Source of the DNA: Arabidopsis thaliana
Taxonomy: Eukaryota > Streptophyta > Magnoliopsida > Brassicales > Brassicaceae
Length of the DNA: 64,000 nucleotides
Assembly: GCF_000001735.4 (NCBI RefSeq)
Contig: NC_003074.8
Location: forward strand, 9,982,101-10,046,100
Reading direction: 5' to 3'
Positions within the stretch are counted from its first letter, which is position 1, and each line of letters opens with the position of its first letter. This document shows positions 1-64,000 of the stretch, one piece after another. A program made the position numbers and the translations under genes. The notes beneath the pieces were generated by a model, which was given only the letters and a program-made list of their open reading frames with translations, did not search any database and had not been told where the DNA came from.

Positions 1-346
1 AGCGACAAGATAAAGAGAAGATGCAGGAGAGATGAAAGGGATGAGAAAGAGAAATAAAGCCTTTTTTCCAGTCGCCGGACTCTGTCGCAGCGTCTCTGGA
101 AACGAACAGGGCCTTATTCAAATAATGAAATCATAGATTATTAAATAGAAAACCTAACAACATTTGAGTGACCATAATTTTGTTTTTCAATCTTACTTAA
201 TTCAGAAAACCAAAATATATATGTGAATCTATGATATATAGACCCAAAAAAAACTATAAAAGCAAATGTCTCTCATTTAGTATCAAAAAAAACTTTTAAA
301 AAAATCAATCAATATCTTTTAAAAAATAAAACTACACAAAGAGAAA
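1..346. other. Left edge, no gene called
   Basis: The first ~120 bases are purine-rich and GC-richer than the rest, so they could be the untranslated leader of a gene lying outside the window to the left. No reading frame supports a coding call. The remainder to 346 is AT-rich spacer. Confidence 0.4.
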
Positions 347-643
347 ATGGTAAAATTCGTGTTCGGTGTTATTGTGGGTGGAGCTGGATTATGGAAGTTA
401 ATAGGCACTTTTAGTGGCGAAACTTCGTCTGAACCTAATAGTGAAATAGAACAAAGTAATAGTACTATAACTATAAGCAAGGGATGGATTATGCTAATAT
501 TGATAGGACTTGTGGGGTTAGTGTTGTTGAACATGAACGCTGAAAAAATTCAACATAAAGCCGAAGAACAAGCTCCTGTGTTTGTGATTGCAGGAATACT
601 CTTATTTTTTATTCCCATCCTTCATCTTAAAGGTGTATTTTAA
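347..643 (+). CDS. Small hydrophobic membrane protein, unrecognised
   Basis: A 98-residue ORF whose family I do not recognise. The sequence shows three hydrophobic stretches (about residues 1-20, 47-62 and 76-93) separated by a polar serine/asparagine/glutamate-rich loop, so if translated it should be a small integral membrane protein. What supports it as real is a diverged, frameshifted copy in the same relative position beside the next TOM20 gene (2802-2980), so the ORF was part of the duplicated unit. It lies tail-to-tail with TOM20-1. There is no transcript evidence, and it may be a remnant of a longer gene. Confidence 0.4.
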   Translation: MVKFVFGVIVGGAGLWKLIGTFSGETSSEPNSEIEQSNSTITISKGWIMLILIGLVGLVLLNMNAEKIQHKAEEQAPVFVIAGILLFFIPILHLKGVF

Positions 644-1066
644 TTACTCTATGTTTAATTTGTTATTATACGGAATTATTTAGATATATGGTGGTAGTAT
701 ATATATCATTCATAATCATGTTTTTCAAATCCAACAGAAAAAATTTCTATCAACTGATTTTTTGTCACTTATATTGGGTGACATGCATTTACCCTGTTTA
801 TTAAAAACTGGATTATGAGACAACATGAAATAATTATTGTTTTTCAGTGACAATCTATGATTTATTTATTTTACCAAAAAAAAGAAGTATAAAAAATGTT
901 TTTATAACTTGGAATTGTATGGTACCACTTTTGTTTTAAACTCACAAAAAGCTCTTAAAAAACATCAAACATAAGAGAGAGACCCTAGGCTCTAGGGGTC
1001 TTACGCTTGAAACCTTTTTCTCCTTTGCCCATATCTTCTGTGTGGATATTCTCACAACAAGCTCAT
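644..1066. other. Spacer and 3' flank of TOM20-1
   Basis: AT-rich, with no ORF of note. The part next to 1066 is the presumed 3' UTR of TOM20-1, read on the minus strand. Confidence 0.5.
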
Positions 1067-2585
1067 TCACCTTAGCTTTCGAAAACTAATACAAGCAACA
1101 ACGCCAATGGCTAGAATCACCCATCCCATAACAATATACTTCTCATCACTACTTTTCTTATTCTTCACTACCTGTTTGGAAAAAAGTACATAAGAAAAAT
1201 AAACATGGTTTCAAACTCATATATCTTCTTATATTATCTAATTTTTTGAATGTATTCATCAAAATATTGAAAATTGAAATGCCCATAATGAGAATGAACG
1301 TACCTTTGGGCTCGGTATTGCTAAAGTTTCAACGCCACCCAATAGTGAGAGTAAGCGGTTTTTATGAAACCCCGTGTGTAGTTGTGGAGCCTATGAAATT
1401 AAATAAACAACAAAACTTTGAGTTTGAGTTTCTATGAGTAATGGACATTTTGAGATGCAATGTTCCCTTCATGATATGCCTTAACTTAGTAGAAAGGTAA
1501 CAAATCCAGCTAGAGAACAAAACTAAAAGCACATGAACTTAATTTGCTTATTTATCAGCTACTTTGTTTTGTTGATCAGTGAGTGACATGTTTCTAATGG
1601 AATAAAACATATTGGTTTGAGAAACATATAAAGCCATTCATGCATAAACCGCTATAAGTACCTTGTCCGCCATTTCGAGTGATTTATGGTAGACTTGATT
1701 ATCCGGTTGCTTCAAAGATGAAAAATATATTTAAAATCAACATCACACATCGAGAAACCACAACACAAGAGAGTGATCCAGATCAACAATGATTCTGAAT
1801 GGAAAGAAAATAACCTGAGCTACAGCTATTCCGAAGAACAGATAAGCTAAGCCAAAGTTTAATCTAGCTTGAGTGTCGTCAGGAGTCAAACGCGCGTATG
1901 AAGTGTATGCATTCCCCAAGCACCAAACCGCATCATGTTTCATTGGGTCAATCAATATTGCATCTTCGAGTTTTGAGATGGCATCTACGCAAAGAAAATA
2001 AAATTGTAACTAAAGCAGTTTTTCATCACAATTAATTTACATAAGCATGAAGCATCATCATACCTACAAGAGCTTGAAACATTAATAAAACAAGTTCAAG
2101 TTTTTAAAGAAGACATAAGTGATATTACAATACTAAAAACATTTGATTCCTATAATGGTTAGGGAATCCAAAATGTGCAATATTCAATTATGTTAAGTTA
2201 TTAACACATAAAGCAAACATTTACCACCAAAAAAAAAAAAAAAAATACACCTTGAATCATTTTCAGTGAATCTATAACGTTTTGAAACTGAGATAACTCT
2301 AGTAAAGCTTCTCCCCATCTCATCAAATTCTGCAAAAAAAACATACAAGGTTAAGGAGAGTGCTAGAAAATTTTTCAATTCCCGCCATTGATTACAAAAA
2401 CAGAAATCAAACCAAGGAAGAGTCATTCCTCTAAAAATGGAACAAAGAACAAAACTAAAACTAGCAAAACAATATCTGAAAATCAAGAACCGAAGATAAA
2501 AACTAACATCTGCATCTTCTGGATTTAACTTGTAGGTCTCTTCAGCGTCTTTTCGAATTTCTTCGAAAAAATTCAGCTTATCCAT
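1067..2585 (-). CDS. TOM20-1: TOM20-1, mitochondrial outer-membrane import receptor subunit
   Basis: Receptor of the TOM complex that binds mitochondrial presequences at the cytosolic face of the outer membrane. Six exons: 2585-2508, 2329-2251, 1984-1815, 1709-1662, 1390-1304 and 1171-1067, giving 188 residues in frame. The plant TOM20 layout is visible: an N-terminal helical/TPR-like body (motifs RWGEALLELSQ, DPMKHDAVWCLGNAYTSYA) and a C-terminal tail anchor (VMGWVILAIGVVACISF), the reverse of animal Tom20. Start is the Met of MDKLNFFEE. It is a tandem paralogue of TOM20-3 with exons 2, 3 and 4 of identical length. Relative to TOM20-3 the last codons are frameshifted by one missing base, ending the protein at SFRKLR. 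From memory, this copy is reported as barely expressed. Confidence 0.9.
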
Positions 2586-2801
2586 GGATTCTCAATGGAT
2601 TCTCAAAATTTCAGCCTATCTTTTGGTTAACGACTTCACCATCCATCTAAAGTAGGCCATGAATAATATTGGTGAAACTCATAATTCTGCAGGAAAATAT
2701 ATTACAATGACTTCTAATCGAAGTCTTTCTTTATGTTATCATAATTAAATAAGACTTTTGAATACCACCATGTATTAAGTTATTAAACTCACAAACCTTT
2801 A

Positions 2802-2980
2802 GTGGGTGCTGGTGGATTGTGGAAGTTTATGAGCACTTTTAATGGCGAAACTTTGTCAAAAACTAATAGTCAAATTGAACAAACTAATAGTACTTACTAC
2901 AAGCATGAGATGGATTATACTAATATTCATAGGACTAGTGGAGTTAGTGTTGTTTAACATGAACGCTGAAGAACAAGCTC
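2802..2980 (+). pseudogene. Decayed copy of the 347-643 membrane-protein ORF
   Basis: Aligns by eye over about 180 bases with the ORF at 347-643: the tracts encoding GLWK, TF.GE, the NST loop and the second membrane segment (LIxIGLVxLVLxNMNAE) are recognisable. The reading frame breaks near 2890, where the copy has lost or gained bases, and the third hydrophobic segment is gone. It lies just downstream of TOM20-3, mirroring the position of the first copy beside TOM20-1. Confidence 0.6.
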
Positions 2981-3111
2981 TAGTAAAAAGACATTTATCT
3001 TCTTTCAATAATAAAGTACTCGTAGTACAACTAAAAATCTTACACAACAAGCTCCAACTGTCAAAACCTCAAAAATTGAAAAACTTCATCAAAGTCTCCT
3101 AACGAGTCTAC

Positions 3112-4460
3112 TTAACGAGGAGGAGAGACAGGCACATTAGCTTTCGCGAAACTGATCCAAGCAACAACACCAATGGCTAGAATCACCCAACCCATAGCAT
3201 CATACTTGGCATCACTACTTTTCTTATTCTTCACTGCCTGTGTTTGGAACAATACATCAAAATATGATCATGAGGTTCAAACACATCTTCTTATATTATC
3301 TACAAGTCGATTACATCAAGCAATGAAAATGAAATGTGATGATGAGAATGAACATAAATAAAAAAGAGAGAACCTTTGAGCTCGGCGGTGCTGGAGCTTC
3401 AACGCGACCCATTGGTTGTGAGCCTAAGCCTTGTTTGTAAGCTTCTGCGTGCAGCTGTGGAGCCTGTACTCAGCACAAAGGAGAAGAAATTTGATCAAAG
3501 AATAAAACTTTGAGATTGGGTTTAGAGGCAAAATGAATATGAACACAAATTGGTTGATGGTTTATAGAAAGAAGTACCTTGGCCGTCATTTCGAGTGATT
3601 TCAGGTAGTGTGTATTATCTGGTTGCTGCAAAGATCAAAAACACGTTTTTCACATCACAGATTTAAAATCACAACACAAAAAGATGAGTATCAACATTGA
3701 TTCTGAATGGAAAGCAAAATAACCTCATCCACAGCTTGTTGAAAGAACTGAGTAGCTAAGTCAAAGTTATGTTTAGCTTCAGTCTCGTCAGGAGTCAGAA
3801 ACGCAAATGAAGTGTATGCATTCCCAATACACCAAACCGCTTCATCTTTCTTTGGGTCAATCAACAATGCCTCTTCAAACTTTGTGATGGCCTCTACACA
3901 CACAAACATCAAACTTTCAGAGCATGTTGCCATCAACCATAGTTAGATCCCCAAGTATCATAAACTAAATGCTCTATACAAAAACCTATCTTTAGCAAGT
4001 GTGAAGAATGCTGAATCATAATACTAAGCCTAAGGACTAATGATTATGATTACAAGGATGCTTGAAACATTAACAACCAAGTTCATATGGGAGTAAAGAG
4101 ATCTAAAGATGAATAAGATTCTTATACCAAATTCAATCATATTAAAACAGAGTATAGCTTTAAAGAACCTTGAATCATTTGCTTTGCATCTGAGATGCTA
4201 TGAAACTGAGATAACTCGAGTAAAACTCCTCCCCATCTAGTCAGATTCTGCAACAACAAGAACAAAAAATCAAAAAGATTCGTTTTTTTCTTTCTGCCAT
4301 CGAATCACAAAGCAGAGATCAGATCGAACTGAATCTGAAATCATGAAATGAAGAGAAAACTAACATCGGCATCTAAAGGATTTGACTTGTAGGTATTTTC
4401 GGCGTCTTGACGAATTTGTTCGAACAATAGTATCCTATCGAACTCAGTTTCCGTATCCAT
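3112..4460 (-). CDS. TOM20-3: TOM20-3, mitochondrial outer-membrane import receptor subunit
   Basis: Presequence receptor of the plant TOM complex. Six exons: 4460-4365, 4247-4169, 3893-3724, 3625-3578, 3463-3374 and 3237-3112, giving 202 residues. It carries the N-terminal cytosolic TPR-like domain (RWGGVLLELSQFHS, DPKKDEAVWCIGNAYTSFAFLTPDE) and a C-terminal transmembrane anchor (AMGWVILAIGVVAWISF) followed by a short tail VPVSPPR. Start MDTETEFDR is the first ATG after the leader. Adjacent same-strand paralogue of TOM20-1, with identical phases and matching lengths for exons 2-4. The tail is intact here, unlike TOM20-1, so this is probably the functional member of the pair. Confidence 0.95.
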
Positions 4461-7400
4461 GGCTTCTCAAAGCTTTTCTTCTTTCGTACAAAACTTTTGG
4501 CTTTTCTTCTCTCAGACCTCGGCACAGATAAAAATCAGATACCGGCGCAATGAAACGCAGCGTTTTTTTAGTGGGCTTACAATGGGCCTATTATGTTACT
4601 TGTATTAGTTTGTAAAAAGCCCAACGTCTTAATTTCATGATGGTAAGTCCATTCAAATGGCTTGTTTCCATTAATAGATTGACATATAACTTGGAGTTCC
4701 ATACCCAAATGACAAAATTATATTCCATATATTTATCAGATTTTATTCTAAAAATCACTATAGTTTTGAATATATATTAATGAATGTTAGTCACAAGTGA
4801 TATGTGAGCTTGCAATGTGACTAATCTCACCTGCCACATGTAAAATCACAGATATGAAACAATAATTTATTATTAAATATTTGTAAAGAAGATAAGAGGT
4901 TTGCAAAAAGGTAGCATCACATGAAAGAGGATTAAGATGTTCCCTTTTATTGTTGTTCTTTTTGTTTTGTGTGTGTTATTCTTTGAAGAAACAATTAAAC
5001 AAAAGCCAAATTGTATAGTTTATAATAAAGATGTCGAATCAAACTGATATTTTTAACATAAACGCATGTAGTTGGATTTTTAAAAAAGTTAGAGAATTAG
5101 ATACGAAAGCAAATCTTATTTTAAATATATATGTCTTCTTTTATTATTACATAAAAAAAATTGTACATGTTATGTATGTTCAGAATTAATGATGGTTGAT
5201 CAACTATAAACAGATTTTGCTACACAACTCTTTCAATTTTGTATCTCAGTCGGCACCATAATCTTCATAGACATTTCAATTTCATAAATTGTCTTACTTT
5301 TTTTTTTTCCGGATCTTGATTTTGTTTCTAAATTTATTTATTTCTTATTTATAAGAAAGCCTTTTTTATAAAAAAGTGATATAATTTAATTTTGTTATAA
5401 CGATTATCACATGTGATCCATGATTTCTAAAAAGTAATGATCATGACATATCTCAACAAAGTTAATTTGGTTAGTAAATCTTATATTGTGGGATCATTTC
5501 TATAACATCCCTTCGTAATTTTAAGGATTTATTTTCTAATATTTTCACTAAAATTAAGAAAAATAATTAATGATGCAGTAATCAATTTACTTTTGTACTA
5601 CGAATTATGTTGCTTTCCAATAATTCTAATTACACCACATATTAAATGCATCATTTTTGAGATCTTTCACATTTCCTCTAAAACTAAAACCATACTCTTT
5701 AAATTTACAAATTTAGTTATATGAGTCACTTATTTTTGTTAAAAGTTCAAATTAAGAGCCAAAACTACGTTTTTCAAAAACTAAAATTTTAGAATGGAAC
5801 CAAGACCAGTAAAATTAAGTTCCATTAATTTTTTTATATATATTGACATAGATTTACACCATTTACTTAAAATCATATATTGTTTTCATAATTTTAATTT
5901 AAATTTACCGCCTCAAAAACAAAAGAAGTAGTTAGAGTACTATACACTAGAGTATGACTTTTGACCTTCTCATTCTAAATGCCTACAATTAATTATGTAT
6001 TGTAAAGTTAAAATGCATTAATGATTTAGAAAATAAAAATACTAGAATATCAATCTTTTGATACAATACTAAAATTCTAGAAAATCAATCTTTGAATTTG
6101 GGAGGGGTATAAAACTAAATTCAGTGATAACTACGTACACTAATTCATAGTCCAATTTGATGCGATCTGGAAAAAATAAAAGACTATACCTAGATCAATA
6201 ATAACTCAATCCTTCCATCCAATGATAATTACAGTTGGGACTGGTAGAATAAAAAATTTCAACCTATGAAATAAGGGATTTGAGCCTTAACATACATCCA
6301 AATAGTAACATATGATAAATTTCTTATCATTGTTTGATTGAATGATCAAAACTATTATGTAGATCTATAAATGTGTGTTTATAAATTTTTCAAGTGAAAC
6401 TGGATAAACAATTCTGTCTGACACTTTTTTTTCTTCTGAAATGTGAAGAAACAATTCCACTATTTTAGTTTGTTATTTTGGGATATAACTAGTTCAAATT
6501 TTAAAATATTATTAAAATTCTATTAATAATTTTGTCATTAAACTCTTTTAAATTAATTGAGTTATCTTTCCTAAATAAATATCTACATAAAATAAATATA
6601 CGGTCAAAAAAACCAAAAAATCTATTTTGTCCGAAGAAAAATATCTTCAACAAACAAACCATCAAAAAATGGTTGTCACAAAAACAAATATATTCAAAAA
6701 TGGTAAAGATAAAATCTAATTGGTCAACTATATCAGACGGTGAAGAATAAGTCAGCAATCGTAGAAAACTGGATCCAAAGTTGAGCTTTCAGGACCGATT
6801 CGTAACGACTGTTATTTATGGTTGTAGAGGTTTTGGGAGTTACGACTTTGACTGTAAAAGCTTTGACTGCAGAGACTTTGTTTTTAAAGACTTTAACTGT
6901 TAAAACATGATTGGTAACAATAAAATTGTAACTATATAATTATGATTATAAATAATTACCAAATATATAAGAAACTGAATCTTAAAAGAACAAATTTTAA
7001 AAATAATTCTAAATCAATTGAATTTTTTTAAAAAGCAATTAATAAGTATATGTTATGGAATTTTAGAATCATATAAGAAAGAAGAAAAGAAAAAATAAAA
7101 ACTTTTATTTTGTTTATTTCTAAAGTCACTAATACGGGACTTAAAAAAAATTTGAAAACAAAGAGTAAATAAAAAAAGGATGGGAAAGCTTTAAAAATTT
7201 TTAAAGTAAAAAAATCTTGATTCACAAAAAAAACTTTGAAGACTTCTAAAATCATTTTAAAATCTTAAAAACCTCAACCAATCATCCCCTTCAATTTTCA
7301 AAATTGAAAGCTACTGTCTACTGAGGCAATGACGCGTGTTTGCTACGGCAATGGCAGAACAACGTAAATAATTCAAAAGATGAGGGGGTATTTGGGTAAA

Positions 7401-7540
7401 AGAGTTTCTGATAAAATCTCACAGATCCAACCAACCATTGAGGACCATTTCTTCTCTCTCATTCTCTCTTCTGACGTGTTTCCCTTCTTCGGTTTCTCAT
7501 CCTCACGTCCGCCGGATTTCGAGGAAACGAAGAAGAAGAA
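4461..7540. other. AT-rich intergenic region
   Basis: Divergent spacer between TOM20-3 (minus) and the DCD gene (plus). Long A/T runs, no ORF with recognisable protein character. Around 6790-6910 there is a run of short repeated phrases ending in gactttgactg-like words, and a loosely similar inverted block lies near 7160-7300; this may be an old DNA-transposon footprint, but I could not define its ends. Confidence 0.5.
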
Positions 7541-7919
7541 GAACAACAACAACAAAAGGTCTCTCTCGAGTTTCTATGTTTATCTTTTTCTATAATCCCT
7601 TAGTCTAGTGTTGTTTAGACTTTCAATTCTGCTCCAAAATCTCTGGATTTTTGAATCTACCGTTCATTTTCTAGAGATTTTGGTTTCTCTCAGTCTAAGA
7701 GTCGTCTTTTGAAATCTTGAATGATGAATCTGAGAGTTTCTATGAAATTTGATGGAATTTTGTGTGTTCAGTTGTTGATTAGGGTTTGGGATTCAATAAC
7801 TTTCAAATTTGGTTTCGATTAGGTTCGATTTGGTTATTTTTACCTGTGAATTGATCTCGATTCGTTGTATTAACGTCTCTTTGTGTTTTTTTATTCTGTT
7901 TATGCTAGCCTTTTGAGAT

Positions 7920-9307
7920 ATGGACAGCTTCTGGCAATTAGGTGATGAGCTACGAGGTCAGACGAGAGCATCAGAGGATCACAAATGGTCTACTGTTGCA
8001 ACGAAGCTAGCTGAGCAAACTAGAATGAAAGGGGAGAGGATGAACAATCTTGATCTCTCCAAAGGTTACACTGAGTTTAGACCAAGTGAGAAATTCAGTT
8101 TCCAGGAGAACAATCTTAACTTCAACATGTTGAATTTGGATGGTAAATTTGGTGAAAGCATCATGGGGAAGACTTCGATGCAGAGCAATGTTTATAATAT
8201 GAATACTGTTTTCCAGAAGAATGACTTTAAGAGTGGAGGCAACATGAAAGTTAACAAGTATAATGGTAATGTTGTTGCTAACAAGGAGATGAGCAACAAC
8301 AAACATAACAACAACTGCAATGATAATGGGAATATGAATTTGGCTGTTGACAAGAGGTTTAAAACCTTGCCTGCTTCGGAGACTCTTCCGAGGAATGAAG
8401 TTCTTGGTGGTTACATCTTTGTTTGCAACAATGATACTATGCAGGAGGATATGAAACGTCACCTCTTTGGTAATTTCCCAATACCCTTTTCTAGTGTTTT
8501 ACTGATATTCAAACTGCAAGTAAATAACTTTTTGACTTTCATCATTGTTCAGGTTTACCTCCAAGATACAGAGACTCTGTTCGAGCTATAACACCTGGAT
8601 TGCCTCTGTTTCTTTACAACTACACCACTCACCAGCTTCATGGTATCTTTGAGGTTTGTTCTCGTGCTTTTTTTTTGTCATAACAATGGTTTTGATGCTA
8701 CCATTTACTGAAAATTTGATGTTCGAATTATTCCGTGAATGATTCCTTGTTTAGGCAACAACTTTTGGAGGTACTAATATTGATGCTACTGCTTGGGAAG
8801 ACAAAAAGTGCAAAGGAGAGTCAAGGTTTCCGGCTCAGGTGAAACTTAAATCACAATGACTTTCATTGTTTTAAGTCTTTATTTTGATATCTTGTACTAA
8901 TATAACTTCTTTCTCTTAAATTGTAACAGGTAAGGATCAGAGTGAGGAAAATCTGCAAAGCCTTGGAAGAGGACTCCTTCAGGCCAGTACTTCACCACTA
9001 TGATGGTCCAAAATTCCGCCTTGAGCTCTCTGTTCCTGAGGTGCGTGTCCATATACGTTTTGTGAATGTCAGTAATAAGATAATTAAGTGAACGGAAAAT
9101 AATCTGTATTGTGTGTCATCATGTGAAAATTGGAACTTGGAAGTAATTACTCTATAAGCTAATGTGGAAACATCATATGATTATCCATGGATTTAGAGTT
9201 AGGATTGAGTAATGAACACTTTATTGAGACTGATTATGTGTTAACTATGGTGTTTGTTGTAGACATTGGATCTGCTAGATCTTTGCGAACAAGCTGGTTC
9301 TGCATAA
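7920..9307 (+). CDS. DCD (development and cell death) domain protein, N-rich (probably At3g27090)
   Basis: Five exons: 7920-8469, 8553-8653, 8755-8838, 8930-9040 and 9263-9307, giving 296 residues. The N-terminal ~160 residues are low-complexity and asparagine-rich (about residues 115-140). The C-terminal ~130 residues are a DCD domain: it opens with LGGYIFVCNNDTM, followed by LFGLPPRYRDSV, ITPGLPLFLYN, LHGIFEA, TAWEDKKCKGESRFPAQVR and a final LDLLDLCEQAG. DCD proteins are plant-specific and tied to ER and osmotic stress and programmed cell death (N-rich protein family). A leader intron is likely: a donor follows a CAA/AAC-rich tract near 7557 and an acceptor lies just before the ATG. The exact molecular role is unknown. 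Confidence 0.92.
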
Positions 9308-9977
9308 GCCGAAACGATCAACCTTGCAATGCCACGTTGCAAAGAGGGGGATGTTTTGTATGAAATCTATCTATATATGTAAGACCTACCGTAAGAGCGT
9401 AAGCTTTTGGGATTTAGTTAAGAGTCGGATTCAAATGTATGTTTACTAAGAAGGGATGAGAGTATGTGTGGTCTTAAGGCAAGCAAAAGAGCGAAGAGGC
9501 TCTGCCGAATAAGCGACTACTCTTGTTCTGTGTCGTGTCTGATGTGTGAGTGTGTGTCTGTGTTTGTGAGAGATTCGATACTCTTTGAAACAAAGATTTA
9601 TGTAGAAGAATATAGAGAAAGAAAGACTACTATAAACAGAGCCAAAAAATGATGTGAGCTACTGTTTGTGCTTGCTTGTGTAAGGATAAAACAAATTGTC
9701 CTAAATGACAAGTTTAACTTTTAAGTACCGGAGTCATTTTTTGACAGGTTCGTTATGCTGCTAGTACCCTGAAATTATTCGTTTTCAATTACCCATTATA
9801 TCGAAAAACTTCTTGTAATGTGTTCTATGTAGTCTGTTATTAATGGTATTTGATTCTGCGTTTAAAAAAAAAGTCAAAACAACCAATTCAAGCTCATACC
9901 AAAAAAACAAAAAGAGAACAAAAAAAACATTATAGCAACATCAATATTTAAAACTCGAACAATCAATAAACACCTCA
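9308..9977. other. 3' flank of DCD gene and spacer
   Basis: Presumed 3' UTR of the DCD gene, then a short AT-rich gap before the convergent DC1 locus. No gene seen. Confidence 0.5.
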
Positions 9978-11996
9978 TCAAGTATTAGGTTCTAATGCCC
10001 ACGGTGGGCACATGTTCCCGCGGCGTCGTCTGGCAAGGAGGACGAAACAATAATAAGAACAAAAATATAGGACGTCGCTATCATCTCGACTTATGAATCC
10101 ATGATAGTTATATGGATCATGAAGAATGAAGGGACCTGGGCAACGACAATTGCACGTGTTGCAAAGTGGCCGTGAAGAGCTATTGTTAGACAGAAGTCTA
10201 TAATGGCGGTCGATCATTCCTCTTGGTTTGGCGTACCTGATATCCCCAACCACGCAAAATATATGCGAAGTGACCCCGCAATCTTTACAAGTGTAGAACC
10301 AAATCTTTGGATTTGTTTCTCTTTCGCAAATATCACACCAATATCTGCCACTTGCCTTTTCATCACCATAACAAAGAGTGAGTGGATGATCATCATACCT
10401 AGAAAGACTTACCGTTAATGGTAGAGTGGCACATCGAAAATCCAGAAAATAATTGCATTTGATACAACCTAGAACGACTTCTGCATGATCGATGCCACAG
10501 TTCTTGCAAGTCTTCACTTGACCGTATTCTAGTTTGATATAGAGTAAATGATGATCATGGCCTCCATGGATAAAAGGCACAGTAATCGAACTGCATAGTA
10601 AGTCAAAATTCTCATTTTGATATGTAGAGTAGATGAACCCTTGGCAACAGATTTGATGACAAGCTCCACATTTTTCTTCTTTTCGTTTTGTTACGAAGTC
10701 GAGAGTGAGAGGTTGTGGGCTCAGAAAATGTCGTTTCTTCTTCCGAAGATTAGCACACGTTTCATGGAGAATGAAACTACAATCTGATTCTGAACACTTG
10801 TAGAACGTGCAAGAACCGATGGGACGAACACATGCTCCACAGAAGTTGCTTTCTTCACTGTCTTTGCTGAAGCTCATGAGGTTATGTTGATGAGCGAAAT
10901 GTTTGATTGTGTTGTCAGCATTCCTCTTGAATGGCTCGACATCTTCAACTTCTTCAGGTACCCCATCAAGCTCTTTGCCATCCCACACATCTTTCCTTGT
11001 TGCACATCTTGAATGAATAGCATAACTTGGACAAAAGGAACAAGAATATGCTCCATATGACCAATCAATCTCTTCCCAACAAACTCCACATCGCCATTCT
11101 CCAGGACCAAGAGGATACTTGAAAGAAACACGGTGGTCATGGTGATTGACGTGAATAACACGAGGTAAATGAGTACACTCTTGATGGAAGGTCATGAAAT
11201 CACATTGTACGCAGACATAAGGAGCCCTGTCGCCTTTCATGCCACAAGCATCGCAAACAAAGGAAATCAATCTTGGTATGCTCATGGACCTTCATATTTG
11301 AAAGAGCAATTGGTAGGAGGGTTTTAATCGCACAACGCAGATCCAAGTTGAACTTACACATATCACAATGATAAATTAAGCTCCCAGTCTCGTCTCCACA
11401 TGTATGACAACTTCGGTCTTTTGTGTAATCTGGAGCCCCACTAGTGAGAAGCTTAAGAGGGTGTCTGACATGAGAAGGGTGAGTGATCTCCGGTGAGTCA
11501 AATACAGAGAAACAACTCTCATGAATCACCAACCTGCAACGAGGACAAAAATAGCCTTGTTTGCCACGCATATCACAAACGTCGCATGGCATTTTATCCA
11601 CAAAATCAAACATAAGTAGAGGATGTTTGTGCCACGGAACATTCAGATAGGCTTGGGCAGTCTTGGTATTAGCCATGCAATCGACATCCAAATTGAGTTT
11701 ACAATCAGAGCAATGATACAGAAGGCGCTCGTGTTTCTACCGCAAAGATGGCATTTGGGATCGGTGTGATCGGGAGCTCCCGTTGTGAGTAGCTTAAGGC
11801 AATGTCCAACATGAGAAGGATGATCGAATATCTCTTGTATGTTGAACACGAATATACATTTCATGTGAATAGTAAACTTACATTCACTGCAAGAGAAGCC
11901 AACACCATATGATCGATCGCAAGCATCGCATTCAATACCATCACGATGGTAAATTAGGGATACACGATGCTCGTGTCCTTGTAACGTGAGACTCAT
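9978..11996 (-). pseudogene. DC1 (Cys/His-rich C1-like) domain gene broken by two frameshifts
   Basis: Three consecutive open segments in different frames (11996 to about 11730, about 11691 to 11285, and 11285 to 9978) together encode a typical plant divergent-C1 protein of about 650-670 residues, the usual family size. Repeated zinc-binding modules are visible: CDACDRSYGVGFSCSECKF, CDVCDMRGKQGYFCPRCRL, CGVCWEEIDWSYGAYSCSFC and a C-terminal CNTCNCRCPGPFI. The first break is near 11730: a single missing base before AGCGCCTTCTG turns the expected LLYHC module out of frame. The second is at about 11285, where IPRLISFVCDACG begins in a new frame. No intron borders were found that would remove either break cleanly. 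It could be annotated as a gene with artificial introns, or be intact in other accessions. Confidence 0.7.
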
Positions 11997-11999
11997 AGC

Positions 12000-12642
12000 T
12001 GTTGCGGTTAGAGAGGATCAAATTAATGTTTTGGGGTAATAGCACTTTGGTTTCGTGTAATAATAGATCAATATAGTTGTTCATCTATATACTCTAATGT
12101 TGGCGTTGACAAATATGTAGTAATAAACCTAGTGGGAACGTCGTTAGTCTTAGTTTAATTTAAACTCTAATATTAATTGTCCTATTCAGGTTGTGTCTGC
12201 CATGTTAGTTTGATTTCTTTGTTGTCTTATCTTAGCTCTTCTAGTTCTCAACAGACAATCATTTCTCTGAAAATTGTATTGATCCAGGAATAAGTCAAAT
12301 TGATGACAGTTCAAATTGTATTTGTTTAGTCCTCCTCTCTTGTTTTATTTTTATTATAATATTTTTAAACTATGAAGTATGAACTAAATTTCGTTAGTGC
12401 TTTCAATGTATTTGATCAATCCACAATTGAGACAACATATTCTTGAGGATGGCAACGCTTTGATTTGGTACAAAAAGGAGTTGAAACCTGAAGGAGGAGG
12501 AAAAAAGCTAATTCTACAACAGCAAAGATGATACATTTGATAAAAAAAATTTGGCTGCTATCTGGTTAGTGTTTGGATACAACTAAAAACCACAACATAG
12601 AGACAACGACACCATGTTCGTAGTAAAATTGTCAAAACACCA
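12000..12642. other. Spacer between DC1 locus and ENY2
   Basis: AT-rich; holds the leader of the DC1 locus (to the left) and the 3' UTR of ENY2 (to the right). No ORF of note. Confidence 0.5.
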
Positions 12643-13823
12643 TCAAAGAGCAGCTGATACAATGAAGTTTTGAATTCTGTTCAACAGCTCTGCCTTCACA
12701 GAATCTGGTACTGAAGCTGCAGACATACACGACAAACATCCATAGAAACAAAGTCAAGGTTACTAACAACGAATTAACGGATACAGAAACGGATTGTTCG
12801 TTATATATTTTACCTCTGCCTTTAGGAGTGATCACTCGGATCAGTTCATCGACTGTAACATCTTTTCTCCCTTTCTTCTTTACATGCTCCCTGCATTCCA
12901 AAAAGAAGAGCTTCAAATGTATCCAAGCAAAACCAACTTCTCAAACAAAGATAGTTCACTTGTTAATCCAATTCAGTTAACAGAACAAAAGAAAAAAAAT
13001 GAAAATCTTTGCTTTGCATCATCAACAACAACAACTAACCAATTTCAAAACTCTTATGCCTCCCAACAAACCAAACATAAGCAACAAATATCTTATAGTA
13101 AGATCTTTAGCTTCACATGTAACAACAATCAACCACAATTTCCAAAGTAAACCAACTTCTCAGATAAACATAGCTCACTTGTTAACAAAACTATATAAAA
13201 GTTTAAATCTTTTGGTTTCCACTCACATCAACAACAACTAACCAATTTCAAAACTCTTAATCCTACCAACAAACCAACCATAAGCAATAATCGATGATGC
13301 ATTTGCCTGGACAAAGTATGCTAAACTCTATACTTAAGAAGCTGTAACCAAACCCTAATTAGTCACCAGAAACTGCTACCAACTTCAGAAGATTGCTCTG
13401 AACCAAAACTTGTTCTCAAAACGAATGCTAAATTAGGTTAAAAGGTATAAAGAACCTGCAAGCAATTCTCATCTCATCTTTCCAACCACACTCCACCAAT
13501 CTATCTCTCACAAGCTCCATTAGATTCTCCTTCTCTCCACTCTCCACCAACTATGACGATTTCAAATTTCCAAAAACCTTTCAATCAAAAGTCCACAACA
13601 GTAACTGAAATCGATTTCGCATTACAAAATCTGAAACCTTGACGTTGATGATTTCTCGAAGCGTGACCTTGTCTTTCTCGAAACCATCCGCCACATCGTC
13701 TTCATCTGGTGTCGGAGGCCGATTCACCGAATGTTTCCTGATCAGAAAAAAGCGAGAAATCGAAAGATGAAATTGAAGAGTAACGATTCAGAAGAAGGGA
13801 ATAAGATTGTCTAATACATACAT
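12643..13823 (-). CDS. ENY2: ENY2/Sus1-type subunit of SAGA deubiquitination module and TREX-2
   Basis: Small helical protein that sits in the SAGA histone H2B deubiquitination module and in the TREX-2 mRNA-export complex. Five coding exons: 13823-13822, 13737-13638, 13550-13456, 12890-12814 and 12716-12643, giving 115 residues. Family motifs: DKVTLREIINVKLVESGEKENLMELVR, split over exons 2 and 3, then ECGWKDEM and CREHVKKKGRK. The start codon is divided by intron 1: AT ends exon 1 before a strong GTATGT donor, and G opens exon 2 after CTGATCAG, giving MKHSVNRPPTPDEDD. No other in-frame ATG lies upstream in exon 2. Length matches ENY2 proteins. Probably At3g27100. Confidence 0.92.
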
Positions 13824-13979
13824 GTGTTTGAATCGATAGATTCGTTTCAAGAACACGAATCAATTGTGATGGATGAACTTTTTTCCAGAGTCTTCTTCAG
13901 CAAACCCAGAACTGTATCGCACGACGAAGGAGAAAGCACACAACGAGTCGAGATCATTAAATTTCAATATTATAAACTA

Positions 13980-15770
13980 CGTGCCGTTTGTTAAAATTTG
14001 CCGAAACAAACAGGCTGTTTTGTTTAAGTCCACTGGATAGAAACTACGTGCCGTTTTAAATGGACTCTACAAGTAGGGAAAAAACCTTAAAAAAATCCCC
14101 ATCGATTTTCTATTTTGCCGTTTAATACCCAATTATTTTTGGTTGGAAAAAAATACACAAAGTAGTTAAACTGTGTGATTTAATACTCAAAAAATAACAT
14201 ATTATTATTGTCATACTCACAATTTCATAACAAAAGTTAAATTTCAATTATACCCGTATTGTTGAATTAACTATTAATTTGTAAATGACATGACAATCAT
14301 TTTTATTTTTTCAATAAAAAGATTTATATTTTGTTTTACTTTTTCTTATTTATATTCTATGAATAAAATGACATGGTAACTACTTTATTTATAAATTTCA
14401 AAATAAAAAATTATAGAAAATCTGGAGAAAAATAGAATTTTTAGTAAAATTAGTATACATTAATATGATTCTCATTTTTAAAAATTAGTATATATTATTG
14501 ATAACTGTTTTATGATCTTTTAAGGTACGCATTCAAGAAACAATCACAAAAAAGAGTTATCGATTCTTTCTCACCTCCTCTAGCATTCTCACATCCTCCT
14601 AGCCTTCTTCTTTGTTTCCACCATCTTCTCCGTTTCCACCATCTTCATTTCCTCAGCCTTTTTCTTGTCTTCCACCATTGTCTCATGGATCTACTTACCT
14701 CTCAGTCTCATAATAGATCAAAACCATGTATTCTCATAGAGAGTTATCACAAATGGCGCTGTATGGGATGATCTTCTCGTTTGTTATTGCCTTCAACTCG
14801 TGGAGCAACACTTTAAACCTAAGCATCATTATAATACATATGATAATGATTTTCTTCAAGTATAGTTGAAAATGATTTATGAAGTTCAAAGTACATAATT
14901 TGGCTTGAATTTTACATTTTAAGTTAGAAATTTTATGGTTATTAGTTTTAAGTTAGCAAATCAGAGTTCTGACTGATATGGCGTAAACAATATAATTTTA
15001 TATTTATGTCGCAAAATAGTAAGTATAAGATTTGTTTTTAAGGAGAAAGGGGTAGATAGATATGTAGATAATATAATACTTTTATATATTAAGTATGTTT
15101 TAATAAAAAACATTTAAAAGATTATAAATACCAATTAGAGTAGAACAAATATGAAAATATTAATTAAAAACAAATTTGAACTAATCCACTATCAAATTTC
15201 AAAGTTATTGACTAAACTTTGAACTAATCCATATATGATAAACCACTTATGTCATGTGGGAAAATAATAATATTTGGCAACTAATGGTTCAGAAAAAAAT
15301 ATTTTCTCGCATAACAAATAATTCACTTAAACGTCAATTTCCTAAATTTTGAGTTTTTAAATCACCAGAGTGTTAGGTGAATAAGAATACTTAAAAATGT
15401 TGTGCTATGAAATAATCAATCAAACAAATAATCCAAATTTTTAGAATTTTTTCGTCGAATAGTGTATAAGTGTACGAAATTTGCAAAAACCCAAATGTTA
15501 TTTTCAAGAATAGTAAGCTCTTATGTTAAACTTAAATGTTTTCATTGTGAGAACGAACGTCTTTTAAACATACCATTTAATAGTAATATGTACTAATGTT
15601 ATTGAAAACTTACTTTCTGCTAATATTGGAAGCCCATTAAACTAAGGCCCATGAAAGAAAACACCCACACCGACGTCGTATAGGAAAGATGTAGTCATGT
15701 GAAGAAAAAAAATTAACGGTCAACGGGAAAAGGAAAACGATGGCGCGTCAAATGCTAAACCATTAAACTA
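13980..15770. other. AT-rich intergenic region
   Basis: Spacer between the divergently arranged ENY2 and PGM48. About 14565-14830 is a GC-richer island; on the minus strand it encodes only a short lysine-rich peptide (29 codons, MVEDKKKAEEM onward), so it may be a captured gene scrap. Near 14080 a GGGAAAAAACC...ATCCCC string resembles a transposon end, but I found no partner end. Confidence 0.4.
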
Positions 15771-15905
15771 CGGTTGTGGACGGCAAACGCTTGTCGTCTC
15801 CGAAACGCAACCGCAGAGAACCCAAATTTATATCATTCTATATCTTCTCTTCTTCACCGGCGTACAATAGCACTCAACTCTTAACTTACGCACCTCTCTT
15901 CTCTC

Positions 15906-17792
15906 ATGGCGGTTTCAGTCTCAGCTCCGGTTTTGTCCCTCTGTTACAATCAGAGCGGCGAATTGTCTCGTAGTTTGGGATATAGACTACCGAAGAAAGT
16001 GGGATTTAGCTCTGGTCGTCGTTCAGTGAGTTATATCGGTTTCGGTGCGGAGAAAGTTGGAAGATTTAGGGTTAGGGTTCCGATTTGCAGAGCTGTACCT
16101 CCTCTCTTGTTCAAAGATCTCGATGCTGATGATTTCCGACATCCTTTTGATAAGCAGGTCCGTAAAAATTCTCCAAATGGTCGTAATTGGAAACTATATA
16201 TCAAACTTTGATGATGTGATTTGAAATATTTGGTTACTCTTTTGTGTGTGTCACTGTGTTCTTTGTGTTTGTTCGTCGCAATCATCATTTGCTTTTTCAA
16301 GAATCTGGTTGATGAAATATCCAAAGTTTGAATGCACTGTCTTTTGATGCAGAACACGTTGTTACTAAGGGCTATACCGGGGTTGAACGAATTCGGCAAA
16401 GCTCTTTTAGGTGTGGCTCTTTCTAGTTACTTGGCACAAAGAGAGATTTTGAAACAGATTATGTGATTTAACGACTTTGGGGATGTTGCAGGGTCAATGA
16501 CGGAGCAGATTATGCTTCTTGAGAACATTGGGACTTCTGTTCTTGTTTCCAAGAATCAGGTTAGTTGTGGATCAGTGTCTTTGTGGACATTATGTATTTG
16601 TCTATCAATAGTGATGTGTAATGTTTCTTTTATTTGCTGTCTCAGCTCTCTGATCTTCACGGTTTGTTGGTTGAGGCTGCTGAGATTTTGAATATAGAGG
16701 CTCCTGATCTATATGTGCGACAGAGTCCTGTTCCTAATGCGTATACGCTGGCAATAAGCGGTAAGAAGCCGTTTATTGTTGTCCACACCAGCTTGATCGA
16801 GCTTCTTACTAGCGCGGAGCTACAGGTAAGATATTTTTTTCTGCATTACAAGTTCAATGCTTTTTGATTGAACCCACTTTTGAACCTAACCATAGATACT
16901 ACATATTGGCTAATTTTACCAAAATCTGACAGTTTTATACCTCAAAACTAGGCTGTCTTAGCCCATGAACTAGGCCATCTGAAGTGTGATCACGGCGTGT
17001 GGCTCACATTTGCAAATATTCTTACTCTTGGGGCTTATACAGTTCCTGGTAGATACCACACTCTTCTACATGTCCAAGTCACTTGTATCTACTGTTCTGT
17101 GTCAGTCTGACAAAATTATAGTGACTTCATCCCGGAAATCTATTTATCGACTCACATAAGTTTCAGTTTGCAGCCGGCGTGAAACTCTGTTATTGTTACT
17201 AAACTGGATTCTGTTGTTTGTAGCTTTTGGGCAAATGATAGCTCGAACCTTGGAAGAACAGTTACTTCGTTGGCTACGTTCAGCAGAGCTGACTTGTGAT
17301 CGCGCAGCACTACTCGTCGCCCAAGATCCAAAGGTACCAATTCTAAAAAACAAGAAGAAATCAAACAGAATGCGAAAATACCTAGTGATGTTTATGTTAT
17401 TGTTCTTATAATCTCTCTTATGTCGCTTCCAAGAGGTTGTTGTATCTGTTCTGATGAAATTAGCCGGAGGATGTCCATCAATCGCTGATCAGCTAAATGT
17501 TGACGCATTTCTAGAACAAGCCCGTTCATATGACAAAGCTTCTTCAAGCCCCTTGGGATGGTACATAAGGTGAGAAAATTAAAACTATACAAAATTTAGA
17601 TTATTCTTCCTTCAGATTCACTTCTTTGTTTGTTTACATATTTTCCTTTTCTACAGAAATGCTCAGACTAGTCAACTTTCGCATCCATTGCCGGTTCTTC
17701 GTGCACGTGAGATTGATGAGTGGTCCAGGAGTCTCGAGTACAAAAGTCTCCTGAAACGGGCAAATCGAAAAAGCACAGTACAGAAGGTTTAG
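15906..17792 (+). CDS. PGM48: PGM48, plastoglobule M48 metallopeptidase
   Basis: Zinc metallopeptidase of family M48, recalled as the plastoglobule protease PGM48 (At3g27110) that promotes leaf senescence. Eight exons: 15906-16157, 16353-16410, 16492-16559, 16646-16825, 16952-17048, 17224-17333, 17436-17569 and 17657-17792, giving 344 residues. The N-terminus is Ser/Arg-rich and acidic-poor, as in a chloroplast transit peptide (about residues 1-60). The zinc motif HELGH is at about residues 191-195 (AVLAHELGHLKCDHG), and the third ligand is the Glu of SAELTCDRA, about residue 240. A membrane-associated hydrophobic stretch (FANILTLGAYTV) follows the active site. Convergent with FIGL1; the two stop codons are about 355 bp apart. 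Confidence 0.95.
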
Positions 17793-18147
17793 TGACGTTG
17801 TTAAAGATTTAAAAGGAAGGAAGCGAAATAAACATGTATAGGTAAGTTTCATATAAGCACACATTTGTATATGAACCTGAGTTTTTACTTTTGTGGGTCG
17901 TTTTAAGGTTTGTCTTGAATTCTTGGACAGGAACAATACAGAAGGAGCAAAGAAGAAATGAGAGATTGGACTCTAGGTCTAAATAGGTACTGTAAAACTC
18001 TTGTATTTATTTAGTGGCATACTGGCATTGTTGTATATCTTATAACTGTAATAGATAAATTCAAATGTATATTCCGGAAAACAAAAGGGCCTTAGCTCAA
18101 AGATAATATATGATAAAGATTGTTTGTATAACTCACCTGTCTCAGTC

Positions 18148-21100
18148 TTAGAGGCTTAAACTACCAAACTGATTGTTCCAATTTTCATAGATTCCAAGTT
18201 CGTTCTGAGAAACAGAAGGCCTTACTTCTTGCAATGCGTCTTTAAAGTCCTGCATAATGACCAAATATATGAAACAATGACAGAAACAAAAAGAATTCGT
18301 TTAGCTTTACATGTTTGTATTCACAGAGTTCGCATATCATCAATTTAAGTTTGACCCGAAACATGATGATACCACAAAAAATCTTCATTTTGATTTTATG
18401 TACCTGAAGAGTTACTAGACGCATGTCATCTTTAGTCAGGTTAGTTATATCTATGCCTCGTTTGAGAGCTTCTCTTAATGGACCCATAGTTGCATCTTTC
18501 ACCAGGTTCTTCATATCTGATCCCGAGTACCCTGCAGTGAAATTTAATGAAAAGCTAGCTTGGTTATGGCCGCAAATGTGTATTTGCATTTTTGGGTTGT
18601 GTTCTTTGGACTTTAAAGATCAAAAATCCAGAGATTTATTGTGTTTCTGAAGTTCCTATGATGAATTTACCTTCCGTTAGGTTGCATATGATGTTCATAT
18701 CATCATCCGACAGAGTAAACAACCCATCTTTCTTTAGGAGATTCTGTATTATCCATGCTCTTGCTTCTTCAATTCGAAAACAGAGAATCGTGTCAAGAGA
18801 GTATATTAGACGAAAACCAGAGAATGACATGAAAAAGTTTGTTTATCATTCTTTACCAGATGAAGGAAGAGGAATGTAGAGTCTCTTGGTTAGTCGTCTT
18901 CTTGCTGCTTCATCGAGCTCTTGCGGTCTATTTGTTGCTCCTAACAAACAAAAAAAATTAGCAGAATAAAGTTACTAAACCCCATATAACCCACAAAACT
19001 CAAACCTTACTGTTCCCAGTTTTTTACCTATTAGGAGAATTTGCTCGCTGCCACTGTCGAAACCTTCCATTTCAATCAGGAATTGTGTCTTGAGTCTTCT
19101 ACTCGATTCATGTTCACCATCTGACTTACGCTGTGGCAAAGGGTGAAAGTTCGTTTCTTTAATAGAATGTTACATAAGGAAACCAATACATGCCAGAAAA
19201 TTGTCTTTACTGAACCACCCTTTGTAATTTTTTCCAGCCCTTGTTCTACGCTGATAGGTTTGAGGGTTTATGAACATGTAATATTTTGAGAGATTACAAC
19301 AAACCTGAGATAGTAGAGAATCTATTTCATCGACAAATATTACTGCAGGCTGGCGGCAACTCGCAACTCCAAAAAGGGCCCTCACTAGCTTTTCACCTTC
19401 GCCAATCTGCATTTACATTTGTGATCGTTAAATTTGCAGGTGACCGTAAAGCAAATGAATAAGCATGCTATAGACATCTTGAGCAGGAACAAAATCACTG
19501 ACATACAGAAAATGGTACGGGTTTCCCTGCTATGTAGAAGTTCTGACATAGTGGAACATAATTACTGTCGTAATTTTACGAATATCCATGTGAAAGTAAG
19601 CAAAGAAGTGGAACTAACCCACTTGCTTGTCAATGAACTGGCTGATATATAGAAAAAGGTTGCTTTCGCTTCTCCAGCTATAGCTTTTCCAATCATTGTT
19701 TTACCAGTTCCCTGGTATGCAGTAGATACAGATCTAAGAAAAAACAGACACGAGTGTCATTTCATCTTAAATATCAAAATGGACAAGGGTACCTACTGGT
19801 GGGCCAAAGAGAAGAAGTCCTTTTCCAGGTGAACGACAACCTTTGAAAATGTCAGGACGCAACAATGGCCAAATGACCATCTCAGTTACACACTTTTTAG
19901 CATGCTCCAGACCAGCTGCACATCAATAACTTATGATGAGAAACTCCAGGTGCAACAGGGATAATAATATACACTGCACTGAAACATCTTACTGTACCAA
20001 TATCATCCCAGCGGACATTGGGGTCTCGATCCATAATCTCGTTGCTGACATGCTCTATAAGACGAGGTTCCAAATTTCTCAACTTCTCGGGAAGCTCACC
20101 ATCAGGACCACAGAGCATCTCCAAACTAGAACAGGATAGTAAGTAAATGGGCATGCATGTTATCTCATAATATAAAATTAATCTTTTCAGGCTTACAGGC
20201 GTAGAAGGCTACTGGATAATTAGAAACTTATGTGAAGTAGCATTCTAAATAAGAACGAGGGCCTAACTGGCTAACCACCAGATGAGTGTAGACGCTTAAA
20301 TTGCTAGTCCTATTGACATGCATATACTATTTTTTATTTACTTTTCATAGTGTTTCAATGTGAAATAAATTCAAAAAATGTTTAATATAGAAACTTAGTT
20401 AGAGAAGGGCAGAGACAGGCATAGCCTATCTAGGTGAAAATCAAGAAATATTGACAAGAAAAACAGATTACATAAGCTTATTTATTGTCGAAGGTGAGGA
20501 TATAAAAAGGGTGCATGTGCTTTCCAGTTTGCTAAGGATCTTGAATCAAAATAAGAAATTACGCAACTAACCATGTTCTGGTTGAGTCATCCAGTGCATC
20601 GTCAGTCTTTCCACCAATACGAGACGTCAAGTTTCCAACATTATTCCCATTAGTTTTAACAGGAGGGACAAAATTACTACGGTATCCACGTCTTAATCCA
20701 CCCGACCTTGAACCATAGCCCCTACCTAAAGCATTTTTGTCACTCTGTGGAGAAAGACATGAACTTGGTGACTCAGTTGATCCTCGTTTTTGTCTTACAT
20801 CCATTTCCTAAAGCAACAGATATAGTAGTCAACATTAGCAAAGGGTAATAAAGCACAGTTCGAAAGAAAAGACTCTGCAAAGTCAAGATGACTCTAAGAG
20901 AAGTAATTGTCATGAATAAATCTACCAGTTTTATTTTGGCGGATACAAATCCATTAGGAGCTCCATCTTCCTTTACTTCCCCATCATTTGCAAGGCTACT
21001 GGTTTCTGCATGAGGTCGCTTTGTTCCAAAACCAAATCCATGACTTCTCTCAACAATGACACATTCATCAGAGGCACGGTCTTGATTGTTCACTGAAGTT

Positions 21101-22181
21101 TTGCGCTGATTATCTGGTTTACCAATACTGTTTCCATACAATGATGTCAGTTTGGCTTGCATCATTGACTTTGGTGCTTTGGGAATCAACTTATCCGTAT
21201 CATGCCGTTCTTCCTGAAACAAGAAAACATCTATGAAATCATAGTAGAAACAGGAAGCAAGACATATAACATGGCTGTGTTTCCAAAACTCATCACCAAT
21301 ACTAAGATCATTGAAGAAATGAAGCAGTTTACAAGAGCATTACCATCTCTTTAACACCCTTTCCGTTAGATTGACTGACATGAAAACCAAAGTACTTAGA
21401 CTGCTTAATCTTTTCCACATCAAATCCACCTTTGCTGCCAAAAATTGCCCCTGGAGCTGTATTTGCAAGCTCAAACGCCTTCCTGGATACAACAAGAAGC
21501 ACACCATAAAAGGGTACTCTAAAAATCTCAAGTGTAGCTAATATTGACGATAATTCAAAAAGATCTTTAGATTTCAGCTAGTAACTAAGTGAACGAAGTC
21601 CAAAGATTAGAGAATATCACTCAGTTATACATTTCCCTGATTCCAATACCCAACAATTCAAGCCACACTCATAAGACTCTACTAAGCTAAGCAAGTAAAA
21701 TTCGAACCCTCTCTTCTTCGAAATTAAACAGGCTCAAAGGGGAAAAGCTCAGGTACCGATCCGAATCTGAAACGAGGCCTTCCAAAGCTAAATCAATCTT
21801 AGAGGCAACTTCACGACGAATGGGACCAATGAAATCACGATCGGCGTCAGTGACAGAACGAGAATCGAGGAAACCTAGAAGACGAAGCCCAAGGATCTGA
21901 GCAGAAGAGAAATCAGATTTCTCCAGGAATTTGTCGGCGCCGAAGAGCAGCGATTGGAGACGCTTCAAGTTCTCATCCACTTCCTTTCTCCAACACGGCG
22001 TCTCCGTTTCTCCTTCCTCCTTCACATTCAGAAACTCCGGTGGTGGTCTCAGTAACGGAGAAGAAAACGGCGACGAACGCTTTCCCGCCATTATCCTCTC
22101 TTCCTCTTTCCCCAAATGCCCAAAACCCCAGAAATGAAATTCAAATTCGCGCTCAGAATCTGAAACCACCGACCCACACAT
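18148..22181 (-). CDS. FIGL1: FIGL1, fidgetin-like AAA ATPase, anti-crossover factor
   Basis: AAA ATPase that regulates RAD51/DMC1 strand invasion and limits meiotic crossovers (with its partner FLIP); recalled as At3g27120. Thirteen exons, the first 22181-21757, then 21482-21344, 21213-20926, 20807-20572, 20125-19998, 19915-19797, 19711-19619, 19406-19305, 19130-19028, 18940-18857, 18766-18671, 18531-18404 and 18249-18148. From the first ATG ([10 protein letters not shown]) the protein is 680 residues; an in-frame ATG at 22091 (MAGKRSSPF) would give 650. The AAA core shows Walker A GPPGTGKT split by intron 6, Walker B VIFVDEID, and the second region of homology [16 protein letters not shown] Ser/Gly-rich linker ([19 protein letters not shown]) precedes the core, and the C-terminal VPS4/fidgetin-type helix ends GSLSL. 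Confidence 0.95.
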
Positions 22182-22386
22182 TCCTTTACTCTCTCACCAG
22201 CTTGACGCGTAGAACGTCATGCAGTGTAATAGTGTAGATAGAAACGGCGTGTAGTTTCCTTAGAAATCAGTTGCTTATCGGGCCCAGTTTCTTCATGGGC
22301 AATAGTAAGCCCGTTATTGTCTGTATTTTGGGTTTTACTGTGTTTCGGATATGCTTCCTCTAAACTTTCGTCTTTATTTTTTATAT

Positions 22387-22395
22387 TTTTACATA
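22387..22395. repeat. Left 9-bp target-site duplication of MULE-like element
   Basis: TTTTACATA lies immediately before the element end. The identical nine bases follow the right end at 26399-26407. A 9-bp duplication is the hallmark of Mutator-like transposons. Confidence 0.85.
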
Positions 22396-22926
22396 GAGAA
22401 TATTAGGCACTTAAAAATCATTAGGCACTTTGACTAATTGCAATTACTTGTTTACCCTCAAATCGTCGGTTATATATAACCAAACAAATCAAACCCATTT
22501 TCATTAAACCAATTCCGGTTACGAAACCCACGATTTTGATTTTGCAGTTACCATAATCTCTTGTTTTATTTTTTCCGGAACTGTAAAAAAAAACAAATCC
22601 AGAAAAAACCTAAACTACAGTTTCAGAAAAGGTGACTCCGACGACGGGATATCAATCTCCTCCGTTACTGTCTACCACCACTACGGTTTACACTACTTTC
22701 TTTCTTCTTCTCTCCACCGTAAAACTCCAATAATCGATTTCGTAATCTCAACCACTTTATACCCTTGTGACTTCGGCGAGGGGATATCAATCTCCTCTTT
22801 AATGGATTTGGATTTCGTTACTCTAATTCAACTTCAATTGAGTAGATTTCGAGAAAAAGTTCTTGAATTACTAAGGTAAAGTTATGTGATGTTGGGTTCT
22901 ATATTCTTTGGTTTATCCAATTTGAT

Positions 22927-23157
22927 ATGGCGTCCGCAAATATTCCTCGATTCGAATCTTCGGCGATCATAAATCTTGCACTGAATACTATGGAAGAGAA
23001 GCTACCAAGATCGCTCAAGAATCTCGACTTGAATACGAACCTTGTACCAAAGATTAAGATTCTTCTTTCAGCTTATCTATCTTCCTCACGTAAGTCTCAC
23101 TTTCAACAATTTTTTTTCTCGAGCTGGGCTAAATTTGGTGTTAAGCATGGCTGGTGA
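22927..23157 (+). other. Coding-like exon inside the MULE, unrecognised
   Basis: Opens with MASANIPRFESSAIINLALN, followed by normal amino-acid composition to about 23090, where CACGTAAGTC offers a splice donor; the rest of the ORF looks like intron. Two copies of gggatatcaatctcctc lie just upstream (about 22647 and 22783). It may be a captured exon of another host gene. I cannot name the parent. Confidence 0.3.
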
Positions 23158-24275
23158 TATTTAGGAGTTGGAATTTGACAAAGTTTTCTACTAGTTTGCT
23201 TCAATCGCTGGAATGTCTCCATTGAAATCGAAACCTCCATCTCTTGTGAGATTATGTTATTAGGAAACATTTAGAGGAAATGATTCCTTGTTTAGCTGAA
23301 ATCTATGTTATATTTCCATAAAGCGACGTTTATGTGAACAAATTTATGTGGACTTGTTATCATGGATATGTTATGGACAAATTAGTATTTGAAATTGTAA
23401 TTGACGGTTGTGTAACGGATTGTGTTATGGACTCACCATTCTCGTAACATGATTAAAGATAATGAAACGAGATTGACTATTGATAATTGTGTGTTTATTA
23501 AACTTTCGCACCGGTGAAGAGATTAGTCCCTTGAACTTGTGATTGTTTATGTTATATCTTGAGATGTTTGGTATTTAAAATCAAACTTTGACTTGTATTT
23601 AAAACTTAAAATCCAATCGAGAAGATCTAGCAGTGTTAAATGAACAGAGCTTTGTGGACAACGATATTTGGACACGTTTCTTTTTACCTTCCTCTCGTAC
23701 TTTACTTGAACTTGTCTCTAAGTTTGCTGTCAAATTATATGGCTTTTTGAGTATTTAACGTCTCGTCAATGCCAAAGTATTCATATCAAATGAACCATTT
23801 CAAGTGTATGATCCAATATAGATTAATTGAACACCAAAAAATTCATTATATGCTTCTATTTCCAATGTTGTGGTATCCATTTTGTATTGTCCATATGAAC
23901 AATGTACTTTTGCAGGTTCGGTGACCATTTTTGTATGTTGGTTTCCTCTTTTGTACCCAAAATAGTTTCCATCGACTATTAACTCAAAAAACTATTTTTT
24001 CAATCTCTTTTTTTCAATAATTTTGGGTTTTGGTTATCCTTATAAATCATAACTATTCTTCAATTTGTAATTGATCCGTACAAGTATAACTATATATGGT
24101 CAACACGAAATGGTCGCTTGTGGATGGCTACTTGTAAAGTGTTAGAGTATACTTTGAGACCTGAGATGCACATCAAGAAACTTGGTTACATATCATTGTT
24201 ACTTAACTGTCTATACACATGTGGATAAATGGTCATAATGGATAATGTACTTTGGATTGACGTTTATTGTTCCTC

Positions 24276-24435
24276 GTATAAACTTATGTATTAGTATGAA
24301 ACTACCATGTGAGTTATTAGATGACCATATGGACTAGACTGCTTGGATAGTTTCTTGTTCATGTATAAACTTATGTATTAGTATGAAACTACCATGTGAG
24401 TCACTAGATAACCATATGGACTGGACTTCTTGGAC
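24276..24435. repeat. Two-copy tandem repeat, period 87
   Basis: The block starting gtataaacttatgtattagt recurs at 24363 with few changes over about 72 bases; the copies are 87 bp apart. It lies inside the MULE-like element. Confidence 0.8.
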
Positions 24436-24779
24436 ATTCATTAATGGACAAGTATGTCTTTGATTTGCTGCGAATGTGTTTATAGCTCGATAAAATTAAC
24501 ACTTTTTTGTTTGCTCATTCAACATTAACATTGGAGTCCAACTCGATCAAATTCTTAGCACCATCATAAAGCTCAATGTTTATACCAGACAAGATCAACA
24601 TAAGCCACATTGAGTTTAGCTTTGTTCACTCAATTTTTTTTTTGCCGTCTGGTATAATATTAATTGAAAAGTCAAAACAGAGTATAGAGCATACATCCAT
24701 AAAAAAACAGAGCATGAAAACTCCAAACAATAACCAAAGGTAAAGAAAAAAAAAATCCAAAGGTAAAGAAAAGAAAATT

Positions 24780-24985
24780 TCACAAAGTCATCATCGCTTG
24801 TCTTCTTCAATTCTGGAAAGTAACCATCCAGGGCCTCCTCTAGCTAAATAAGATCTGAAACGACCATCCCTTGTCACACTTATAGCAATGTCCCTTGCTA
24901 TTGAATTCGCCTTTGAGGATGAAACCTTGAAAATGACTCGAAAAAACCTGGGAATGAGTGAATTAAGTAAAACAAAAGGACTAAA
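24780..24985 (-). other. Second possible captured fragment downstream of the PP2C remnant
   Basis: The minus strand here reads as ordinary protein (KANSIARDIAISVTRDGRF, then YLARGGPGWLLSRIEEDKR and stop) and is not part of any PP2C I know. An acceptor-like tract precedes it. It may be an exon from a different gene joined to the PP2C inside the element, or the natural 3' part of a chimeric transcript. Parent not recognised. Confidence 0.35.
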
Positions 24986-26074
24986 TCATAGAAATTCTAA
25001 TGTCATATATCTAACATCTTCTAAGATGCCTCTCTTTTCTATACGAACTGGCCGCAATGGGATCAACATCACACTGATATCATCAAACGAGCCTCGTGAA
25101 GCCGAGAGATCAACAAGCTTCTTACAAGCTGCTAACAACAATGGCTTCTCGGTTCGTAAGCAGAAGGGACGAGCAATGTCTACTGCTTCTTGGTTACTCA
25201 CCTTATCCCATAAACCATGTGATGCCAAGATTAAGAACTCATGGTCATGCTCAACTCTCGAGATCTTTGTCTCTGGTTCAGCTATAACCCATTTCTTAAG
25301 TTGAGCATCTCCGATTCCTCTTGGCACAACTAAGGATCCCTGGATTCTCCACAACGTGAAACATATCAACATATCCTCCCGTGGTTTCAATTCTTTTCCG
25401 TTCATCATCTCTAGACGGACAATGATCAGAAAATAAAACTTTAGCTACACCTCCTACACTCATAACAGCACGACAGTCACCGGCGTTTGACACAACAAGG
25501 CTCCCTTCGCTAACCAAAGCCGTGACACAGGATGAACCACCCTTAAAACCTTCCTCCTTAAGAAACGTTGTGTCTGTAGTCAAGTAACTACGTTTCCACC
25601 GCTTCAGCTATCTCCAACTCGTGTCTTTTACCAACTACTTCTTCTACAATGTTCTTATCTAAGTTCTTAGCTGGACACTCAGCCGCTTTAACTCCTCCAT
25701 GACCAACATAGACTCCAAATATTGCCTGCAAATTATCACAAAGCAAAACAACGTTTAGAATACACAATACATAAAGATTCATCAATAACTACACAATTGT
25801 ATCAAATGATTCTGTAAAACTTCTAATTCTATTCATAATTTCAATTTTCCCCAAACAACATCATGAAGAATCCTAATTTTAGATAGCTTATTAATCCAAT
25901 CAATGTAGATCTCACATGATAAACCCTAATTTGAGCTGTAATTGCTAATCAATTGAATCAAAATCTCCAATTCGATTCAATTCTAAACCTAAATTGAAAA
26001 ATGAATTTGAAATTTGAAATTACCTGTTTACGATCTCCATGAAGATTGGTGATAGTGGAGAACCGATCCTCCAT
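24986..26074 (-). pseudogene. Group-B (AP2C-like) protein phosphatase 2C, broken (probably At3g27140)
   Basis: A PP2C remnant: exon 1 26074-26024 (MEDRFSTITNLHGDRKQ), exon 2 from 25725. The first frame ends in a stop near 25587 just after IAEAVET. The next segment ([52 protein letters not shown]) is in another frame, and a third frame resumes near 25355 with [20 protein letters not shown] and ends SFDDISVMLI plus a tail. Two single-base shifts therefore break it. Metal-binding sites are also lost: the usual DGHGG reads VGHGG and the usual DGLWD reads HGLWD, so even a full-length product should be inactive. It lies wholly inside the MULE-like element. It is commonly annotated as a gene; the annotation would need introns to skip the breaks. 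Confidence 0.8.
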
Positions 26075-26398
26075 AAGAATTTGATTTTAGAGATGAAGAG
26101 CGACACTATATATTATTTATTTTAAAAAAATATCCATTTATTTGCTGTAATTGTGAGATTACTCCCTTTCTCATGTCGAGATCTCAACCGGCACGAAATA
26201 GAAAGAACATGTATTACACGTGTGTTTTATTAGATAACACAGCAAAACCAATCGAACTGGTTAAGCAATTTATGGTTTAATTTTGAAAGGATATAATTGT
26301 CCTTTTATCTTCTAGAAATAAGGAAAAGTGTCTGAACCTTAGAAAGTGCCTCAAACGTAAAAAGATTTTCTAAAAGTGCCTAATAGTGTAACATTCCC

Positions 26399-26407
26399 TT
26401 TTACATA
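26399..26407. repeat. Right 9-bp target-site duplication of MULE-like element
   Basis: TTTTACATA, identical to 22387-22395, directly after the CCC that ends the element. Confidence 0.85.
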
Positions 26408-27591
26408 TTAATTACTTCTTTTAAATAAATTAATGTATAAAAATCTATTTTAAATCACTCATTTTTTCTTAAAATTTGGATTAGTTATCTTATAATTTAA
26501 TTCACATTATCACCAAATTTTAGCAAAAATCAAAATACAGTTTTATGTTATTATAAAATAAAATATATCTATTATCTGACAGAAGACTCTCCATATATAT
26601 TGGATTACATATACTTAATTTTTCTTAATTATTCTTTTTATCTTAATATCTAGAATCTATTTTTTTATTCCATTAACACCACTATCAAGAAGCTAAACTT
26701 TCTCAATATTTGAATATATAATTCAAATTTTTGGGTATATATAGTGATTTATTTTGCCAATTCATTGTAAAAATATGTTTTGTAACAACGATGCCGACTT
26801 GCTTTGTTGCATCCAATCTTAAGCCTCACATTACAGTCTAATAGAAACAACACCATCGCACATTAGTAGTAGAAGTATGTTGCATAACAAAACTGCAAAT
26901 ACATGAGAATATTACACAACGAATAATAGTGTAAAATGCTGCATCTTCACGAAGAGTTTTGGTTTTAGATAAATATCACATTTTCCCCTTTATTCGAGTC
27001 ACTTATCATCTCATTTGAGCTATATTTTCTAAAATTAAAATCCATTAAGCTTTTGAGGTAGTTTTAGATTTTGTAGATTCTGTTTTTTAGCCTCTCAAGA
27101 ATTTGGAAATTAGTTTCCCTAAAAATTCGGAAATTAGTTTTCTAAAAATTTAACCCATTTAAAAAAAACATTTTATTTGATCCATTTAAAAAATCTAAAT
27201 TCTCTAGCAAAAAGAAACCAAACTAAAACTAAGGATGTTTTTGTTTTCTCAAGTTCATATATGATTTTTTTAAATCACTAAGGATTTCTAAAGCAATAAA
27301 TTAACTAAAATTTTTGAACTAATAACTACCAAGTTTTCGATATATAAACAATTCTAATTGAATTGAAACAAGCTCATTCGATTTAGACAGATTGTTTCGA
27401 ATTATTCAGATATAACAACCTTTCTTATTTTTAACACAATCTTGCAAAAGCTTAAGATATATCACAAAATGAGCAATCACTAGCGTTCACCAAAAACTCA
27501 AGATAGACTCTGAATCAGAAGATAACCCACAATAGCACCGTTCTATTCAATCACACACACACAAAACCACAGCTTCGCAAAGTTTTTGCCC
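26408..27591. other. AT-rich spacer
   Basis: No gene seen. The segment nearest 27591 is the likely 3' UTR of the kelch F-box gene on the minus strand. Confidence 0.5.
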
Positions 27592-28860
27592 TTACGCAAT
27601 CATTACACAACAGTTTAGGATAAAATGATTGAACCTAACGCCACAGCAACGTTTAGACTCCTCCCAATACAGCTTGTTCGCAGGATTTGCGGATGGACGG
27701 CTCGTGTAAACCGACATTGTCTCGGCCCTAGACGGACCGGCTGATGCTCCAATCACAAGCAACTTATCTCCAAGTGACTTAAACGCAACGCCCCATCCTC
27801 CATTAGACTTAGCCCTCACGGGCACATCTCCAAGCTTCTTCCAAGAGTTTGCATTTGCATCATAAACGCGGAGCTCGTTCGCCGAGGTTTCCAATGAGTA
27901 AAGATCATCCCCAACCACTGCGATGAGCGGTGGAGATTGGACAGAAGAGAAAGACATGTCTTTGAGAATGTCCGGTATGAGTTCCCATGTGTTCGTCTTC
28001 TCGTCGTAACTTTCTCCGCAAGTTAGGTTTTGACCATTCTCATCCCGGCCTCCGAGAACATAAAACTTGCCACGCAAGTAACACCCAGAGCAGAATTTCC
28101 GCCGCTTATGCATTCCGCGTAGAAGCGTCCACGTTTTGGTCTTAGAGTCATACTTCTCAACGCTGTCCACAACTTCCATGGTCCCGTTTCCTTCAATTTT
28201 CAACCCACCAGCTACAAACACAACAGTCCCACAAGTAGCAGAAGCAAACAAGATTCGCGGTGTGATCATCGCGGGACCTTTGAACCATTTGCTCGTCTCC
28301 AACTCGTACCGCCATAGCGCAATGCTCTTCTCCTCTTTCCCAGTGACAATCAAATGAGTTCCAGCGCAAAGCGATTCTTTATCTCCATGGAGGAAGCATA
28401 TGTCAGAAGGAAGTTCCGGAAGCTTCTGGCAGTTCCCAAAGCCCTTGTCAAACATCGTCCAACACGTATCACCACTCGACAACATAAAGACAGACGGTTC
28501 AACTACACCGCGCTCGCGCCTCACCTTGAAAATCTCATCACTCTTTAGCAAACGCGAAAACCCCTTATTAAGTAACTTTAGTTTCCAATACTCGAAACGC
28601 GGCACGCGTGCGAGTATCTCGACCTCTAACTCGTATACGAGCTGAGGAACATTTAGTAAACAATAATCTGCATCCTTAGGTTTCAAACATGTACTGCTCA
28701 GAGCCTTAGTGGCCTCCCCTGTTTCTTCCCCATCCCAATCCAAACTAGGTTCTACGTTTAGATCAGGAATCTCGTAGCGATGAACCCGAAGCTTCTTCGA
28801 CCTAGACCAGCTAGAGCTTGCCCCAATTCTACCGATTTGATCTTCTCCTAGCGTCAACAT
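27592..28860 (-). CDS. HOLT: Kelch-repeat F-box protein, miR2111 target, legume TML homologue (At3g27150)
   Basis: Single-exon CDS of 422 residues. An F-box-like segment lies at about residues 70-115 (VPQLVYELEVEILARVPRFEYWKLKLLNK, shown here only as landmarks), followed by kelch repeats (FVAGGLKIEGNGTMEVVDSV, FYVLGGRDENG, ANSWKKLGDVPVR). Such proteins are substrate adaptors of SCF ubiquitin ligases. Its legume homologue TML restrains nodulation, and the Arabidopsis gene, recalled as HOLT, restrains lateral-root formation under shoot-derived miR2111. The miR2111 site lies in the coding sequence (28664-28684). A leader intron is likely (acceptor TTTACAG at about 28905, donor CCGT/GTAAGT at about 29472). 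The gene is isolated, with AT-rich spacers on both sides. Confidence 0.93.
   Translation of the reverse strand: MLTLGEDQIGRIGASSSWSRSKKLRVHRYEIPDLNVEPSLDWDGEETGEATKALSSTCLKPKDADYCLLNVPQLVYELEVEILARVPRFEYWKLKLLNKGFSRLLKSDEIFKVRRERGVVEPSVFMLSSGDTCWTMFDKGFGNCQKLPELPSDICFLHGDKESLCAGTHLIVTGKEEKSIALWRYELETSKWFKGPAMITPRILFASATCGTVVFVAGGLKIEGNGTMEVVDSVEKYDSKTKTWTLLRGMHKRRKFCSGCYLRGKFYVLGGRDENGQNLTCGESYDEKTNTWELIPDILKDMSFSSVQSPPLIAVVGDDLYSLETSANELRVYDANANSWKKLGDVPVRAKSNGGWGVAFKSLGDKLLVIGASAGPSRAETMSVYTSRPSANPANKLYWEESKRCCGVRFNHFILNCCVMIA
28664..28684 (-). promoter_or_regulatory. miR2111 target site within the F-box kelch CDS
   Basis: The plus strand here reads TAATCTGCATCCTTAGGTTT plus C, nearly the mature miR2111 (recalled as UAAUCUGCAUCCUGAGGUUU plus A), so the minus-strand mRNA is complementary with mismatches only at positions 14 and 21. 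Bases 2-13, including the 10/11 cleavage point, pair perfectly. Confidence 0.9.
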
Positions 28861-28904
28861 CTCTATGTAAAATCCTGGCCTAGTGCACTTTTGACATTCC
28901 CTCT

Positions 28905-29472
28905 CTGTAAATTTTTAGCCCAAAACTAAATCAGAATCAAACAGTAACAATCATTTATTGAAACAGTGAACTAAAGATTAAAAATTGCAAACTAAATCAG
29001 AATCAAATAAAGCATATTCAGATTTCTATTTCAGTAATTTTTTCTTTCGTACTGAAACAACAAAGATCGTAACCTTTTTTTAGATGGAATCATGGAACAG
29101 AAAGAAAAAAAGATTCAATAGTGAACTAATTAAGTCTAACAAATTTGATTTGTAAGTAATTGAAATCCTTAACAGAATATTTTTAATCGAATCCAATTCA
29201 ATAAGATTACTGCCTTACTGGTTATGTTTATAAACAATTTCACTTCCCTGGAAAAAAAATAAAGACAATTTATTGTCGCTAATCCGAGTTGATTAGAATG
29301 ATTTGACTAAATTAAAACAGTCAACTAGGGATTATAGATTGCAAACCCTAAAATCAACGGTCAACGAGTGAAAACACATAAATATGTTTGACTAAATTAC
29401 TGAAGAACAAATAGATTACAAAACAATTTTATTGAACCCTAAAAACTGGTCAAAAGTCAAAGAGAAACTTAC
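28905..29472 (-). other. Probable 5' UTR intron of the kelch F-box gene
   Basis: Minus-strand donor GT|GTAAGT-like at 29472 and acceptor TTTACAG ending at 28905, 45 bases before the ATG. The upstream leader is a GAA-rich tract (29520-29585). Inferred from splice-site quality only. Confidence 0.5.
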
Positions 29473-32400
29473 ACGGGAAGAGAAGTCAATAAAAACCCTA
29501 GAAATTCTGATTTTGAAGCTTTTTTTCTCTCTTATCTTTCTTTTGAAGCTTTCTTCTTTCTTCTTTCTTCTTCTTCTTCTTCATCTGTAAATAAGAAATC
29601 ATATCAGAAAAAAATACAAAAAGAGATGACGAGAGATTAATTAAATATTAAATGCCATAAAGAGAAACTAACCTTTTTTTAATAAAACAATTAAGAGAGC
29701 TTTTAACGAATGAGAGAAAGGTATCCACCCTCAGTTACAGGGGAGATTCAAGCATAGTTTAGAATTCTCCATAAATAAAAAAACTTACTTTATAGTGTAT
29801 TGGAATAATAAAGGCATTTGATTTGTGAGTAACGACAAAACCATGTTCGATTCATCTTCAAGAATCACCGGTAAAAAAACTCGAAAAGGCAAAAAAGCTA
29901 AGATTTATGATTAAAAAATGTAATTTATATATTTATTTTTTATCTGACTGTACGTGAGACTATGCGTGGAAGAAAAGGAATTTTCAAATCGAAGAAGAAG
30001 AGACAAATTCTTTTTATAAAGTTGATTCTTGAAAATTAAAAAGAAAGAAATGGTGGTCACAATTTTCTAATTTTAAATAGCTTTTAATATTATTGTGAAA
30101 AGTGAAAACATATTAAATTAGTTAGCATATACTGTAGAGTGTAGACTGGAATATTCTACACTGCCGAAAATAATAATAAAAAGGCATTTTGAGTCTACTT
30201 TTTATATACACGAAGCATTTAATTAAAAATTTATTTTTTAATGAAATTCGTCTCAGATTTAAATTTAAAATGTTTAGTAATGCGAATCTTATAGTTATTA
30301 AATTTTAAATTTTTTTATTTATGTGCATTATTTTTTCAAAATAGTTAAAAATTTCTCATTTCACTATAATTGTTTCTGTTATATTTTATAATTCATTCGT
30401 CATCTTTCGCCATCTACTCTCTTTTCACCTTATATTGGCTCAGATATAATATATTCAACTATAAATTAGTTTTTAAGTTATATAGTATATACTTTCTCCT
30501 TTCTATCTTTCAATACTCCATTCTTATTTATAACTTGCATGATTTTCTTATTAAAGTGAACATCAAAGAATTTGGAGAAGTGTTTATCATAAGGTTTCTT
30601 TGACGATTTTTGGGTGCATGTTAAATTGTTTTATAGATGACAAATCTCATATATAGCTCATTCCTATTCACAAACTTCGGATTTCATTGTTAAATTTTAT
30701 ATTTTATCTACCGTTTAAAAAATACAAAATTCTCTTTTAATATATATGATTTGACATTATATTATTCTAGATATTATTTTTAATGTTGGTTTTCTTCAAA
30801 TGTGTAACTTAGGAAATCATAATTCTAATTTTAATATATATATATATATATATATATAGATATATATAAAAAATCCTTCTTAATTATAATTAAGAAATCT
30901 TCTATCTAGCATTACTATTCTAATTCCCAATCAGCATTCACAACTATTATTATTACAAAGTTTTATTATTCGATTTGATTATATATTTTTCTGATGTTCA
31001 GGCAAGTTTTTGTTTTATTTCAAATCACCTTTATTTTTTTCCAATATATATGTTAGTTTTCTAAACACTGACTAATATTTAGCTTTTCATGCATAAATAT
31101 TTAGCTTTTTTTATGTTTTTTGTTTAATTTTAAACCACCTTAATTGTTTTCAATATATGTTAATTTCTTAACATTGATCAATATTTAATAAACAAAATAA
31201 GTTTTACTGGCTTTTCTTAAACTATAAAAAACAAAAAAAAATAAAATTAAGGTGGTTTAATATAAAACAAAATCATTTCTACTCGAATAACAATATTTTA
31301 TAACGGCAATTACACCTCAAAATCTTCAAAACATGGTGTATGTCGGAATCCTAGGTTTGAGGGTTCCTAGCATGGCAGTGGGAGTAACCATCACCATTTT
31401 AGAAAACCTTGTTAAACAAAAATTGATTACTGTATTTTTTTTTTTTTGCGAAGAACTACATACGTTAGAATAACAATTAACAAGGCCGAGTAAAGATTAT
31501 AGAAATATTAAAATGTTTACAATTTTCATTGATAAAAAACCAACTAAATTAGACACTAACATATCTTTTATCAGACTCTGGGATGATGGATATTATTAAA
31601 ATTCTATCGATAAAAAATTAAAATATAAAAAATATATGTAGTTTAATTGTCATGAATTCTTATTATTAAAACGTGTGTTTTGTGTTTATGATATTTAGGC
31701 TGCTATCAAAAAGATTAGTATATCAATCCACAGTGCTAGACATAACGTTTAGGATTGGTAAATAAAAAAACACCTTTCCCAGCATTAATTTTTCACTTGA
31801 GAGAAGTTGAATTTAGTTTTCTATATTATATATTTAAACTACTCCAGACAATAAAATATGCTTATACTTTTGGGAAGATATACTTAAGACAAAAAAAATG
31901 AAATTTTTATTTATAGCCGATCATTTACTTAAGACAAAAAAAAATGAAACTTAATTATAACCACCAAGTTAACTACTATATTAACCTACCGAAGCAAAGC
32001 TTAACTATATGCTATACGTGGCTTGTACAGAAAAAGAACTCACAAACATTTTTCCTTCTTTAACTCTTAACATTAAATACCCTTACTTAATCAATAGATT
32101 AATTCATATGTCACGTCTTATGTGTTGTCTTTCCACTCTTTAAGTGGAAAGGGTTTTGCTTAATCCTTTTCAAACCTATCTCATGTTATCATTTTCGTAT
32201 ACAACATAATATTTAGAGAAAACAACAAATAATAGTTATACCTTTTTGGTTCAAAAAAACAAAAATTAAATGGTAAGTTTAAAACTATAAAACTTGTAGT
32301 TGACGAAAAAGTAGAAAAAATAGTAGAAAAGACATCGTAGAAGTTGCACACAAAAAAAAAAAGACATCATAGAAGAAAAATGAAGCGTGATATTGATTGA

Positions 32401-35400
32401 TTACATAAGTATTATATAGACCAGTTATTCAAAACTTGTATGAATAACTAGGTTATGATTATTATTACCTCATATGTTCCTAAGTTTTAAGTTTTTCACA
32501 TATAGTAAGAAAATAAATTAAAATTTAACTATAAATGCACATTTTTGTTATTTACGATTTTCTGTAACGCTAAACCAATTAATTAATAGTAAATTAGTTT
32601 TCTTGAATTTTACAATTCTTCATCATTTTGTTTTGAAATTGTTTTTAAAACATCTTTTAAAATTTGGAATAATTAGGGACCAAGGGAGATTCCTAACCTA
32701 GTTTTTGTCCGAAATAATACTCTGTTAGTTCCAAACTAATCCAAGTTTTTCTTTAAGAAAAAATTATATCACAGGCCAGTCATGCCTAATATATTTTCTT
32801 TATATTTTGGAATCAAAGTGTTCCACGTGAATTTTTGTAATTTGGAATTAAAGTGTTTTTGTTGTCCAATCAAAGCGACAATGCCTAATCTATTGTCTTT
32901 CATAACTGTTCGCCTGTCATTTATGTCCAAACTATATTGTTTACGATTTTCATCACCAAAACTCTTTAATTATACTAATTATCGGTTTTTAAATATCGAA
33001 AACACTCAGTTAACGTATTGCATTCACATTTTAAGAACCCATAATATTTTAGTAAACATTAATTTTTGCATCATAAGCGCTAACACATATGTATATATAA
33101 CTCTATTAATTGACAAAAAAAAACTCTATTAATTTGTTCACTGCCAAAAAATATAACTATTCGTTTCTCAACTATTTTATTTATATTTTATCTTTGTTAA
33201 TGACTTTGTAAATAATGTTAGAAACCTAAAACATTTATATACAATGAAAGAAGAATAGTTAAGATCTAAAGTTAACTAGTGTGGCATGATGGCAACTTTA
33301 GATCTAAAGTTAGATCTAGACTTCAAAAAAATCACTTTCCATTATATTCAAGTTCGATATCGGCTTGCGTCCTTTTTTTTAACTCGACTCTCAAAATGGT
33401 ATGGGTAAGGTAACATTACCTTTCCCCAATTGAGTGGTTAGTTCTATATACGCTTTCGACAGCATATACGATTGAGTGTGTTGTTTGTACCTTCTGGAAT
33501 CATGTTTTGAGGTAGGCAACCAAATGTGTGAGGTAGGCTTTTACGTCTAAATTTCTTCCCTTGCTTTAATTTTTGAAAGATTCAACGGGCCTGTTTTCTC
33601 CTAAGCTCGAAGCTAGTCAATCCAAATCAATATCAGGAAAATTGTGGACCATATATATGTAACCTTAATCAAGAAAAGAATGGCAATAAGCAGTTAGCTA
33701 GTTTAATAGTCTAGTTTAGTGGAAGAATTTTAGCCGTTAATATATTTGAAAGAGTTAGTTCATCTATATGTTTACAGAATTGGATTACTCATACAAAAAG
33801 TAAATGTCTTTGTTCAATTAATATTTCTAAGACAACCTAATTTTTAAGATTAGAAAGATATCGAAGTTTGTGGTCCTATATCAAATCATGAACGATAAAC
33901 GGAGGACGTACGTACTATGAAGTATTTTATATAAACATGATTTTCTGAATCATTATACATACAAAATTTAACATGAAAATTGGATAATGACAATAAGAAG
34001 TCGACATCATCATATAACTAATTCTGAAACTTAATCGCACTAGAGAAATTAATTGTTAGAAAATAGGTAATATAACCAACCTCAATGCCACAAGTCGTAT
34101 TCGGTGCAGGTAGGCAACCAAATGTGTTAAGTTAATGCTAAATAACATTTGATGTTGGTATGAAGAGAAAAGTTAAATCACTAATTTTTGGTTTGGTGAC
34201 TCGCTCTCAATAGCAATCTTTGTGCTTAACAAATCATCACTACTGATGTCAATAAAAAAAAGAGCATCATTACTATTTTATATAGAAACAATAAAAAAAC
34301 AAAACCTTAATTAGTTTCATTCCTCCAAATGACAAATTTAAGATATTTACTAGTATTAGATGATAAATTATTCATTCACATATAAAACTGCATAAACATA
34401 ATCTATGTTTTTAATGACTGATATAGGCTGAAAAGAAAAAAAAGAGACTGATATAGGCTTTATATGAAAATACTGCATTTGAAAAAATTTCATTCCTTAC
34501 ATGTTTTTTTTTTGTCAACCATGCATACCTTACATGTTATTTTATAAAATTTAAGACACAATTTCAGATTATCAAAAAAATCCAGGAATTTTTTTTTTTG
34601 TCCATATTTAGATCAAATACATGAAATTTATAAATAAAAAATTTACCCTCTATTCTAGTTAAAATACGTTTTGATGTAGATTAAAAATAGTTAAATATGA
34701 TTCCAAGACACATAATTTATTTTTGATTATATTTAGAGAACTAACGAAAATGGTGGCTTCCTGCAATGTTGAACAAAACTTTTTAAAAACCTATATACTT
34801 AGAAGTTAGAAAGTACATTGATTTACGAATTTCCAAATTTAGAATTTATATCATAGATTAGTTAAGAAAAAATATTGATAATTTTATCTAAGACTCATGG
34901 GAGATCGACAACTACTCATATTGGCCAATCTTAAGATTTCGTTTGTTGCATCAAATCTATATTTGTTTAATCACGAACTTATTATATCTATAAAGTAGAA
35001 GTAACTTTATTTCTCCTTAATATATTTTGAAAAAATGCAATTCCTAATGATTTAGTATAGAGGAAGTTCACGTAGACAGTCACCATTATCGCTTCCCATA
35101 GGAAATATTTTATTCAAAATACAGCAGACATTGATTTTTTTATTTATTTTTTTCTGTGATAACATCTCAAATTTTAGGTAGTTATGAAATAGATAATATT
35201 GAAGCGTTTTCATTTATAATGGGCCTTATAAAACCAATCTAGCCCATATCACTACCAACCCATTTATTACATCCGAATCTAAATTAATCAAACCCGTATA
35301 TTAAACCGGGTTTAAAATTCTGACCCGTAATTGATCCACTGACCTAGAAATTGGGGGGAATTGAATCTTATCCATAATTCAATCTCTTCCAATTTCTCTT

Positions 35401-35430
35401 CTTCTTCTTCTTCTTCCTCGCGACGCGTTA
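29473..35430. other. Long AT-rich intergenic region
   Basis: About 6 kb with no convincing gene. Contents: a TA microsatellite at 30834-30868; a block at about 30960-31290 where a TTTGTTTTATTTCAAATCAC-like phrase recurs as a direct copy about 110 bp later and as an inverted copy near 31250, suggesting an old MITE; and an exact repeat of aggtaggcaaccaaatgtgt at about 33510 and 34108. The last ~200 bases before 35431 are the GHS1 promoter and leader, ending in a TTC-rich tract. Confidence 0.5.
30834..30868. repeat. TA dinucleotide microsatellite
   Basis: An almost pure run of TA units, interrupted once by GA near 30859. Confidence 0.9.
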
Positions 35431-36754
35431 ATGGCGGCTTCGTTCTCACTCACGAGCTTCATCTCCTTCATCTCACCATTCAAATCTCAAACTAAACCTA
35501 CACCACCACCAAATCTCACTCTTCCTTCTCCAACAATCTCCCAAAGGCGAAGAAATGATCTCGCTATCGAATCAATGGCGGTCGAAGAAACTTCCTCAAC
35601 CGCTTCTTCACTTTCCTCTGAGCTTGCTTCCGTGATTTGTCCCTCGCTTGCTTACTCCAACACACTCTTCTTCAGTTCTGGATACAATGTGCAAGTGTTT
35701 GTTGAAGATAATGAGTCAGAGGAGAGGCTTGTGAATCGATTTAGGAGAGAAGTGATGAGAACTGGTGTTATACAGGAATGTAAGAGGAGAAGATACTTTG
35801 AGAATAAACAAGATGAGAAGAAACGTAGGACTCGTGATGCTGCTAAGCGTAATAAGAAAAGGTAATATATCTGTGTTGAAACCGAGATTGGGTATTGATG
35901 ATTGAACTGTGAAGATTTTATGCTTAGTTCGTGAAAATTATCACTGCCTCTTAGGTTTAGAGGGTTGAATGGTCTCAAATTTTGAGTGTGGTTCATGTTA
36001 CTTCAATTTGGTGATTGTTTTGTTCTGGTTGATACATATATTGAAACAGAGATTGGGTATTGATGATTAAACTGTGAAGATTTGATGCTTAGTTCTTGAA
36101 AAATATCACTGTCTCTTAGGTTTAGAGAGTAAAGATTTTGAGTGTGGTTCATGTTTCTTCAATTTGGTGATTGTTTTGTTATATCTGCTTGTGCAGTGAT
36201 TGATTCATTTGTTGAAACAAAGATTGGTTATTGATGATGGAGTTCAATGATAGCTTGTGATGGTCTTGATACGTAGTTATTGAACACCTATTCTGTCTCT
36301 TAGCTTTAGAGGATTGAAATAGAGACGTTTTAGTCACAAATTTGTATGATATGTTTGTTCTGTGAGAATTCTTATGCTATATCTGTTTTCCAGTGATTGA
36401 TTCATATGTTGAAACAGATTAGGTATTGATGATTAACTTCCAATGATAGTCCTTTTGGTAACTTGGTTATTGAAAACCTTCACTGTCTTTATTGGATTCA
36501 TCTGTGAAGATTTTGATACTTGGTTATTGAAAACCTTCACTGTCTTTATTGGATTTAGAGGATGGAAATAGTGAATAGATGAGTCTCAGATTTGTATGTG
36601 GTTTCATGTTTCTTGGTTGGGTTTTATTTTCAGGCGTCCTCAAGCAAGGTTTACTCAAGAAACAAGAGAAGAAGCAGCAGCAGCAACTAAGAGTAAGAAA
36701 AAAGATGAGGAAGAAGACAACTGGGAGATGCCTGGTGGAGATGTACCTTCTTGA
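35431..36754 (+). CDS. GHS1: GHS1, plastid ribosomal protein bS21c
   Basis: Small-subunit plastid ribosomal protein S21; loss gives glucose hypersensitivity (recalled as GHS1, At3g27160). Two exons, 35431-35861 and 36634-36754, giving 183 residues. A Ser/Pro/Thr-rich transit peptide (about residues 1-50) precedes the S21 core: NVQVFVEDNESEERLVNRFR, VMRTGVIQECKRRRYFENKQ, then a long basic and acidic tail (DEEEDNWEMPGGDVPS). The core is S21-like, beginning with the beta strand and continuing into the Arg-rich helix. The intron (35862-36633) consists largely of imperfect tandem repeats. Confidence 0.95.
35876..36560. repeat. Imperfect tandem repeats filling the GHS1 intron
   Basis: A unit beginning ttgaaac.gagattgggtat (start of copies about 35876, 36041, 36212 and 36409; spacing 165, 171 and 197) recurs with the phrase cactgtctcttaggtttaga inside each. 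Copies 1 and 2 are the most alike; copies 3 and 4 are degraded. A final partial unit repeats ttggttattgaaaaccttca twice (about 36460-36550). Confidence 0.85.
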
Positions 36755-38675
36755 AACACGATTTTAGTATATAAAATCTCCGGTCTTTTGATTAAATTTC
36801 GTATTATCCCGTTTTTATTACTTGGTACATTGTGAGTTGGAAATGTGTTTACTGCATATTATAACTTGCTTCTAGTATTGAGTTCTCTTAAGGGCATCTT
36901 CATTTGTTTTATAATGTCTAAAATCAGTTGCATTTGTTGGGGCTCTCCATGGATGCTATTGTTAATCTGATTCAGTGCTATTTCTCTAAAAACAGAAGTC
37001 TTGTGATTTTGGTCCAACTGACAGATTTCCCATACAAATATGATTTTTGTTTTTTAGAGAGGATCGAACTCGAGTTTACAAGTTTCACCCTTCAACAAAG
37101 CTTTACGTACCACTAGACCACATATGTTTGTTGTTTGGAAGACTATCTTGGCTTCACGATCAAGTGCATGTTGAGGCTTAATCACGTTTTCAGTTCGACA
37201 ATTCTAATCTTTATGTTCCTTTGCTTCGTTGATTTTCGTTAAACTTTGTATTGCTTCTATTAGACGACAAATAGAAAAAAAAAAATCCAAAAATAAGATA
37301 CGAGGTATCAACTTTAACCACTGCAAGTTAATTATTAGTTGTTAACAATCACAAAGGATTGTGTAATACATATCAGCAAAAATACATTTTAAAAGTTGAT
37401 AAAACTAATCGGAACAACTGAACAAGTGTTCGTGATTAGGTACATTTGATTGAATCATCATGATTGAATCTTACAATAGATTACAACATTCTCCATGTTT
37501 TCAACTTTTTACGACGAATCAAACACGGAGGAACGTAAAGTAATGAATACGTAATCTTTCACTAATTAATATTAAATCTCATATTAATTTAAAATTTCAA
37601 CTTGCAGAAAAAGTATGTGACTATAGCTAGCTAGTCGGTGGAGTTAACCAATCACTTGTAATTAAAACGAAATATTATAATTTCATACATAATGATATTC
37701 ACTAATTAATCTTTTCATTAGGTAAGAAGCAACCAATTATATATGCGTTCACCCATCAGCAATCTTACATCATTATCATTATGATTGTTTTGAATGAAAA
37801 ACAAGCACAAATGCAACCCATATTTTTGACGAAATATTACACACACATAAAAGTTTTCCTTTATGATTCTTTCGTTTCATGCTTGATAAGTTATCTTAAT
37901 TATATTAGGTACAAATTTCACATAGTTGTAGGTTTAATATTTATTAATCGGAAAATATAACAATCATAGTTGCAAACACAAAATTCAAACTCACGGAAAC
38001 ATACAATCTTTTGTGTAGCAAAGGTAAGACAATTATGATACCAAAATAGCAAAAATAAAGTCTAAATATACTTAATATGGTTTAATAGATTGACATCACA
38101 GAAAATAACATAAGGTTTCTTTATTCCAAAGCATTTGTAAAATATTATTGATGTATCTATCAAAAAGACACAAAACATTGTTGATATTGGACCTTTTGTT
38201 TCTTTATGCTCAAAAATTGGATTCCGTGTGAAATTTGAAGTGACCGTTGTGGAATCTTTTTATACAACTAGATTAACAAGTTGTCAACTCTTTTCATTGA
38301 ATTATTGAGTGTTTTTCAAATTTTGCATGAATATTATAGTTTAGTGGTCCTGACCTTAATGATATATTGATAATATATAAAGTTTGATTATTGCTAATTA
38401 TTTTTAGTTCGCGTTTATATGTATCTGGATGAGAATCGTGTTCTCTCTAAGGAAAATTAGGGTAATGAGCCTTTATAACAATAATAAACTATTTAAAAGA
38501 GAAATTGAAATTTATGTGTTCTGATGAAATTTAGAACTTAAAAGAGTTCAACCGCTATTGATTTTCATACTATTTTTTCAATGAATAACTTTGTAGGTAT
38601 TTTGAATTTTTGGTAAGTGCGTCTAAACGGTTCAGCCGCTAGAGCGAACATGACTTGACTCCATTCAGTATTTTT
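36755..38675. other. 3' flank of GHS1 and AT-rich spacer
   Basis: Presumed GHS1 3' UTR followed by AT-rich DNA. The only element I can point to is the tRNA-like fragment at about 37050-37125. Confidence 0.5.
37050..37125 (-). mobile_element. tRNA-like promoter fragment, probable SINE head
   Basis: On the minus strand an A-box-like TGGTCTAGTGG (37120-37110) is followed about 40 bases later by a B-box-like AGTTCGATCC (37070-37061), then TCTCTAAAAAACAAAAA. This is the internal RNA polymerase III promoter layout of tRNAs and tRNA-derived SINEs. No cloverleaf can be folded with good arms, so it is not a functional tRNA. Full element ends were not located. Confidence 0.45.
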
Positions 38676-38679
38676 GGAG

Positions 38680-39290
38680 CGGGGGCAAACATATACGGGA
38701 GATGAGTGCGGTTGAGGAAATTGGTCCTCACGGAAAGTTTTGTGTTAGACATTAAAAAATGTTGCCTCTAGCCTAATGCACAAGCATCTATTTTTTAGTG
38801 AGGTGTGTTGTGTTTACTCTTACAGATGATAGAATGTGTCTACATGTGTAGAATGATTCATATATGCATTAATGATCATCCATAGTTTATACTGCTGAGG
38901 ATCCATTTCATTAAAAAAAACAATGAAAAAGTATATATAGGAAACTATCAAATCTTGGTATCGTTACCGAGTTTGTGTGTGGTCTGTCAGATCAATTTAG
39001 TTTATAGGATTCTAGGAGACTAATTGTTTGCACACAAAAAAAGGATTCTTAAATGATTATAAGAGACTTTGGTTCCAAACTCGAGCTTTTAAAAATTGTC
39101 GAAGAAGAAGATATGTGGTCAGTGTTTGCAACGGAAATAGATTCTTTTACGTAATCATTTTAGATGTTTTGCGATATCACTATACCTAGAAAGTTGAATA
39201 TCCGAGCTGACACCCTTGCAAAAGGGTTTATTTTCGAGATGTCATTTTTTCTATATAAATTCTCGGGTTCCGAAGTGATTGGCTCTTGAT
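38680..39290 (+). pseudogene. Degraded RNase H domain of a non-LTR retroelement
   Basis: The clearest part, 39060-39285, reads LELLKIVEEEDMWSVFATEI and, after stops, IPRKLNIRADTLAKG, then FEMSF. The NxRADxLAKG signature is the C-terminal part of the RNase H domain common in plant LINE reverse-transcriptase and related proteins. The upstream stretch (38680-38800; GKFCVRH-like and KMLPLA-like words) fits the start of the same domain. Several in-frame stops show it is dead. No reverse transcriptase or poly(A) end was found. Confidence 0.55.
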
Positions 39291-40453
39291 GCCTACCTTT
39301 TCGAACCTGTTTAATAATATATAGAATATTTTGTCGTAAAAAAGAAAAAAATCCCGATTTCCCGCTGCGGTATATTGTTTTCTGAAAGGCGATTCTAACT
39401 AAGTGTTGTTTATATGTTGTCATTTGGATTGAAAAACGAAAAATCATCTCTAACATACATACATATCGTAAAATGAACATAAATTCATGGAACCTAGAAA
39501 ATCGATTTGCTATAGTTGTCGTGTCTAATCACAGTAACGAATTAACACGACAATCATTTAACAACATTTGATCTCATTCGCTGATTGATACGATACTCAA
39601 AGGAGCATTATTTAGTCACGGTCGTCGACTGCCATAGAAATCTATATATAACAATTAATATTATTATGCCACCTACATCTCGTAAATACTTCCTCACATT
39701 TCTTGTGTACTGTTGTTACAACGAATGAGTGCCAACCAATGATTAAACTAAACTTACTAAATATTTGTACACATATATTATTATAATTCCTCCATATTTA
39801 TAAGAATTAAACTTCGTAAATTCATTGTCAATTTTTTCAAGAAAATACAAAGCGTGAAAGTTGTCTACTTGTCTGGTCGGCCAGAAGCGCAGAGTCGACT
39901 TCGTATTCATTGTTTATCATCGTATTACTCTCCCACATATTAATAATCTTATTCTTATCCAAATTATTTGCTTTTGCGTACACATTTCACGAAAGTTTCT
40001 AAAATTGTTTTTCTTGTAAAATACCATATAAATAAAGCGTACGTAAATACGAAACACATCGTGATAGTGAGCTATATATATAATTTAGATGTTAATTTGA
40101 TGATATATACATATATCTCCATTTTCTTCCCTATTGATGTGTTATTTGTTATTATTTACTCCTCCAATGTAATTTATTAGAAATAAAGCGTATGTAAATA
40201 CGAAACACAAATTAGTCAGTTTTCCGTCGTCCAAAATACAATGTCAATTAAAAAAAAATTATAGAAAAAAAGTAAAGACACTTTAATAATAGTTTTATAT
40301 ATTAACAGAATGTTTCAGGTTTACTGCAAAATAATAAAAATAGGCCACATAGCGCTCTTGTTTGTTTTCACAGTTTCTAGTTCTACCATTTGGTAAATCT
40401 CTAATATAAAATTTTCAATATTAATTGTTTTAAAATCATATGAACCACGAGGG

Positions 40454-40609
40454 GACACGTGTCGGATACAAAGACAACCAATTGGATCAGATCTGGTCTT
40501 CGATAGGACAAGTATTCCTGGGACCAGAGAGAGAGAGAGAGAGGGACAAGATCGCCGTTCAATAGACTCTTTCTTCCTATTAATCACGTGGTGAGGTACT
40601 TACCACGTG
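40454..40609. promoter_or_regulatory. Cluster of three CACGTG G-boxes
   Basis: CACGTG occurs at 40456-40461 (within the palindrome GACACGTGTC), 40585-40590 and 40604-40609. The last two form an imperfect inverted repeat, CACGTGGT...ACCACGTG. A GA-repeat tract lies between. G-boxes bind bZIP and bHLH factors (ABA and light signalling). The nearest annotated start is CLC-B, about 1.4 kb downstream; the target gene is unknown. Confidence 0.5.
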
Positions 40610-40902
40610 TTTATATTATTGGCTTCTTACGTGAACCAATCTCATGGTCCTAGTTTTCACATACATCGTTTTCCTTTGTGTTGTTGTTTTTCTATATGAC
40701 AATAACTTTGTATCTCTTTTATGGTTTATATAATGTATATGCATGCAATGATTAAGTTCTCAATATTACGATTACTCTCTTGGAAACAAAAATTCTCGTA
40801 TAAACTAAAGATTTGCAAACTTCAAAAGATTATAGAAGAACAAGTTGTATAAAAGTGTTTGTTTGATCACTTCAAGAGTTGGAGTTTTTGTGATTGTGAC
40901 CA

Positions 40903-41220
40903 TTAGAGCATCCACATTGGTGATTCTCTAGAAATGTCTTTACAATAATTATTATAAAAATTAATATTATTCTAATTTTGAGTCATTTATTAGTTCTGTA
41001 TGATGTCTTTAAAGATACAAAAATGTCTCTATAGAGATATGAAAGACACAGGTCTCCCACTGTACCATTTTCTTTTTTTTTTTTCTTTTTCTTTTAAAAA
41101 TTTAAAGACACTGTTATTTTTTTATGCAATAGGGATGGTCTCCCACTGTACCATTTTTTTTTTTTTTTTTAAAAAAAAAATTAAAGACACTGTTATTTTT
41201 ATACAATGGGGATGGTCTTA
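40903..41220. mobile_element. PIF/Harbinger-type MITE with TTA duplication
   Basis: Element body 40906-41217 is flanked by TTA on both sides. The left end GAGCATCCACATTGGTG and the right end read inward GACCATCCCCATTGTAT form imperfect terminal inverted repeats. It is non-coding, 312 bp. Inside, an 86-bp unit beginning ggtctcccactgtaccattt is tandemly duplicated (41051 and 41137). Confidence 0.7.
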
Positions 41221-42046
41221 GATCTCCAGAAGATACGGCGTATTGAAAAGTACTGCTGATCTGTCCAATGTAAGGGCTGAGTTGGAACTAACCTTCAATC
41301 CACTGAGCGACATTTGTCAATTTCAACCAAAACAACACCAACTGGATGATTATATTGTTTTCTTGTTATTTGATTTTCTTGATGATATGTACAAAACTAT
41401 AAGTCTTTTTTGGTATCAATTTAGACCATTAGCTAGGACGCAACAATATGAAACCGTATCGCTATAAGACATTTTAAACCTAGATTTTAATAGTTCTACT
41501 TTCAAACAAATCCGATAGTTTACTCGGCCTCCTATATCAAACAAATGAATCACTATACAAGGCCACATAGAAAAATCTTATCCCTACGTTATACAAATAC
41601 AAATTCACAATTTTTATTTATAATAAAAAATTCGCAATTTGATTAGAACCTTTGGTTGTTATTTATTGTACACATAATATTAAAATGGTCAATCATTGTC
41701 TCGTCTTGTAGTTTAGCATATGTATGGATTACATAGTTTTCTGTCTGTTACCCTCTCACAAGCATAAGCGTCGTCTCGCCAAAATTAGACACTATTCATA
41801 TACACAAATATAGATACGTATATAAATATGTAGACATTTACAACTTATAAAAGAAAATTAAATAAAAAACAAAAGTCGGCAAACCAATTTGCATGAAATA
41901 ATTATAATAATTTTTTAAAGAAATAACCAACCACCAAGAAGTGCTTTGTTAACAGAGAAAGCTCTGTAAGAACCTTAAAAAGGTTCTGTTGCAGAGGTTC
42001 CGACCAAAAGCCAGAGTTTCATCTTTATGTGAACAAAGACAGAGAG
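41221..42046. other. Promoter and leader region of CLC-B
   Basis: AT-rich, no ORF of note. An in-frame upstream ATG lies at 42029, six codons before the chosen CLC-B start. Confidence 0.5.
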
Positions 42047-44821
42047 ATGGTGGAAGAAGATTTAAACCAGATTGGTGGTAATAGTAATTACAATGGAGAA
42101 GGAGGCGACCCAGAGAGCAACACACTTAACCAACCTCTAGTTAAGGCTAATCGAACACTTTCTTCAACTCCACTTGCTTTGGTTGGTGCCAAAGTTTCCC
42201 ATATCGAAAGCTTGGACTATGAGTATGTTCTTCTTCTTCTTCTTCTCTGCATAATTTTGAATTCAGGGGTCTTCTTTTAATCTTTAATCTAAATATTGAC
42301 AGAATAAACGAGAACGATCTGTTTAAGCATGATTGGAGAAAAAGATCAAAGGCACAAGTACTTCAATACGTGTTCTTGAAATGGACGTTAGCTTGTCTTG
42401 TTGGTCTTTTCACTGGTTTAATCGCTACTCTCATCAACTTAGCTGTTGAAAACATCGCCGGCTATAAGCTTTTAGCCGTTGGTCACTTCCTCACTCAAGA
42501 AAGGTAAATCATCACTATCAAAAATATTCAAGATCAAAAAGTTTTTGTTACCTTTTATTTTTAGTGTATGATGATTGATGGATGAGAGTGTCTTGTGGTG
42601 GAAACAGATATGTTACAGGTCTGATGGTGCTTGTTGGGGCGAATTTGGGACTGACGTTGGTGGCGTCTGTGCTTTGTGTGTGCTTTGCTCCTACGGCGGC
42701 TGGACCTGGAATCCCTGAGATCAAAGCTTATCTTAATGGTGTAGATACTCCCAACATGTTTGGTGCTACTACTATGATCGTTAAGGTTTGTTTCTGAATT
42801 TGGAGATTTGTAATGATTAGTATGTATGAATTTGAATTTTGACTCACGGTTTAGCGGGGTTTGATAGATTGTTGGAAGCATTGGAGCGGTTGCAGCTGGA
42901 CTTGATCTAGGTAAAGAGGGTCCTCTAGTTCACATTGGAAGCTGCATAGCTTCTTTGCTTGGACAAGGTGGAACAGACAACCACCGTATCAAGTGGCGGT
43001 GGCTTCGTTACTTCAACAACGATAGAGACCGCAGGGATCTGATTACATGTGGCTCAGCTGCAGGAGTGTGTGCAGCCTTCAGGTCACCTGTTGGAGGTGT
43101 ACTTTTCGCCCTCGAGGAAGTTGCTACTTGGTGGAGAAGTGCCTTATTGTGGCGGACTTTCTTCAGCACAGCGGTTGTTGTGGTTGTTCTAAGAGAGTTC
43201 ATAGAGATCTGCAATTCAGGGAAGTGTGGGTTGTTTGGAAAAGGAGGGCTAATCATGTTTGATGTGAGTCATGTAACTTATACTTACCATGTAACTGATA
43301 TAATCCCTGTCATGTTGATTGGTGTAATCGGTGGAATTCTTGGGAGCCTGTACAATCATCTTCTGCATAAAGTTCTCAGGCTTTACAATCTCATCAATGA
43401 GTAAGTGTTAGCTATTCAATGAGTCAAAACCCGTTAAGCTAGTTACTTACTTTGTTTGGTCATTTTGCAGGAAGGGTAAGATCCATAAGGTGCTTCTCAG
43501 TCTTACAGTATCACTCTTTACATCTGTTTGCCTTTATGGCCTTCCTTTCTTAGCGAAATGCAAGCCTTGTGACCCCTCGATAGATGAGATATGCCCGACG
43601 AATGGAAGATCGGGTAACTTCAAACAGTTCCATTGCCCTAAAGGTTACTACAATGATCTAGCTACTCTGCTTCTCACCACCAACGATGATGCTGTCAGAA
43701 ACCTTTTCTCTTCCAACACTCCCAATGAGTTTGGTATGGGTTCCCTTTGGATATTCTTTGTGCTATACTGCATCTTGGGGCTTTTCACATTTGGTATTGC
43801 AACACCGTCTGGTCTCTTCCTCCCCATCATCCTCATGGGTGCTGCATATGGCCGAATGCTTGGCGCTGCAATGGGATCATACACAAGTATTGACCAAGGG
43901 CTTTATGCTGTCCTTGGTGCAGCTGCACTCATGGCTGGATCGATGAGAATGACTGTGTCACTCTGTGTTATATTCCTTGAACTCACCAACAACCTTCTTT
44001 TGCTTCCTATAACGATGATCGTGCTTCTGATAGCCAAAACTGTGGGAGACAGCTTTAACCCGAGTATATATGACATCATCTTGCATCTAAAGGGCTTACC
44101 TTTCTTAGAAGCAAATCCAGAGCCGTGGATGAGGAACCTCACCGTTGGTGAGCTTGGTGATGCTAAGCCCCCGGTTGTAACCCTGCAAGGTGTTGAAAAG
44201 GTTTCAAATATAGTTGATGTGCTAAAGAACACGACGCATAATGCATTCCCTGTTTTAGATGAAGCAGAAGTACCTCAAGTGGGTCTAGCAACTGGGGCTA
44301 CAGAACTCCACGGGTTGATCTTGAGAGCGCACCTCGTTAAAGTTCTGAAAAAGAGATGGTTCTTGACAGAGAAAAGAAGAACAGAGGAGTGGGAGGTCAG
44401 AGAAAAGTTTCCATGGGATGAATTGGCTGAAAGAGAAGACAACTTTGACGACGTGGCCATCACAAGCGCTGAAATGGAAATGTATGTCGATCTTCATCCT
44501 CTCACCAACACAACACCTTACACAGTCATGGAGAACATGTCAGTGGCCAAGGCTTTAGTACTTTTCCGGCAAGTGGGACTCCGGCATTTGCTTATTGTTC
44601 CCAAGATTCAAGCCTCAGGAGTGAGTTTATATGCCTTAACTCTCTTTTACTCCCATTCTTGCTAAAGCCTCTAAACAACACTAACTTCCTTCCAATGCGA
44701 ATCAATTTTTTTGCAGATGTGTCCTGTGGTAGGGATCTTAACCAGACAGGACCTAAGGGCATACAACATTCTACAAGCCTTTCCTCTCTTGGAAAAATCC
44801 AAAGGTGGAAAGACACATTGA
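42047..44821 (+). CDS. CLC-B: CLC-B, vacuolar nitrate/proton exchanger
   Basis: Tonoplast anion/proton antiporter of the CLC family, loading nitrate into the vacuole. Six exons: 42047-42222, 42303-42503, 42608-42785, 42868-43400, 43471-44620 and 44717-44821, giving 780 residues. Selectivity filter GPGIPE at residues 158-163: Pro159 in place of Ser marks nitrate preference. Gating glutamate E202 is in GKEGPLVH, and the proton glutamate lies in GVLFALEE at about 269, so it is an exchanger rather than a channel. Two CBS domains close the protein (GELGDAKPPVVTLQ onward and the final segment VVGILTRQDLRAYNI). Start MVEEDLNQ is the family start; the ATG at 42029 would add six residues (MNKDRE). Convergent with the methyltransferase, with stops 241 bp apart. 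Recalled as At3g27170. Confidence 0.97.
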
Positions 44822-45062
44822 AAGAGCTACTTGCTTGTTGTAAGAAATCGCTTGCAGCCTTGTGTTTTTCTTCTCATTCTTAAAGATGTATCTGTCCAGT
44901 TTTGCACTTTTTCTTCATATCCAACAGAAGTTGATAAGATAAATATTGCAATGACACAAAAAGAGAGACTCATATCTCCTTATCAACAGGAACAGAGCAA
45001 AACTGTTTCCATCTATTAGATGGTCTCCTAAACCTCTGAAGTTCAAGTGTTACAGACATTAA

Positions 45063-47761
45063 CTAATAAGAGTCCTGTGACTTAGCACGCACTTTCTTAA
45101 TTCCCACTTTTTTTATTCCCGATTTCTTCTTTTTCTTGCTCGCAACCCTTCTTTTGAATACGGCCAAAACTTCAATGCTGAAAACCAAATTGTAAAATAA
45201 GCATGAATAATATTTGTGCAGTATAAAATGGAAGTAAATGTTTCTATAATACCTGTCGGTTCCGGGAAAGAAGTTGAAGCCATGGGCTTTTTCCAACTCC
45301 CACGCTCTGCTAGATAATAACGACTTGCAGTCCTAAGCCATTGTTTCAAAGTTAGAATGAACGAAAGCGGCAGCATTGTTTGATACCAGTGTTTGTCTCT
45401 AGTACCTCTTTAAAGCTTTCCCAACCACAGCTTATATATATGAGTCTTTGCGGTAGTGTATTGTTCTCCTCAGAGGTCTGCTTGTTGCCAGCTTGAATTG
45501 AAAGTTCCTTTGCTCTTAAAATCCACGGCCTCTTCTCCTCTTTTGCGTTCAAGCTTGAACTGAAAGAAGAGAAAAGTAACATATCCATAAAGAACTGGCT
45601 TTTGAGTTTTAATGATAGGGTATCGCTGATTGTATTGAAATCCAAAACTTATTGTGAAGAAGTTTATCAACCTCTGTGATGACGACCTCATTCTTTTCTC
45701 AATGGAGGGAACAGACTCCAGCATCTGACGGAGAGAAGCATCCAGACCTCTCCTAGGAGGATCCACAACGACTACATCTGATCCTATTATCCACGAAAGA
45801 GGGTTCTGCAGAATTTTGAATACAAGGTAAAACACATTATTATAATCTTTTGAAAAATTGGAAATATTTTTGCGAATAGCAAACACTACTTACAACTGAA
45901 GCATCTGCATGGTGCCAACTGATGCTGCAATTCAATGAGTTCGGCAACCGCTGGATTGTTTTCTCAAAAGACAGCCTTGCTTCTTTGTTAACCTCAATGC
46001 ATTTGACAGAACTGAAATCAGATTTAAGTATAAAGTATTGGGTCAATCTTTTCATCAATATGAACATATACAGTCTTTTTAGATTAAGGACAGATGTGAA
46101 CAATCTCTGTTCTTGCCTGCATTTCCTCGATGTAGCTAACGATAATCCAATCACTCCGGCTCCTGCATATAGATCAGCAACAGATGATCCACCAGGAACA
46201 TACTTATGCAGTTTCCAAAGCAAGCTATCAAAAGCCTGACACAAACATTTGACATATTAGTAATCATAGAGTATTGACTAGAGCAAATATGAAAATTTAC
46301 TCAAAAATAACAAATCAAATGTGCTGATCTACTCCCCGCTCATAAAAGCTTAACTCAATATCTGCATGCTCACCCGAGTATTTGCCTGGCCAAAACTGGA
46401 AGGATCCAAGGATATGTCAATTCCTCCTACATGTTCCCAGAAATCTCTCTCACCTAAAAGATGCCTCCATCTGTTTCCAAAGATTATCTAAGACAAAGGG
46501 AATAATTAAAGCCGGATGTTAAGCAACCGAACAAACGAAATCGGAACACTTTTAGACAGAAATTTCTCTGAATATTTAGCCGTAGCATAAGAAAATCTGG
46601 TTCTCTGACTCACATTGTTGGTTGATGTCTGAAAGTTAGCCCAGACAGAATGTATCAGGTGAAACTTGCTGTTTGGTCCACCCTTTCTCCACAAGTACTG
46701 CAAATGAGAGATATATAAGTGATAAAAATGAATGAAACAAGCTAAAGGAATCACGACGTCCAAAAGACTCACGGTGGACAATGCTTGCAACTTATCTGCA
46801 TTATGAGATCTCTCATTTCTCGAGTTCCAAACCAAGGACACCTGCACTTTTCCTGAAACCAATATTCAAACTCAGAAACCACTCTAATTGCAATGCAGCG
46901 ATATCACTGTGAAAAGAAACTAAAACCATAGAAAAATATGTTCAACCATTTTTATATCTCTCTGGAGCACGAAGATTTGTACTATGCGTCGTAACAGCCA
47001 TCTATAGAAAGAAAAAAAAAACTCATCACCACACTGCACCAGATTAAATAGCAGAACAGCCAAAAAAAACTCAAACATAAATCACCTGAACATATCGTAA
47101 GTCCCCAGTACCCTGATCCTCATCAAATGGCACAACATCAAACACCTTAATACCTTAACATATAGCCAAAAACCCATCAAATGGCAAATACACATAATCA
47201 ATGGCAAAACACATATAAGAACTACTATCTACCTTCTCTCAATAACTCAATGGCAGCATTAATATTAGGATGATGAGCTGCAAAAAAGTAAGAACTCAAC
47301 CTAAATCAAAACTATCTTGAAAACCACAAAATCAATGTAAAGAAATTATCACCAGCGCAATCAAAATTACATTTGCATTCAGGAATATCAACAACAGTGT
47401 GAGTTCCTTCTTGGTACAATCCAATTAATGCGTTATCTGAAGAGCCACGAACAGCCAATTTTGCTCGGCATCTCCATCCCCACTGGCCACAAGAAGCAGC
47501 ATCAGATCCAAATATTCATCACCAAAAACCAAAAACGATGAGAAATCAGAAGAAGTGAGAAAATTAGCACCAGTCTACAACTGTCGAAAGTGAAATCATC
47601 GACGCCGTAACGCTTGAAGAAGTCTGAAGCTTCGTCGACAACAGCTGGACGATGGAGATTGAACTCTTGCGTACATCCTGAGCACCTGTGAAAATTCCAG
47701 AGAAGAGAGACGAAATCGAATCGATTTATCACAGAAACTTAAGAGATTGAGATTTATCAGA

Positions 47762-47794
<33 letters not shown>

Positions 47795-47962
47795 GTACGA
47801 TTGGAAATGAGGACATTGGAGAGAGCAAGCTAGTGAGTCGGAGGAGGTTGACGGCGGGAGAGGAACGGAAGCGACGAAGGGAGCCGAAGCAGGAGCTGAC
47901 ACGCGGCAGTTGATGATTGGAAAACGACCGCCGAACGAGAAAAGGCTCGACGAATTCATCAT
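45063..47962 (-). CDS. TrmA/RumA-type RNA uracil-C5 methyltransferase (probably At3g27180)
   Basis: SAM-dependent methyltransferase resembling bacterial RlmC/RlmD/TrmA enzymes. Fifteen exons from 47962-47799 to 45177-45063 give 524 residues in one frame. Iron-sulfur-type cysteines CPHFQSCSGC are at residues 50-59 (a fourth Cys probably lies in the PECKC/FDC stretch). The SAM-binding motif is DLYAGAGVIGL, with VVDPPRRGLDA and the catalytic-Cys motif YISCGWESF. The C-terminus is a Lys-rich tail (KKKKSGIKKVGIKKVRAK). The N-terminus, rich in Ser, Ala and Pro, could be an organellar transit peptide. The target RNA is unknown. Exon 10 ends at 46117 with a GC donor (AG/GCAAGA) rather than GT. Confidence 0.88.
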
Positions 47963-48171
47963 TGCTCGCCGGCGAAAGATTTACTCCGTGGCGGGAATGG
48001 ATAAACCCAATAAATATTCTCTGCCCGGTTTGTATCACACATTGATCCGACCCGATCCATAACCCGGTTGAGATTTATATTATCGTTTCCTATTCGCTTA
48101 TACGTTTGTCATATACTAAGAGGGGTTGTTTCTTAGGTTAATCCTTATGATTTTTTTTTGTCATTGATTAC

Positions 48172-48299
48172 TAAGAACATCTTATTTTAATTTTTAAAAA
48201 TAAAAAACAAAATGATAAAATGTCTCTTATATAAGAATTAAAATGAGATATTTTTATCCTAAAAACTAATATAAGAGACAACCAATAATGATGCTCTAA
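48172..48299. mobile_element. Short PIF/Harbinger-type MITE
   Basis: Body 48175-48296 (122 bp) is flanked by TAA on both sides. The left end GAACATCTTATTTT and the right end read inward GAGCATCATTATTG match imperfectly. The internal sequence is AT-rich, with an ataagag motif on each arm. Confidence 0.5.
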
Positions 48300-48403
48300 A
48301 GTGTCTAATAAAAAATCGATTAATAGAACAACACATTCGTTAATGCATAATTATTCTCCTAGTGACACTGTAATTTGTTTTTGTCTATTTTTGTATGTCA
48401 AAC

Positions 48404-48498
48404 TCAAAATATATTAATGCATCAATATTGATAAAAAAAATGTGATCAAAATATATTAATGCATCAATATTGATAAAAAAAAAAAAAAAAAAAATTGC
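48404..48498. repeat. Two-copy tandem repeat, period 42
   Basis: tcaaaatatattaatgcatc followed by aatattgata and poly-A occurs at 48404 and 48446. Confidence 0.85.
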
Positions 48499-48658
48499 AT
48501 ATATAGTCTCTCTTGTTCCTTCTCAAACTGTGAATCAAAAGAGAAAGGTAAAATAGTTACAAGATACAAAAGTTGCAACAAAATTTTCATATCTATGCTT
48601 GCCAAAAAAGAATTGTTGATTAAATACCTCACAATTTGAAATGGCTTAACGTGATCAT

Positions 48659-48767
48659 CTACGTCCGGTCAAGAACCATTGAGGGGTTTGTGTAATTACA
48701 ATGTGTCCAATTGTCAATCCAAAGATGAGTCCAGCTGCTAACGCTATGGCAGCTGCAATCCAACTTA
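48659..48767 (-). pseudogene. C-terminal fragment of a receptor-like protein (LRR-RLP)
   Basis: The minus strand reads SWIAAAIALAAGLIFGLTIG, then HIVITQTPQWFLTGRR and a stop. This is the transmembrane segment and short cytosolic tail typical of plant LRR receptor-like proteins (family pattern WIAAAIGF...FGLxxGHI...WF). No leucine-rich repeats were found upstream; the DNA there contains no long frame and is interrupted by a hAT-type element. It is therefore a remnant of an RLP gene. Confidence 0.55.
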
Positions 48768-49069
48768 TTACTTATTTATTTAAAGTATTGTTGTGGAAAA
48801 TTGGAGTTGAAATATTTGCTTTGTACTAGATATAAGTTATTTTGAAATTGGATTAAGATTGGTGTCGTGAAAAGTAGACAGAAACGAGCATTATCATTTA
48901 CTTATTTGATCCTGTATAGTGTTTGTGCGAAAACATCTCTCATTGTGTTACTTGGTCTTGGAGTCAGCTTTATCTACCATGTAATCACAATCATTACTTT
49001 CTTTTCGTTTGAAGTGGGAAGATTGTGAATGTAGAGGTGGTGGATGGAGGACTGAGTTGCTCAAGCGGC

Positions 49070-50057
49070 GTTCTAGTTAGAGCTGTCAATTGGGCAGGCC
49101 GCCCATGGGCTTGCCCAGTCCAAATGCATATGGATGGGTTATATTCCGGACCATAAAACAAATAGTCCAATTGGGCATATGATCAGTTTTGTCCGCAGAT
49201 AATATGGGCTTGACCATATGGACAATGGGTTACCCATGGGCATGAATTGAGTCAATAAACATATTTTCATTTTAATCATATTTTTATAATTTTAATTACA
49301 ATTACAACTAAATAATTTTCAAGTTCTATATTTTACATTTATAAGTTTCTATTTTTTTTAATATTTTAAATTTTAATAAATTATTTCTTATTAAATTATT
49401 TACTGTTTTGAAGGAAAGATAGTATTTCACAACACAATTTTTCAATTTTACGGTTTTGACGGGAAAAATACAATTCTCCGATTTTACGATTTTGACGGAA
49501 AAACGTAATTCCGCAAACTTTCCTCTAAAATCGCAATTTTATTATATTGGCGAGAACACAATTTTATGGTTTTGACGGGAAAACGCAATTCTCCGATTTT
49601 ACGGTTTTGGCGGGAAAACGCAATTTTCTGCCAAAATCGTAATGTTATTATATTGGCGAAAACACAATTTTACAGTTTTGGTGAGAAAACACAATTCTCC
49701 GTTTTGGCGGGAAAAAACAATTTTACGATTTTACCCTTTTGGCGGAAAAAAACAATTTCATATTTTTCCGCCAAAATCGTGATTTTATTGTATTAGTAAA
49801 AAAAACACAATTTTACCGTTTTGTCGGAAAAAATCAAAATGCAAAAACACAATTCTTTAAAATCATGATTTTTGATTTATCAATAATAAAATGGGTTGAT
49901 CATGGACTTACCCACATGGACATGGTCTTTACTGGGCATAGACATTTTTCGGACCATTGTCCATTATGGACCGTCCAACTTGGCCCATAAAAAAAACTGT
50001 CCGTACGGATACGCCCAAAGATCCCTGGACGGACCATTTGACAGCTCTAGTTCTAGT
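49070..50057. mobile_element. hAT-type non-autonomous element with 8-bp target duplication
   Basis: Element body 49078-50049 (972 bp) is flanked by GTTCTAGT on both sides (49070-49077 and 50050-50057), an exact 8-bp duplication. The termini are TAGAGCTGTCAA and its inverted copy TTGACAGCTCTA. Subterminal GGGC/GTCC-rich tracts on each side (for example ccgcccatgggcttgccc and ggaccgtccaacttggccc) are typical of hAT ends. No transposase. The centre (49440-49860) is a degenerate repeat of a TTTTGGCGGGAAAA-containing unit. Confidence 0.85.
49440..49860. repeat. Degenerate short repeats with E2F-like motifs inside the hAT element
   Basis: Repeats a phrase of the type acggttttggcgggaaaacg, with spacer words such as caattctccgattttacg. 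TTTTGGCGGGAAAA is present exactly at 49605-49618 and 49702-49715; a near form TTTTGGCGGAAAAA is at 49737-49750 and the reverse orientation TTTTTCCGCCAAAA at 49763-49776. The E2F consensus is TTTSSCGS followed by A-rich sequence. Confidence 0.75.
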
Positions 50058-50727
50058 TGAAGAAATGGCTGATACTAATGAAGATTGCTACATAGTGAAT
50101 GCTGCGGCCTACGTTGGTTACTAAGTCTCTCTATTCTTGTGTGGTCGACTCCGAGTTTAACAATGTCATCGTCGTCGATAGGAGAGAAAAAACGAGAAAA
50201 ATTGCAGTCACGTTTAGTTGTATATCTTTATTTCAGAACCAATTTGGTTTGTAGGAATCAATACCACAATTTCAGTTAAAACGTAGGTTTGATTCACACT
50301 CCATATTTCAGTTAGAGACTCATCAAATAGTTGCAGCGTTTGGTACGGTATAGAAATAATCGTGTTCAAAAGCTCAGATTGTGGTGATCAAGGATGTAGA
50401 GTGAGAAGCGCAGACATGGCGATGGTGATATTACCATATTACGAAAAAATTGAACATGAATAATTCATATCTCTGATGACGAGAAAAAATGATGATTCAA
50501 CTCTTTATTTTCATTGATATGTAAATGAAATATCTTAATTACAATTTCTAAAAAAACTTTACAAACCAAAAAATAATATGTAGACGTAAAAACAATGTAA
50601 AAATTGATCACACGATATTTTACCCAAAAATATATTAGGAAAAGAATATTGAAACAAGAATTGAGTTAAAATTAGTGCAAAAAAGCCATTCTCATAAGAA
50701 TCTAAATTGAAAATGTGTTTGAGAGGA

Positions 50728-51298
50728 AGCAAACTTAGGCATGATCAAAAAAAAAAAAAAACTTAGGCATGACCACGGTGACGGTTTATTAACCAACGGT
50801 TACGGTTATATAAAAAAAATTATTGTAATCTTAACCACTATATATACGGTTAAAACGATTACGGTTCAATATAATTACGGTTAATTGATCATTACAATAC
50901 GAGTAATATTAGAGGTAAAATTTTAAAAATATCCGACCTTTTATACTGTTTTTAATAACATGAAAAAAATTATCGTTCATCAATTTTCCTTTATTTCGAG
51001 CAATATGATATTACAACATAGTTGTTTGAGACATTATTTTTCTTTAACATAGATTTTTTCATATGCCGTATATCAGAACATTCGATCCTTGTCTTTGCAT
51101 TACACTTACAATTTATTTGTAAGGTTTTAATTAACCACAGTTAGTGTACTTTTTAACCATGGCTAATATATATTATGGTCAACTGTTAAGGTTTTTAACC
51201 GCTTGATACAGTTATAGATCAGTTATGATTTAGGGACAGTTCGGTTACGGTTTAAAATACAGTTACGGTTAGAATTTTTGCTCATGCCTAAGCAAAGT
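50728..51298. mobile_element. Second hAT-like element with near-perfect 8-bp target duplication
   Basis: Body 50736-51290 (555 bp). Flanks AGCAAACT (50728-50735) and AGCAAAGT (51291-51298) match at 7 of 8 bases. Ends TAGGCATGATCA and, inverted, TAGGCATGAGCA. The left terminus is duplicated: acttaggcatgac recurs at about 50761-50773 after a poly-A tract. Subterminal cggttacggtta words occur on both sides. Non-coding. Confidence 0.7.
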
Positions 51299-51299
51299 T

Positions 51300-52980
51300 A
51301 ATGTGATCGTGAAGTTGTAAAGTGTAATTTTGCATTTTTCTTGTACTTTGTATTTCCTTTTGCGTGTGTTTTTTTATTAACGTCTTTTTGTTTATATAGT
51401 TTACGTGATCGTGAATTTGTGGAGTTTCTGTTATCGTGATTTTGTGGAACTTCCGTGATCATAAAGTTGTGGGGGTTTATTTTTGTATTTTTATTGTATT
51501 TTTTTTTTTTTTTGTTTATGATTAATTTATGTGATCGTGAATCTGTGGAGTTTATTTTAGCATTTTATTGTATTTTTGCTAAATTAATGTTTTTTGTTTA
51601 TGATTAATTTACTTGTTCGTGAATTTGTCGAATTTATGTTATCATAATTTGTTCAATTTACGAAGTTCTGGAATTTATTTTTGCATTTTTATTGTATTTT
51701 TATGAGAGAGAGAGCAAGAGAGAGTTACCGTCACTCAGTTACATCATCCAAGAGTCACTTGTTCTCAGGTAGACCATGATTTTTTGCTGCTCCTAAAAGT
51801 TAGAACATTTTGTTATTTACTTTGAGCATGGTGAAACGTATTAAAAAGGATAATCACAAGATAAAATTTATACAACAAAATTATAGCCGAGAAATAATTA
51901 ATGAAACTTACTATACTCAGCTGAGGTTGCTTCTCATTCATACTTTTAACCTGGACAAAAGTAATGCAACGTAAATGAATTTCACATCCGTTGAAAATCA
52001 TGAAACTAAATATACTACAGAAACAAGTTACCTTAACATGAAATGCTTGGCTCTCTCATATTCACAAGACTTTTAATTTTTCACTGACGTCTTTAAGTGT
52101 TGTTACCTAATATAATTTAGCGAATAATGTTATACGGATATTAAACAATAGAAAACACAGTCGTTATAATCTTTGCCCAACATTCTAAGAACTGCCCAAC
52201 ATTCTAAGAAACTACTTTACCAAACAAAAGCTTACTTTCTTCGAGTCTTTTTACCAACTCCTTAATAGATACATCAGCAGGCTCACACTAAGTTATATTC
52301 CTGCAGTACACATCAATAATGAACAATGTCTACATCAAACGGACAAAACCACACAACTTAATTTGAGAAAACATGCAATAAAACACTTAACATTCTTTAA
52401 TCTTGAGGCAGAACCGGTGGGAGCTATCCTCTGAAAATAGAAGATTATAACTACACCTCTGAATACTTGGAATATATATTAAACTCACATTGGTTCTGTT
52501 AGAGAAGAGTATAAAATGATGGGAAAATGTTGAACATGATTACTTTATCATTCATGAGTACATTGAAACACATCTAAGACATTTGCTCTTTCTCATGAAA
52601 CCATTTACCAAGAAATAAGTTAAAAGAAGCTATTCTAAGGCAATAGATTTAAAAAGAGTAAGAAATGAGGAACAATCACAAAGCAAGTTCTTGACATCAA
52701 ATATTATTATCCACACTTTTGGTTAAAGAATTTTTGTAAAAGTTTGTTTTCTGTTTTGGAAGTTGTTTGGATGTTCTGTGCTATGTTTTGTTTTAGTGTG
52801 TTTGAATTTCGTTGTGTCTTAGTGAGTTTAAAATGTTTTTGTTTTGATGTTTTTTTGTGTGCATTTCAGCGTGTGTTTTTGTGTTTTGATTTTTTTTGTG
52901 CATTTGAGCGTGTGTTTTCGTGAATTTATGTTTTGTTTTTGAGACAGTGCAAGAGATGTGATAAGTGAGAGAGAGAGAAA
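51300..52980. other. Repetitive spacer of unclear origin
   Basis: Contains several copies of a gtgatcgtgaatttgtggag-type phrase (51330-51660), a GA-rich tract at 51711-51722, and TG-rich tracts at 52780-52930 resembling those at 54480-54680. Looks like decayed transposon sequence; no family assigned. Confidence 0.4.
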
Positions 52981-55610
52981 GAGTGAGCTACTTCATCAAT
53001 CACCATACCTTTGAATGGTCTTCAGATCTTCTTTGCAGCTAAACACTTCTTCATCTTGAAACCCTTTGTCAAGAGTTCTTTGCAGCTTGAAATATCTCTT
53101 GACACCAAAGAACCCTTGTTAAAATAAAAAGAATATTTAACAGGAAGAAACATGCTACCGTTAAATCAAATTACCTTAGCAGGATGCACTAAAAGAATGA
53201 TTGGTCTCCCATATTCACGAGATTTTGGCAATATTATCACTGCGGCTCAAGATTGGGGGATTTCGTTACAGTCATCCACAACTAGAGCCTTTTTATGTGC
53301 GTATTATGCTGATTCCCCTGATCAGAAAGTAATTACCCAATAGAACCGAAAATACAATGAAAAGACAGAAACCATAACTCTTAAAAAGCTTTAAACATTA
53401 TTGAGATAACCAGAATGCGATATAAAAACAGGTACCTGGTCACAAAATTTGTAGCACCCTAGGGAACCAGAACAAGATCTTTTCTACTACTTTGACCTGG
53501 ACAGACACATAGGCTTTTATTTTCCAGAAACTTATCCATATCCGCAAGCATCAGAGGCCGTACTCAAACACCACCTTCAAGCACTATTCACCATCACAAA
53601 CAAACACATCATAATCTGATCCATAAAAAGTACCATAAAAGATGGCACCATCATAAACAAACAAATCATAATCTGATCCATAAAAGTACCACAGGAGATG
53701 GCAAAAATGGATTATCGAAGCAGCTAAGAAAACCATTAATATGTTCGAGGCACTTTGAGCTTTTCTGGCATTTCTTTAGTTAGCTACCTTTACCTGGTAA
53801 TTGTTTAGCGACTACATACCTTCAGAGATATACGGAGTTTCAGCTGCAAGGCAAAATATTATTTTTAGCAGCAATATCTCAATTGAGAATTCAAAATTAA
53901 AGTTTGTGATAGTGGAGGAAGGTGCAAACCTTTGTCTCAGGATCCTTGAGCTTGGTGACAGTCTCGCGCCAAGCCTCGCAGTTTCCTAGGTGGAATTCTG
54001 AAGTAAGGGCCGTCACTTCTTGACATAGGTTAAGCTTTTTGCAGAATTTGTCTGATTTGACTATAGACTTGTGTGAAGAAAAGCTCGGTAGAATGATCTA
54101 CCATGGAAGACATTGCATTATACACAAAAGGGCAGAGTTAACATGTAATCACTAATCAAAAAGAAGAGAACCGAAGAGCTGAGAACAATCGAGAAAGAAC
54201 CCACAAATGTCAATGTTTAATCTTACTGACTGGTTCGAGAACAATCGAGTTTCGAGCATCACAAAACCATGTCAACCCCAAGCGGGGTTAGGAGGAGGAC
54301 TCCAATCTACCGTCCATGGTTCCTCCATAAACTATAACCATTTAATAATCAAAACCGATTCAGAGGTCATCAAATTTAAAAAGCCTAATAAATTAAGGAG
54401 ATAACCAGAATAAACAAGTGCCTAGGAATCAGAAGAGGACTCTTTCCTGCAAGTTACACATCAATTCGTGGAATGTGAAGTTTTTTGTTCCTATTGTTGA
54501 GTTTTACTGTTTGTGTTAGAATTTTTCTGTGATTGAGCGTGAATTTTGTTTTTTTCTTCTTCTTTCTTTTGAATATGCATGCGTTTGGAAGTGTGTTTGT
54601 GTTATGTTTTCGTGTGTTTGTGTTATGTTTTCGTGTGTTTAAATTTCGTTTGAACGTGAATTTGTGTTTTTTGCCATCTTTGATCTATATCTGGGATAAA
54701 GCAACATGGAAAAAATACATGATGAACAAGCCACAGGCCAGAGGACTAGTCTGTGACCAGTTTGTGGTAAGAGAGAGAGATACTTACCTCAACCCTTGTA
54801 TGCTGAAACTTTTGGTCTTTGCAGCTTAAAGATTTTTTTTTTGAACGTGAAGTACCTGATCAATAAAGTCTGCAACAACCACAGAGATTATAAAACTAAC
54901 TAGACCAACAAAAATAACAGAACCTTCTTTATGGAATATTGTGGCTATCTAACTATGTTCACGAGATACTCCAAGAATATAATTAAAATTTTCTAATCCA
55001 ACTCTTTCGAATAATAAAGTGTTGCTAACAATTGAAATGGAGATATGAAAAACATCAATTAGAGAATCAGGTAATTAACATCTTATGGACACTAAACATC
55101 TTATGAGTATTGTAGTTATCTCTAAGCATTGGTACTATCAAGTCTAAGAACTACCGTGTTTCTGATATTAGCTTCTAGACCTTACCTTGGAAGCTTTTTT
55201 GAACAAGTATCCTTATCTTCTCTGCTGATCAGCGAGCTTTATTATGTTTTCCTGCAAGTTTACAAATAAAGTAACAGTTATTGGAAAATAATCAGTAATA
55301 ACTTTGTCTTTTCTACACAATTCTTATTCAAGTATATATACACGAAATTGAGCCACAAAACAGCTTTCAAAGTTTTGAATTAGCAAAAGTGATTATGAGA
55401 TTGATAGACAAAACTGAACCAGGAAACGTTTACAATTGCATCGGTTGTGGCACATGATGATAGTTGAAACAAACAGAGACAAATCATGTGATTTTCCATA
55501 ATCAAAGAAACAATGATCAAATCAAAACACATGTAACTAATGTTATTCAAAACCCTAAAACGTTGATTATATATATTTAATCTCTCAAAAACTAGCAATA
55601 AACAAGATTA
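52981..55610 (-). other. Possible decayed or non-coding spliced unit on the minus strand
   Basis: Exon-like patches with fair splice sites on the minus strand include 55251-55195 (ended by a GTAAGG donor) and 54040-53935. The latter reads as ordinary protein, FCKKLNLCQEVTALTSEFHL then GNCEAWRETVTKLKDPETK, ahead of a GTTTGC donor. A patch at 53260-53150 resembles one at 52100-52030. I do not recognise the protein and could not join the patches in frame, so this may be a pseudogene or lncRNA. The triplicated promoter-like unit upstream (55611-55967) would be its 5' end. Confidence 0.3.
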
Positions 55611-55967
55611 ACAGAGATGATACGAAGATCATCATCACACTGATTCTTCTAGATCGCTAAGACTAGGGTTTATACCTGAGAGATTTCTGCGTTTGTGTTC
55701 AACGATCGAAGCAACGGACCCAGATTCAAACAGAGATGATACGAAGATCATCATCACACTGATTCTTCTAGATCGCTAAGAATAGGGTTTATACCTGAAA
55801 GATTTATGCGTTTGTCTTCAACGATCGAAGCAACGGACTTAGATTCAAACAGAGATGATACGAAGATCATCATCACACTGATTCTTCTAAATCGCTAAGA
55901 ATAGGGTTTATACCTGAGAGATTTGTGCGTTTGTCTTCAACGATCAAAGCAATGGACCCAGATTCAA
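55611..55967 (-). repeat. Three tandem copies of a 119-bp promoter/leader-like unit
   Basis: Units start at 55611, 55730 and 55849 (acagagatgatacgaagatc) and differ at only a few positions each. On the minus strand each carries a good splice donor context (CTCAG/GTATAAACCCTA; the middle copy reads CTTTCAG) with a telo-box AAACCCTA. This fits triplicated first exons of one transcription unit. Confidence 0.8.
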
Positions 55968-56905
55968 TCAAACGCTTCTGTTCTTGAATAATCGGAAGAG
56001 AATTTTGAAGGAAATGAAATGATCGATGAATCAAAAACAAAATTAAAATCTTGGAGAGAAATGAAATGAATAGTTTGCGGAGAGAAATAGAAAAAGCTTT
56101 GTATTTGTAGTGGTTAAGCCAGTTAATATGTAACTACGAAAATGCCCTTGTTTATTCCGTTAAACCGTTTGGATTCAAAATTGAAAATGAGATTTTTCCC
56201 CCCTGGATATTTTTTCCGTTAAAACGTAAAATTCGACACAAAATTCAAACGTACATTTCGAATCACATGGGCTGCTAATAATTGGTTTATGAATACCGTG
56301 TTGTTTAGTGTGGTTTCCGGTTTGTTTTAGTAAACCGCAATTTCAAATAAAAAGTAATATGCCCTTCCCCAAAACCTCTGTTGTTTCGTAAACCGCGGGA
56401 CTCTATCTTTCGGAAAAAAACAAAATTAATTTGTTTAATAGATTAACTATATATATAACTTACTTATACATATTTTTAAAATATGCAATCCTTAGATATA
56501 TATATTATTTAGTGTATAATTACTATATTTGAGGTTTGTAGGAACGATAACATAAAGTTCATTCAGTTTTGATTTATTAGAAAAATAAACTGTTTTTCTT
56601 TTTTGCATTTAGAGGTCAGAAACGGTATACCACTGATCAATTCTGTTATAAATATAAATAAATAAATTTTAAGTTGTATTTGTTTTGTTTTGTATTAAAA
56701 ATTGTATTATTGTATTTTGATTGTTAAAATCTAGAATTTCACCTGTGGTATACGGCCTCGTATTAATATCGACACATGCCCGTTCCACTATATAACCACG
56801 TCTCGTAAAATTAAACAACATTTTGTTATTTTTCTTTTTAATAATACTTTTATTTAAAAACATATAATTCAAGTAAAATTAAAAGTTTGCTTTTCAATGG
56901 TTCCC

Positions 56906-56945
<40 letters not shown>

Positions 56946-57403
56946 CTTTTATAAAGCTCAAATATAAATTTATTTAATTATATAGTTAATTTTAATTATA
57001 TATTCACTGACACGTATCATGATCTCGTGAGTTACTAACTTTCAAAACCGTACTTTATATAATAAGATTCATGGACCGATTGTTAGCCCATGGTATAATT
57101 GTTACTAAACAAAAGACTTTAATAAGTGTAAAATTAAAAATTTATGAAATCTATCAAAGTTCTTAAAAGTTGTCATGAATAAGGGATGCTTAAAAGTGTT
57201 GTTGACGAAAAAGTCGTCGGATATGAACTGCTTAAGCCAAGAATCTTGAAATGAGTTTTCAATTCTAGTAATTAGTAAGCGAGAAGCTTCCAAGCAGAGG
57301 GAACTAAAAAAAAACAAAGCCCGTGAAGATTCTTTAGACAAAGTAAAACACTTCCATTCACACACAAGCACAATAACCATTGACAAACACTTTGGTACTT
57401 CTT
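55968..57403. other. Spacer and UKL2 3' flank
   Basis: AT-rich DNA with a TA microsatellite at 56907-56942. The stretch nearest 57403 is the presumed 3' UTR of UKL2. No gene seen. Confidence 0.5.
56907..56942. repeat. AT dinucleotide microsatellite
   Basis: Uninterrupted AT units, about 18 copies. Confidence 0.95.
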
Positions 57404-60400
57404 CTACTCGTCGGTACCAAAGTAGCGATCACCAAACTCACCCAAGCCTGGTATAACCCTGAACTCTTCGTTCAGACACTGATCGATTTCTGACGTCACA
57501 ATCTTCAACTTTGGGAACCGTTTGCAGACGCAATGGATTCCTTCTGGCGCCTGCACGATGCAGAATCGATTGTAAGTTTTTGACTGAGAGATAGAGAGAG
57601 AACATTGGTTGATTTAACACTCACTGAGATAAGATTGAGGAATATAATGTGGGCTTCAGGTACTCCTTTCTGTATGAGTAGTTCTATCGCCTGATTTGCA
57701 GAGTTACCTTCAAGATATCATCCAAAGTGGAAAGATTCAGAAAAAAATATACTTCAAAGCAGAAGAAAAAGAAATAGAAATAACTGAAATTACCTGTGCC
57801 TAAAACAGGATCTAATAGCAGGACATGACGCTCGGAGATATCACTTGGAAGCTTCTCGTATATAAGCTGATTCATATGCGAGGAAGTTTCTGAGTTTTAG
57901 AAAGGAGACGTGAACCTTGTAAACTGTTAAGAGTACAAAACATTAACAGACCTGCATTCCATTGTCTCCGTCACGATGGATGAGAATCTTCCCTATCTTA
58001 ATCCCTTTGCAACATGCGCGCAATGCGTTTTCCATGCTTTCACCACTAACAAAGCGTACAAAACAGAAAACTTTAGGCAAGAGAAAAGAATTAAAAAAGG
58101 AACTCACTCAACACATGAGCAAACAATCAATGTATGCTTCCACATGCGCAAACAATCAATGTATTCTTCCAATGTTACTATCTATTATAAACAAAATGGA
58201 AAACTGAACAGCTCCAGTCTCTATCTATTAAGAACTATAAAACACGTAATACCTTTTAACGCTCACCTTCGAATGACTGAGACCCCACAGAGTTTCTTGC
58301 AGAAATCAACACCGCTATACACAGATCCTGATTTGTAGAAGATAAGAAATTATGATCGTGTGGATGCATGCAATATATCAGCAAATGCCAAAGCATGATA
58401 CGTTAATGGATCTCAAGAACAAGTTGGTCTAGATTTTCAGACACAATGACTACCACTATTTTATTTTAATAAAGTATAGTCACAGCTCAAGCCATCTATC
58501 TCCTCTTCTACCTGTCGGAGTAACTACTTGTTTCTCAGTGAAAGGCAAATGGCCAAGACCATGCTCCACAACCTGAAATAAAGGCATCAACAATTGAAAT
58601 GACAAGGCGTGGAAGCTGAGTAACATTTAAAGGGATGACACGAGTAAAAAGAGTACCAAACGAATGAGGCGATCTGAGTAAAACACGAAGTCATGTTTTG
58701 ATATGTCCTTCTCTCGAATGAGAGTGTGCATGCCTCTTATCTGCAGTTATGATCTTAAAGTGAGAATATGGTTTTAAGCCTTACCATCTGAATCAAGCAT
58801 CAAACAGCAGGAAAAGGCAGAAATTACCTGAAATGTTGTTTCAATAACAAAAACATTTGGGTAGATTTTGCAGAGATCATGTTGCCCAAGTTTTGTGTGG
58901 ATATGTTGCACAATCAAATCAACTGCAACGTGATTGTCACCTCCTCGTGGAATGATCACATCAGCATATTTCTTTGAGGGGAGCACAAAATCATCAAACG
59001 CAGGCTTCACAAACTTTGCATACTGCAGATGAACATAACACTCTCAAAACAAGATAAGGTGGAAAATAAAGGAATCTCAGAAAGAAACACTGTTATAAAG
59101 AAGAATAGTTCAAAGGGCGGAATTAAGCTAGAGTCACTCGAACAACAAGAGAGACATTGAATTGTTCAGTATTTCACAAAAACCCATAGGCTGCTATAAT
59201 TCTTTGTCTTGTATTCACACATTAGAGCACTAACTAAGATAGGTGAACCTTGGTGACAAATTTTACCCCAAAACCTGAAACAAAGACTAACCTGTTCAAG
59301 CACAGAGTCAACATCCCTACCCCTCTCAACCGTGTCACGCCTGATTCTGCGAGCAAGCCTCACATCAGCATCTGGAACCAATAAATGGCTAAGATGAGAA
59401 CTTTTTAACTTCAAAGAGGATTATTGACATTTCAGAAAGATTCAAAGTTTGCTAAGTATATAGCTCCAAAGGGAATTCATTCAGTCCTTAATGGTCAACA
59501 AGTGATGAAATGGCGAAAGTGGGACTAGTGAGTTAATCCATCAAAGGCCCCATCAGGCATCAGCCAGAACAGAAAGTGGACAGTTTCCATCAAACTATAA
59601 AATTGTCACTATATCATTTATAGTTGTGCAGAACAAATAAGGTCATATTATAAAGGAGAACCAAAAAGAAGGAGAGACAAGATACTGCAGCTAGTTAACC
59701 TGTGTCAACGAAGATCTTCATATTCATTAGGTCCCGAACTCGTGAGTCATGAAAAACTAGAATCCCTTCCAAAATGATGACATCACAAGCATTGACCTGA
59801 CCAAAGCGACAACTGATTGGTTTTAAGAAACGATAATCCGAAGATTCAGCCACATGACATTACAAGCTAAACCCATAAAACCGCAGAAAAGAACCATATA
59901 AGGAGGTCAAACAAAAGAAGATCCATGCACCTGGCGAAAAGCATCTACTTTACGTTGATGGGTCTTGAAGTCATAAATTGGAATTTGATAGGGTTGCCCA
60001 CTCTTGAGTATGTCAACGCAATGCAAAAGCTGCTCAGTGTCAAAGGCATCTGCAGAAAATGAAAAACAAGAGACGTTAAAAAATTTCACCAAAACATCAA
60101 TGTTCACAAATCAAAAGAACAACTCACCAGGATGATCAAAATTGTATTCTTGTACATGCTCAAGTTCTTCAGATGTCAAACCACGGTAAAACGAATCCTA
60201 ATCAACAAAACAGCATCAGAGTACCACACACAAAAATACTGAGAACAGGGACGGGTACAGAATCTAACCTGGTTAACTAAAACAATGCGATGATCATGAA
60301 GTTGCTGGATTATCATGTCACATACCGTCGTCTTACCAGAAGCTGTACCACCAGTAACTCCTACACAAGTCAAAGGAAAACATGTTCAAGTAAATCAAAG

Positions 60401-60817
60401 GATTAAACCCTAGAAACTGATTTTGATCCAGATTTCTCTAATCTTGGAAGCACAAATGCTACCGGAAAATTCGTACAGCTAAAACCCTAAGATAAAACCC
60501 TATAAAATGCAGTAGAAGCACCAATTTCAAGAAACTGAGAGATGATACACGATGATCGGAATAAGAGAAAGTTCGATTGTTGACTAAAGCAAGAATCAAA
60601 GAGCGAGAATCGAAAAATAACCGATAACGAAGGGCTGATGAGGAGCGGCGGGATCGTCGGTAGCCGAAAAAGAAGAATTACTCAAACGGAAGTGAGAAGG
60701 AGAAGAGACGGAGGATTTCGACGGAGAAGAAAGAAGACCGTCAAGGCGAAGACCGGAGAAGTGAGGCCCCGATGCCTTCTCCATGACATAGTCAATCGCC
60801 GTTGAATCTTCTGGCAT
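57404..60817 (-). CDS. UKL2: UKL2, uridine kinase with UPRT-like C-terminal domain
   Basis: Pyrimidine-salvage enzyme: uridine/cytidine kinase fused to a uracil phosphoribosyltransferase-like domain; in plants the kinase is the active part. Fourteen exons: 60817-60622, 60360-60269, 60197-60128, 60049-59931, 59796-59700, 59371-59292, 59022-58828, 58740-58657, 58572-58512, 58327-58267, 58045-57952, 57866-57794, 57707-57625 and 57550-57404, giving 483 residues. Kinase P-loop [12 protein letters not shown] is at residues 66-77; also [19 protein letters not shown] and the lid-like [12 protein letters not shown]. The UPRT-like half shows the PRPP-site motif [17 protein letters not shown] and ends [14 protein letters not shown]. 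Start at [10 protein letters not shown]; an in-frame ATG at 60910 would add 31 residues, less like the family. Recalled as At3g27190. Confidence 0.95.
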
Positions 60818-60910
60818 TGAGTTTCTCGGCGAAGGTAAAGGAGAGTGAAAATTGCGATTTAAGGAGAAAAAAAAGGAATCGGAAGTGATCAGTGACGACG
60901 ATTTCTGCAC

Positions 60911-61637
60911 AATTCAGCAACCCACTTGTCCTCTCTCTCTCTCGCTCCCTCCGTCTTTTTTAAAATGTTTTTTTTGGGAGAAGAAACTCGAACGAATTAA
61001 ATACTCCTTAAATTAAAATAATATTTTCTGTTTCAAAATAAAAATAAGATCATGACAAAAAAAAATATTAAAAGTAGATTTATATCAATCAAAACCGCTA
61101 AATCTAAATCCAAAATTTCAACATTTATTGTCTGCTTAATTTCTATGGACAATTTTGTTTTTAATAAAATTTACGATGACAAAAAAAAAGTATTAACAGA
61201 AACTATCCAAGTCTTATTTAGATTAGAAATGTTTTATTTAATAAATAAAAATGTTTATTTGATGTGCTGAAGCTGAAATGTTATTTTTTATATACGACGC
61301 TAAAATTGTGTACAATGGAATGAAACAAATTAATAATGTTTTTTATATAGATAAAGAAAATAACAAACTAATTCAAATTAATAATGTTGATGACAATTAA
61401 AAAAAATGATTGGTCATATGAGAAAGTATAAAAAAAGAATATTCCAACTCAACCAATCAAGTGGAGTAGCGGTTGAGAAAACATGAAAAACAAGATATAT
61501 ATAGAAAATTAGATCAGAAATGCAAATATCCGAACTATATAAAATACAACAACAAGTACGAATTAATAATTCCAAAAATATTTATTCTCTCCCCACCAAA
61601 TATATTCGATACATTACAAAAAAGCCCTAAACAATTA
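60911..61637. other. Spacer between UKL2 and the cupredoxin gene
   Basis: AT-rich; contains the UKL2 promoter (left) and the cupredoxin 3' UTR (right). No gene seen. Confidence 0.5.
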
Positions 61638-62240
61638 TTAGTAAGCCCAAATAAGACCAATAACCAACGATCCAACAACGAACATGTATCCAGTGGAAGC
61701 ACGTAACCCATGACCTGAACTAGATCCAGAACCCGACCCTGAATCCGAACCCGAACCTGAACCTGAAGGAGAGGAAGCGGATTTGGAGTCAGAAGAGACA
61801 ACGTTGACTTTAATCTTCATGCCTTGTTCGCAATGCCCAACGGTTCCACAAGCGAAGTAACGAGTACCGGTTTTAGAAAGCTTAACGACGTCGTTTCCAG
61901 AGCTTAAGGAATTAACTGATGTTCCCAGGTCACAACTCTTGTATGCTGTTTCACTTCCTAGCTCCACAACGCTGTGTAGTTCTGAATACTTAAAAACTAA
62001 CAAGAAACAAAAAAGATTGGTTAGTATTAAACCGGTCGATTTGATTATGAAATTGAGGGTAGAGAGAAACGTACCGATTTGGTCGCCGACTTTGAAAGAT
62101 TGATCAGAAGACCAAGAATCAAAATCAACGGATTGTTCCCAGCCTTGGCTCCCGCCGATCACATGTCGTGCTGCTAACGCTGTCTTAACCGAAAGTAAAC
62201 CGGAGAAAACCAAGATAACAAGAACTGCTTGCATTTTCAT
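61638..62240 (-). CDS. GPI-anchored cupredoxin, uclacyanin/plantacyanin-like (probably At3g27200)
   Basis: Blue-copper phytocyanin at the cell surface. Two exons, 62240-62075 and 61996-61638, give 174 residues. Signal peptide residues 1-23 (LVILVFSGLLSVKTALA), then a cupredoxin domain opening ARHVIGGSQGW. Type I copper ligands are visible: His63 (LHSVVEL), Cys105 (FACGT), His110 (GHC) and axial Met115 (EQGMK), the Met placing it with uclacyanins and plantacyanins rather than Gln-ligand stellacyanins. A Ser/Gly-rich linker (about 126-150) and a hydrophobic C-terminal tail fit GPI anchoring. The redox partner is unknown. Confidence 0.92.
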   Translation of the reverse strand: MKMQAVLVILVFSGLLSVKTALAARHVIGGSQGWEQSVDFDSWSSDQSFKVGDQIGTFLSTLNFIIKSTGLILTNLFCFLLVFKYSELHSVVELGSETAYKSCDLGTSVNSLSSGNDVVKLSKTGTRYFACGTVGHCEQGMKIKVNVVSSDSKSASSPSGSGSGSDSGSGSGSSSGHGLRASTGYMFVVGSLVIGLIWAY

Positions 62241-63357
62241 TGGTTTAGTGAATTGAACTCGGTTTTGATATATTCAAGTTAAACTTCTGCTAGCTCGTGT
62301 ATATATAGGGGGAATGCATGGACATTAGTTGCGTAAGAGATCTAGGAAGAAGAAAAAAAAGACGAAGCTTGGAGTTGAATGGAAGCTAAGATCTTTAGTG
62401 GTTGTAGAATCTTTAAAAATTAGTGTTATGGTTATTTTTGTTAGTTTATGTGTGTTCAAGTAGAATGTATGCATCAGAATTGCCAAATAAGTTAAGAAGA
62501 CAAGAAGCATACAACAAGCAAGATTCTTTATTACCTAACTTTCACCTAAAGCTTCTACTTCCTATTTTGTTTTTCTTTAATCCTTCCATTCCATCGAGGC
62601 TTTTGAATGGTAACTGCGGAATCGGGGAAAATAAAATAAAACCTAGACAAAAAAATGACAGAGCTTTACAGTTCGGAACCGGTGTTTCCTCTTGAGACCT
62701 TTGTTAGTTGCTTCGTTTTGTTTTCTTATCGTGTTATCTCGTATTCGTAGTTCTTTTAGTCGTAGTTTTTCTTGTTTTTCTACTTTCATTGTTTACTCTT
62801 TATTTTCTCTCTCAAACTTAAAAACGGTAGAAAATATTTAATATTAATAAATAAATAAAAACGGGCAGAATGGACATAAAAAAAAATTTGTGTGGTTGGA
62901 TAAATTTTTGGGAATTCTATAATATACTACATTCTTCAATATTTATAAATTTTATCATGAAATTGTTTCCCTAATACATGATTTAATATGATAAAAGGAA
63001 TAATAAATTGTACAGTATTAAGTATTGAGTTAACTATTGAGAGTTTGAGACCTAAGAATAAAATTCTTTAGTGCACGAATTAATTATCAGCTATTTTAAT
63101 GCTTGATTAAACTATTAAATACATATGTTTAGTGGTGACAAATTTCATAAGCCAAGTCCCAAAATTTATCAAAACACAAGCATCTCATTTTCTTCCTTTT
63201 TACATTATCTCTTCACCTATTGATTCAATCTCTTATCATCAAAGATAATAGAGTGCCCTGTAAAATTCAGCAGAGCTTTTTTACTCTGAGAGCTCTGTAT
63301 CTCTCCCTCTCTTTCTTTCATATACAAAACATTTCCAAATTTCATAATCTCTACATC
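62241..63357. other. Cupredoxin promoter and spacer
   Basis: Contains a TATATATA box about 60 bp upstream of the cupredoxin ATG (near 62300), then AT-rich DNA. The part next to 63358 is the At3g27210 3' UTR. No other gene seen. Confidence 0.5.
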
Positions 63358-64000
63358 TCATTTCACAGCAACAACTGGAGTTTCAGAACTCATCTTCTTC
63401 CTCCTCTCCATGAAACTTCCACCACATGAAGAGAAACCAGGAAGACAACGATGATGATGCCAGTTAGACTTCTTCTTCTCTTCCTTTTCGATGGCGGTGT
63501 CATTGAATTCGCGTGAGTTAGCACCTGATAGATAAGGAGTGCTTATAGCTGACGATGAACCGCTTTCTTCTCGTTCTTCTCTTATACTGTCTCTGAAAAG
63601 CTCACCAAGCTTCTTCCTCCTTGGAAGTGGCGCTGGAGAAGACGAGCCTCGGGAAGGCTTCTTCTCGTGGAATATAAGGTTGTGGAAACGTGGTGGCCTA
63701 TCTGAGAAGCTGCTCTTAGGAGTGTTTCCGAGTGATGGAGTGAAATCTGAAGTAGAACAATAAAAAGATCAAGATTTTGAATCTTGAAAATAGTACAGAG
63801 TCTACCGCCATTAGAAAGAGAGATCAAAACTTTTACCGCCATTTACGCTGTGGAAATCATCGTCGGAGTCAGATTGTAGCCATGGCTGCGAATCGAAAAA
63901 GGTTTCATCTTTGCTTCCTGTGACAGTGGAAACAAATTAGAATATGCATTGCAAAACATTAGACCAAGAGTGATAGATAAACACACACACAAAACACACA
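63358..64000 (-). CDS. Uncharacterised plant protein (At3g27210), 3' part only
   Basis: Two exons are inside the window, 63917-63837 and 63746-63358; the 5' part lies beyond the right edge. They encode a Ser-rich, basic protein: SKDETFFDSQPWLQSDSDDDF, shown as landmarks (DSQPWLQSDSDDD), FHSVNGDFTPSLGNTPK, PRRKKLGELFRDSI, and the C-terminus MERRKKMSSETPVVAVK. From memory the family's N-terminus begins MGSCVS, an N-myristoylation signal; that part is not visible here. Function unknown. Partial gene; the stop is TGA at 63358-63360. Confidence 0.8.

Follow-up and report, generated by a model that had tools for sequence, protein, structure and literature searches.

The closest described systems to the locus presented here are the Pack-MULEs, of which 46 have been counted in Arabidopsis, in a source that ascribes long terminal inverted repeats to the majority of MULEs (PMC3310237). 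MULEs with degenerate repeats are also known in Arabidopsis (PMC10398659). AT3G27140 has been counted among 80 Arabidopsis PP2C genes, with a protein of 245 aa, 26,567 Da and a pI of 8.2286; it was described as being without expression evidence and as a locus that 'might be a pseudogene' (PMC2612031). In the literature naming AT3G27140 that was covered by our search, outside of which most subscription papers fell, the locus was not called a transposon. Here we analysed a window of 64,000 nucleotides of Arabidopsis thaliana, the whole stretch of DNA under study (contig NC_003074.8, positions 9,982,101 to 10,046,100), in which an initial annotation had proposed a Pack-MULE with AT3G27140 as its cargo. 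We concluded that the element is a non-autonomous, multi-copy Pack-MULE, and the full explanation, including capture, decay and mobilisation in trans, is given a probability of about 0.94. The element may already be contained in the original Arabidopsis Pack-MULE list; its coordinates were absent from the eleven multiple-repeat Arabidopsis elements given in PMC3310237. Its features are as follows.

22387-22395, unstranded: target site duplication, left copy, TTTTACATA
22396-22730, plus strand: left end of the MULE, 79-80% identity to five short relatives
22931-23317, plus strand: captured piece A, 77% identity to C4:13550284-13550704
23527-23747, plus strand: minisatellite-type backbone block, about 79-85% identity to other MULE loci
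24195-24598, plus strand: second minisatellite backbone block, with an 87-bp unit present twice here and a 216-bp unit in L042
24546-24557, plus strand: backbone string ATCAAATTCTTA, with an inverted copy at 26074-26085
24586-24630, minus strand: 3' flank of AT2G30020 at the capture edge, its first bases entered by backbone common with L008
24634-24957, minus strand: 3' end of a LINE, 5'-truncated, ending in poly(A) and inserted within the PP2C part
24953-26075, minus strand: PP2C part, comprising the end of exon 1, the intron, exon 2 and the 3' region of AT2G30020, 89% identity
26074-26085, minus strand: inverted copy of the 12-bp backbone string at the PP2C capture junction
26145-26398, plus strand: right end of the MULE, common to other elements, with the minus-strand terminal GGGAATGTTACACTATTAGGCACTTTT
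26399-26407, unstranded: target site duplication, right copy, TTTTACATA

The chromosome 3 element covers 22396-26398 (4,003 bp) and is bordered on either side by the identical 9-bp TTTTACATA, so that the block and the perfect duplication proposed initially were both verified. The two copies abut GAGAAT... on the left and ...ATTCCC on the right without intervening bases. Identical 9-mers at a similar spacing were found in 21 of 1,739,797 position pairs of the window, corresponding to a chance of 1.2e-5, and the composition of the flanks gave a chance of 2.2e-5 for the TTTTACATA duplication. Inverted ATTAGGCACTT had also been noted at the ends. Its 12-bp arms (22401-22412/26374-26385 and 22420-22431/26373-26384) are real; the position of the inner copy beside the left end is secondary, because the window copy is without 38 bp of the family left end, after GAGAATATTA and between two ATTA motifs. 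The relatives show GAGAATATTACGTGATTAGACACTTTT as the family's left terminus, and in the family terminal repeat 21 of 27 bases pair. Its left end being shortened, the window copy may itself be immobile. Outside the element, a minus-strand reading frame was present at 21687-22193, the element lying approx. 200 bp from its 5' side, and to the right a frame at 27592-28914 appeared kelch/F-box-like by eye.

Other copies with the same termini, as anticipated in the initial annotation, were found in the genome. Five short relatives, L037-L041 (2,440, 1,422, 2,432, 2,432 and 2,414 bp), had both ends in common with the window element, and all five had a perfect 9-bp duplication of their own. The same ends were present in L042, an element of 7.9 kb with TACATTTAA duplicated at its borders. 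Matching right ends were detected in L043-L049 and L052 too, left ends and duplications having been examined for L037-L042. The terminus pattern, with up to two mismatches, occurred at 132 places in the genome, against a single place for the reversed control.

No transposase was detected in the window element, in agreement with the initial annotation: of 58 stop-to-stop frames of at least 35 aa within 22300-26500, five, one of them over part of its length, were submitted to Pfam, and PP2C alone passed the cut-off. Apart from a few short matches at chance level, only the ends and the minisatellite aligned with the transposase-bearing L042 in the same orientation. L042, the one scanned among the six related elements described below, contained the Pfam domains DBD_Tnp_Mut, MULE and SWIM, spread over three overlapping frames. 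As to a relation with the VANA/VANC genes, the frame at L042:2232-2522 gave no Pfam match; we presume that it resembles a DUF1985 frame. Likewise, a frame in L043, L046 and L052 that looked FHA-like by eye gave no Pfam match. Beside the same minisatellite, L008 contained at 588-1112 a protein kinase fragment (Pfam PK_Tyr_Ser-Thr), perhaps another captured gene.

A search of the genome with the whole element returned at least 96 matching pieces, and the PP2C cargo was present in two further places, C2:1793706-1797729 (98%) and C4:5200519-5203603 (97%). Substitutions were counted at 55 of 4,022 sites between the chromosome 3 and chromosome 2 copies, at 109 of 3,165 between those on chromosomes 3 and 4, and at 110 of 3,198 between those on chromosomes 2 and 4. 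The chromosome 2 copy, which we guess to be AT2G05050, ends in a T tract, so that no limits could be set to its duplication, and the first base of its left end is a different one. The chromosome 4 copy is 5'-truncated: its first 929 bases are gone, and it has neither a left end nor a duplication of its own. It is nested in L051 (C4:5200474-5204009), another MULE of 3,536 bp with the 9-bp duplication TTAAAAATA. With a divergence of 1.4% and a substitution rate of 7e-9, the copies on chromosomes 3 and 2 would be roughly 1 million years apart.

The parent of the PP2C part is AT2G30020, which we take to be AP2C1. Splicing it from two exons gave a protein of 396 aa and 42,419.5 Da, compared with 396 aa and 42,420 Da published for AT2G30020, and the outgroup AT1G07160 gave 380 aa and 40,708.7 Da, compared with 40,709 (PMC2612031). 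The window piece differed from the parent at 88 of 1,084 aligned sites (8.1%), with 2 to 10 differences per 75 aligned sites, and of the 1,505 21-mers of 24556-26080, 237 were identical to the parent locus. The intron of AT2G30020 is retained in the cargo, and a PP2C parent with an intron elsewhere in the genome had indeed been predicted. Ends of the same MULE family were located near AT2G30020, a left one at C2:12811692 and a right one at approx. C2:12813045 (L036 1-546), where the match stops 3 bases before the terminus. The captured part is approx. 1.8 kb away from the nearer of the two. Within 5 kb, about 0.012 such ends would be expected, a figure that was computed after seeing them. Capture by bypass of these ends was considered; their orientation does not yield the observed order, and it remains a lead.

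Piece A came from a different parent, by which the suspected chimera of different parents was confirmed. Its counterpart at C4:13550284-13550704 is a 5' gene region with a 71-aa frame containing MEEKLP... and a frame starting MSPLKSKPPS..., and Pfam domains of aconitase and ataxin-2 were found in frames nearby. We tentatively take this parent to be AT4G26980, with whose neighbourhood the aconitase and ataxin-2 domains agree. The frame 22867-23157 of the element is open; the part of it at 22924-23157 gave no Pfam family above the cut-off. A further stretch, 24780-24985, had initially been taken for another captured exon. This reading was abandoned, since the stretch belongs to the 3' end of a truncated LINE with 72% identity to the 3' end of L034. 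Both sequences terminate in CAGACGGC followed by poly(A), and upstream frames of L034 match zf-RVT and RVT_3. All three copies contain the LINE, which replaces approx. 20 bp of the parent and for which we recognised no target duplication.

The PP2C frame is broken in each of the three copies by a 1-bp insertion bringing a stop and by a frame-shifting 2-bp deletion. In all three, DGHGG is changed to VGHGG and SDGLWD to SHGLWD, by which two conserved aspartates are gone; the aspartates of these PP2C motifs bind metal. As these lesions are common to the three copies, we concluded that the cargo was broken before the copies parted. The window copy has one extra 1-bp insertion, and two PP2C frames still match Pfam significantly. 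For 227 codons without gaps or stops the window copy and the parent gave a dN of 0.058 and a dS of 0.220. The intron differed at 14 of 274 sites (5%), below the divergence of the synonymous sites (Fisher p 1.6e-5), and the age of the capture is uncertain because of this disagreement between a dS of 0.22 and an intron divergence of 5%. Where all three copies have an identical codon, the changes assigned to the element branch were 17 nonsynonymous and 11 synonymous, and those assigned to the parent branch 5 and 10. The nonsynonymous changes on the element branch were fewer than predicted from site counts (one-sided p 0.037, ignoring mutational bias), and a functional phase of the PP2C cargo preceding its decay is conceivable.

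Splice models were compared with the published AT3G27140 protein. Models with up to two introns gave no candidates, and the parental intron together with up to two more gave six, the best being 591 Da off. With the parental intron as the first and three further introns, under limits imposed on exon and intron length, 947 candidates of 245 aa were obtained. The best had 26,566.2 Da and a pI of 8.26, compared with the published 26,567 and 8.23 (PMC2612031), and the next-best were 20 and 25 Da off. Its exons are given below.

26074-26024, 25725-25600, 25541-25440, 25339-25016 and 24925-24791, minus strand: exons of the best AT3G27140 model, fitted by length, mass and pI

The two frame lesions common to the copies are skipped by introns of this model, and the three best models all end in the exon 24925-24791, which consists of LINE sequence. 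Judged by length, mass and pI, the C-terminus of the published AT3G27140 protein appears to be encoded by the LINE. For AT4G08260, models with up to two introns gave one candidate, 740 Da off. The best of 69 candidates from the chromosome 4 copy matched in mass (23,322.7 Da compared with 23,323) and poorly in pI (6.09 compared with 6.51) (PMC2612031); by our estimate approx. one in 20 such trials would reach this mass fit by chance. Transcript evidence from mixed tissue has been given for AT4G08260 (PMC2612031), and the ATH1 probe set 266834_s_at is assigned jointly to At2g30020, At3g27140 and At4g08260 (PMC3645707), a further link between the three loci. Cross-hybridisation could be the source of the AT4G08260 transcript signal. 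Since cargo and termini were copied together and the lesions are present in all copies, we concluded, as the initial annotation had suggested, that AT3G27140 is transposon cargo and no functional phosphatase gene. The same is very probably true for AT4G08260.

A second set of elements carries the other part of the same host exon. In six related elements (L042, L048/L013, L009, L010, L014 and L015), AT2G30020 exon 1 is represented by its 5' part, positions 2049 or 2169 to 2391 of the parent locus L036 (BLAST reaches 2397), and the window lineage continues from 2390 onward; in L042 the piece lies at 8782-9122. The divergence of the 5' pieces from the parent was 8.4 to 11%. The 5' piece occupies the same slot as the PP2C part of the window element, with the minisatellite on one side and the right end on the other, and has the same orientation; within a stretch of 1.5 kb the breakpoints of both pieces overlap by 2 bp. 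At the L042-type junction, 11 bp of parental exon 1 are present in a second copy, and the window junction has the 12-bp backbone string in a second, inverted copy. Such templated fillers at the junctions suggest template switching during repair. Both AT2G30020 pieces together were found in none of the related loci compared.

We tentatively propose, at a little short of an even chance, that one MULE, perhaps transposase-bearing, captured a contiguous AT2G30020 stretch of at least 1.5 kb, of which its descendants kept complementary pieces, split at one point with templated fillers: the 5' part of the exon in a lineage to which the transposase-bearing L042 belongs, and the end of exon 1, the intron and exon 2 in a Pack-MULE lineage. 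The pieces may also have been captured independently in two MULE lineages, the breakpoint being coincidental or the site fragile. This is a serious possibility that we place somewhat below even odds: the missing both-piece element and the separate filler at each junction speak for it, whereas the identical slot and orientation, the similar divergence from the parent (8.4-11% compared with 8.1%, 88/1,084) and the overlap of just 2 bp in 1.5 kb speak for the single capture. More generally, the PP2C sequence might be a resident, once functional gene lying by chance between MULE-like ends, or segmentally duplicated here, as its two significant Pfam matches and its place among the 80 Arabidopsis PP2C genes (PMC2612031) could suggest. 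This explanation is hardly credible, because the window and chromosome 2 copies match end to end, cargo plus termini, the chromosome 4 copy matches from base 930 onward up to the right end, a 9-bp duplication forms the boundary, and the lesions recur in all three copies. The cargo might instead be functional, either through small RNAs or transcripts regulating AT2G30020 in trans or through a chimeric peptide. The 237 of 1,505 21-mers identical to the parent, the open frame 22867-23157 and the AT4G08260 transcript evidence (PMC2612031) are in line with this. It is nonetheless very improbable, given the lesions shared by 3/3 copies and an AT3G27140 without expression evidence, for which a pseudogene was suggested by the authors themselves (PMC2612031).

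The Pack-MULE reading can be arranged as a history. A break in a MULE would have been repaired by copying ectopic gene DNA, probably by template switching. In this way the MULE would have taken up genomic DNA from two or more loci of the host, a part of AT2G30020 with its intron and the 5' gene region on chromosome 4. A LINE would then have landed in the PP2C part, capture probably preceding this insertion, and by the time the three copies parted, the PP2C had lost its frame along with two conserved aspartates. Given the transposase domains of L042 and its matching ends, transposase from L042-like elements presumably moved the element in trans, giving rise to the copies on chromosomes 3, 2 and 4.

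Arabidopsis PP2C gene lists thereby lose one entry, AT3G27140, and probably a second, AT4G08260. The joint assignment of probe set 266834_s_at (PMC3645707) is explained, and a stress signal there would most simply come from AT2G30020. Beyond the corrected gene list, the locus is a record of how transposons pick up genes, and two MULE lineages that hold complementary parts of a single host gene provide a testable case for gene uptake. If the single capture is true, the pair would record both a template-switch capture and the budding of a Pack-MULE from a transposase-bearing element.

The assignment as a MULE is based on the 9-bp target duplication and on termini common with elements bearing a MuDR-type transposase, as seen in the ends and domains of L042. 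For a Pack-MULE, as initially read, speak the host sequence with its intron, the parent elsewhere, the two-parent chimera and the absence of a detected transposase. The repeats of approx. 27 bp, 21 identical, do not place the element in the long-terminal-repeat subgroup, and it was not filed there. Neither of the two published VANC21 and VANC6 motifs was matched in the element (0 matches), and it was not filed with VANDAL by these motifs; other VANC proteins may have different motifs.

Like the Pack-MULEs of PMC3310237, the window element has MULE ends, a target duplication, fragments of more than one parent, no detected transposase and several copies. Unlike them, it has short imperfect repeats (21/27) instead of long ones, a nested LINE, and a transposase-bearing relative that holds the complementary piece of the captured gene. 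It resembles the VANDAL/VANC MULEs in its degenerate terminal repeats and non-coding tandem repeats (PMC5735166, PMC10398659). With the animal Pack-TIR elements, for which template switching has been proposed, it shares gene capture with distinct target duplications in multi-copy cases, and it differs from them in being a plant MULE (PMC8277862). The same paper describes the parents of Pack-MULEs as unlinked with MULEs, whereas the parent here has ends of the same family approx. 1.8 kb away (PMC8277862). The kind of element is thus known, a Pack-MULE, and its detail is new.
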